Of a stretch of DNA of 39,409 nucleotides, positions 1 to 39,409 are shown one piece after another; positions within the stretch are counted from its first letter, which is position 1; every line of letters begins with the position of its first letter. Source of the stretch: Haloferula sp. (lineage in GTDB: Bacteria > Verrucomicrobiota > Verrucomicrobiia > Verrucomicrobiales > Akkermansiaceae); assembly GCA_007126655.1 (NCBI GenBank), contig SLAV01000322.1, positions 1 to 39,409 on the forward strand, written 5' to 3'. The notes beneath the pieces were generated by a model, which was not told the DNA's origin, did not search any database, and saw only the letters and a program-made list of their open reading frames with translations. The translations under genes were made by a program, and so were the position numbers.

Positions 1-753
1 GAAGACACACTTCCCGGCGAGCCCACCGGCGAGCCGGATTGGGATTTCGTCGAGGCCACCGTCACCGACCTCAAGCGCCGCCTCGATTCCATGGGTCCCG
101 TGAACCTCGACGCCATCGAGGAATACGAGGAACTCGAGGAGCGCCACAACTTCCTCCGCAAGCAGCACGACGACCTCGTCACCTCCAAGACCGAACTGCT
201 CACTGTGATCGACCGCATCAACGAGGAGACCCGGCGCCGTTTCTCAGAAACCTTCGCCCAGGTCCGCGTCAACTTCCGCGACATGTTCAAGGAACTGTTC
301 GGAGAGAAGTCCCAGGCGGATCTCACGCTTGTGGACGAGGACGATCCACTTGAATCCGGCATTGAGGTCATCGCCAAACCGCCAGGAAAGAAGCTCCAGT
401 CCATCAGCCTGCTCTCCGGCGGCGAACGCTCGATGACGGCCGTCGCCCTGCTGTTCTCGATTTACATGATCAAGCCCAGCCCGTTCTGCGTGCTCGACGA
501 ACTCGACGCCCCGCTCGACGAGGCCAACATCGGCCGTTTCGTCAAGGTGCTCGACCGGTTCATCGACCGCTCTCAGTTCATCATCGTCACCCACTCCAAG
601 CGCACCATGGCCCGCGCCGACGTGATGTACGGCGTCACCATGGAGGAGTTCGGCGTCTCGAAACCGGTCGGCATGCGCCTGACCCATGCCGAAGGCACCG
701 CGGTGCCGACGGGTTCCACGCCTGAAAAAGCCACCCTACAGCTCAACGCGTGA
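1..753 (+). CDS. smc: Chromosome segregation protein SMC, C-terminal part (5' end outside window)
   Basis: Open from the first base, so only the last 250 residues are present. The protein is the SMC ATPase that, with ScpA/ScpB, organises and segregates the chromosome. Visible are the end of the returning coiled coil (Glu/Arg-rich, around residues 30-85), then the C-terminal ATPase lobe with the ABC signature LLSGGERSM and the Walker B stretch FCVLDELDAPLDEAN, followed by the H-loop region IIVTHSK. The conserved segment MGPVNLDAIEEYEEL before the coil is typical of bacterial SMC. The gene ends 13 bases before the convergent EamA gene. Identification is firm; nothing can be said about the N-terminal lobe or hinge. 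Confidence 0.95.
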   Translation, partial: EDTLPGEPTGEPDWDFVEATVTDLKRRLDSMGPVNLDAIEEYEELEERHNFLRKQHDDLVTSKTELLTVIDRINEETRRRFSETFAQVRVNFRDMFKELFGEKSQADLTLVDEDDPLESGIEVIAKPPGKKLQSISLLSGGERSMTAVALLFSIYMIKPSPFCVLDELDAPLDEANIGRFVKVLDRFIDRSQFIIVTHSKRTMARADVMYGVTMEEFGVSKPVGMRLTHAEGTAVPTGSTPEKATLQLNA

Positions 754-766
754 ATGCTCCATGCGA

Positions 767-1642
767 TCAGGGAAGCACAATCAGCACCACACCGCAGAAT
801 GCGAGAATGACGCCCGCGATTCTCCTCCAGTTCAGCGGTTCCCCCAGCATCAGCCACGCGAAAATGACGATGAAAATCGCCGCGGTCTCGTTGAGCACGG
901 ATGCGATCGAAGCCTGCGTCAGCTTGTAGCCGGCCAGCCAGAAAAGCATCGACACGTAGCTGCCGATCACGCTCGCGCCGATGACAGTCGGCCACGGCTG
1001 TGGTGATCGAAAATGAGCGAGGACGCGCCTCCAACTGCCCGCCGCGCCAACATACAAAAGCATGCCCAGCGCTCCTGCCATCAGACGGACGCCTACGGTC
1101 CACAAAAACTCGTGGTTTTCGAGGACCGGCTTGATCATCACGATGGCGATGGCCATGAAAAGCACGCTGGCCAGCGCGAATGCGGCACCTTTCCAAAGCA
1201 CCTCGGGACTGATTTCGCGCCGGTTGTGCCGCCACGTGACCAACAGCACGCCGATGAGAACCAAAAGGAAAGCCGCATACTGGAACAGCCGCAGATGCTC
1301 GCCGAGAAACACCAGCGATAGCACGATCACGAACGGCGAGAACATCATGCCGATCACGCCCGTGCGTCCCGCACCCATCAGGTTGAGCGCGCGAAAATAC
1401 CAGGTGTCTCCAATGGCGATTCCAATCACGCCCGACACCACCACGATCCACCACTCCATCGCGCTGTATCCGGGCAGCGAGACACCATGGAAAATCCAGA
1501 TGGTGGGCACCATCAGACCCGCCGCCAGCAGGTTCTTGAACAGGTTCAGCTCGAACGCGGGCAAGGTTTCACCCGATCGCCTGAACAGAATGACCGCCAG
1601 TGCCCAGGACACGGCGCAGGCAATTGCAAAAAACTCACCCAT
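767..1642 (-). CDS. EamA/DMT-family transporter
   Basis: A 291-residue, very hydrophobic protein with about ten predicted membrane segments arranged as two EamA repeats, the usual size for the drug/metabolite transporter superfamily. It starts MGEFFAIACAVSWALAVILF, the usual first helix of EamA permeases, and the second repeat starts near residue 150. Such inner-membrane permeases export amino acids, nucleotides or other small metabolites; the substrate cannot be read from the sequence. It stands alone, convergent with smc. A -35/-10-like pair (TTGGCC, 17 bases, TAGGGT on the minus strand) lies 15 bases before the start. Confidence 0.85.
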   Translation of the reverse strand: MGEFFAIACAVSWALAVILFRRSGETLPAFELNLFKNLLAAGLMVPTIWIFHGVSLPGYSAMEWWIVVVSGVIGIAIGDTWYFRALNLMGAGRTGVIGMMFSPFVIVLSLVFLGEHLRLFQYAAFLLVLIGVLLVTWRHNRREISPEVLWKGAAFALASVLFMAIAIVMIKPVLENHEFLWTVGVRLMAGALGMLLYVGAAGSWRRVLAHFRSPQPWPTVIGASVIGSYVSMLFWLAGYKLTQASIASVLNETAAIFIVIFAWLMLGEPLNWRRIAGVILAFCGVVLIVLP

Positions 1643-2046
1643 CGGCTGTTTGACGTGACCCTATCGAACAAAATCAAGAAGGCCAAGCCTATCTAAATCA
1701 ATCTTGCCAATGGTTGTTCAAAACCTGTTCGACGCGGACCCTGCCAACAACGTTGCAAATTCCTGTGAACAACCGTGTGTGAAGTTGGGAAAGAAAGGTT
1801 CACCTGCGACCTGAAGGCCTCCGAAGCCGCTGCAAGTGAAGCGGTTCACCCAGGTTGTTCTTCCCGTGGAACCCTCATGGAATCGGTGAGGAACATGATT
1901 TCCAACGGGTTGTTCACACGCTTAAGATGATGAGTTTGATGGATTGAAAATAAATTCCACTTCATCCTGATTCCGCATCAACCCGGTTTCCTGGCTTCGG
2001 ATTCCACCATTTAGCGATGGTATTGTTCCCGGATCATGATTGACTG
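1643..2046. other. Intergenic region between EamA gene and RND operon with repeated GGTTGTTC octamer
   Basis: About 400 bases without a credible gene, clearly more AT-rich than its surroundings. The octamer GGTTGTTC occurs at 1712-1719, 1853-1860 and 1908-1915, and its reverse complement at 1767-1774. The second and fourth of these four copies share the longer TGTGAACAACC / GGTTGTTCACA as an inverted pair about 140 bases apart. A small inverted repeat ACCAT-N6-ATGGT lies at 2006-2021 just before the efflux operon. The region must hold the divergent promoters of the EamA gene and the efflux operon; the octamers could be regulator sites. Confidence 0.5.
1658..1686 (-). promoter_or_regulatory. 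Candidate promoter of the EamA gene
   Basis: On the minus strand TTGGCC (1681-1686) and TAGGGT (1658-1663) are separated by 17 bases; the -10-like element ends 15 bases before the EamA start at 1642. No Shine-Dalgarno sequence follows. This is a pattern match only. Confidence 0.3.
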
Positions 2047-3114
2047 GTGATCGTGTTCGCCAAGGTTTTCCAGGAAATCACCCCCCATCCACTGGTTGGC
2101 ATCATTCTTGCCACATCGATCTTTGTGGCATGCGGTCCTGATGAGGAGACAACCAATGGCACACAAGGAAGCCGGGACCCGAAAGTCGAGGTCGTTGATG
2201 TGGAGAAGCACGCATTTGAAACAAAGCGGGCCTGGCAGGGAACGCTGGAACCCCTGAGGGTCTATGAGATCGTGGCTCCCGAAAACGGCCGCGTCTCTGA
2301 ATTCCGCCTGGATGTGGGTGACTTGGTTTCAGCAGGCGATGTGGTCGTGAAAATGCGGTTCCCGTATGCCGATGCCCGGCGAGGTCATCTTGCCGAGCGT
2401 GTCGGGCAGTTGGAAGTGGAGAAAGAACGACTCAAACGTCTCGCCGCAAGCCGGGCGACCAGCGATGCCGAGGTGGCCGCCGCCCGAATCGACCTGCTCC
2501 AGGCAATGGCGGAATTGCGTGGAATCGAAGCCCTGCTCGCGGAAGGCATCATTCGCGCGCCCGCCGACGGATGGATTTTGGAAACAGCGGTGGTCGCTGG
2601 CTCCTCGGTCGTTGAAGAAACCGTCCTCGCCCGTCTGGCGGACGCGTCTTCCATGGGCATCCGGATCCAGGTGCCGAACACGGAAATACGGTATTTCGAC
2701 GATGTCGGAATGCTTACCGCCACCACGTCAGGAGGCGGGCGGCACCCGATCACCCGGACGATGCGCCACGGCACACAGGGATCCAACACCACGGGGGTGG
2801 AATTATGGCTCGACGTGCGGAACCCGGAGTTCGTGGGCGCGGCGACCATCGGATACAAATCGGCGAATGACGTCCTGGCGGTTCCATGGTCCTCGGTCGC
2901 AACCGACGACAATATGGCATGGGTTGGCTTGCTGGACGACGAAAACCGGGTTGAACGCCGCACCGTCACCCTGGGAGCAACCTCCGGGACAATGGTCGAA
3001 GTATTGGATGGCTTGGATGATGGCGACACCGTCCTGCTCTACCAGCCCCGATCGCATGGGGAAGGCGCGCGGGTTGATCCGGTGCCACGCAACAAAAGTT
3101 CCGAAACCGACTGA
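2047..3114 (+). CDS. RND efflux periplasmic adaptor (membrane fusion protein), probable lipoprotein
   Basis: 355 residues. This is the periplasmic adaptor that links an RND pump to an outer-membrane channel. The N-terminus has a hydrophobic stretch ending IFVACG, a near-lipobox with Cys29, so the protein is probably lipid-anchored. Residues about 60-100 form the first half of a biotinyl-lipoyl domain (YEIVAPENGRVSEF, DVGDLVSAGDVV), residues about 100-160 the alpha-hairpin, and IIRAPADGWI the second lipoyl half, followed by beta-barrel and membrane-proximal domains. The hairpin is short. The start is a GTG; a second GTG lies two codons on and no ribosome binding site is visible. Its stop overlaps the pump gene start by one base (TGATG), so the two are translationally coupled. 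No TolC-type channel gene lies nearby. Confidence 0.87.
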   Translation: MIVFAKVFQEITPHPLVGIILATSIFVACGPDEETTNGTQGSRDPKVEVVDVEKHAFETKRAWQGTLEPLRVYEIVAPENGRVSEFRLDVGDLVSAGDVVVKMRFPYADARRGHLAERVGQLEVEKERLKRLAASRATSDAEVAAARIDLLQAMAELRGIEALLAEGIIRAPADGWILETAVVAGSSVVEETVLARLADASSMGIRIQVPNTEIRYFDDVGMLTATTSGGGRHPITRTMRHGTQGSNTTGVELWLDVRNPEFVGAATIGYKSANDVLAVPWSSVATDDNMAWVGLLDDENRVERRTVTLGATSGTMVEVLDGLDDGDTVLLYQPRSHGEGARVDPVPRNKSSETD

Positions 3115-6100
3115 TGAGTTCAGGGGCATCACACGCGGTGCGCTTTTTCACCGCTCTCTCAAAGCACCAGCTGCCGATTGCAGTGGTCGTGATGGTTGTC
3201 GTCGCCGCGGCGGTGATCGTGTTGCTCCGGATGCCGTTGCAGTTGTTGCCGGAAATCCAATACCCGCAGATCCGCGTGATCGGGGATTACCCCGGACGCA
3301 CTGCGGGTGTGATCGAGGAAAGTGTGAACCAGCCGCTGGAAGAGGCTTTCGCCGGACTCGAAGGCCTGCTCAAAATGGAAAGCCGTTCGGGTGACGGGCG
3401 CAGCTACATCGAGTTGTTTTTCCAGCCGGGCCACGATCTGGATCGTGGCTTGCAAGACGCGTTGCAAGGCGTTGCCCGGGCGCGGGGTTCGATTCCGCCG
3501 GAATTCCCCGACCCGCGCGTGTTCCAGGTGGGCACCACCGAGTCGCCGGTATTGCAGATCGCGTTTTCCTCCGAAGCCATGTCCGCCGGGGATCTGCGCG
3601 GCCGTCTGCGAGCGGATGTGCTGCCCCGTTTGCGCACCATTCCGGGCGTCGAGGCGGCGTTCATCGCCCGCGAGGACAACCGCGAACTCATCGTCGAACT
3701 CGACCCGGATCAAATGGATGCCGCGGGGCTCGTCGATGAAGACGTCGAAGAAATCCTTTTCACCGCGATGGCACCACCCGTGGACGGCGCGATCCGGACC
3801 ACCGAGTTCGAAGGCGTGGGCACGCTGGCCGCCACCCAATGGGATGTGGAGGAAATCGGCGCCCTTCCGGTGAAACCCCGCGCGGCCGGCTCGCGGCCCG
3901 TCAGGCTTTCCGATATCGCGACCATCCGCCGCACCACCTCCGACGAAAGCCTGCGCGTGCGCCTCAATGGCGAGAACGCCGTGCTGCTCACCGTCCACCG
4001 CACCACCCGGGCCAACGCCGTTCGCATGGCCAATCGGGTGCGTGGCGCGGTGGAGCGCTCCGTTTCCTCTTCCGAGATGAACGACGTGAAGGCCGAGGTG
4101 TTGTTCGACGATTCACTCGTCACCGCCGCCGCGGCGCGCAACGTCGGCATTGCCGCGGCCGCCGGATCGCTGCTGGCAATGGTCTTGATCATTCTCGGGT
4201 TGCGGAACCGCCGCAGCGCGCCGGTCGTCGCCTCCATCGTGCTCGCCGGCCTCGCCGGATCGGTGATCGTGCTCCACGCCTTCGGCCAGTCGCTCAACCT
4301 GCTGACGATGGCCGGGCTGCTGCTTTCCGTGGGCCTCGGGCTCGACTACGCGATCATTTACTTCGACCGCCTGGAGCGGCTGGCCGCGCGCAAGGGCGGC
4401 GATGTCTCCACCCTCTCCGCCCGCGCCGCCGCCAGTGTCGTGCGCCCGCTAGTCGGCGCGGTGGTCACCACCCTCGGGGCGATCCTGCCGTTTCTCTTCG
4501 TCGATGGATTGATCGCTCTGATCTTCCGCCCGCTGATCCTCACCGTGGCCATCGCTTCGGTGCTGACCTTCGCTTTCGCCATGGTGATCCTGCCCGCGAT
4601 GCGCGTCCGCGCGCCCGGTGTGGCGGATGATGACGCGCAAACGCCCGCTCCCCGCGTGCCGCCACGACTCGTCAAGATCCTGCACACCAGCGCGGCGCTC
4701 GTCGTTGCCGTATTCATGGCCCTGGCCCTGTGGCTCGGCCCGCGCGCCCTGCCCTTCGAAGTGCTTCCGGTGGTGGACGACGGGTTTGTCGAAATCCGCC
4801 TCGTTCATCCGCCCGGCATTCCCATGGACCGGCTCGACGCGCTCTCGCGCCGGATCGAGCAAACCTTCGCCTCAACACCGGGCACCCGCTCCGTGTTCGC
4901 CTCGGTGGGCGGCTATTTCCGCGAAGGCATGCCATCCTTCCGCCCGGGGACCGTGAATTACATGGTGCGCGTCAAAACCGGGGACGGCCACAGCTCCGTC
5001 GATTGGGCCGATGAAGTGCGCGAGGCGGTCGCGGACCTCGGCATTCCCGACATCCGCCTATCCATCACCACGCCACGCATCCGCAACGTCGAGACGCGGC
5101 TTGCCGATGCGGACGTGATCCTGGTGCTCACCCGCACCGATGGCGACCTGCTGGCGCTCGGTGAGGACGAGCGCGAGGCCATGGCCCGGATGGAGGGGGT
5201 CGAGGGGTTGATCGACGTCGAGCGGCTGCGCGCCGGGGTCAGCCCGCGCTGGCAGATCCGGCCCGACCGCGAGGCGCTGGCGCTGCACGGCATTCCCGAG
5301 AGCGATCTGCGGGGGTTCGTCGGCCGTGCGCTGGAAGGGAGGGTCGTGCGCCAGCGGATCGAACACGGCGAGCCGCTCACGCTGCGGCTGCGCCACCTCC
5401 GAACCGCACCCGGTCCCGAGAGAGTGCTCCAAGGCAGGCTTCCCGCGCCCGGCGGCGGATCCGTGCATCTGGGCGATGTGGCCACCTTCGCGCTCGTCGA
5501 GGAGCCCACCCACATCGAGCGCCGCGAGCAGCAGCGCGTCGTCCGCATCGCCGCCGCGCTCGATCCCGCCGGGTCGGCCCCGGAGCAGGTCCTCCGCAAT
5601 CTCGAAGCCAGCCTCGCGGGCGCGCCATTCGAGCCGCAAACCAGTTGGTGGACCGAGGGCGAGGTGGAGGCCATCGGAGAGACGCGGCGCACCTTCGCGA
5701 TCGCCCTCGGGCTGGCGCTGTTCTTCGTTTTTTCCTGGCTGCTGATCCAATACCGCCGCGTTTCCTTCGCCATCGCCACCCTGGTGGTGCTGCCGCTCGG
5801 CGGCGGCGGTGCCTTCTGGCTGCTGATGTCGATGGGCCGACCCATCGACGCCATGGTGCTCGCCGGGCTGCTCATCGCCATCGGCATCTCGGCCAACAAC
5901 GCCATCCTCGTCCTCAGCCAGGCCGGGGAAAGCGAGGGCATGCCGGATGATTTCGGGAAACGTCCGCTCGCCGAGCGCCTCCGCTCCGCCGGGCGTCTGC
6001 GTCTGCGCCCGGTGGTCATCACCACCACCAGCACCGTCATCGGCATGTCGCCGCTGTTGCTCGGCGGCGGCGGCGTGGCCGGCATGCTCCAGCCGCTCGC

Positions 6101-6197
6101 GATCGCCCTGATCGGGGCGCTCCTCGCCTCGATCCCGCTCTCCTGCCTCGTGCTCCCCGCGCTGGCCGCCCGGCTCGCGCGCGAGCAACCCGCCTGA
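3114..6197 (+). CDS. RND-family efflux pump, inner-membrane subunit
   Basis: 1027 residues, the usual size for the AcrB/MexB superfamily: a proton-driven trimeric inner-membrane exporter. Helix 1 is at residues 20-38, followed by the porter-domain start LPEIQYPQIRV, the helix 2-6 block at about 340-500, a second periplasmic half, and the final helices from about 860. The residues that relay protons in AcrB are altered. The helix-4 Asp-Asp pair is Asp411-Tyr412 (GLGLDYAIIYF), and the helix-10 Lys is Asn928 or Asn929 (GISANNAIL). Asn at that position is known in other RND branches, so the pump is likely active but not of the AcrB drug-pump clade. Substrate unknown. A near-identical 12-base tandem repeat (GACGCCCCGCG) spans the region just after the stop. 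Confidence 0.9.
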   Translation: MSSGASHAVRFFTALSKHQLPIAVVVMVVVAAAVIVLLRMPLQLLPEIQYPQIRVIGDYPGRTAGVIEESVNQPLEEAFAGLEGLLKMESRSGDGRSYIELFFQPGHDLDRGLQDALQGVARARGSIPPEFPDPRVFQVGTTESPVLQIAFSSEAMSAGDLRGRLRADVLPRLRTIPGVEAAFIAREDNRELIVELDPDQMDAAGLVDEDVEEILFTAMAPPVDGAIRTTEFEGVGTLAATQWDVEEIGALPVKPRAAGSRPVRLSDIATIRRTTSDESLRVRLNGENAVLLTVHRTTRANAVRMANRVRGAVERSVSSSEMNDVKAEVLFDDSLVTAAAARNVGIAAAAGSLLAMVLIILGLRNRRSAPVVASIVLAGLAGSVIVLHAFGQSLNLLTMAGLLLSVGLGLDYAIIYFDRLERLAARKGGDVSTLSARAAASVVRPLVGAVVTTLGAILPFLFVDGLIALIFRPLILTVAIASVLTFAFAMVILPAMRVRAPGVADDDAQTPAPRVPPRLVKILHTSAALVVAVFMALALWLGPRALPFEVLPVVDDGFVEIRLVHPPGIPMDRLDALSRRIEQTFASTPGTRSVFASVGGYFREGMPSFRPGTVNYMVRVKTGDGHSSVDWADEVREAVADLGIPDIRLSITTPRIRNVETRLADADVILVLTRTDGDLLALGEDEREAMARMEGVEGLIDVERLRAGVSPRWQIRPDREALALHGIPESDLRGFVGRALEGRVVRQRIEHGEPLTLRLRHLRTAPGPERVLQGRLPAPGGGSVHLGDVATFALVEEPTHIERREQQRVVRIAAALDPAGSAPEQVLRNLEASLAGAPFEPQTSWWTEGEVEAIGETRRTFAIALGLALFFVFSWLLIQYRRVSFAIATLVVLPLGGGGAFWLLMSMGRPIDAMVLAGLLIAIGISANNAILVLSQAGESEGMPDDFGKRPLAERLRSAGRLRLRPVVITTTSTVIGMSPLLLGGGGVAGMLQPLAIALIGALLASIPLSCLVLPALAARLAREQPA

Positions 6198-6299
6198 CGC
6201 CCCGCGTGACGCCCCGCGCGATGGCGTGTGCCATGTCGCTTGCCATCGGTCTCAGCCATCCTATCGATCCCATTCCGGCAAGACCACCCGCCACCCAGC

Positions 6300-7103
6300 A
6301 TGTCCACCGCCCGCCGTCCGCAGATTTACCATTGCGAGGTCGTCCACCGCCGCCTCCGCCCGCTGCGGCGCGCGTTCCGCTACCGGGTATTCATGCTCGA
6401 TGTCGATCCCGACGCGCTCGACGGCGTCGCCCGGAATTGCCGCGGGCTGTCCCACAACCGTTTCAACCTGTTTTCCATCCGCGACGCGGATCACATCGAC
6501 CTCGGTCTTCCCGGCGGCATCCGCCCGAACCTCGCGGCCTGGCTGGCAGACCGCGGCAGGACGCTCGCGCCGGAGGACTCGCTGCGCCTGCTCACCTTTC
6601 CGAGCTGCCTCGGCTACGGCTTCAACCCCGTCTCGTTCCACTACATCACACCGGCCGATGGATCCCCGCCCTACGCTGTTGCCGAAGTGGTGAACACGTT
6701 CCGCGAAATGAAGCTCTACCTCGTGGAACCCGGAGCCAACGGCGCGCCCGCGGCCCGCATGCCCAAGAACTTCTACGTCTCGCCGTTCTCCGATCCGGGC
6801 GATGATTTCGATTTCCGCCTCGGCATCCCGGATGCCGGCTGGCGCGTGCGGATTGACAACCTCGACTCCGGCGGCCTCGTCCTCACCAGCGCGATCCGCG
6901 GTTCCGCCGTCCCGCTCACCTCCGGCCGCCTGCTGTGGTGCGCGGTGAAATACCCGCTGCTCTCCGTGAAAATCATCAGCCTCATCCACTGGCACGCGCT
7001 CAAGATGTGGCTCGCTCGCGTGCCATTTTTCCGCAAGAGCGAGCGCCGCGAAGCGCAGACCGAAGTACTGCGGCCCCATGGCAACACCCGCGAACCGAAG
7101 TGA
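6300..7103 (+). CDS. DUF1365 family protein
   Basis: 267 residues from the ATG chosen here; the frame is open further upstream to 6228, but the conserved part begins at QIYHCEVVHRRLRPLRRAF, immediately after this start. Family motifs are LTFPSCLGYGFNPVSFHY, VVNTFREMKLYLVE and KNFYVSPF. DUF1365 proteins are of unknown biochemical role and are often encoded beside cyclopropane-fatty-acid synthase and amine-oxidase-like genes, suggesting a link to lipid modification; those partners are not present here. The gene follows the RND pump by about 100 bases on the same strand and may share its transcript. The product is soluble with a hydrophobic C-terminal third. Confidence 0.85.
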   Translation: MSTARRPQIYHCEVVHRRLRPLRRAFRYRVFMLDVDPDALDGVARNCRGLSHNRFNLFSIRDADHIDLGLPGGIRPNLAAWLADRGRTLAPEDSLRLLTFPSCLGYGFNPVSFHYITPADGSPPYAVAEVVNTFREMKLYLVEPGANGAPAARMPKNFYVSPFSDPGDDFDFRLGIPDAGWRVRIDNLDSGGLVLTSAIRGSAVPLTSGRLLWCAVKYPLLSVKIISLIHWHALKMWLARVPFFRKSERREAQTEVLRPHGNTREPK

Positions 7104-7175
7104 CGATTGCGGAACGAACACCACCCCGTAAAATTTACCCTTGGTTTCTTTCCTTTTCGGGGAAAAACATCGGTC

Positions 7176-7580
7176 TCACTGGAAAAACGGGATGCTCATC
7201 GGATATTTCCACACCACCCCTTCGTTCGCCCGGATCGCGCCGATGATGGGGAAAATGATGGAGAGCAGCAGCAGCGGGATGAACACAACCGCGCCGATCC
7301 CGCAGGTGATCACCGTGATCACAAAGCCCACGACACTGTAGATCAGGAACGAAATCATCCAGTTGGTCACGATCTTCCCGTGGGCGTCCAGCTCAGGCAA
7401 GCGGTCTTTGAGGAGCAGCCAGATCAGCAGCGGCCCGGCGAAGCCAAGGCCAGGCATCAAGTAGCCGAGAAATTGTGAGAGGTGCAGGAACAGCGCCCAT
7501 TGCCGGCCGTTCAACCCGCCGGGCAGGGGCGATGGCGGCGGCGGTGCCTGTGGAGGCAACGGTGGCGGGGTCTCTTGCAT
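7176..7580 (-). CDS. DUF4870 domain membrane protein
   Basis: 134 residues. A proline-rich cytoplasmic leader (residues 1-25) is followed by about three membrane segments: LFLHLSQFLGYLMPGLGFAG, the stretch around ISFLIYSVVGFVITVI and VFIPLLLLSIIFPIIGAI. The arrangement and the motif with Trp-Met-Ile-Ser-Phe fit the DUF4870 (Tic20-like) family, small inner-membrane proteins without a known activity. The frame continues upstream to 7625, but the ATG at 7580 is preferred because it is followed by the family-like Pro-rich leader and preceded at close range by a promoter-like pair. The gene is convergent with the DUF1365 gene. Confidence 0.8.
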   Translation of the reverse strand: MQETPPPLPPQAPPPPSPLPGGLNGRQWALFLHLSQFLGYLMPGLGFAGPLLIWLLLKDRLPELDAHGKIVTNWMISFLIYSVVGFVITVITCGIGAVVFIPLLLLSIIFPIIGAIRANEGVVWKYPMSIPFFQ

Positions 7581-7590
7581 TGGTGTCGGA

Positions 7591-7619
7591 ACATGATGCC
7601 GCCGCCGCCCCGCGCACAA
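7591..7619 (-). promoter_or_regulatory. Candidate promoter of the DUF4870 gene
   Basis: Minus-strand TTGTGC (7614-7619), 17-base spacer, TCATGT (7591-7596), ending ten bases before the ATG at 7580. The implied leader is only a few bases long. Confidence 0.35.
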
Positions 7620-7856
7620 CTCCAATCCGGCGCATTTTTTTTGTCGAGGGTTTGGCTGATGTGGCCGATCCCGGATGGTTCGGTGGCGGTGCGCGGGATG
7701 AGGGTGCCATCCGCCAGTGCGGGTTTGGTCATCTGCAAACCCATGTCAGGCCCACTATGCGAAAATGGGGGTGAATTATTCGCGGTTTTTCATTCTCGCT
7801 ATTGAAATGACTGAGACCGTGATTTCAGCGCAATCGCTCTGGTCCTTGATCAGTGA

Positions 7857-7885
7857 TTGTCGACCGGAGCGGGGGAACGTAGCCT
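7857..7885 (+). promoter_or_regulatory. Candidate promoter of the metallo-hydrolase gene
   Basis: TTGTCG (7857-7862), 17-base spacer, TAGCCT (7880-7885), ending eight bases before the ATG at 7894. This would give a leaderless or nearly leaderless transcript, and supports that ATG over upstream in-frame starts. Confidence 0.35.
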
Positions 7886-7893
7886 GGTGGCGG

Positions 7894-8688
7894 ATGACGG
7901 CGGGCATTTCAGTGACGTTCCTCGGTACGGGCACCTCGGTGGGCGTGCCGGTGATCGGCTGTGACTGCGACGTGTGCGCCTCAACAGACCCGAGAAACCG
8001 GCGCACGCGGTCGTCGGTCGTCGTCCGGCACGGCAATACCACGGTGCTCGTCGATACCGGACCGGACCTGCGCGAACAGGCGCTGCGCGAGGGACTGCGG
8101 TCGGTGGACGCCGTGATCTACACCCACGCGCACCTCGACCACGTCGTCGGCTTCGACGAACTCCGGGCATTCTGCTGGCGGCGACCGGGCGGGCTGCCGT
8201 TGCACGCGACGGCCAATTGCATGGGGACGTTGCGGACGATGTTCGGCTGGGCGTTCGACGCGGTAAACGCGAAAAACGGCGGCTACGTGAGGCCAGAACC
8301 CCAGGTGATCGAAGGCGCGCTGGAGATCGCCGGTCTCAAGGCGGTGCCCCTGCCCGTCGAGCACGCCGCAGTAGAGACCATCGGCCTGATGTTCGGCGAT
8401 GGCAACGCGAGGCTGGCATACCTGCCCGATGTGAAACGCATACCAGTCGCCACGGCGGAAATGCTGCGCGGCGTGGACGTGCTGATCGTCGATGCGCTGC
8501 GCGAAAGCGACCACCCCACCCATTTCACCACCGCCGAGGCGCTCGATCTCGCGCGCGCCTGCGGGGCGCGGCAAACCTGGCTCACCCACCTCGGTCACGA
8601 AAACGACCACGCCACCCTCGCCGCCACCCTCCCGGAGGGCGTGGACGTCGCCTACGACGGCCTCACCATCGACGTCGTTCGCGGTTGA
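7894..8688 (+). CDS. PhnP-like MBL-fold metallo-hydrolase
   Basis: 264 residues from the ATG at 7894, which directly precedes the first beta strand ISVTFLGTGTSVGVPVIGC. The metallo-beta-lactamase metal motif is THAHLDHVVG (HxHxDH), with a later Asp (YLPDVKR) and a C-terminal His in LTHLGHEN. The Cys cluster GCDCDVC just after the first strand is typical of PhnP-type phosphodiesterases, which cleave cyclic phosphate diesters such as phosphoribosyl 1,2-cyclic phosphate. No phn genes are nearby, so the natural substrate is open; the annotation as a phosphodiesterase is a family inference. It ends 44 bases before leuA and may be cotranscribed with it. Confidence 0.85.
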   Translation: MTAGISVTFLGTGTSVGVPVIGCDCDVCASTDPRNRRTRSSVVVRHGNTTVLVDTGPDLREQALREGLRSVDAVIYTHAHLDHVVGFDELRAFCWRRPGGLPLHATANCMGTLRTMFGWAFDAVNAKNGGYVRPEPQVIEGALEIAGLKAVPLPVEHAAVETIGLMFGDGNARLAYLPDVKRIPVATAEMLRGVDVLIVDALRESDHPTHFTTAEALDLARACGARQTWLTHLGHENDHATLAATLPEGVDVAYDGLTIDVVRG

Positions 8689-8732
8689 CCGCAACCGCCG
8701 CGATTTCCTACCCATTTCACTCCGCCACCGCC

Positions 8733-10424
8733 ATGCGCCCCGACGCCCTGAGAAAATACCGCCCGTTCCCGCCCGTCGATCTGCCCGACCGGTGCTGGCC
8801 CGGCCGCGTGCTGGAATCCGCCCCGGAATGGTGCTCGGTTGACTTGCGCGATGGCAACCAGGCGCTGCCGCAGCCGATGTCCGTCGAGGAGAAACTCGCG
8901 TTTTTCGACGTGCTGGCGGGCATCGGTTTCAAGCAGATCGAGGTCGGCTTTCCCTCGGCTGCCGACAGCGAGTTCCAGTTCCTGCGCCGGCTCATCGACG
9001 AGGGCCGGATCCCGGACGACGTGACGATCCAGGTGCTGGTGCAGACGCGCGACCACCTGATCCGCCGCACCTTCGAGGCCATCGCCGGCGCGCGCCGCGC
9101 CATCGTGCACATCTACAATTCCACCTCGCCGCTGCAGCGCCGCGTCACATTCGCGGACGCGACGCGCGAATCGATCCGCAACATCGCGGTCGGGGGCGCG
9201 CGGCTGGTGAAAGAGCTGGTGCCCACCGTGCCGGAAACCGAGGTCGTCCTCCAGTATTCGCCCGAGTCTTTCTCCGATACCGAGCTGGATTTCGCCCTCG
9301 AATGCTGCCACGCGGTGATGGACGTGTGGCAGCCGACGCCGGAGAAAAAAATCATCCTCAACCTGCCCGCCACCGTCGAGTGGAGCACGCCGAACGTCCA
9401 CGCCGACCAGATCGAGTGGATGTGCCGGAATTTGAAAAACCGTGGTTCCGCGATCATTTCGCTGCACACCCACAACGACCGCGGCACCGGCGTGGCCGCC
9501 ACCGAACTCGGCCTCCTCGCCGGGGCCGACCGCGTCGAGGGAACGCTGTTTGGCAACGGCGAGCGCACCGGCAACCTCGACATCGTCACCGTCGCCCTCA
9601 ATCTGAACAGCCACGGCATCCCCACCGGGCTCGATTTCTCCGACCTGCCGACGCTGCGTGCCACCTACGAGAGCGTCACCCGCATGCTGGTGCCCGAGCG
9701 GCACCCCTACGCCGGCGAACTCGTCTTCACCGCGTTTTCCGGCTCGCACCAGGATGCCATCAAAAAAGGCCTCGACCGCAACGCCCGCGAGGCCCGGGAC
9801 GCGCCGGACCTGCCGTGGGGCGTGCCCTACCTCACCATTGACCCGCGCGACATCGGCCGATCCTACGAGGCGATCATCCGCATCAACTCGCAGTCCGGCA
9901 AAGGCGGCGTCGCCTACATCCTCGACCGCGAGCACGGCCTCGACCTGCCGAAGACGATGCAGCCGGCCGTCGGCAAGCGCATCTACGATCTCGCCGACAA
10001 CCGCGGCCGCGAACTCGATGCCGACGAGATCCGCGAGGTGTTCTACCGCGAGTTCGCGAACCTCGACGCGCCGCTCGCCCTGGTCGAATACGAACTGGTC
10101 CACGACACCGGGCACCGCGGCGAGGTGCGCTGCTCCGCGGTGATCCGCCACGACGGGGCGGAGCGCTCGATCGAGGGCGTCGGCAATGGTCCAATCAATG
10201 CCTTCGTCCACGCCCTGGAAAGCGCCGGCCTCAAGGACTTCAAGATCACCGACTACCGGTCGCACGCCGTGCGCGGCGGGTCGGATGCCAGCGCCGCCGC
10301 CTACGTGCAAACACAGCGCGATGGCGACGGGAAAATGCTGTGGGGCGCGGGCGTCGATCCCTCGATCGAAATGGCCGGCCTCAAGGCGCTCGTCACCGCG
10401 TGGAATCTTCTTCGCGCGGATTGA
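8733..10424 (+). CDS. leuA: 2-isopropylmalate synthase
   Basis: 563 residues. It condenses acetyl-CoA with 2-ketoisovalerate, the first committed step of leucine biosynthesis. The N-terminal TIM barrel opens SVDLRDGNQAL with the catalytic Arg and the metal-binding Asp; the metal His pair is in SLHTHNDRGTG; the barrel ends with LFGNGERTGNLD. The C-terminal part (from about residue 430) is the leucine-binding LeuA dimer domain with EGVGNGPINAFVHAL, so feedback inhibition by leucine is expected. Length and motifs fit the long LeuA form (LeuA type 2, as in actinobacteria) rather than the shorter enterobacterial one. The ATG at 8733 is chosen because the frame upstream lies antiregister over the metallo-hydrolase gene. 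No other leu gene is in the window. Confidence 0.95.
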   Translation: MRPDALRKYRPFPPVDLPDRCWPGRVLESAPEWCSVDLRDGNQALPQPMSVEEKLAFFDVLAGIGFKQIEVGFPSAADSEFQFLRRLIDEGRIPDDVTIQVLVQTRDHLIRRTFEAIAGARRAIVHIYNSTSPLQRRVTFADATRESIRNIAVGGARLVKELVPTVPETEVVLQYSPESFSDTELDFALECCHAVMDVWQPTPEKKIILNLPATVEWSTPNVHADQIEWMCRNLKNRGSAIISLHTHNDRGTGVAATELGLLAGADRVEGTLFGNGERTGNLDIVTVALNLNSHGIPTGLDFSDLPTLRATYESVTRMLVPERHPYAGELVFTAFSGSHQDAIKKGLDRNAREARDAPDLPWGVPYLTIDPRDIGRSYEAIIRINSQSGKGGVAYILDREHGLDLPKTMQPAVGKRIYDLADNRGRELDADEIREVFYREFANLDAPLALVEYELVHDTGHRGEVRCSAVIRHDGAERSIEGVGNGPINAFVHALESAGLKDFKITDYRSHAVRGGSDASAAAYVQTQRDGDGKMLWGAGVDPSIEMAGLKALVTAWNLLRAD

Positions 10425-10635
10425 CCGCCGCGGCGGTCTCGAGCTCCCGGTCGATTTCGCGCAGGCTCTCGAACATCGCCTCGCGGGCCTTGCCGGTCTC
10501 GTCGTCGGCGACGCTGCGGTCCATCATCCGGTTGAACGAACGCCCGAGCGCGCCCGGAATGCCGCACGAGGCGAGCAGCGGAAGTATCATGCCGATGACA
10601 ACCGCCAGCGCGGAGAGGTTGAATTTGCGTCGCAT
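10393..10635 (-). CDS. Small predicted lipoprotein
   Basis: 80 residues. Basic start MRRKFN, a hydrophobic core, and a lipobox LLASC with Cys24 indicate export and lipid attachment. The mature part is short, charged and probably helical (ETGKAREAMFESLREIDREL). No family is recognised. The frame extends upstream to 10947 but the signal peptide begins at this ATG. Its 3' end overlaps the 3' end of leuA by 32 bases on the opposite strand, so the coding sequences converge through each other. Upstream lies an AT-rich segment with two palindromes shared with the divergent acyltransferase gene. Confidence 0.7.
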   Translation of the reverse strand: MRRKFNLSALAVVIGMILPLLASCGIPGALGRSFNRMMDRSVADDETGKAREAMFESLREIDRELETAAAVNPREEDSTR

Positions 10636-10939
10636 GCGGAGGATTCCAGTGCCGGACGAGTCGCGCGTCAATCCGAAAGGTGGAACGAAGGCGTCGGGCG
10701 TTTGGCTTGAGCTTGGGCGGAGATGGAAAAGACCGGGACATCCTCCTTGAGGATGGACAAATTTTGTACCGATCGCGACAATAATTGTCCTGCCGACGCG
10801 TGTGAAGGTGGATAGCCAAATGGCTGCCGCGTCGTTTGGCCGGCCCGGCGAAGAGGCGACCTTGTCAAACCTGGCGGTCGCGGCGAGCATCGGCTCGCGT
10901 GCGCCGGAAAAGGCGTGCGCGCCCGGAGACCCGCCCGCC
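10636..10939. other. Divergent intergenic region with two palindromes
   Basis: 304 bases between the lipoprotein gene and the acyltransferase gene. The AT-rich core 10750-10792 contains the 11-base palindrome ACAAATTTTGT (10757-10767) and the 13-base palindrome GACAATAATTGTC (10777-10789), whose centres are 21 bases apart. The rest is GC-rich with no other structure seen. Confidence 0.5.
10757..10789. promoter_or_regulatory. Paired palindromes, candidate operator
   Basis: Two perfect odd-length palindromes with a common ACAA...TTGT outline and centres 21 bases (two helical turns) apart. This is the geometry expected for a dimeric repressor binding cooperatively to one DNA face. The regulator is not identifiable; the Fur-family and XRE proteins in the window are possible but unsupported candidates. 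Confidence 0.4.
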
Positions 10940-11623
10940 ATGAACAATAAAGCGCAAGCTCACCACCGCCACGCGATCCGCGGCGACGAGCGCTCGCGGC
11001 GGCTTGGGCGCGCGACCGGCTGGCTGATCCGCGGCTGGGCGGCGACCTGGCGCGTCCGGGTGAGGGACGACGCCGGCATTTGCGACCCGTCGAATTTCCC
11101 CGGGCCGGTGATCTACGCGTTGTGGCACGACATCATCTCGACGGTGCCGCCGGTTTGGCGTCGCCACGTCGGCGGTCACCGCCGCGCGGTGGTGCTCACG
11201 AGCGCGAGCCGGGACGGGGCGGTGCTGGAGGCGGCCATGGGCGTGTTCGGCATCGACGCGGTGCGCGGGTCCTCCTCGCGGCGCGCGGTGGCCGGGTTGA
11301 TCGGACTGCGCCAGGCGATGCGGGAGGGCCGCGACGCGTGCATCACGCCCGACGGCCCGCGCGGCCCGCGCCACGTCTGCCAGCCGGGCATCATCAAGCT
11401 GGCGCAGACCACGGGCGCGCCGATCATTCCGATCCGCGCCGGTTACAGTTCGTCACGCCGGCTCACGACGTGGGACCGCTTCATCATCCCGATGCCGTGC
11501 GCCGTGGTCCGCCTTTGTTTTGGCAGGCCCGTTTTCATCGCCAAGGACGCGGCCGACGCGGAGTTCCAAGCCGCGCGCGAAGGGTTGGAGCGCGAACTCG
11601 ACCTGCCGGTGGAGGATGAATGA
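10940..11623 (+). CDS. DUF374 lysophospholipid acyltransferase family protein
   Basis: 227 residues. Family hallmarks are ALWHDII (probable catalytic His63-Asp64 region), VLTSASRDG, RGSSSRRAV and TPDGPRGPRHVCQPG, all typical of DUF374/LPLAT-like acyltransferases that act on lipid A precursors or lysophospholipids at the inner membrane. Unlike classical glycerol-phosphate acyltransferases there is no HX4D box, which is normal for DUF374. The start at 10940 is chosen because the conserved region follows shortly after and the upstream in-frame extension is unconserved. Substrate unknown. It stops 21 bases before the stop of the convergent amidohydrolase. Confidence 0.82.
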   Translation: MNNKAQAHHRHAIRGDERSRRLGRATGWLIRGWAATWRVRVRDDAGICDPSNFPGPVIYALWHDIISTVPPVWRRHVGGHRRAVVLTSASRDGAVLEAAMGVFGIDAVRGSSSRRAVAGLIGLRQAMREGRDACITPDGPRGPRHVCQPGIIKLAQTTGAPIIPIRAGYSSSRRLTTWDRFIIPMPCAVVRLCFGRPVFIAKDAADAEFQAAREGLERELDLPVEDE

Positions 11624-11644
11624 CGGATCCGCCCGCCGTCGGCC

Positions 11645-12475
11645 TCAGAACCCGTAGATCCGTGCCGCATTGCCGCCCCAGAAGGCGGCCCGCTCGTCAT
11701 CGCCGAGTTGATCGACGAGTGTGTGGACGATCCTGGTCCACTCGGCGTGGGTGCTGCGCAGCAGGCACACAGGCCAGTCGGAGCCATACATGACGCGGTC
11801 CGGGCCGAAGGCCTCGTAAACCGTGTCGAAATACGGGCGGATGAGATCAAGATCCCATGAATCGCCGCGCACCTCGGTGAGTACGCCCGAGAACTTGCAG
11901 GAAACATGCGGGCGGCGCGCGAGTTCCCGGATGCCGGCGGCCCACTCCTCGTCGAAACCTTCGCGCGTGATCCGCGGCTTGGCGATATGATCAACGATGA
12001 AGGGTTGGTCGGGATGCCGGTCCACGAAGCGAATGGTCTGCGGCAGGTGTTTCCAGAAAATCAGGATGTCGTAGCGGAGTCCGTATTTCGTGAGGTTGCC
12101 GATGCCGGCGTTGAAGTCGTCGCGCAGGATGAAGTCGTCGTTCGGCTCGTCGTGGACGACGTGGCGCACCCCGGCGAGTTTCGGGTGCGCGGCGAACATC
12201 TCCAGATGCGGCTCGCCACCGTCGTGGCACAGCGGCGCCCAGCCGACAACGGCGCGGACGCGCGGGTTGGCATCGGCGATGGCGAGGAGGAAATCCGTCT
12301 CAGCAACAAGCTGGCGCGCCTGCACGACCACGCTGCCGTCGATGCCGGATTCGTCCAGCACGGTGTCGAGATCCGGCGAAAGGAAGTCGCGGCGGATGGC
12401 GGCGTGGTCGTCCGACATCCACACGTAATCGGTGTCGTTGATGGCCCAGAGGTGGTGGTGGCTGTCGATTTTCAT
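11645..12475 (-). CDS. COG3618 amidohydrolase (predicted lactone hydrolase)
   Basis: 276 residues, a compact TIM-barrel amidohydrolase. It opens MKIDSHHHLW, the HxH metal motif of the amidohydrolase-2 family, has VVGWAPL and FIVDHIAKPRI in the middle, and ends with MYGSDWPVC, the conserved Asp. COG3618 includes fuconolactonase, 4-sulfomuconolactone hydrolase and 2-pyrone-4,6-dicarboxylate hydrolase; no neighbour fixes the substrate, although sugar lactone hydrolysis would suit a polysaccharide-degrading bacterium. It lies 12 bases downstream of tatC on the same strand, so cotranscription is likely. Confidence 0.87.
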   Translation of the reverse strand: MKIDSHHHLWAINDTDYVWMSDDHAAIRRDFLSPDLDTVLDESGIDGSVVVQARQLVAETDFLLAIADANPRVRAVVGWAPLCHDGGEPHLEMFAAHPKLAGVRHVVHDEPNDDFILRDDFNAGIGNLTKYGLRYDILIFWKHLPQTIRFVDRHPDQPFIVDHIAKPRITREGFDEEWAAGIRELARRPHVSCKFSGVLTEVRGDSWDLDLIRPYFDTVYEAFGPDRVMYGSDWPVCLLRSTHAEWTRIVHTLVDQLGDDERAAFWGGNAARIYGF

Positions 12476-12487
12476 GGCGTTTGCGCG

Positions 12488-14140
12488 TCAGGGTTTCCGG
12501 GAATCCTCGCCATTTTCCGGCTCTTCGCCGTCCCGCGGGCCGTAGGAATCGGCCGGGCTGTCCTTGCCGGCGTCCGCACGGTCTCCGGCGGACTCCGAAC
12601 TTTCTTTCGCGGCGTCCGGGCCGTCCTTGGCGGGGCCGTCGCCGCCCTCCGCGTCCTTGGGCGGCAGGCCCATTTCGCGGCGGTATTCATCGGTCTCGTG
12701 ATACCAGTAGGGGTCGTCCGGATCGTCCGGCACTTCGGAGTGCCATTCGGGATCGTGGGGATCGACCGGGACGTCCTCGTTCCAGCCGCTGTCGCCGGCC
12801 TCGTAGTGGGTTTCGAGGTCACCGGCGGGCGGCGGTTCGTCCCTTCTGCGACCGCCTCCGCCGCTGATGCCGCCGCCTTCGTCGGGGCCGTCACCGCCAC
12901 CGTCATCGGGGTCGTCGTCGCCACCACCGCCGTCCGGATCATCGTCCGGATCATCGTTATCATGATCATCATCATCGCCGCCGTCGGGCTTCGCGGCGAG
13001 GCGGCGGGCGCGGCGTTCGGCGTATTCGCGGGCCTCCTGCTCCTCCTTGCGTTTGCGGCGGCGCTCGTCGAACCAGGTGAGCCAGATGCAGACCTCGTAG
13101 AGCAGGATCATCGGCACCGCCATCAGGCTCAGGGTGAGCGCGTCGGGAGTGGGCGTGATGACGGCCGCGGCGACGAAGATGGCCACGATCGCGTAGGAGC
13201 GTGTGTTCGACATCGTCGCGTAACTCAGCAGGCCGATCTTCACCAGTGCCATGACGACGACCGGCAGCTCGAAGGACAGGCCGAAGAGCAGGGTGAACTG
13301 GGTGGCGAAGGTGATGTATTCGCCGATCCGCCAGTCGTTGGAGACGCCCATGTTGTCGCCCCAGCCTTGGAAGAAATCGAGCGCCAGCGGCAGCACCACG
13401 AAGTAGGCGAAAAACACACCGGATATGAACAGCCCGAAGCCGATGGCCATCGCCGGCCACAGCACCCGTTTCTCACTGGCATGCAGGCCGGGCAGCACGA
13501 ACTGCAGCACGAACATCAGCAGCAGCGGGAACGAGATGACGATGGCCGCGAAAAAGGACAATTTCACCGAGAGCATGAATGTCTCGGTTGGTTTGAGGGC
13601 GGACATCATGCGGATGTTTCCGCGCGCGTCGATGTTCGGATCGGGCGATTTTTCGAGCAGGGCGGCGAGTTGGTTGCCGGAATCCTCGTCGAGATCGAGC
13701 GTCGCGATGAATCCGTCGCGCGCGGCCTCCGGCAATTCCCGCACCGCGCGCAGCAGCGCGACCATGCGGGCGTGAAACGCCATTTCCTCGTCGCCCAACG
13801 ATATGAAGAACGCCTCCCGCTCGGATTCGCGCAGCGCGGCGGCGGCGCGCTCGACGACCTTGGCGTTTTCCCACGTCTGCGCGTCCACCGGCCGCGGGGC
13901 TTCCCGGTCGCGTGTGGGGAGCGTCTCGCGCATCTGGGTTTCCCAGACGCGGTCGATCGGTCGTTGCATCACCTTGAAGAGGTATTCATGGAAGGCGAAG
14001 CACGCGATGAAGGTGATCAGCAGCGTGATGACGATGCGCGAGACGCACGTGCGCAAATCCTCGAGATGTTCGAGAAACGGTTTCTCATGATCCGGGTGGG
14101 CTTTTTCCCGGAGCTGGAAGAATTTCTTGAGGATGTACAT
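12488..14140 (-). CDS. tatC: Sec-independent protein translocase TatC, extended form
   Basis: 550 residues, about twice the roughly 260 usual for TatC, the receptor subunit of the twin-arginine translocase. The cytoplasmic start EKPFLEHLEDLR and helix 1 (about 32-50) are normal. Between helices 1 and 2 the periplasmic loop is about 130 residues (51-183) instead of about 30, mostly charged and helical. Helices 2-6 follow from residue 188 with SFPLLLMFVLQFVLPGL, the essential Glu in FGLSFELPV (Glu291) and VITPTPDALT. After helix 6 comes a basic stretch, then an about 165-residue Asp/Gly/Pro-rich acidic cytoplasmic tail (386-550). The start at 14140 is chosen because the conserved N-terminus follows it. 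Divergent from the serine protease gene; no tatA/B here. Confidence 0.93.
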   Translation of the reverse strand: MYILKKFFQLREKAHPDHEKPFLEHLEDLRTCVSRIVITLLITFIACFAFHEYLFKVMQRPIDRVWETQMRETLPTRDREAPRPVDAQTWENAKVVERAAAALRESEREAFFISLGDEEMAFHARMVALLRAVRELPEAARDGFIATLDLDEDSGNQLAALLEKSPDPNIDARGNIRMMSALKPTETFMLSVKLSFFAAIVISFPLLLMFVLQFVLPGLHASEKRVLWPAMAIGFGLFISGVFFAYFVVLPLALDFFQGWGDNMGVSNDWRIGEYITFATQFTLLFGLSFELPVVVMALVKIGLLSYATMSNTRSYAIVAIFVAAAVITPTPDALTLSLMAVPMILLYEVCIWLTWFDERRRKRKEEQEAREYAERRARRLAAKPDGGDDDDHDNDDPDDDPDGGGGDDDPDDGGGDGPDEGGGISGGGGRRRDEPPPAGDLETHYEAGDSGWNEDVPVDPHDPEWHSEVPDDPDDPYWYHETDEYRREMGLPPKDAEGGDGPAKDGPDAAKESSESAGDRADAGKDSPADSYGPRDGEEPENGEDSRKP

Positions 14141-14197
14141 GCGCGAACGCGGTGATTGAAAGCGGGCGGGCGCTCCCCGGCAAGGGCGGATGTGGTT

Positions 14198-14226
14198 TTG
14201 ACAAGCGGGTGCGGCTCGCGATGATG
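14198..14226 (+). promoter_or_regulatory. Candidate promoter of the trypsin-like lipoprotein gene
   Basis: TTGACA (14198-14203), 17-base spacer, ATGATG (14221-14226), ending five bases before the GTG start. The -35 is perfect and the -10 weak. The mRNA would be leaderless. Confidence 0.35.
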
Positions 14227-14231
14227 CGTCC

Positions 14232-14966
14232 GTGCGCGTTTTATTCACGATTCCGACGATGACCGCGGCAGCCTGCCTCGCGCTTGGTGCCTGCGCCACC
14301 ACGCCGCCCGCGGGCCCGCCGCCGGAGGATCTGTCGTTCCTTCCCGAGCGCTACGAGCGCGGGCGGGTCTTCCGCAATTACAACGCGGCGGGGCGCGCGC
14401 CCCTGGCGGACAACTGGACGTCGCGGTTTGATTTCTCCGGGGTGTCGTGGAACGACAACCGCACCGCCACCGCGATCTCGGACCGCCATGTGGTGATGGC
14501 CGGCCATTTCACCCGGAACAGGTCCACGCCCGTGGTATTCCACGAGCGCGACGGCACGCCACACAAACGGCGGCTCACTGGCATCACCAGCCTCCGGGGC
14601 ATGGGTGACATCGCGGTGGGCACGCTGGACGAGCCGCTGCCGCCCGAGATCGCCCGCTACCCGCTGGCCGCACCTGGCGACGCCACCTACAAACGCGCTG
14701 TGCTGGTGACCGACCAGGAACGCACCATATCGATCCATCGCATCGGCGTGGTTGGCGACCGACGCGTGCAGCTTGGTTACGATCCGGAAATCAATCGCCG
14801 CTACTGGCGCAATCTGGTTTCCGGAGACAGTGGAAACCCGGCATTCATCATCAAGGGTGGTGGTCTTCATCTGCTCACCACCTTCACATACGGCGGGCCG
14901 GGTCAGGGACCGTTCTACGGTCACCCGGAAATCCGGGCGCGGCTGGCGGAAATCACCAGCTCATGA
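14232..14966 (+). CDS. Trypsin-like serine protease, predicted lipoprotein
   Basis: 244 residues. A signal sequence ends in the lipobox LGAC (Cys21). A chymotrypsin-fold triad can be traced: His92 in HVVMAGHF, Asp126 in GMGDIAVG and Ser200 in SGDSGNPAF. The catalytic domain is small (about 150 residues). GTG is taken as start since the next ATG would leave a signal peptide without basic residues. Such proteins act in the periplasm or at the outer membrane; the substrate is unknown. Its stop overlaps the start of the next gene by four bases (ATGA), so both are translated together. Some members of this group are annotated only as hypothetical; the triad is my reading. Confidence 0.72.
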   Translation: MRVLFTIPTMTAAACLALGACATTPPAGPPPEDLSFLPERYERGRVFRNYNAAGRAPLADNWTSRFDFSGVSWNDNRTATAISDRHVVMAGHFTRNRSTPVVFHERDGTPHKRRLTGITSLRGMGDIAVGTLDEPLPPEIARYPLAAPGDATYKRAVLVTDQERTISIHRIGVVGDRRVQLGYDPEINRRYWRNLVSGDSGNPAFIIKGGGLHLLTTFTYGGPGQGPFYGHPEIRARLAEITSS

Positions 14967-15334
14967 ATCCCACGGAAACCATCTTCGTCTATGGCACGCT
15001 GCGTCCGGGTGGCTCGAACCATTTCCGGCTCGCGGATTCCGCGTCGCTGGGCGCGGCCACGGTTTGCGGGCGGCTTTACCGGGTGGATTGGTATCCGGCG
15101 TTGATTCCCGATGCGTCCGCAGGCGCTGTGGCGGGGGAATTGTTCGCCGTCTCCCCGGACACGCTCGCCTCGCTGGATGCGTTCGAGGGATCGGAATACC
15201 GGCGCGTGCGGATCGCGGTGACGCCCGCGGACGGCGGTGCCGCGGTGACGGCCTGGATCTGGGAGTTCATCGCGCCGGTCGATGAAACGCGGCGGATCGC
15301 GACTGGCGACTGGCTTTCGGTGGACCTCGGTTGA
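14963..15334 (+). CDS. Gamma-glutamylcyclotransferase-like (AIG2 fold) protein
   Basis: 123 residues of the GGCT fold: the opening motif FVYGTLRPGGSNH binds the gamma-glutamyl group, and DAFEGSEYRRVRI carries the probable catalytic acid. Known relatives release 5-oxoproline from gamma-glutamyl peptides or amines; the substrate here is not known. It overlaps the protease gene by four bases, an arrangement that hints at peptide processing, but that link is an inference. It ends 16 bases before the convergent NlpC/P60 gene. Confidence 0.85.
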   Translation: MNPTETIFVYGTLRPGGSNHFRLADSASLGAATVCGRLYRVDWYPALIPDASAGAVAGELFAVSPDTLASLDAFEGSEYRRVRIAVTPADGGAAVTAWIWEFIAPVDETRRIATGDWLSVDLG

Positions 15335-15350
15335 AAATGCCGCGCCGGAA

Positions 15351-15875
15351 TCACAACCGCGGCGGGTGCCTCACGTAGTGGCCGCGGCTCTGGCGGGTCT
15401 CCGGCCGCCAGCGCGGGCCGCGTTCGTTGCCCGGGCCGCCGGTGTCGAGACGCAGCCCTGCCACGGTCATGAAGACGTGTCCGTTGCGAACGTAGAGGGT
15501 GATCCAGCGTCCCTTGCCGCGGCGGCCGTAATCCATGAATCCGCTCGAAGTGAGCGAACCCTGCATCAGGCCGGCCTCGCGCAGCACATAGGACACCGAG
15601 CCGGAGCAGTCATACCCGGTGTCGTTGTGCCGTGCGTGGCCGCCGCCCCACTTGTAGGGCTTGCCCTGGAGCCGGTTGCCCGCCGCGATCGCCCGCTTCA
15701 CCGGCACCGGCGCGTTGCGTGGCGCGTAGGCCACACCGTCCTTCAGCATCGCGGTGCGACCGTGCTGGAACTGATAGGAAACCGGCTGCCGCGCCCGCAC
15801 CTGCGACGAACAGGAGACCACGCCGCTCGCGACGAAACAGCCGAGCAATATCAGTATGATCCATCGATGATGCAT
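15351..15875 (-). CDS. NlpC/P60-like lipoprotein, peptidoglycan endopeptidase
   Basis: 174 residues. A hydrophobic signal peptide ends with VVSC (Cys22), giving a lipoprotein. The NlpC/P60-type Cys-His core is seen in KPYKWGGGHARHNDTGYDCSG split over residues 72-92 (catalytic Cys90) and in GHVFMTVAG (His133). Such enzymes cut the stem peptides of peptidoglycan. The domain is compact and lacks a separate SH3 or LysM module, so targeting relies on the lipid anchor. It is encoded alone; the 190 bases upstream hold an AT-rich promoter-like stretch that also marks the edge of the restriction-modification module. Confidence 0.82.
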   Translation of the reverse strand: MHHRWIILILLGCFVASGVVSCSSQVRARQPVSYQFQHGRTAMLKDGVAYAPRNAPVPVKRAIAAGNRLQGKPYKWGGGHARHNDTGYDCSGSVSYVLREAGLMQGSLTSSGFMDYGRRGKGRWITLYVRNGHVFMTVAGLRLDTGGPGNERGPRWRPETRQSRGHYVRHPPRL

Positions 15876-16065
15876 GCGCGGAGGTTATCCGAAACCCTCA
15901 ACAAGGGCAAATGATTAATTTTTTAGAAAAATCCGGGATTCCTGATTATCTGCTTTTGATTAACCACGCGGACGGCACCGGCAGAGCCACGGGTTCCAGC
16001 AACCGGCGCAAGGATGACCCGGTCGGTCCGTGACTGCGTGACGTCCGGGTGCGGAAGACCGTCTT
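15876..16065. other. Intergenic region with AT-rich segment at edge of the restriction-modification module
   Basis: 190 bases between the NlpC/P60 start and the methyltransferase stop. The segment 15911-15965 is sharply AT-rich in a GC-rich background and presumably holds the NlpC/P60 promoter. No direct repeat or attachment site is visible. Confidence 0.35.
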
Positions 16066-17166
16066 TCAGGCGGCGCCATATCCGACGGCATCTTCGGCAA
16101 CCCAGCATTTTTGGTCGCCTCTCCATTCCTCGGTATCGGAAGAACCGCGCAAGACCTTCCCGAGTTCCGCCGCGACGACCGCCCCGAGCGCGGGTGGCAC
16201 GGAATTGCCTATCTGCCGGAATTTCGCGCACTGGCTGCCTGAAAACCTCATGCCAACGGGAAAACCCTGCAGGCAGGCGGCCTCTTCGACCGTCAAACGG
16301 CGGAGCCGTGGCGGCACTTCCGCAGCCGGACTCGCACCGGCGAGAAGACGCCCGTGATATCCGACCACCCAGGGCTTCGCGCTTCTCTTTTCCAATGCGA
16401 GCTGATCGATGATCGGCGTCCGGTTGCCTCCCATTGACGCGGGCAGGGTCAAGGCCGGGCCGTCGAGGTCGATCGGGCGCCCCTGGCCGTTGAAGAGCAT
16501 TCCCGCATACGGACTCTTCCGCAGGACCGGAAATCTCGCGGCGGTCACCTTTGCCTTGCAGACCGAGTCATTGCCGGGCGATCCATATGCCGGCAGGGCC
16601 GACAATGCCTCACGCACGGTCACCCGCTTTCCGCGGATCACGGGGCGGGTCACAACTCCGGATTTCGTGCCAATCAGGAACATCCGCTCCCTCAATTGCG
16701 GAACGCCGAAATCGGCGGCGTTCAATACCAGCACGCGACAACGGTATCCGAGGCTTTCCCCTTTTGCCTCAAGCGCGCTGATCATGCCCGACCACCGCGT
16801 GTTCATCGCGAGCGCCTTGACGTTCTCCATCACAAAAGCGGTGGGATCCAGCCTTTCGACGACACGGAAGAATTCCCAGACCTGTTTGCTGCGCGGGTCA
16901 TCGGGATCCATCCTTCCCGCCACCGAAAACCCCTGGCATGGCGGGCCGCCGATCACGACATCCGCCGAATTCCGCCCGGGAAGGTCCGCCTTGGCAATGT
17001 CGCCGCAGGATATCTCAGGAATCTCGTGTTTCCGCCGGACAAGCTCGTTTCCGTAGGTTTCCAGTGCGAATGAATCCATGTCGTTGGCCCAGATGGTCTT
17101 GAAGCCCGCTTCGGAAAACCCCAAGTCAAGGCCGCCGCATCCGGTGTAAAGTGACACACAATTCAT
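16066..17166 (-). CDS. DNA (cytosine-5) methyltransferase of a Type II restriction-modification system
   Basis: 366 residues. All key C5-methyltransferase motifs are present: motif I LYTGCGGLDLGF (residues 7-17), motif IV GGPPCQGFS with catalytic Cys77, motif VI MENVKAL (Glu114), motif VIII QLRERMFLIG, motif IX LTVEEAACLQGFP and motif X FRQIGNSVPPAL. It transfers a methyl group from S-adenosylmethionine to cytosine C5. The target-recognition region is short, about residues 170-285, containing NGQGRPIDLDGPALTLP; the recognition sequence cannot be inferred. It is divergent from a small regulator and the presumed nuclease, the classic layout of a controlled Type II system. A perfect -35 TTGACA lies upstream and the -10 ends six bases before ATG. 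Confidence 0.95.
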   Translation of the reverse strand: MNCVSLYTGCGGLDLGFSEAGFKTIWANDMDSFALETYGNELVRRKHEIPEISCGDIAKADLPGRNSADVVIGGPPCQGFSVAGRMDPDDPRSKQVWEFFRVVERLDPTAFVMENVKALAMNTRWSGMISALEAKGESLGYRCRVLVLNAADFGVPQLRERMFLIGTKSGVVTRPVIRGKRVTVREALSALPAYGSPGNDSVCKAKVTAARFPVLRKSPYAGMLFNGQGRPIDLDGPALTLPASMGGNRTPIIDQLALEKRSAKPWVVGYHGRLLAGASPAAEVPPRLRRLTVEEAACLQGFPVGMRFSGSQCAKFRQIGNSVPPALGAVVAAELGKVLRGSSDTEEWRGDQKCWVAEDAVGYGAA

Positions 17167-17172
17167 TATGCG

Positions 17173-17200
17173 AATTTGGCATGAGCCCGAATTTTGTCAA
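17173..17200 (-). promoter_or_regulatory. Candidate methyltransferase promoter with direct repeats
   Basis: Minus-strand TTGACA (17195-17200), 16-base spacer, CAAATT (17173-17178), six bases before the ATG at 17166. The heptamer CGAATTT occurs on the plus strand at 17171-17177 and 17189-17195, flanking GGCATGAGCC (17178-17187), so the promoter core sits between direct repeats. This is a plausible binding site for the adjacent XRE regulator. Confidence 0.45.
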
Positions 17201-17203
17201 CCC

Positions 17204-17476
17204 ATGATCGCGGATTTCTGGCAAGGTTGGTCCGTGTCCCGGAAAACGTTTGATGAGGAGTTGGGCCGGATTCTGGCGGGCCATCGCCGCAGTCTCGACA
17301 TGTCCCAGGAGTTTTTTTCTTCGTGCCTCGGAAGGGACCAGACCTATGTTTCCAAGGTGGAAACGGGCAAGCGCGCGATCACACTTCAGGAATTCCTCCG
17401 CTGGTGCGATGCCTTGAATCTCGACGACGCCGCGGTCATGGAGTTGTCCGCGAAAATGAAATCCCATGTTGAATAA
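17204..17476 (+). CDS. XRE-family regulator, probable restriction-modification controller (C) protein
   Basis: 90 residues from this ATG; an earlier ATG at 17168 would put the start inside the methyltransferase promoter, and a GTG at 17234 would give 80 residues and is equally possible. The helix-turn-helix runs from LGRILAGHRRSLDMSQEFF through RDQTYVSKVETGKRAITLQEF, a standard XRE/Cro-C1 fold, followed by a dimer helix region ALNLDD. Size, fold and position (divergent from the methyltransferase, upstream of and overlapping the presumed nuclease by 11 bases) match C proteins, which delay nuclease expression and repress the methyltransferase on entry into a new host. The role is inferred from context. 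Confidence 0.82.
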   Translation: MIADFWQGWSVSRKTFDEELGRILAGHRRSLDMSQEFFSSCLGRDQTYVSKVETGKRAITLQEFLRWCDALNLDDAAVMELSAKMKSHVE

Positions 17477-19076
17477 CCTGACACTCCTGCCGCTTGAGGA
17501 ATCGGAGCTGGCGGATGCCATCGACGTCGCTTTGGACGGATTGGAAAGCGCGGGGCTGTCCAAAGACGAAGCCCGTTTGAAATTGGAGTCGGCTTTCGGC
17601 GCATGGATCGAAGCGGAGGGTGAGGCTCCGGCATTGCCGGCCGAACTCCGGCCTCTGATCGCGAACGCCTCATGGGCGGCAAGAACGAGCAGGCCCGCGC
17701 ACACCGTGTATGTCGAATTGATCCGCAGGATTCAAGGGAGTTCCAGTGTGTCGCGACGCGCGGCGGTACTCCTGGCATCGCGCCTGCCGCTGGTGCTGCT
17801 TCTGGCTGGAGAGTCGCATTATTCACCTGCGGGAATCGCCCGTTTGATCGGCTCCAATGACGCGGGCGGCCAGGTGGGCTGGAAGGCGGTGCGGGCGATT
17901 CTGTCCCACTTCAGAATCAACCACGAATTGGAGGAGGGACCGGTCGCCGCCTTGCTCGGGGAGGACAGGCAATTGTCCGAGAAGGAATTCGGGGACGCGG
18001 ATTGCGCGACGACGGTGGAGTTGATTTCGGCCGGTGCCATGGCGTTCGGAATGGATGATGGGTTTCACCGCTCGCTGGCCAGACTCCTCGCCCCGGACGA
18101 CGGGCGGCCGTTCTTCCCGTATCTGCAAATGTTGATGTATGTAGCGGTAGTGGATCATTTTTACGATCATCCGTCGGAATACATCTACACCTTCAAACCG
18201 AGGGGGCGCGTCGCGGGTTTGATCTTCGGCAGTTTTCCATCCGGCCTGGCTCCGCGTGGCAACCCGATCCTCAACAACTTCAAGGCCGTGAACCGGCTTA
18301 CCCACGACTGGGCCGAATCCAGGGACGATAACCGCGAGCAGGCCGAAAGCCTGGTCAGGATCGTGCTCGGCCTGTCCTCACTGCCCTATCCGGCGAGGAA
18401 ACGCCTTTCCGCGATCATCCGGCGGGGCCTTTTCCGACTGATCGACATCAACACGCCGACGACCATCCATTGGCCGGACACCGGCGGACTCGCCGAAGTG
18501 GAGCGGTTTCTGGAAAACGTCTCGTCAGTTCCGACGAACACGCGCGGGATCATCGAGCAGCGGGTCACGGACTTTCTCGGCGCAATGGCACATCGAGGTC
18601 CGGATTGGCGGTCGAGGGGACTGGGTGATCCTGTCAATGCCAGCAATACGGCTTCCAGGAAACTCGGCGATTGTGATTTCCAACATGCGGGACGGCGCGA
18701 GTGTCACGCATATGAATCTCATGCGGGAAGGCTGACGGACGTCTATCTCAACGAACACACACGAACGTTGCGGCTCAACCTGCCGGCGCGGGAAGCCGAA
18801 TGGAATGCGATTTCAGACATTGGTGACTGGAGCATCGTAATCACCTTCATCGCTCACGAAGACGCGCGCTCCGCTGGGGACCAATCCATCACCACGGATG
18901 TTCCTTGCGAGCTTCGTGTGATGACCTTCGGCGAGGCGGTCACGGAAGTCATGGAGCGCGCGGTGGAAGACGAGGCATCCATGCTCGATCTTTTCCGCAG
19001 TCGCGTTCTTGCTCCACTCAATGCGGCGAACACACCACATTCCGTGAAGGAGAAGGCGCTCGAATTGCTCGGATGA
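17466..19076 (+). CDS. Presumed restriction endonuclease, family not recognised
   Basis: 536 residues, no family recognised. Function is inferred from its place: overlapped 11 bases by the XRE regulator, beside a C5 methyltransferase, and no other nuclease in the module. The N-terminal two thirds look helical. A nuclease-like core may lie at 390-435: VNASNTASRKLGDCDF (Asp402/Asp404), then a strand RECHAYESHAG (Glu412, Glu417, His419) and DVYLNEHTRTL. That spacing resembles a D...ExK core with His in place of Lys. A helix RGIIEQRVTDFLGAM precedes it. G+C looks lower than in neighbouring genes, in line with horizontal gain. Alternative: a non-nuclease accessory protein; a missing nuclease elsewhere cannot be excluded. 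Confidence 0.6.
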   Translation: MLNNLTLLPLEESELADAIDVALDGLESAGLSKDEARLKLESAFGAWIEAEGEAPALPAELRPLIANASWAARTSRPAHTVYVELIRRIQGSSSVSRRAAVLLASRLPLVLLLAGESHYSPAGIARLIGSNDAGGQVGWKAVRAILSHFRINHELEEGPVAALLGEDRQLSEKEFGDADCATTVELISAGAMAFGMDDGFHRSLARLLAPDDGRPFFPYLQMLMYVAVVDHFYDHPSEYIYTFKPRGRVAGLIFGSFPSGLAPRGNPILNNFKAVNRLTHDWAESRDDNREQAESLVRIVLGLSSLPYPARKRLSAIIRRGLFRLIDINTPTTIHWPDTGGLAEVERFLENVSSVPTNTRGIIEQRVTDFLGAMAHRGPDWRSRGLGDPVNASNTASRKLGDCDFQHAGRRECHAYESHAGRLTDVYLNEHTRTLRLNLPAREAEWNAISDIGDWSIVITFIAHEDARSAGDQSITTDVPCELRVMTFGEAVTEVMERAVEDEASMLDLFRSRVLAPLNAANTPHSVKEKALELLG

Positions 19077-19188
19077 GGCGCGGAGCGCGCGCGACGCGAT
19101 CATGGTTCTCCTCTTGCCGATCCGCGCACCCCATCATGAGCATGGATTTGCAAAGGCCGCCCAATCCCTTTGATCGGACCGGGATGAA

Positions 19189-19217
19189 TTGACGCGCGGC
19201 GCGCGGTGCGGTGTCAT
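19189..19217 (+). promoter_or_regulatory. Candidate promoter of the EF-G-like gene
   Basis: TTGACG (19189-19194), 17-base spacer, TGTCAT (19212-19217). The start codon is 58 bases on, a longer leader than at the other genes here. Confidence 0.35.
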
Positions 19218-19274
19218 GGAAGTGAATCAAGACGGATGTCTCCGCCGTGCGGACTCCGCAAACCCAAACAACCC

Positions 19275-21359
19275 ATGAAAGACTTCCGCGCCCCAGATAT
19301 CCGCAACATCGCTGTCGCCGGCCCGGCGACATCTGGAAAAACCATGGTCTGCGAGGCGGTCCTGCGCTGCGCAGGCCGGATCGACCGCCTCGGCGGTATC
19401 GAGCAGGGATCCACCGCTTCGGATTTCCATGCCGATGAAAAGCAGCATCACATGTCGATCCACGCCACGCCGCTGGCAGCGGAATGGCTCGGGCGTGAGA
19501 TCAACATGATCGATTGCCCCGGCACCCCGGATTTCATCAGCGAGCCGCTCAGCGCGGTGCGCGTGGCGGATTCGGCGATGGTCGTGATTTCCGGCACGGG
19601 CGGCGTGGACACCGGTGCTGACGAGGTCTGGGAGGCGGCCGCCGCTTATGAAATCCCGCGTTTCCTGGTCGTGAGCCAGCTCGACCGAGAGAACACGCGT
19701 TTTGATGAAATCGTCGCGGAGGCCCGCGAACATTACGGGCCGAAGGTGATTCCGCTGAGCCTTCCGGTTGATGCCGGGCCGGGGTTCCGCTCGGTGCTCG
19801 ATGTCATGCGCTCCGAGGTGATCACCTTCGCGGCGGATGGCAGCGGCGGATTCGAGGAAAAGGCCGCGACCGGCGGGCTGAAGGATCGCGTGAACGAGTT
19901 GCACCGCACGTTGATCGACCTCGTCGCTGAATCGGACGACGACCTTCTGGAGGAATTCCTCGAAGAGGGCACCCTCACCGAGGAGCACCTGCGAGAGCAC
20001 GTTCACACCGCTTTCCAGGCCGGATTGATCATTCCGGTGTTCGCGGTTTCGGGCACGGCGAACGTCGGCGTGGCCCGGGTGCTCGATTTCATCGCGAAAT
20101 ACGGCAGCTCGCCGGTGGACCGCGAGACAGTGGAGGCGACCGACGCGAACGGCGAAACGGTGCGGGCCTCGCTTTCCGATCCTGAGACGCTCGCGTTCGT
20201 GTTCAAAACGGTGCACGAACCGCATGTCGGCACCTTGTCGTTTTTCCGCGTTTACAGCGGCGACGTGGAGGCGGGTGGCGAGCTTTACAACCCGGTGCGG
20301 CGGGAAACCGAACGGATCGGCCAGATCTTCCGGGTCAACGGCACGGAACGCATTCCGGTGCCGTCCCTCCACGCGGGCGACATCGGCGCGGCGGTGAAAC
20401 TGCGCTCAACGCGATGCGGCGACACGCTCTGCTCCCAGTCGCGCGCGCTGACCCTGCCCGTTGTCGAGTTCCCCGAGCCGAACACCCGCGGTGCGTTCGT
20501 GGCCAGGTCGCGGGCCGACCGCAACAAGCTCGGCGAGGGCCTCGGCGTCCTGCGCGAGGAGGACCCGACCTTCGAGTTCGGCCACGATCCCGTGCTCGGG
20601 CAGACGATTGTTTCCGGCCAGGGGGGGATCCAGCTCCAGTTGATCGTCGAGGAATTGAAGCGCCGCTTCAACGTCGAGGTCGATCTGGTCGAGCCCGGCG
20701 TCCCCTATCTCTCGACCATCACCACTCCCGCCGAGTCGAAATACCGGCACAAGAAGCAGTCCGGCGGGGCGGGCCAGTTCGCCGAAGTGTGGATGCGCAT
20801 CGAACCGCTGCCTTCGGGAAGCGGCGTCGTGTTCACCCAGTCGCTGGTGGGAAGCAACGTGGACCGCGTCTTCGTGCCATCGGTCGAAAAGGGTGTCCAT
20901 GCCGCGTGCGCGCACGGCCCGTTTGGCGGATTCCCGGTCACCGACGTGCGGGTGGATTTCTACGACGGCAAGCAGCACCCGGTCGATTCGAAGGACGTCG
21001 CGTTCCAGATCGCCGGCAAGGCGGCGTTCAACGAAGCCTTCGAGGCGGCGCGGCCCAAATTGCTCGAACCGGTGATGGAACTGCGCGTCCGCGTGCCCCA
21101 GGACGCCGTGGGCGGCGTGATGGCCGACATCTCAAGCCGTCGCGGGCGGATCCTCGGCATGGAAACCGAAGGCCGCTTCGAACTGGTCGTCGCCCACGTC
21201 CCGCAGGCCGGGCTCCATCAATACTCAAGCCAGCTGCGCGCGATCACCTCCGGGCGCGGCAGGCATCGCGAGGCGTTCGATCATTTCGAGGAAGTGCCGC
21301 AGGAACTTGTGGCGGGCATCCTCGAAAAACACGCCCGCCAGAACCACGACGGCGCATGA
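19275..21359 (+). CDS. Elongation factor G-like protein (EF-G type II) with altered GTPase motifs
   Basis: 694 residues with the five-domain plan of EF-G. The P-loop is GPATSGKT (16-23), intact but unlike the usual AHIDAGKTT. The switch-2 motif is DCPGTPDF (80-87): the position of the catalytic His of EF-G (DTPGHVDF) is Thr84. The G4 box, normally NKMD, is SQLD (134-137). Domain II-V motifs are well kept, e.g. KQSGGAGQFAEV and the domain V end. Closest to the EF-G-2 group, where Tyr replaces His, so the role may be regulatory or stress-linked rather than bulk translocation. The ATG at 19275 is chosen since homology begins there. Followed by a YdcH gene 50 bases on. Confidence 0.88.
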   Translation: MKDFRAPDIRNIAVAGPATSGKTMVCEAVLRCAGRIDRLGGIEQGSTASDFHADEKQHHMSIHATPLAAEWLGREINMIDCPGTPDFISEPLSAVRVADSAMVVISGTGGVDTGADEVWEAAAAYEIPRFLVVSQLDRENTRFDEIVAEAREHYGPKVIPLSLPVDAGPGFRSVLDVMRSEVITFAADGSGGFEEKAATGGLKDRVNELHRTLIDLVAESDDDLLEEFLEEGTLTEEHLREHVHTAFQAGLIIPVFAVSGTANVGVARVLDFIAKYGSSPVDRETVEATDANGETVRASLSDPETLAFVFKTVHEPHVGTLSFFRVYSGDVEAGGELYNPVRRETERIGQIFRVNGTERIPVPSLHAGDIGAAVKLRSTRCGDTLCSQSRALTLPVVEFPEPNTRGAFVARSRADRNKLGEGLGVLREEDPTFEFGHDPVLGQTIVSGQGGIQLQLIVEELKRRFNVEVDLVEPGVPYLSTITTPAESKYRHKKQSGGAGQFAEVWMRIEPLPSGSGVVFTQSLVGSNVDRVFVPSVEKGVHAACAHGPFGGFPVTDVRVDFYDGKQHPVDSKDVAFQIAGKAAFNEAFEAARPKLLEPVMELRVRVPQDAVGGVMADISSRRGRILGMETEGRFELVVAHVPQAGLHQYSSQLRAITSGRGRHREAFDHFEEVPQELVAGILEKHARQNHDGA

Positions 21360-21409
21360 GGCACGCCGATCCCATCTCCCATAATCAGAAAAACCAACCC
21401 AAAGAAACC

Positions 21410-21664
21410 ATGCTCTCCGAACATCACGACATCGCCCATGAATTTCCCGATCTCGAGGACGTCCTGGCCACCCTGCGCGCCAAGGATTCCGAATTCGACG
21501 CCATGGTGAAACGCCATGACGAAGTGGACAACGAGATCCGCGAACTCGAGGAAAAGCAGCTGCCCATCTCCGACGAGGAGATCGAGAAAATGAAATACGA
21601 GCGCGCCGCCCTCAAGGACCGGATCTTCGAACAACTGCGCGCCGCGAGGGACGCGCAGGGCTGA
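21410..21664 (+). CDS. YdcH/DUF465 family small protein
   Basis: 84 residues, almost entirely charged helix. The start SEHHDIAHEFPDLEDVLATL and the C-terminal YERAALKDRIFEQL match the DUF465/YdcH family, whose members are about 70-80 residues and of unknown function. It probably forms an antiparallel coiled-coil hairpin. No ribosome binding site is visible; the bases before the ATG are A-rich. It lies 50 bases downstream of the EF-G-like gene and is probably on the same transcript. A hairpin follows about 25 bases after the stop. Confidence 0.85.
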   Translation: MLSEHHDIAHEFPDLEDVLATLRAKDSEFDAMVKRHDEVDNEIRELEEKQLPISDEEIEKMKYERAALKDRIFEQLRAARDAQG

Positions 21665-21688
21665 GCCTCGCCGCTGCCCGGCGGATGT

Positions 21689-21708
21689 CGCGCGGATTCC
21701 TCCGCGCG
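21689..21708 (+). terminator. Hairpin after the YdcH gene, possible terminator
   Basis: Eight-base perfect stem CGCGCGGA / TCCGCGCG closed by a TTCC loop, 24 bases after the stop codon. No T-run follows, so termination is uncertain; it could also be a transcript-end stabiliser. Confidence 0.4.
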
Positions 21709-21807
21709 CAGGGTCGTTGCGCGCCGTTTTCTCCCGCTTGATCCGGTGGCCCTCCGTCTGCCGGGTTTGTCGGATTTTGTGAAAATCACGGCGTCTGGTG
21801 TTCCGGG

Positions 21808-21836
21808 TTGGACGCGCGGGCCCGGCGGTGCAATCT
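21808..21836 (+). promoter_or_regulatory. Candidate promoter of the siroheme-decarboxylase-like gene
   Basis: TTGGAC (21808-21813), 17-base spacer, CAATCT (21831-21836), seven bases before the ATG at 21844. Predicts a leaderless transcript. Confidence 0.4.
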
Positions 21837-21843
21837 CCCCCGT

Positions 21844-22953
21844 ATGCCAGACCCCACCGTTCCCGTCGAGCACACTGATCCGGTCAACGCCCGCATTCTC
21901 GCCGTTTCCGAGGATCTGGTTTCCGGTTTCCAACGCGAGCCTTTCCAACTGATCGCCAGCGAATCCGGCGTGCCGCTCGACACCGTGATGGAGCGCGTGC
22001 GCGCGATGCTCGAGGCCGGCGTGATCCGGCGCGTGCGCCAGACGCTGCTCGCCACCAAGCTCGCCCACGGCGCGCTGGTGGCATGGAAGGTGCCCGAGGA
22101 AAAACTCAACGAGGCGTTCGATTTCATGGCGAAGGAGGACCCGTTCTCCGGCCACGTCGTGATCCGCTCGACCGATGCCGACATTTCGGGATCGGGATAC
22201 CGGCTTTGGACCACGCTGAAAGTCCCGGTTGGCGAATCGCTCGATGACCACGCGACGGTGCTGATGCGGCTGACCGGCGCCACCGAATACATCCTCATGC
22301 CCGCCAACGGCGTGTTTGCGCTCGGCGTCGGCCACGTCCGCCGCAAGGCGCTGGAGCCGGGCGACAAATCCCCCGAGCCCGCCGTAATGATGACCACCAC
22401 CACCGTGGACCTCACACCGGAGGAATGGCGCATCCTGCTTTCGCTCAAGGAGGAGCTTGAACCCGGGGAGATCAACCCGAATCCATGGCAGGGCCGCGCC
22501 GACGCGTGTGGCGTCACGCTCGACCGCTTCTGTGAGATCGCAGAAACCCTGAACCGGAAAAAAGTCATCGGCCGTTTCTCGACCTTTCTGGAACATGTGA
22601 AGCCATCGTCGTCCGGCCAGCGCGTCACGCGTTTCAACGGGTTGTTCCACTGGGCGGTCCCGCCCGGGCGAGAGATCGAGGCGGGGGCGGAGGTCGGCCG
22701 CCATTATTGCATGACGCATTGCTACTGGCGCGAAGGCGGCCCGCGCTTCGGCAACGTGAACATCATGGGCGTGGTTCACGGCACCGAAAAGGAGCGCGTG
22801 CTCGCCCACAAGGCGGCGATCGACCGCCATCTGGAATCGGCGGGCATCCCGGTCTCCTACACCAACGTCTTCTGGGGCGGTCGCTCGGAGATCAAGCCCT
22901 CCGAAATCTCGCCAGCCGTTTACACCGAGTGGCACGCGAAGCACGCCGGGTGA
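21844..22953 (+). CDS. Duplicated AsnC/Lrp-type protein of the siroheme decarboxylase (AhbA/AhbB, NirDLGH) family
   Basis: 369 residues made of two homologous halves. Each has an HTH-like segment and a following alpha/beta domain of the Ahb/NirD type. Half 1: [26 protein letters not shown] split over 59-84, then GHVVIRS (His104) and LWTTLKVP. Half 2: [32 protein letters not shown] (His292 to Glu297) and NIMGVVHG. These align with the GxxRRxGAVLNHRKLG, VSHCYxR and FTMxHG blocks of AhbA/AhbB and NirDLGH, which remove carboxyls from siroheme for heme d1 or heme b. Usually two proteins form the enzyme; here both are fused. No heme genes are adjacent, so a regulator role remains possible. Start chosen for promoter fit and homology. 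Confidence 0.75.
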
Positions 22954-22982
22954 TTTCGGACGCGGAGCGCCGGAACCTTCGC

Positions 22983-23011
22983 TTGCATCGGGCGGGCGGG
23001 GTTCCTACTTT
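22983..23011 (+). promoter_or_regulatory. Candidate carA promoter
   Basis: TTGCAT (22983-22988), 17-base spacer, TACTTT (23006-23011), nine bases before the GTG start of carA. The predicted transcript starts within about three bases of the start codon. Confidence 0.4.
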
Positions 23012-23020
23012 GGCCGCACC

Positions 23021-24169
23021 GTGCGAATCAAAGCCATCCTAGCCCTCGAAGACGGCCGTTGTTTTGAAGGGGAATCCTTCGGAGCACCCGGCACCGCCAC
23101 CGGAGAAATCTGTTTCAACACGTCGATGACGGGTTACCAGGAGGTGATCACCGATCCCTCCTACCGCGGCCAGATGGTGGCGATGACCTACCCGCAGATC
23201 GGCAACTACGGTGTGAACCCGGCGGACGCCGAATCGCACGAACCCCACATCCGCGGGTTCATCATCGGCGAACTCTGCGAGGTGCCCTCGAACTGGCGTT
23301 CCACCGGCACGCTCTCCGATTACCTTGGTGAGCACGGCATCCCCGGCATCGAGGGCGTGGACACCCGCGCGCTCACCAAGCACCTGCGTTCGCTAGGCGC
23401 AATGCGCGCGTGCCTCACCACCGAGCTGGACGCGGAGGCCGCGATCCAGGCCGCCAAGGACGCGCCGCCGATGGCGGGCTCGGATTTTGTCCGCGAGGTC
23501 TCCGCGCCCGAAGCCTACTCGTGGACCGGTGAGTCGCGGGAGTGGAAGCTTCCGAACGTGATCCTCGACGACCTTTCCGAATACCACGAACTGCCGCCCG
23601 CGCGCCGCCGCGTGGTGGCGTACGACTTCGGGATGAAATTCAACATCCTGCGCCGCCTGCGCCAGGCGGGGTTCGAGGTGGAGGTGGTGCCCGCCGCCAC
23701 GTCCGCCTCCGAGGTGCTGGCGAAAAAGCCGGACGGCGTGTTCCTATCCAACGGCCCGGGCGACCCGGCGGCGCTCGATTACATCCACGACGAGCTGCGC
23801 GCGCTGGTCGGGCGGGTGCCGGTATTCGGCATCTGCCTCGGCAACCAGTTGCTGGCACACGCCTTCGGCGGGCGCACGTTCAAGCTCAAGTTCGGCCACC
23901 GCGGCGCCAACCAGCCGGTCAAGGACGTGCGCACCGGCAGGGTCTTCATCACCTCGCAGAACCACGGCTTCGCGGTGGATCCGGAATCGCTGCCGGACGA
24001 CATCGAGGTCACCCACATCAACCTGAACGACGGCACTGTCGAGGGCGTCCGCCACAAGACGCAGCCGGTTTTCTCGGTGCAATACCATCCCGAGGCCGCG
24101 CCGGGGCCGAACGACCCCGCCTACCTGTTCAGCGAGTTCGCGGAAATGATCGAAGCCTTCAGGGCGTGA
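23021..24169 (+). CDS. carA: Carbamoyl-phosphate synthase small subunit (glutamine amidotransferase)
   Basis: 382 residues, normal length. It hydrolyses glutamine and passes ammonia to CarB for carbamoyl phosphate, used in pyrimidine and arginine synthesis. The N-terminal domain has [15 protein letters not shown]; the class-I amidotransferase domain has [10 protein letters not shown], the nucleophile elbow [12 protein letters not shown] (catalytic Cys) and [14 protein letters not shown] with the catalytic His and the Glu. The elbow usually reads GICLGHQ; here Asn follows Gly. Start is GTG; no Shine-Dalgarno. carB is not in the window; the next gene, a LOG protein, follows after 18 bases. Confidence 0.95.
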
Positions 24170-24187
24170 CGCCCGCCAATCCCCCCG

Positions 24188-25012
24188 GTGCCCGCGATGA
24201 AGCGCCCGCCATGCCCCGGCCAGCCGGACGTCGATGCGTCCGGTATCCCGATCACCGAGGAGGAGGTCCGCGAGCAGGAGATCTTCGAGCTGGAAAACCC
24301 GGAATCCGGTTGGCTGGCCGGCCCGCGCGGGCGGCTCCACGACCTCGCCACGCTGCTGCGCGTGTCGCGCGATTTCCTGCGTGCCTTCCGCACGCTGCAC
24401 TTCGCCGGCCCGTGCGTGACCATTTTCGGCTCCGCGCGCACCGCCGAGGGCACGCATTATTACGAAATGGCGCGCCGCATGGGCGCCGAATGCGCGCGGC
24501 TCGGGTTCACCGTGATGACCGGCGGCGGCCCCGGCATCATGCAGGCGGGGAACCAGGGTGCCTGGGAGGCCGGCGGTCGCTCGATCGGCGTGAACATCGA
24601 GCTGCCCTTCGAGCAGAAGCTCAATCCCTACGTCCACCGCTCGGTGACGATGCGCTATTTCTTCACCCGCAAGGTGGTGCTGGTGAAATACTCCTACGCG
24701 TTCATCGTGCTGCCCGGCGGCGCGGGCACGATGGACGAGATGTTCGAGACGATGACGTTGATCCAGACCGGCAAGCTGCGCAACTTCGCCATCATCCTGA
24801 TGGGCCGCGACTACTGGCGGCCGCTGATGGACTTCATGTGGCGGATGGTCGATGAGGGCACCATCAGCCCGGAGGACCCGGACATCATCTTTTTCACCGA
24901 CGATTACGACGAGGCCGTCGCCCACCTGCGCCGCCACGCCGTGCGCCAGTTCGGCCTGCGCCGGAAACTGACGCCCAGGGGCATCCGCGCGCTCGGCGAA
25001 AAACCGGTGTGA
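24188..25012 (+). CDS. LOG-family protein (cytokinin riboside 5'-monophosphate phosphoribohydrolase type)
   Basis: 274 residues from GTG; an ATG three codons on (24197) is an alternative. The Rossmann-like LOG core starts at VTIFGSAR and has VMTGGGPGIMQAGNQGAWEAGG and the signature LPGGAGTMDEMFE. Arg and Glu of the active site are present. Members cleave the N-glycosidic bond of AMP or cytokinin-type nucleotides; in bacteria they often act in nucleotide salvage. The N-terminal 60 residues are an acidic extension of the kind seen in the TIGR00730 group. It is 18 bases from carA and likely cotranscribed. The downstream region holds a run of hairpins. Confidence 0.87.
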   Translation: MPAMKRPPCPGQPDVDASGIPITEEEVREQEIFELENPESGWLAGPRGRLHDLATLLRVSRDFLRAFRTLHFAGPCVTIFGSARTAEGTHYYEMARRMGAECARLGFTVMTGGGPGIMQAGNQGAWEAGGRSIGVNIELPFEQKLNPYVHRSVTMRYFFTRKVVLVKYSYAFIVLPGGAGTMDEMFETMTLIQTGKLRNFAIILMGRDYWRPLMDFMWRMVDEGTISPEDPDIIFFTDDYDEAVAHLRRHAVRQFGLRRKLTPRGIRALGEKPV

Positions 25013-25275
25013 CCCGCCGCGGAGGCAAAGGGGGACCACACGCGCCCCCGCGTGTCCCTTCGCGCGCCCTCGCGCGAAGGTCGGCATTCCGACCGGGTGA
25101 CGTCCGTTCCGATGTTTTGCGTCACCCGTATGCGGCGCATTGCTCCGGCGAGGGCGCCGGAGGATGCACGCGGTGGCGCGTGCGCTCCCCAGCGCGAAGC
25201 AACCGGCTTGCTCAGTTCATCCTCTTTCCAACTGCGGATTTCAGCTTGATCGAAGCGGATTCGTCCTCTGGCGGA
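25013..25275. other. Convergent intergenic region with hairpin cluster
   Basis: 263 bases between the LOG gene (plus) and the KsgA-Nudix gene (minus). The first two thirds are almost entirely taken by adjoining hairpins (see the separate entry); the last 90 bases, up to the minus-strand stop, show no structure that I can support. Confidence 0.5.
25031..25183. repeat. Array of six adjoining hairpins
   Basis: Perfect inverted repeats in tandem: ACACGCG 25038-25044 / 25049-25055 (loop CCCC); CCTTCGCGCG 25057-25066 / 25071-25080 (loop CCCT); GGTCGG 25079-25084 / 25089-25094 (loop CATT); CGGGTGACG 25094-25102 / 25120-25128 (17-base loop); CTCCGGCG 25143-25150 / 25155-25162 (loop AGGG); GCACGCG 25166-25172 / 25177-25183 (loop GTGG). 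Five of six loops are four bases. None is followed by a T-run, so this is not a simple intrinsic terminator; a structured RNA, a REP-like element or a bidirectional transcript end are alternatives. Confidence 0.65.
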
Positions 25276-26619
25276 TCAAATCGCACCGCCGCCGCGCGCG
25301 GCGCGCCAGCATTCGAGGAAGCCGGTGGCGAAGTCGGCGGGGCGGGAGCTTGTCCACGCGTCGATCTCGGCGGGGGGAAACCATTGGGCGGCCTGGATTT
25401 CGGAACACGGGAAACGGACCGGGCCGCGATGGTCGCCGGCGAAGAGGCGGACGTGTTCCCAGCCGGTGTTTTCGCACGGGGCGATGCGGGCGATTTCGCG
25501 CAGTTCGGCGGATGCGACGCCCATTTCCTCGCGGATCTCGCGGTGGGCGGCCTGTTCGTAGGTTTCGCCGGAGTCGAGGTGGCCGGAGACGGAGGAGTCC
25601 CAATCGCCGGGGTGCACGTCCTTGAGTATCGAGCGCTGCTGGAGCAGGACGTCGCCGTGTTTGTTGCGGAGGAAGACGTGTACGGCGCGATGCATCAGGC
25701 TGCCGGCATGCACCTCGGCGCGGGTGGCGGTGTCGGTGACATTATCGTTTTCATCGACGATGTCGAACACCTCGCCGTGGTGTTGGGCGTTTTCCTTGAG
25801 CGGGTGGTCGTCGTATGCGCGGGTGACTTCGAGCCACTGCGCGAGCGTGAGTTCTTCGGCGCGGGCGGTGCGGGGGAGGCCGAGTTTTTCCGCGACTTCG
25901 GGCCAGGGCGGATCGGCCGGGAGTTGTTTGCCGAGTTGCTTGCGGCGCTGGGCGAAGCCGCGGCGGATGAGTTCGTCGAACAGGCGGGCGTCGTAGGGCG
26001 CGAACTCCGCCGGATCGCGCGGGCGCAGGACGGCCACGCCGGAATCGATGTGCGGGCGCGGGTGGAATGCCCCGGGCGGCACCGTGCGCAGCGGCTCGAC
26101 ATGCCAGCCGGATTGGATGCGCAGGCTGAGCACGCCGTAGTCCTTGCTCCCGGGCGATGCGGCGATGCGGTCGATCACTTCCTTTTGCAGCATGATGACG
26201 GCGCGTTCGAACGGGTGCGGGCGGTTGAGGAAGTTGCGCAGGATGGCGCCGCCGGATGAATAGGGGAGGTTGCCAAGGAACTTGACCGGGCGGTGTTTGA
26301 AGAGGACGCGGGCGTCGAATTTCGCGCCATCGGCGTGATGGATCTCAACATCTTCGCGGCCGGCGAATTTCTCGCGCAGCCAGGCGGCGAGGCGTGCGTC
26401 GAACTCGACGAGGATGAGGCGGCGCACCTTGCCGGCAAGGTGTTCGCTGAGCGCGCCGGTGCCGGGGCCGACCTCGACAACGGCGTCGTGGGGTTGCGGG
26501 TCGAGCTGTTCGACGATCCAGCGGGCGATGTTGGCATCGACGAGAAAATTCTGCCCGAGTTGCTTGCTGGGACGGATACCGTGATCCTCGAGGATCCGGA
26601 TGATTTCGCGCTGAATCAT
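25276..26619 (-). CDS. Fusion of 16S rRNA dimethyladenosine transferase (KsgA/RsmA) and a Nudix hydrolase
   Basis: 447 residues. Residues 1-270 are KsgA: KQLGQNFLVD, the SAM-binding VVEVGPGTGALSE, the catalytic NLPY (117-120) and the C-terminal RRGFAQRRKQL. This enzyme dimethylates two adjacent adenines in helix 45 of 16S rRNA. Residues 283-447 are a Nudix domain with an intact box (346-368; G-x5-E-x7-REIREE-x-G) and FDIVDENDNV, resembling the IPP-isomerase-like/YfcD group. The frame is open back to 26661; the ATG at 26619 is chosen because KsgA homology begins with MIQREIIRIL. The stop is reached in frame across both domains, so the fusion is genuine in sequence. Confidence 0.88.
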   Translation of the reverse strand: MIQREIIRILEDHGIRPSKQLGQNFLVDANIARWIVEQLDPQPHDAVVEVGPGTGALSEHLAGKVRRLILVEFDARLAAWLREKFAGREDVEIHHADGAKFDARVLFKHRPVKFLGNLPYSSGGAILRNFLNRPHPFERAVIMLQKEVIDRIAASPGSKDYGVLSLRIQSGWHVEPLRTVPPGAFHPRPHIDSGVAVLRPRDPAEFAPYDARLFDELIRRGFAQRRKQLGKQLPADPPWPEVAEKLGLPRTARAEELTLAQWLEVTRAYDDHPLKENAQHHGEVFDIVDENDNVTDTATRAEVHAGSLMHRAVHVFLRNKHGDVLLQQRSILKDVHPGDWDSSVSGHLDSGETYEQAAHREIREEMGVASAELREIARIAPCENTGWEHVRLFAGDHRGPVRFPCSEIQAAQWFPPAEIDAWTSSRPADFATGFLECWRAARGGGAI

Positions 26620-26942
26620 ATTGCCTGCGTAAGTGTTGCGGGCGGATGCCGCAAGCTTCATCCGGAATCAGGCCTTGGGCGGGGCTTCATCAGGGGATCC
26701 TGGGATTGCTTCCACTCCTCCGGCTCATCCTCGGCCCATCATCCGGCGCACGCTCCGGAAAAGCCCGCATTCTGTGCGTTACGTGTAGCTCTGAATTCAT
26801 ATCGAGGTGCCCGCGGAAATTTGGATTTATCTTGACTCCTTATGTGCATTTTGGCACCTAACCCTCGGAAATTTTCGATGAAATGAAATTTGAGTTCAAA
26901 TCGCCAAGCCTGAATATCGCTCAACACCACCGGAAAAACACG
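26620..26942. other. Divergent intergenic region upstream of the KsgA-Nudix and secreted-protein genes
   Basis: 323 bases. The left part could encode the upstream extension of the KsgA-Nudix frame. The right part (from about 26800) is AT-rich and has TTGACT (26832-26837), the motif TGTGCATTTTGGCACC (26843-26858) and a purine/A-rich leader before the secreted-protein start. No small gene is supported. Confidence 0.4.
26843..26858 (+). promoter_or_regulatory. Candidate operator shared with the DUF1080 gene
   Basis: TGTGCATTTTGGCACC, an imperfect inverted repeat lying just after a TTGACT -35-like element. The same core CATTTTGGCAC occurs in the same orientation relative to the gene, within the palindrome TGTGTCATTTTGGCACA, upstream of the DUF1080 gene (34062-34078). 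Confidence 0.4.
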
Positions 26943-28595
26943 ATGAATAACAACAACTACAGAAAACGCCTCCTGGCCGCCGCCTCTGTCGCGGGCCTAA
27001 TCCTAAGCTCCACCTTGACGCACGCCAACGTTTACACTTGGACGGGCGACGCTGGCGATGGCGACTGGAACAACGCCGACAACTGGGACGAGAATGGGAT
27101 TCCTGTGGATAGGGCACCCGACACGCCCGCACTCGATCTCATAACCACAGAAGACAATATCATCATCCAAGGAACCGCGCCCACAGATAACATTCCAACG
27201 TTCAGTGGCGGTAACGCTTTTAATAATACGACTGAGAGCACACCTCAGATCCAAATGCAGCTCGGCACGATGTCCGTCGATGTGGAAACGTGGAGGGGCC
27301 AAGGTCTCGTCCACAGGGGCTCTTGGAGCTCCAGTGTCGGAAGTCCCGGCGGTGATGAATCCGCAGTACTCAACTACAACATTATCCAGGCGGCTGGCAG
27401 GGGTCTCAACCGGGACAACGAAAGCTTGATGGATTGGACGGTCCATGCCAACGGAACATTGAACATCAGCAGTGTGGATTCCACATTGCAGATGGCTTTC
27501 AGTGACAGGCGGACCATCAGCTTCAACCTCCCTGGCGGAACCCTGAATTTTGTCGACAGCGCCCTGGAGTTGGAGGGCTATACGGGCAACTTCTTTGACT
27601 TGAGTGCCCCTGGTGCTTCGGTGACCGCTAACTTTGGCGGGGACTTCCCCGATCTTGCCTCAGTTCATTCCGCGATTTCAGACGACATCCATTTCATATC
27701 GACCACCTCACTCGATCTTATGGCGGTTGACAATGGAGACGACACCTTCACAGTCACTCCAATGGCCACTGGCAGTCCATTCCCGCTCGCCATTCGCCCG
27801 AATGCGACGACCCCCGGCAGCTACGACTTCGAATGGGACAGTCAGGAAGGCAAGGTTTACGACCTGCTGAGCAGTGTGGATCTCAGCACACCGGTCGCCG
27901 AATGGCCGGTGTATGGGGTCGGCGAGATGGTTTACGAGGGGATTCCGGCCGCCGGGTCCACCACCACGCTCACCGCCGTGCCCTCGACGGATCCGCGCCG
28001 CTTCTTTGCCATGCGGGAAGCCGACGCGCCGCCTCCGCCGCCTCTTTTGGATGTGAATTTCGAGGACGACGCCGGCGGCTTCACCGCCAGCGCCGATGAA
28101 GGCACCGCGTGGGAATGGGGCACGCCGGACTCCAGTGGCCCGGGAGGCACGGTGGATGCCGGTAACGACGCCGAGCCTGGAACCGGCGGGGCCTGGGGAA
28201 CCAATCTTGGCGCCTATAGTGGTGGCGCGGGTGATCCGGGCTTTTACGTTGATCCCACCGTCAACAGCCGCCTGATTTCGCCCGAGATCGACCTCACGGA
28301 AGTGGCCGTTGCCGAGCTGACCTTTGCCCAAGCCATCGATCTCGATTTGAACGATTCGGCGGTGGTGCGGATCTATGATGCCGCAACCGGCGATGAAATC
28401 ATCGACGGTGACTTCCCGCTCGTCATTGAGGACCCGGATCTCCAAGCGGCGCCGTGGGAAGCCAGCGGCCCGCACGCACTGCCGGTTGGCTCGATGATCC
28501 GCATCGAGTGGATTCTGAACGGCGCCGGTGGTACCGAAGCGGATTTCATGGGCTGGTATATTGACGACGTGGTAGTGACCGAAACCACGCCTTGA
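26943..28595 (+). CDS. Secreted beta-rich protein, function unknown
   Basis: 550 residues. Signal peptide with basic start MNNNNYRKRLLAAAS and likely cleavage after THA (residue 28). The mature N-terminus reads YTWTGDAGDGDWNNADNW, the opening found in autotransporter-like and PEP-CTERM proteins of Verrucomicrobia and Planctomycetes; a beta-helix/jelly-roll region rich in Gly, Asn and Asp follows. Residues about 345-550 form a second part with FEWDSQEGKVYDLLSS and a discoidin/MAM-like sandwich ending GWYIDDVVVTETTP. There is no PEP-CTERM or other sorting signal at the C-terminus, so it is released or periplasmic. The ATG at 26943 is chosen for the signal peptide. It is convergent with uvrA. 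An operator-like motif lies upstream. Confidence 0.75.
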   Translation: MNNNNYRKRLLAAASVAGLILSSTLTHANVYTWTGDAGDGDWNNADNWDENGIPVDRAPDTPALDLITTEDNIIIQGTAPTDNIPTFSGGNAFNNTTESTPQIQMQLGTMSVDVETWRGQGLVHRGSWSSSVGSPGGDESAVLNYNIIQAAGRGLNRDNESLMDWTVHANGTLNISSVDSTLQMAFSDRRTISFNLPGGTLNFVDSALELEGYTGNFFDLSAPGASVTANFGGDFPDLASVHSAISDDIHFISTTSLDLMAVDNGDDTFTVTPMATGSPFPLAIRPNATTPGSYDFEWDSQEGKVYDLLSSVDLSTPVAEWPVYGVGEMVYEGIPAAGSTTTLTAVPSTDPRRFFAMREADAPPPPPLLDVNFEDDAGGFTASADEGTAWEWGTPDSSGPGGTVDAGNDAEPGTGGAWGTNLGAYSGGAGDPGFYVDPTVNSRLISPEIDLTEVAVAELTFAQAIDLDLNDSAVVRIYDAATGDEIIDGDFPLVIEDPDLQAAPWEASGPHALPVGSMIRIEWILNGAGGTEADFMGWYIDDVVVTETTP

Positions 28596-28662
28596 TGTAT
28601 TGCTCTCTTGCTCGCCGCAAAAGCCATCCGGCTCTACTTTCGGCTGTCCTTTTCGGGCTGTT

Positions 28663-31164
28663 TCATTTCATGGCGGGCAGGGCCTCGCCGGTTGGCGAGC
28701 CGGGCGTGCGGGCGAGGGCGGCGGGGGTGCCTGCGGCGACGATCGAGCCGCCGTTCGAGCCGCCGCCGGGGCCCAGCTCGATCACATGATCGGCGGCGGC
28801 GATCACTTCGGGATGGTGCTCGATAACGAGCAGCGTGTGTCCGGCGTCGCGGAGCCGCTGGAATGCGGCGAGCAGGCGTTCGACGTCGCCGAAGTGCAGG
28901 CCGGTCGTTGGCTCATCGAACAGATAGAGCGTGTGCCCGGCCGGAGGTTTCGCCAGTTCCACCGCGATCTTGAGCCGCTGCGCCTCGCCGCCGGAAAGCG
29001 TGTCGGCGGGCTGGCCGAGCGGGAGGTAGCCGAGGCCGAGGTTGTCGAGGATTTCCAGGATGGCGTGCAGCTTCGGCACCGGGCGGAACAGGTCGCGCGC
29101 GGCGGTGACGGTGAGATCGAGCACATCGGCGATGGAGCGGCCCTTGTAGGTGGCCGCGAGGGTTTCGCGGTTGAAGCGCCGCCCGTCGCAGGCCGGGCAG
29201 GTCACCCACGCGTCCGGCAGGAAGTGCATTTCCACCTTGAGCCGCCCGTTGCCCTGGCACCGCCCGCAGCGCCCGCCGGCCGCGTTGAAACTGAAGCGCG
29301 CCGCGCCGAAGCCGCGTTGTTTGGAATACGGAAGCCGGGCGAACAGCGGGCGGATCAGGTCGAACATCCCGGTGAAGGTCGCCGGATTCGACCGCGGGGT
29401 CCGCCCGACAGGCGATTGGTCGCAAATGACGAACCTGCCCACCGCCTCCGCGCCCTCGATGCCGTCGTGCGCGCCCGGGTTGCTGCGCCCGGTGAGCGCG
29501 GGGGCGAGGATGTCGTTGGCCAGTGTGGACTTGCCGCTGCCGCTCGGCCCGCACAGGCAGACGAGGCGGCCGAGCGGGATTTCCACGTCGATGCCGCGCA
29601 GGTTGTGCTCGCGCGCGTTGCGGATGACGAGTGCCGGGCCGCCGGGCGGCGGGAGCGGACCGTCGCGGAGGGATGGCGCGGGCCGGGCGAGCCAGCGCGT
29701 TGTCGGCGAGGACTCGCCCGCCGGCGGACCCTGATAGACGAGTTCGCCGCCCGCGGTGCCCGCGCCGGGGCCGATTTCGATCAAATGGTCCGCCGCGCGG
29801 ATGATCGCGGCATCGTGCTCGACGACGACGACCGTGTTGCCCGCGTCGCGCAGGCGCTTGAGCGTGGCGATGAGCCGGGCCGTGTCGGCCGGGTGCAGGC
29901 CGATGCTCGGTTCATCGAGCACATACACCACGCCCGACAAGCCCGCGCCGAGCTGGCTGGCGAGGCGGATGCGCTGCGCCTCGCCGCCGGAAAGCGTCGA
30001 TCCCGTGCGGTCGAGCGCCAGATAGCCGAGGCCCACTTCCCGGAGGAAACCGAGCCGCGCGGCCACCTCGCCGGCCACCCGGTCGAGCGCTTCGGCCATG
30101 GCCGGTTCGATCTCCACGCCATCGAGCCACGTCCGCGCCTCGCCGACGGGCAGGGAGCAGAATTCGTGGATGCCGAGCGCGGTGCCAGATCGGTGCGGCA
30201 CTTTCACCGCGAGCGATTCGGGCTTGAGGCGGCGGCCGCGGCAGGCGGGGCAGGCGGGTGGGGGCGCGTCGGATTTTCGACCGCGCGGCACGGCGGTTCC
30301 GGTGCCCTCGCATTCCGGGCAGGCTCCGTGATGCGAGTTGAAAGAGAAATGCCGCGGCGTGAAGGTTTCCGCCAGATAGCCGGTGTCCGGATTGCGGTAG
30401 GCCGTCTGGAACGAGACGACGCGCCATGCGTCGCCGTCGGCCGCGCCGGGGTCGAGGACGGCCGCGCGCGTCTCCGCGCCGCAGACGCGCAACGCCGCCT
30501 CGATCGAGTCGCCCACCCGGCTGGCCGCGCCGGGGCGGATGACGAAGCGGTCGATCACGACTTCGAGCGACTCCGGCAGGCGGCTCCACGCGGCGGCGGC
30601 CTCGTCGATTTCCATGACCACGCCGTCCACGCGCACCCGGATGTATCCCTGCCGCCGCAGGTTGCCCAACAGGAATTCGGGATCCTCGAGCTCCTCCGCG
30701 GGCACCGGGGCGAGCAGCAGCACCTTGCTGCCTTCCGCCAGCCCGGCAAGCGACGCGGCGATTTCCGCGGGCGTGGTTTTCATCAGCCGTTCGCCGGTTT
30801 GCGGATCGTGGGGGATTCCCGCCGCCGCCCACAGCAGCCGCAGGTGGTCGTGGATTTCGGTGACGGTGGCCACCGTCGAGCGCGGGCCGAGCGTGCCGGC
30901 GCGCTGCTCGATGGCGATGGCCGGGCAGAGGCCCTCAATGGAATCCACGTCCGGCCGCTCCAGTTGCCCGATGAACCGCCGGGCGTATGCCGAGAGCGAC
31001 TCGATGAACCTGCGCCGCCCCTCCGCGTAGAGCGTGTGGAATGCCAGCGACGATTTCCCCGAGCCGCTCGGGCCTGTGACGACCACGAGCCGGTGCTTCG
31101 GGACATCGACGTCGATGCCGCGAAGGTTGTGCTGCCTCGCGCCGCGGATCCGGATCGCTTCCAC
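28663..31164 (-). CDS. uvrA: UvrA-like excinuclease ABC subunit A, lacking the first zinc Cys pair
   Basis: 833 residues, shorter than typical UvrA (about 940). Two ABC ATPase halves are complete: Walker A GPSGSGKSS at 31-39 and GPSGSGKST at 539-547, signatures STLSGGEAQR (389-398) and DTLSGGEAQR (721-730), Walker B YVLDEPS and LFDEPTT. The UvrB-binding domain is present (about 120-240). Zinc modules CPEC/CPAC (282-285, 305-308) and CGRC/CPAC (633-636, 656-659) are present, but the Cys pair that precedes FSFN in E. coli is absent. UvrA dimers find DNA damage for nucleotide excision repair. The GTG at 31164 gives the usual start; the open frame continues back to 32259 with no homology. It is 56 bases downstream of the kinase gene. 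Confidence 0.9.
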   Translation of the reverse strand: MEAIRIRGARQHNLRGIDVDVPKHRLVVVTGPSGSGKSSLAFHTLYAEGRRRFIESLSAYARRFIGQLERPDVDSIEGLCPAIAIEQRAGTLGPRSTVATVTEIHDHLRLLWAAAGIPHDPQTGERLMKTTPAEIAASLAGLAEGSKVLLLAPVPAEELEDPEFLLGNLRRQGYIRVRVDGVVMEIDEAAAAWSRLPESLEVVIDRFVIRPGAASRVGDSIEAALRVCGAETRAAVLDPGAADGDAWRVVSFQTAYRNPDTGYLAETFTPRHFSFNSHHGACPECEGTGTAVPRGRKSDAPPPACPACRGRRLKPESLAVKVPHRSGTALGIHEFCSLPVGEARTWLDGVEIEPAMAEALDRVAGEVAARLGFLREVGLGYLALDRTGSTLSGGEAQRIRLASQLGAGLSGVVYVLDEPSIGLHPADTARLIATLKRLRDAGNTVVVVEHDAAIIRAADHLIEIGPGAGTAGGELVYQGPPAGESSPTTRWLARPAPSLRDGPLPPPGGPALVIRNAREHNLRGIDVEIPLGRLVCLCGPSGSGKSTLANDILAPALTGRSNPGAHDGIEGAEAVGRFVICDQSPVGRTPRSNPATFTGMFDLIRPLFARLPYSKQRGFGAARFSFNAAGGRCGRCQGNGRLKVEMHFLPDAWVTCPACDGRRFNRETLAATYKGRSIADVLDLTVTAARDLFRPVPKLHAILEILDNLGLGYLPLGQPADTLSGGEAQRLKIAVELAKPPAGHTLYLFDEPTTGLHFGDVERLLAAFQRLRDAGHTLLVIEHHPEVIAAADHVIELGPGGGSNGGSIVAAGTPAALARTPGSPTGEALPAMK

Positions 31165-31220
31165 CCGCCCAGATTGCGCGCGCGCCACCCGACTTCCAAG
31201 CGGGATTGTCGATGCCGGGG

Positions 31221-33248
31221 TCACACCCTGGGGATCGAGAGCGTGAGGGTGGTTCCCTCGCCGGGGTTGCTGCGGACGTCGAAATCCGCACCCAGCGCGG
31301 CGGCGCGCTGGCGCAGGGCGCGCAGGGTGGCCGGGCGATCGGTTTTTTCCGCTGGAATGCCGCGGCCGTCGTCGCGGATTTCGAGCGTGAGCCGCCGGTC
31401 GGCGGAGCGGGTGACGCGGATGGCAACCCCGGACGCGCGCGCGTGCCGGAGGATGTTGTGCAGGGCCTCGCGGAAATACAGGAACAGGTGGCGGTTCGCA
31501 TCCTCCGGCAGCTCGGCGGACCAGGCGGCTTCGTCGGCATTGAACTCCCAATCGAGCGATTCGAGCATGATCGACGCCGTCTCGCGCAGGTGCTCGACGG
31601 TGCCGATGCGGTGGTTGCCGCCGGGGCGGAGCAGCCACACGATGTCGCGCACCGCGCTGACGGTTTCGGCCGCGATGCGCTGGATCCGCCTGAGTTCCTC
31701 GGACGGGCCGGCGCGGCCCTCGGCGAGGTCCGCGAACATCTGGATGCTGCCGAGGTTGCTGCCCACCTCGTCGTGCAGATCGCCCGCGATGCGTTCGCGC
31801 ACGGCGAGCAACTGGCGGCGCGACTGGATGCGGTAGCGGATCGGCAGCGCGACGACGGCCACCGCCCCGGCGACGCCGAGCAGGGCGAACAGCACGAGCG
31901 AGCCGTTGCGCCAGTCGCGGATGACCGTGGCGGCCTCCGCGTGCAGTTCGTGGATGCGCGTTTCGATGGCGAGGCGCTCGTCGAGCCGCGCGAGCCATTC
32001 GCGCTCGGGCACGAGACGTCCGTCGGGGCCGTGGCCGTCGATGAGTGCGGCGCTGCTCCAGTAGCGCCCGCCCGGGGCGATCAGGTTCGGCATGCCGTCC
32101 GCCGAGCGCACCGCCCTGCCGAGCGCGACGTTTTCTCCGCCCGAGTAAATCTCCACCTCGCTCAGCGCGAAGAACGCGGGATAGGTCTCGAACGCCTTCC
32201 ATAGCTCCACGGCGGTGACGCGGACGTGGCGGGCGTCGGCGGCGTCGATGGGCAGCCACACCGGATTGTGGCCGGGGTTGCCCAATGTCTTTTCGGCGAC
32301 GACGCGCCAGTCGTCCGCGGCGGCTGTCCCGGAAACGGCGATCTCAATCCGCTCGGGGAATCCGAATCCGCTCGGCAGGTCAGACGTGGGCCGCCGCGCC
32401 GGGAGCAGGCGGATGCCGTCGATGCGGTGAACGGCCCCGAGGTCGAGCGTGAGGCTGGCGGCCTCGTCGGCGCGCGCCCTGCCGTGCGAGAGCCAGCCGA
32501 CGTTGCGGTGGTCCTCGACGGGCACTTCCGGCAGTCCGAGCGGCGTCTGGCCATCGACGAGGAAATCCGGGTTCCACTGCCACGGGGCGGCCGGCTGGGA
32601 GCCGCCGGTGGCGCGCACCTCGCCGCCATACGCGAGGTTGCGGGTTTCCGAAAATGCGAACCACTCGGCCCAGGCGTGGACATGGCCTTCGTCGCCGTCG
32701 CCGCCGACGGGCAGATGCCGCGCGGCGAGCCGCATGCCCGCCGCCTCGACCGGCGGATCGATGTGGAAGACGAACGGATGGCCGCGCCGCACCGGGTGGC
32801 CGCGCGCGTCGCGCTCGCGCGCCACCCGCGCGACGGAGCCGCCGTCCGCGTCAATCAGGTCCACCGTGAACTCATCCGGCAGGCCATAGTGCGCGTCGAG
32901 GCCGCGGGCGTCATACCTGCGCGCGGGCACCAGGGCGATCAGGTCCACCACATGCGTGCCGCCGCATTGCCAGAAGACCTCGACGGCATGCCCCGCGTCG
33001 GCGGGCGACGGATCCTGATGGGTGGCCGCGAATCCGCCGGTGCCGCCCTGGTCGTCCACCGGGATGCCTGGCAGGGCGTCGAGCCGCGGTGTGATCTCCG
33101 CCAGCTCGCGGTCGATCTCCTTGAGGCGATTCGAGAACGCGCGGGCCAGGCGCTCGTCCCAATCCGCCGCGGCGGCCGGGCCCGCGGGCACGCACGCAAT
33201 CACTGCGCACAGCCATGTCGCGCGCCGAAGGAACGGGAAGGTCGCCAT
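31221..33248 (-). CDS. Membrane histidine kinase with discoidin-like extracytoplasmic region
   Basis: 675 residues. A signal peptide (about 1-28) leads to a large periplasmic region (to about 445) containing a discoidin/F5-8-type C-like domain at about 260-370 (SLTLDLGAVHRIDGIRLLPA). One membrane helix lies at about 449-470. The cytoplasmic part is HisKA_3 type: AGDLHDEVGSNLGS with phospho-acceptor His492, the N-box REALHNILRHA (Asn598) and the G-boxes DDGRGI and GEGTTL of the ATPase. Such NarL/DegS-type kinases pair with LuxR-type response regulators; none is encoded here, so it is an orphan within the window. It may sense sugars or glycans. It lies between the DUF1080 and uvrA genes on the same strand with short gaps. 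Confidence 0.87.
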   Translation of the reverse strand: MATFPFLRRATWLCAVIACVPAGPAAAADWDERLARAFSNRLKEIDRELAEITPRLDALPGIPVDDQGGTGGFAATHQDPSPADAGHAVEVFWQCGGTHVVDLIALVPARRYDARGLDAHYGLPDEFTVDLIDADGGSVARVARERDARGHPVRRGHPFVFHIDPPVEAAGMRLAARHLPVGGDGDEGHVHAWAEWFAFSETRNLAYGGEVRATGGSQPAAPWQWNPDFLVDGQTPLGLPEVPVEDHRNVGWLSHGRARADEAASLTLDLGAVHRIDGIRLLPARRPTSDLPSGFGFPERIEIAVSGTAAADDWRVVAEKTLGNPGHNPVWLPIDAADARHVRVTAVELWKAFETYPAFFALSEVEIYSGGENVALGRAVRSADGMPNLIAPGGRYWSSAALIDGHGPDGRLVPEREWLARLDERLAIETRIHELHAEAATVIRDWRNGSLVLFALLGVAGAVAVVALPIRYRIQSRRQLLAVRERIAGDLHDEVGSNLGSIQMFADLAEGRAGPSEELRRIQRIAAETVSAVRDIVWLLRPGGNHRIGTVEHLRETASIMLESLDWEFNADEAAWSAELPEDANRHLFLYFREALHNILRHARASGVAIRVTRSADRRLTLEIRDDGRGIPAEKTDRPATLRALRQRAAALGADFDVRSNPGEGTTLTLSIPRV

Positions 33249-33282
33249 CGCCGCGCGGGTTCGGTTTTTTCGCTTCAGCGGG

Positions 33283-33951
33283 TCACTCGTCGTCGCCGGT
33301 GTTCAATTCCTTGATGCGGACGTTCCGGTACCAGACCGGCCTGCCCTCGTCCTGGAAGCTGATGTATCCCTTCGACGGGCGGTCCTTCATGGCGGATTCG
33401 CTGAGCTTGATCTCGTTGACTGTCTCCCCGTTGAGCACCACGGTGAGGTCGTCGCCGTCCACGGTGATGCGGTAGTGGTTCCATTCGCCGGCGGGCTTGA
33501 TCGCGTTGTGCGTCGGGGCCTGGGTGCGGATGACGCCGCCGGCGTCGTGATGCGTGAGATCCTCGTCGGCCTTGCCGTAGGTGTCGATGATCTGGACCTC
33601 GAAGCCGCTGGTGACGTGGTCCTCGAGATCGCCGACGCGAAGGAAAACGCCGGAGTTGCCGTTTTCCTCGTATTTGAACTCGAGGTCGATGATCACGTCG
33701 CTGTATTTGCGCTCGGTGGTCAGGTAATCGTCGAATCGCTGCCATCCGTGCTCGCCCGGGCGGGGCTCCAGCTTGATGATGTTGCCCTCTTTGACGAGCC
33801 AGTTGCCGGTGGTCTGCCACCCGGTCAGATCCTCGCCGTTGAACATCTGGACGAATCCCTCGTCGTCTTTTTCGCCAGCGGTGGCAGTAAATGCGGCGAC
33901 ACCGGCTAGAGCGGCGGTAAGGATGGATTTTTTGAAAATGGATCGCTTCAT
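33283..33951 (-). CDS. DUF1080 secreted protein (3-keto-disaccharide hydrolase domain)
   Basis: 222 residues. Signal peptide with basic start MKRSIFKKS and likely cleavage after TATA-Gly at about residue 25. The mature protein is the jelly-roll DUF1080 domain: FVQMFNGEDLTGWQTTGNWLV split over residues 33-53, NSGVFLRVGD, HHDAGGVI and GEWNHYRI, with the C-terminal strand VWYRNVRIKEL. DUF1080 proteins occur in large numbers in Planctomycetes and Verrucomicrobia and are linked to 3-keto-disaccharide cleavage and polysaccharide use; activity of this one is not known. It lies 34 bases upstream of the kinase gene on the same strand, and shares an operator-like motif with the secreted protein at 26943. 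Confidence 0.9.
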   Translation of the reverse strand: MKRSIFKKSILTAALAGVAAFTATAGEKDDEGFVQMFNGEDLTGWQTTGNWLVKEGNIIKLEPRPGEHGWQRFDDYLTTERKYSDVIIDLEFKYEENGNSGVFLRVGDLEDHVTSGFEVQIIDTYGKADEDLTHHDAGGVIRTQAPTHNAIKPAGEWNHYRITVDGDDLTVVLNGETVNEIKLSESAMKDRPSKGYISFQDEGRPVWYRNVRIKELNTGDDE

Positions 33952-34061
33952 GTCATTAGAAAATGGTGTATGATTTGCTCACCAGAATGCCACCGCGCCT
34001 GCGAATTGCAAGCACAGGAACCCGCCCCGTGCCAAAGCAGAACACGGCAGTTTCCAAAGAA

Positions 34062-34078
34062 TGTGCCAAAATGACACA
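34062..34078 (-). promoter_or_regulatory. Palindromic candidate operator upstream of the DUF1080 gene
   Basis: On the minus strand TGTGTCATTTTGGCACA, 17 bases, with symmetric outline TGTG-N-CA-N3-TG-N-CACA. It lies 111 bases before the DUF1080 start and shares CATTTTGGCAC with 26843-26858. Confidence 0.4.
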
Positions 34079-34129
34079 TCACATGATCACGGAATGGTTA
34101 AGAATGCACAAATCAAGCAATCTTTCAAT

Positions 34130-34207
34130 TGTGTGCAAGGGATAAGGCACACATCCCGAAAGGGGTCACGGGCGTCGGGAGTAGGGACCTGGCGTCCGTG
34201 ATTTTTT
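34130..34207 (+). ncRNA. Candidate structured leader or small RNA with terminator
   Basis: Three stems follow one another: TGTGTGC 34130-34136 / GCACACA 34147-34153 (10-base loop); CCC-GAAA-GGG 34155-34164 (GNRA tetraloop); and CACGGGCGTC 34167-34176 / GGCGTCCGTG 34191-34200, ten pairs with two G-U, followed by ATTTTTT. No annotated gene lies upstream on this strand, so the terminator would end either a small RNA or an attenuated leader of the MFS gene. It matches no riboswitch family that I recognise. Confidence 0.45.
34167..34207 (+). terminator. Rho-independent terminator-like hairpin
   Basis: Ten-base stem with two G-U pairs, 14-base loop, and ATTTTTT immediately after. The best intrinsic-terminator candidate in the window; it points toward the MFS gene start 125 bases further on. 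Confidence 0.55.
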
Positions 34208-34331
34208 AGGTGGAACGGTTGCTTGGGCCGACCGCCAGAAGGCACCTTCATGAGCCGCGATTTGCAAATGCCGCGCATGGGATGTCAGGCGCTTTGCAAC
34301 ACGGCGAAAGGGGGGTTTTCCTGATGCCGCC

Positions 34332-35942
34332 ATGACCACCGAAAACTCCGCCCAACAAGCCGGGAGCCCAACCGCACCTCCGGCACACGCAAAATATCTC
34401 GTGCTGGCAGGAGCCGTGATCGTCCAGCTGCTGTTGGGGACGATCTACGGATACAGCATTTTTTGGGAGCCGCTCTCATCCGAGGTCTTTCCCGAGATTG
34501 TCACCGAGGCGCAGGTAGCAGGCGTCGAGGCATCGAGGATTGAGAGTGGTGCGGTGCGCGTGGTGGCGGACGATGCGGCGGCGGCGGTCGAGCGCAGCGC
34601 ACGCGAGGGGTATCTGAAATACGCGTTTTCCATCTGCGTGTTGAGTTTCGCGGTGGTGATGGTGTTCGCCGGGCGGATCCAGGATCTGAAGGGGCCTCGT
34701 TTCCCGACATTTATCGGTGCAGCCCTGATGGGGGGCGGCTTCATCGTGGCCGGCCTCTTGAATAGCCCGATCGTGTTTTTCATCGCCCATGCGCTCTTCG
34801 CCGGAATGCTCACGCTTGTGGTATTGATGGGCTACCACGCGCTTTTCGGACACCTCGATCCGGAAAAGCGGGTGATGGCGCGCTACGCGCCCCAGGCCAT
34901 TCTGGTGACGATGATCGTGGGCGCGGTGGTGCTGGGCAACCAATACGTCGGCCAAATGGGCGAGTTCGACCGGCTGTTCCTGCTGTGGGGCACGGTGGGT
35001 TTCCTTGCAGGCGCGGGTGTCGGGTTCGCATACGTCTCGCCAATCGCGGCGCTGGTGAAGTGGTTTCCAAACCACAAGGGACTGGTGAGCGGGGTGGCGG
35101 TGGCGGGTTTCGGCCTGGGTGCGCTGTTGTTCAGCCAGCGGTGGGGCGCGCTCGGATTTATTTCGGAATTTGGTATCGCCTCGTTTTTCGTCGTCCATGG
35201 ACTCGTTTGCCTGGTGGGCATATCCATCGGCGGCTTGCTGCTGCGCAACCCGCCGGGCCATGAGCCCGGCTGCGTGGCGACCGACAACAGCGCCTGGAAG
35301 TCGACGCTGCGCCAGCCGGCTTTCTGGGTGCTGTGGGCGATGTATTTCAGCGCCTCGGTGGCCGGCCTCGGGGTGATCGGCATCGTCAAGGTCTTCGCCG
35401 GCGAACAACTCGTCGGAGCCGCAACGGCGGCCGGCGAGGTGATGACGGAAGAGGCGGTGCGGGCTCTCATGCTCGACGGCGCCAAGGCCGTTGGCGTGCT
35501 CGCCCTGTTCAACGCGTTGGGGCGCGTGGTGTGGGGATTCGTGTCCGACCGCATCGGGCGCACGCCCACTTTCATTGTGATGTTCCTGCTCCAGGCGGTG
35601 ACGATGTTCTCGCTTGGCGCGATGCAGACCGAGCTGGGCCTGGTGGTGGCGGCCTCGCTGGTCGGCTTCAATTACGGCGGTGCCTTTTCGCTGTTTCCGA
35701 CAGCAACCGCCGATATGTTCGGCGCGCGCAACCTCGGGGCGAATTACGGTTGGCTCTTCACCTCCTACGGGATCGCCGGAGTGGTCGGCATCGCGGCCGG
35801 CAATGCGGCGAGGAGCATGACGGGAAGCTACGCCGCGGCCTTCGCCATGGCGGGCTGCCTGTGCCTGGTCTCGGCCGCCCTTGCGATCGTGCTCAAACGA
35901 CTGTCCGACAAGCCCGGGGCCGCCGCCCCGCCCGATGCCTAG
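34332..35942 (+). CDS. OFA-family MFS transporter (oxalate/formate antiporter-like)
   Basis: 536 residues with twelve predicted membrane segments. Helix 1 (LVLAGAVIVQLLLGTIYGYS) and its loop resemble the oxalate:formate antiporter family, as do KGLVSGVAVAGFGLGALLFSQ and NALGRVVWGFVSDRIGRTP. These are inner-membrane carriers for small carboxylates such as oxalate, formate or pyruvate; the substrate is not determined. The loop between helices 1 and 2 carries about 45 extra charged residues (EASRIESGAVRVVADDAA and on), and the loop between helices 7 and 8 about 25. The gene ends in a four-base convergent overlap with the Fur-family gene. A terminator-like leader precedes it. Confidence 0.85.
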   Translation: MTTENSAQQAGSPTAPPAHAKYLVLAGAVIVQLLLGTIYGYSIFWEPLSSEVFPEIVTEAQVAGVEASRIESGAVRVVADDAAAAVERSAREGYLKYAFSICVLSFAVVMVFAGRIQDLKGPRFPTFIGAALMGGGFIVAGLLNSPIVFFIAHALFAGMLTLVVLMGYHALFGHLDPEKRVMARYAPQAILVTMIVGAVVLGNQYVGQMGEFDRLFLLWGTVGFLAGAGVGFAYVSPIAALVKWFPNHKGLVSGVAVAGFGLGALLFSQRWGALGFISEFGIASFFVVHGLVCLVGISIGGLLLRNPPGHEPGCVATDNSAWKSTLRQPAFWVLWAMYFSASVAGLGVIGIVKVFAGEQLVGAATAAGEVMTEEAVRALMLDGAKAVGVLALFNALGRVVWGFVSDRIGRTPTFIVMFLLQAVTMFSLGAMQTELGLVVAASLVGFNYGGAFSLFPTATADMFGARNLGANYGWLFTSYGIAGVVGIAAGNAARSMTGSYAAAFAMAGCLCLVSAALAIVLKRLSDKPGAAAPPDA

Positions 35943-36436
35943 CGCCGCTTCCGCAACCGGCGTCCGCTGAGGCGGCGCTCGATCAGGTTCGGGCATCGCC
36001 CGTGTTTGCGGAGCTGCTCGCAGGTCGCCTCGATCTTCACGGAATGGCGCACCGCCCTGAAGCCGAGCCGCCGCGTCACGCAATCGCTGAGCACCTCGAT
36101 GCCCGGGTCCTCGAATTCGACCACCTTGCCGCAATCGATGCAGACCAGGTGGTTGTGCGACGGTTTTTCGATGAAGTTCGGATCGTAGGTCGTCTGGTCG
36201 TCGCCGAGGTCGATCTGGCGCAGCAGATCGGCCTCTACAAGCAGCGCGATGGTCCGGTAAACGGTGGCGCGCGACGCGTTCTCATCCGACCTGCGCACCC
36301 GTTCGAACAGCTCTTCCGCGCTGAAATGCTCATCCTTGGAAAAGACCTCGGCGATGATCCGGTCGCGCTGGGCGGTGCGCCGCAATCCCTTGCGGCGGAT
36401 GAATGTCTCCAGCTTCTCGCGAATCGCCTCGTCCAC
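35939..36436 (-). CDS. Fur-family transcriptional regulator
   Basis: 165 residues. Winged-helix N-terminus LRRTAQRDRIIAEVF and SRATVYRTIALLVEADLL; the metal-binding region has HNHLVCIDCGKVVEF and the structural zinc pair is completed by CEQLRKHGRC. This is the ferric-uptake-regulator superfamily (Fur, Zur, PerR); the metal cannot be fixed from sequence, but the TonB operon starting about 100 bases away on the opposite strand favours iron control. The C-terminus is a basic tail (RRLSGRRLRKRR). Its 3' end overlaps the MFS gene by four bases. Confidence 0.9.
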   Translation of the reverse strand: MDEAIREKLETFIRRKGLRRTAQRDRIIAEVFSKDEHFSAEELFERVRRSDENASRATVYRTIALLVEADLLRQIDLGDDQTTYDPNFIEKPSHNHLVCIDCGKVVEFEDPGIEVLSDCVTRRLGFRAVRHSVKIEATCEQLRKHGRCPNLIERRLSGRRLRKRR

Positions 36437-36503
36437 TCCGGCAACCTACCCGGACGACATGTCGGCGTCCAAGCGCAATCGGGCGGCTGCCACACATCAC
36501 GAA

Positions 36504-36532
36504 TTGCATAACGGTCGGTTCGCTGCGATGCT
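36504..36532 (+). promoter_or_regulatory. Candidate promoter of the TonB operon
   Basis: TTGCAT (36504-36509), 17-base spacer, GATGCT (36527-36532). It overlaps the first possible ATG (36528) and so supports the second ATG (36546), which is preceded by a GGTGA sequence. Confidence 0.3.
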
Positions 36533-36545
36533 GCCGGTGAATTGG

Positions 36546-37673
36546 ATGATCCGGAGCGTGCAACAACCCTTCCCGGCCCGTTCGGACGCCCGGCTGTGGG
36601 CGTCCGCACTTCTGCTGTCCCTCGTGCTCAACTCACTGGCGGTGCTCGCGCTCTCCACCGAACCAGTGCGTGAATGGGTTTTCAGCCGGGAAATTCCACC
36701 GCCAGAGCCACCCAGGGCTGAAGAGCGTGTCCTGGAAATGGTTCTCGCGCCGCCCGAACCGGAACACGCCGCGCCGGATGAGGACGCGCGCCAACGATTC
36801 GCACGCACCGATGAGGACCAGCGCTCCGAGGAGCCGCCGGAATCCGCGAGTTTCACCGGCGAGCGCGATACCCGCGCCGCCAGCGAACTCGCCCCCGATA
36901 CGGACGCCCCGCCGTTGCCCGCGCAGGTCGGCATCGAACAGCGCTCGCCCGACGACATCGAGACGACCGAGAGCGACTTCCGCGACGGCCCGCTCGATGC
37001 TCCGGGCGCGTCGGAATCCGCCTCCGAGTTCGCCGAAATCCCCCGGCCCGAGGGGGCCGATGTGGAGACGCCCGGCGATTCCGACGTTCTGGAGGAAACC
37101 GCCGAAGCCCAATCCCCCCCGCCAGAAGACCGGCTGCTGGAAGGCCCGCTCACCACCGATGTGCCGGTGCCGCCGGAGTCCGAGTCCGAGGAGGACGGAC
37201 CGCCGGAACCCGAACCTGCGGAGACCCCGCCGCAAGGCGTTGCCGAATCCCCGCTGGAAACCCAGCCCGCGGAGGATGCCGCGGATGATCGCCCCGGCTT
37301 CCGCGGGCACCAGCGCAAAACCACGCTCCGCGGCTCGATCTCGCGCACCGGTCGCAGCGCACTCGATGTGCAGGACAGCGCGCTGGGCCGCTATCAAGCC
37401 CAGATCAGTCGCGCTGTGGAGCTCGAATGGCAGCGCAACTGTGTGCGCCATCGCGATTTCATCACCCCCGGCTTTCTCACCGTGCGCTTCTTCGTTGAAC
37501 CTTCCGGTCGCGTGCGCACGGTCGAGTTCGTCGGGGAAATGGAAACGGGCGAGGTGCAGAAGGGATTCACCCTGAACTCGATCCGCAACGCCGCCATCCC
37601 GGAGATGCCCGCCGGACTCCGCGAGGAACTCGGTGGCGAACCGCTTGAACTCATCTTTAATTTCTATTTCTAA
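36546..37673 (+). CDS. TonB-like energy transducer
   Basis: 375 residues from the ATG at 36546; an ATG at 36528 is the alternative. One membrane anchor (LWASALLLSLVLNSLAVLAL) is followed by a long Pro/Glu/Asp-rich periplasmic spacer (about 45-260) and a C-terminal TonB/TolA-like domain: YQAQISRAVELEWQRNC, then FLTVRFFVEPSGRVRTVEFV and LELIFNFYF. TonB passes energy from the ExbB/ExbD proton channel to outer-membrane receptors. The spacer is strongly acidic where E. coli TonB has alternating Glu-Pro and Lys-Pro. It is followed directly by exbB- and exbD-like genes. The Fur gene is divergent, suggesting iron control. Confidence 0.8.
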   Translation: MIRSVQQPFPARSDARLWASALLLSLVLNSLAVLALSTEPVREWVFSREIPPPEPPRAEERVLEMVLAPPEPEHAAPDEDARQRFARTDEDQRSEEPPESASFTGERDTRAASELAPDTDAPPLPAQVGIEQRSPDDIETTESDFRDGPLDAPGASESASEFAEIPRPEGADVETPGDSDVLEETAEAQSPPPEDRLLEGPLTTDVPVPPESESEEDGPPEPEPAETPPQGVAESPLETQPAEDAADDRPGFRGHQRKTTLRGSISRTGRSALDVQDSALGRYQAQISRAVELEWQRNCVRHRDFITPGFLTVRFFVEPSGRVRTVEFVGEMETGEVQKGFTLNSIRNAAIPEMPAGLREELGGEPLELIFNFYF

Positions 37674-37682
37674 TAAAATCAC

Positions 37683-38366
37683 ATGCATCCGCCCGAACTG
37701 TTGATCCACGGCCTCACCGCAGTGACGCTCCCCAACGCCGACGTCGTCCTCGATTTTCTGGGCAGGGGCGGCGTTTTCATGGTGCCACTGGGCGTCGCCT
37801 CTGTCGCCGGAGTCATGGCGATACTCTACAAACTGATGTCGCTTTCGCGCTCGCGCGTGATCCCGAAGAAGCTCGAACACCACATCCGCGAATGCTCCGT
37901 GCCGGGCGGGGAACGGAAGCTCGATGCCATCATGCCCGAGCTTGAGGACGGCCGCAGCTCACTCGCCCGACTCGCGGCCGTCACCGTCGGCCAGCGCGGC
38001 AGGCCGCACGACGAGATCACGCGCGCTGTCGAAGCCGCCTCGCGCGAGGAAACCGCCCACCTGCACGCCGGCATCGGCGTGATCGACGTGGTCATCACCG
38101 TGGCCCCGCTGCTCGGGCTGCTGGGCACCGCCTCCGGGCTGGTCGTCATTTTCGAGGGGCTAGGGGAAACGACCAACTATCTGGCCATTGCGCGCGGCAT
38201 TGCCGAGGCGCTCAGCACCACCATCGCCGGGCTGGCCATCGCCGTGCCCTGCGTGATCGCCCACAGCTATTTCACCCGCCGCATCGAACTGCTCACCGCG
38301 CGGCTCGAGTCCCTGCTCTCCGGCCTGGCCTCCGCCAGTGCGGATGGGGGGCGCCGGGTTTCCTGA
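37683..38366 (+). CDS. exbB: ExbB/TolQ/MotA-type proton channel protein
   Basis: 227 residues with three membrane segments: near residues 28-50, VVITVAPLLGLLGTASGLVVIF at about 135-156, and LSTTIAGLAIAVPCVIAHSYF at about 178-200. The motifs PLLGLLGTASGL and GIAEALSTTIAGLAIAVP are those of ExbB/TolQ. With ExbD it converts proton motive force into motion that drives TonB. It starts nine bases after the TonB gene and is 28 bases from exbD. Whether it belongs to an Exb or Tol set is decided only by the neighbouring TonB-like gene. Confidence 0.9.
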   Translation: MHPPELLIHGLTAVTLPNADVVLDFLGRGGVFMVPLGVASVAGVMAILYKLMSLSRSRVIPKKLEHHIRECSVPGGERKLDAIMPELEDGRSSLARLAAVTVGQRGRPHDEITRAVEAASREETAHLHAGIGVIDVVITVAPLLGLLGTASGLVVIFEGLGETTNYLAIARGIAEALSTTIAGLAIAVPCVIAHSYFTRRIELLTARLESLLSGLASASADGGRRVS

Positions 38367-38394
38367 TCCAGCGCAATCTCAGCCGGGTTCCGCC

Positions 38395-38811
38395 ATGCAT
38401 TTCCCACGCATCCAACGCAACCGCAACCAGGTGCCGATCGTGCCATTGATCGACATCCTGTTCATCCTGCTCGTCTTTTTCATCGTCTCCACCACGTTCA
38501 AGCGCCCGCGGGACGTGATGCGCATCGAACTGCCCACCGTGCGGGAGATCCCGTCCGAACAATTGGCCGAGGAGCGCTCTGTGATCGCGGTGGACGCACT
38601 CGGCAACATCACCCTCGACTCGCTCACGGTGCCGGAGGGCCTGCTCGGCACTTACCTCGAGGCGTTCCAAAGGCAGAATCCCGGCCGCCAGCTCGAACTG
38701 GAGGCCGACAAGTCGATTTCCATCGAGCGGCTGTTAAACGTCTTCGAGGCCCTCACCAAGGCGGGCATCGAGGTGCGCGACGTACCGGCGAGAATCGAGG
38801 TTCCCGAATGA
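38395..38811 (+). CDS. exbD: ExbD/TolR-type protein
   Basis: 138 residues. One N-terminal helix VPIVPLIDILFILLVFFIVSTTF carries the essential Asp (PLIDILF), and the rest is the periplasmic ExbD/TolR domain (LELEADKSISIERLLNVFEA). It forms the proton channel with ExbB. The start at 38395 is the ATG just before the basic residues HFPRIQRNRN that precede the helix. It overlaps the last gene by four bases. Confidence 0.9.
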   Translation: MHFPRIQRNRNQVPIVPLIDILFILLVFFIVSTTFKRPRDVMRIELPTVREIPSEQLAEERSVIAVDALGNITLDSLTVPEGLLGTYLEAFQRQNPGRQLELEADKSISIERLLNVFEALTKAGIEVRDVPARIEVPE

Positions 38812-39341
38812 TGGCAGCCCCCGTCCGCATCGTGCTGTCCGGCCCGGAATCGTCCGGAAAATCGACGCTCGCCGCCGCGCTCGCCGCCGCGTTCCGCCTG
38901 CCGGTGGCGGATGAATACGCGCGCGTCCACCTCGCCGCGGGCCTGCCGTATCCGGATTCGCCCGCCGCGCTCGCCGCGCTCGCCCGCGACCACCTCGCCT
39001 GGCAGCGCCGCCACGTCCCCGCGGACGCACCCGCCGGCATCCTCGACACCGACCTGCTCAACTACCACATCTGGGCGGATGTCGCCTTCGGCCTGGTGCC
39101 CGATGAAATCACGCGCGGACTCGCCGCCGAGCGCCACCACGTCCACCTCCTCTGCGCGCCCGACCTGCCGTGGCAGCCGGACCCGCTGCGTGAATTCCCC
39201 GACCCCGTGCGACGCCGCGAACTCCACCGCCGCCACGCCCGCGAACTCGACGCGCGCGGCAACCGCGTCTTCATGATCGGCGGCACCGGCGAGTCCCGCC
39301 TCGAAGCCGCCACCCGGGCCGTCGCGGAAATCCTCGGGTGA
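38808..39341 (+). CDS. NadR-like P-loop kinase (AAA_28)
   Basis: 177 residues. Walker A GPESSGKSTL, then DEYARVHL, the Asp of GILDTDLLNYHIW and LPWQPDPLREFPDPVRRREL, a lid with Arg residues. These are the motifs of the C-terminal ribosylnicotinamide kinase domain of NadR, which phosphorylates nicotinamide riboside; stand-alone copies are found next to transport genes for that nucleoside in several phyla. Here it ends a TonB-ExbB-ExbD operon (ATGA overlap), which suggests uptake of nicotinamide riboside or a related vitamin across the outer membrane. The pnuC transporter, if present, is outside the window. Confidence 0.83.
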   Translation: MMAAPVRIVLSGPESSGKSTLAAALAAAFRLPVADEYARVHLAAGLPYPDSPAALAALARDHLAWQRRHVPADAPAGILDTDLLNYHIWADVAFGLVPDEITRGLAAERHHVHLLCAPDLPWQPDPLREFPDPVRRRELHRRHARELDARGNRVFMIGGTGESRLEAATRAVAEILG

Positions 39342-39409
39342 GGCTGCCGCCCACGGAACCGGAGCTTAAGCGTCGCATAATTCCCCATCTCGGTCGGGGA
39401 GGCGGATCC
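39342..39409. other. Intergenic end of window
   Basis: The last 68 bases follow the kinase gene. I see no gene or strong hairpin in them. Confidence 0.3.

Follow-up and report, generated by a model that had tools for sequence, protein, structure and literature searches.

A probable controller-regulated Type II restriction-modification module in Haloferula sp. with a proposed endonuclease of EcoT38I-like predicted fold

Sequence searches often miss Type II restriction endonucleases, and a conserved order of neighbouring genes offers one route to them. The Type II enzyme EcoT38I, with the specificity GRGCYC, is reportedly encoded together with its methyltransferase on a P2 phage, going by the title of Kita 2003. 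In controller-regulated systems, the C gene usually lies ahead of the endonuclease gene (R) and at times overlaps it, as a section of PMC4824078 describes. Here, we describe a three-gene module in the window, by which we mean the whole 39,409-nucleotide stretch of Haloferula sp. DNA that was analysed. Our data make it highly probable that this is a C-protein-regulated Type II module, which probably arrived by horizontal transfer, and that its third gene, X, encodes an endonuclease with an EcoT38I-like core preceded by ~150 N-terminal residues.

The methyltransferase gene M (P0003, 366 aa, positions 16066-17166 of the minus strand) is divergent from a pair of plus-strand genes, the XRE-family proposed controller C (P0002, a 102-aa ORF at 17168-17476) and the proposed restriction endonuclease X (P0001, 536 aa, 17466-19076), which share 11 bases at 17466-17476. 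The ORF of M is intact and matches Pfam DNA_methylase (4.2e-57, in two stretches) and PADLOC MTase_II (9.2e-67), in line with a C5-cytosine DNA methyltransferase. P0002 matches Pfam HTH_31/HTH_3 (6.9e-08). The ORF list and Pfam thus agree with the first-pass annotation, which had described a complete C5 methyltransferase divergent from an XRE gene overlapping a 536-residue gene by 11 bases. As in PvuII- and Esp1396I-type systems, the C gene precedes and overlaps the proposed R gene; unlike in those systems, the C protein and the control region of the window have diverged. Besides M, the search of the 4.1-Mb genome turned up a single further C5 methyltransferase.

Including that of the window, seven full-length X genes were found, with 25-56% pairwise identity, and a C5 methyltransferase adjoins X in all seven loci (the count covers full-length copies and leaves out one fragment at a contig end). 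X was thus not found apart from a methyltransferase. An XRE gene lies beside X in five of the seven loci, namely the window, a genome of the same order as the window's organism (G037), a Paracoccus plasmid, an IMG/VR contig and G1537. M is divergent from C-X in the last four of these as well, and their X proteins are 26-42% identical to the window's X. Because the same layout recurs in these four loci, the arrangement is not due to chance. C and X overlap in four of the five XRE-bearing loci, and do not in G1537 if its X starts at ATG 3327. In Massilia and G829, M lies beside X in arrangements that differ from the window's, and inspection of the ORF lists showed no XRE gene at either X locus. 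Pairwise identities of X and M correlate (Mantel test, r 0.572, 13/5040 permutations), on the small basis of seven sequences. A six-row version gave r 0.611 (17/720), and omission of Massilia, whose X and M are discordant and which was dropped after the fact, gave r 0.897 (1/720).

A shorter relative occurs on the Psychrobacter plasmid pA53P3, where the order M, C, third gene is repeated and the third gene encodes the uncharacterised 358-aa protein P0021. The overlap in this locus is 8 bases, the methyltransferase is 45.6% identical to P0003, and a 94% identical copy of P0021 lies on NZ_MN657032. P0021 is a distant homologue of X (E 3e-4; hhalign probability 92.5, E 5e-7), and the hhalign match spans profile columns 241-424. 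Residue 236 of X is aligned with residue 72 of P0021, a difference of ~164 residues; unlike X, P0021 has no N-terminal extension. P0021 itself matched nothing in Pfam or PADLOC at E≤1, and its PDB matches were at chance level (best 0.22). Two other candidates were set aside: the Sphingomonas protein P0023 is PADLOC REase_II (3.9e-226), with no detectable relationship to X, and the Acetobacter neighbour protein P0022 is DUF7007.

The first-pass annotation had recognised no family for X, and the libraries searched bear this out, with no match to a non-nuclease family or any other. The window's X had no match at E≤1 in Pfam, PADLOC or NCBIfam, the last of which was scanned with the window's X as query. 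Pfam and PADLOC were also searched with each of the six A6 members at E≤10; none matched PADLOC, and the Pfam matches were GyrB_insert (0.022) and PF0610-like_N (0.074), each in one of the six. PDB sequences gave nothing for X alone or for 6-row and 7-row profiles, and one chance match (FolE2, E 1.3) for a C-terminal profile. The EcoT38I sequence was not matched by the X profiles at E≤10, and divergence may hide homology.

Structure prediction divides X into three parts. Residues 1-152 (17466-17921, plus strand, as are all parts of X) form an N-terminal extension that is predicted helical with low confidence; residues 153-335 (17922-18470) form a helical domain like EcoT38I residues 3-170 by VIA, a part also supported by the hhalign match to P0021; residues 345-536 (18498-19073) form a predicted PD-(D/E)XK-like nuclease domain. 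Both models were built on three sequences. The 192-residue model of the last domain has pLDDT 72.4 and pTM 0.68, whereas confidence in the full-length model is low (pLDDT 58). In the numbering of the domain model, helix 13-31, strands 37-40, 60-63 and 68-79, helix 81-105 and strand 112-122 follow each other; in this prediction (pLDDT 72), the PD-(D/E)XK element order thus spans roughly X residues 357-487.

In VIA structural re-alignment, DNA-bound EcoT38I (7edb_A) ranked first for the domain model, with Z 10.8 and rmsd 3.7 over 163 residues; the DNA-free structure (7e8r) scored Z 8.0, level with unrelated rows at 7.8. The full-length model matched EcoT38I with Z 12.3 and 12.2, the next score being 7.5. 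The Z 12.2 alignment covers 150 residues of the N-terminal domain of 7e8r at rmsd 3.5, whereas the rmsd of the Z 12.3 alignment is 19.5. For neither model did Foldseek return a match at E≤0.001; EcoT38I, absent from the best 50 Foldseek rows for each, surfaced only in the VIA re-alignment. INTS13/14, RPB5 and YqgP are also among the rows of the structural lists. Both domains of EcoT38I (PDB 7e8r, 7edb) thus match the X models in the same order, as far as these predictions go. X differs from EcoT38I in that no sequence similarity was detected and in its ~150 additional N-terminal residues, the EcoT38I alignments starting at model residue 143 or 153. The predicted nuclease domain also resembles the folds of Nt.BspD6I, MspJI and FokI (Z 6.2-7.8), PD-(D/E)XK enzymes whose recognition part is separate, but these score below 7edb_A and match the nuclease domain only.

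X is large for a Type II enzyme. The first-pass annotation had noted this length and suggested a fused recognition domain. The additional N-terminal length holds, since ~150 residues precede the EcoT38I-like part and the alignment with P0021 is offset by ~164 residues; the extension may be such a domain. This length, together with the unmatched extension and the presence of MspJI, AspBHI and Shedu nuclease domains among the structural matches, could point to the effector of a modification-linked defence system, such as a modification-dependent or abortive nuclease modulated by the methyltransferase, in place of a sequence-specific Type II enzyme. We regard such an effector as very improbable, because the best VIA match over both domains is a Type II enzyme and because the divergence of X roughly follows that of M. 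In view of the layout, the constant methyltransferase neighbour and the predicted fold, the most likely role of X is that of endonuclease in a Type II system under controller regulation, as had been proposed from the sequence alone.

The proposed active site lies in the C-terminal domain. Glu364, in an invariant E-Q-R (codon 18555-18557), would be motif I; Asp402 (18669-18671), aligned with an Asp in P0021, would be motif II; and Glu417-Ser418-His419 (18714-18722) would be motif III. Glu364, Asp402, Glu417 and His419 are invariant in the seven X sequences, and since His419 is invariant, motif III reads E-x-H in place of E-x-K. The earlier proposal of a D...ExK-like site with His for Lys is therefore upheld, and its core is partly revised: Asp402, Glu417 and His419 stand, Glu412 varies across the seven (E,R,L,T,R,I,R), and position 404 is D in four sequences and E in three. 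Where a Type II review names substitutes for the motif III lysine, they are E, Q and N (passage in PMC4081073). In DUF1626 this lysine is often Thr, and in several PD-(D/E)XK families it has migrated to the motif IV helix, where it is frequently Arg, as parts of PMC1913061 report. Such a migration may apply to X, with Arg442 doing the work of the lysine and His419 being auxiliary or structural. Arg442 is also invariant in the seven sequences and is placed by the domain model in the helix after motif III (model residue 98, helix 81-105). It is aligned with an Arg in P0021, across a gap that makes the alignment uncertain. P0021 keeps the motif III Glu, from which it reads E-I-T-V-K where X reads E-x-H-x-G, and the gap opens after E-I. 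Against the migration, His419 is just as invariant and sits two residues past Glu417 in a predicted long strand, the usual place of the lysine. We therefore give the Arg442 reading a real but lesser chance. That X founds an uncatalogued Type II endonuclease family, with a catalytic His in D...E-x-H on an EcoT38I-like scaffold and an N-terminal domain possibly adding specificity, seems to us an evenly balanced proposition.

Between M and C lies a candidate control region (17161-17200, plus strand) that is conserved with G037. In a pairwise DNA alignment, the block common to both reads GGCATGAGCCC-x-AATTTTGTCAA. The 14-mer CCGAATTTTGTCAA has a single exact copy in the window, within this region, and two near-copies 22 bp apart in G037. 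Because its first 40 bases show the DNA conservation with G037 that one would expect of a control region, the coding start of the XRE gene is probably downstream of 17168, at ATG 17204 or GTG 17234. The C-box of PvuII- and Esp1396I-type systems, an operator ahead of C whose published form is given in PMC4824078 and which was searched with a C.PvuII-type pattern composed after the loci had been inspected, occurs in three of the five XRE-bearing loci: the IMG/VR contig (L005) and G1537 (L059) with no mismatch, and Paracoccus (L003) with one. It was not found in the window or G037 (L004) with ≤3 mismatches allowed, and 17130-17330 holds no inverted repeat of at least 8 nt. In addition, the window's PADLOC Control_protein match is weak (3.2e-07) and similar to its sub-cutoff couple_hipB match (1.7e-07), and that of G037 is weaker still (1.9e-05). 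The XRE protein might then be a simple repressor or an antitoxin-like regulator and no C.PvuII-type timing controller. We consider this unlikely, since Paracoccus and IMG/VR, with the same layout, combine strong Control_protein matches (1.1e-16 and 4.1e-20) with C-boxes, G1537 has a C-box too, the window and G037 share a different conserved block in the corresponding position, and the gene sits where a C gene typically does (PMC4824078).

Among the sampled genomes, X is rare and patchily distributed. Its carriers are genomes from two phyla, those of the window's organism and of Massilia, together with one plasmid and one prophage-like contig. Searches with X returned no phage, one plasmid record and one IMG/VR contig; IMG/VR searches with P0004 and P0021 gave no match and no relative, respectively. 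By eye, the IMG/VR contig with its X module looks like a P2-type prophage, and a P2 phage is also the carrier of the EcoT38I genes by the title mentioned above. The patchy distribution and the lower GC content of the module (60.2%, compared with 65.0% for the window) fit acquisition, and the module was probably acquired horizontally. The NlpC-like neighbour gene is present in 69 of 73 genomes of the genus. The EF-G-like gene flanking the module was not found at 29 other loci examined with ≤1.5 kb per side, so no empty site can be demonstrated from these flanks.

In the module as we propose it, M would methylate DNA at cytosine C5, and the XRE controller would bind in the stretch separating M from the divergent C-X pair, thereby delaying production of X until the host is protected by M. 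X would then act as a restriction endonuclease composed of a helical domain and a C-terminal PD-(D/E)XK domain that cleaves DNA, with Glu364, Asp402 and Glu417 binding metal and His419 replacing the usual motif III lysine. This adds a proposed restriction enzyme family that has no Pfam, NCBIfam or PADLOC match. If the E-x-H site is catalytic, it would allow the role of the motif III lysine in PD-(D/E)XK nucleases, positive charge versus general base, to be addressed. In addition, the sequence recognized by X may be new.

In the Haloferula sp. window, whose genome spans 4.14 Mb in 390 contigs, a C5 methyltransferase (M, 16066-17166, minus strand; Pfam match), an XRE protein proposed as controller (C, 17168-17476, plus strand) and a 536-residue protein (X, 17466-19076, plus strand) lie where the first-pass annotation had placed them, and the ORF coordinates confirm its 11-base overlap between C and X. 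The Control_protein matches of C in PADLOC are weak. X, which had been left without a family, indeed has no match in Pfam, PADLOC, NCBIfam or PDB sequences. The module has 60.2% GC (65.0% for the window), and third-position GC is 0.72 in M and 0.71 in X versus 0.76-0.87 in eight other predicted ORFs of the window. A second C5 methyltransferase is present elsewhere in this genome (G000 C370:1459-2565, L052).

A full-length AlphaFold2 model of X, for which three sequences were used, is of low overall quality (pLDDT 58.2); a model of the C-terminal domain alone (residues 345-536) is better (pLDDT 72.4, pTM 0.68). Neither model gave a Foldseek match at E<=0.001, and the Type II restriction enzyme EcoT38I is absent among the best 50 matches listed for each. 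Among the top 20 rows we counted 10 for one model and 12 for the other that represent endonucleases of restriction or viral type, McrC or EndoMS; the others are mixed and include RPB5, YqgP and HprK. When VIA structurally re-aligned the candidate chains supplied by Foldseek (355 and 857), EcoT38I ranked first for both models. The domain model aligns with DNA-bound EcoT38I residues 178-350 (7edb_A; Z 10.8, rmsd 3.7, 163 residues), and in the full-length model X residues 153-335 align with EcoT38I 3-170 (Z 12.2, rmsd 3.5, 150 residues; next row, Z 7.5), scores to be read with caution, since helical matches may arise by chance at Z values of up to about 13. A 285-residue alignment over both domains has Z 12.3 and an rmsd of 19.5, so the domain placement differs between the X model and EcoT38I. 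We find the likeness persuasive because two domains of the X models correspond to the two domains of one protein. DNA-free EcoT38I (7e8r) scores Z 8.0 with the domain model, on a par with YqgP and MspJI (7.8), and this slightly lowers our confidence. The earlier proposal that X is the endonuclease is upheld with corrections, and M-C-X is very probably a C-regulated Type II module with an EcoT38I-like endonuclease.

Residues invariant in all seven X sequences include E364, Q365, R366, D402, E417 and H419, and also T424, Y427, H431, R442 and H464. From the core proposed in the first-pass annotation, Asp402, Glu417 and His419 stand, position 404 is D or E, and Glu412 drops out since position 412 is free in the seven sequences. 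Combining this invariance with predicted secondary structure, E364 in the first helix of the domain model reads as motif I, D402 as motif II, and E417-x-H419 within a long strand as motif III, followed by a helix containing R442. As substitutes for lysine, a review names E, Q and N in the passage cited (PMC4081073), and passages on COG4636 and other families describe moved or replaced lysines (PMC551604, PMC1913061). E-x-H is not named in the passages of these three papers, and we do not claim it as unreported. In catalysis, a metal would be held by two or three carboxylates, and His419 would position or deprotonate water; alternatively, another basic residue may do its work.

A search with M-like methyltransferases led to the Psychrobacter plasmid pA53P3, which has the identical layout of M, C and a third gene. 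The uncharacterised product of the latter, P0021 (358 aa), is distantly homologous to X (blastp E 3e-4; a single hhalign comparison gives prob 92.5 and E 5e-7 over columns 241-424). Both contain a PR...LN..K...W stretch and G..SV..TN....K..D, then E. After this Glu, P0021 reads I-T-V-K whereas X reads x-H-x-G, in an alignment gapped at this point. The arrangement recurs on the Acinetobacter plasmid pAS6-4, where the third gene is divided into two overlapping ORFs (L045 1905-3045) beside open C and M genes. At L050 79-2132, a methyltransferase of the same group (36% identical to M) has a partner from a different family, a PADLOC REase_II; methyltransferases that are related may thus work with endonucleases that show no detectable relationship to one another.

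Six full-length X genes were found besides that of the window. Genome G037 belongs to the same taxonomic order as the window's genome, and its X is 42% identical. As in the window, M is divergent from C-X in G037, in Paracoccus (on a conjugative plasmid), in an IMG/VR contig carrying by eye a P2-like prophage, and in G1537, giving five of seven loci. No XRE gene accompanies X in Massilia timonae, where M lies upstream on the same strand, or in G829, where M and X are divergent; G829 and G1537 belong to Massilia's phylum. A C5 methyltransferase adjoins X in all seven full-length loci, window included, which bears out the pairing expected earlier. Recombinase genes lie near X in Paracoccus (annotated), G037 and G1537 (both by eye); the annotation beside the Paracoccus module (L003 1092-3019) lists the recombinase family protein together with a Swt1-family HEPN-domain protein. 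Next to the G829 module, at L011 7004-9651, a UvrD-like helicase forms by eye a Gabija-like pair with a TOPRIM-like protein, and this neighbourhood is a possible defence island. An eighth, truncated X-like fragment ends a G1497 contig (L060 3948-4181), with no methyltransferase within 4 kb on one side, the other lying beyond the contig end. It directly follows genes resembling by eye phage tail and baseplate genes; together with the IMG/VR locus, this gives two hints of X modules travelling in tailed-phage late regions.

In genome samples that overlap in part, X occurs in 2/59 relatives' genomes (its own and G037), 1/387 of the window's phylum (its own), 2/398 of Massilia's phylum (Massilia and G829), 1/399 of Massilia's order (Massilia), 3/341 of G829's order (G829, G1537 and the G1497 fragment) and 1/229 of G037's order (G037). 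M is found at E<=1e-40 in 1/73 genus genomes, its own. This patchy spread of X and M suggests that the module is mobile. Over the seven loci, X and M identity matrices correlate with r 0.572, reached by 13/5040 permutations. The Massilia methyltransferase (L001 4410-5396), in a copy without a C gene, is discordant with its X. Since Massilia and IMG/VR are 45.7% identical in X and only 37.9% in M, the sequences suggest that Massilia's M partner was exchanged. Leaving Massilia out, post hoc once the matrix had been seen, gives r 0.897 (1/720 permutations).

Operators of the C.PvuII type, in the passages cited, consist of paired GACT-tat-AGTC elements on either side of a spacer centred on GT (PMC4824078, PMC3758141). 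A search pattern of this type, composed after the loci had been seen, finds perfect matches in G1537 and IMG/VR and a match with a single mismatch in Paracoccus, each just 5' of C or at its start; shuffles matched at <=3 mismatches in 0/200 cases for the G1537 locus and 1/200 for Paracoccus. In contrast, the pattern was not found in the window or the G037 locus at up to 3 mismatches. DNA alignment of these two gives a common block between M and C, GGCATGAGCCC-x-AATTTTGTCAA. The window has three matches to CCGAATTTTGTSAA at <=2 mismatches (0.45 expected; three reached in 1/100 shuffles), the sole exact one being the M/C block, and in G037 two near-copies occur at a spacing of 22 bp. Direct-repeat C-protein sites are described for Mollicutes in the passage cited (PMC5282649). 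Because the block falls within the nominal C ORF, the true C start is probably further downstream, at 17204 or 17234.

By analogy with C-regulated systems, M would be expressed first upon entry into a host; C would accumulate and then turn on C-X, and X would afterwards cut unmodified DNA. The layout of M-C-X is ordinary and known; its enzyme, X, is unfamiliar.
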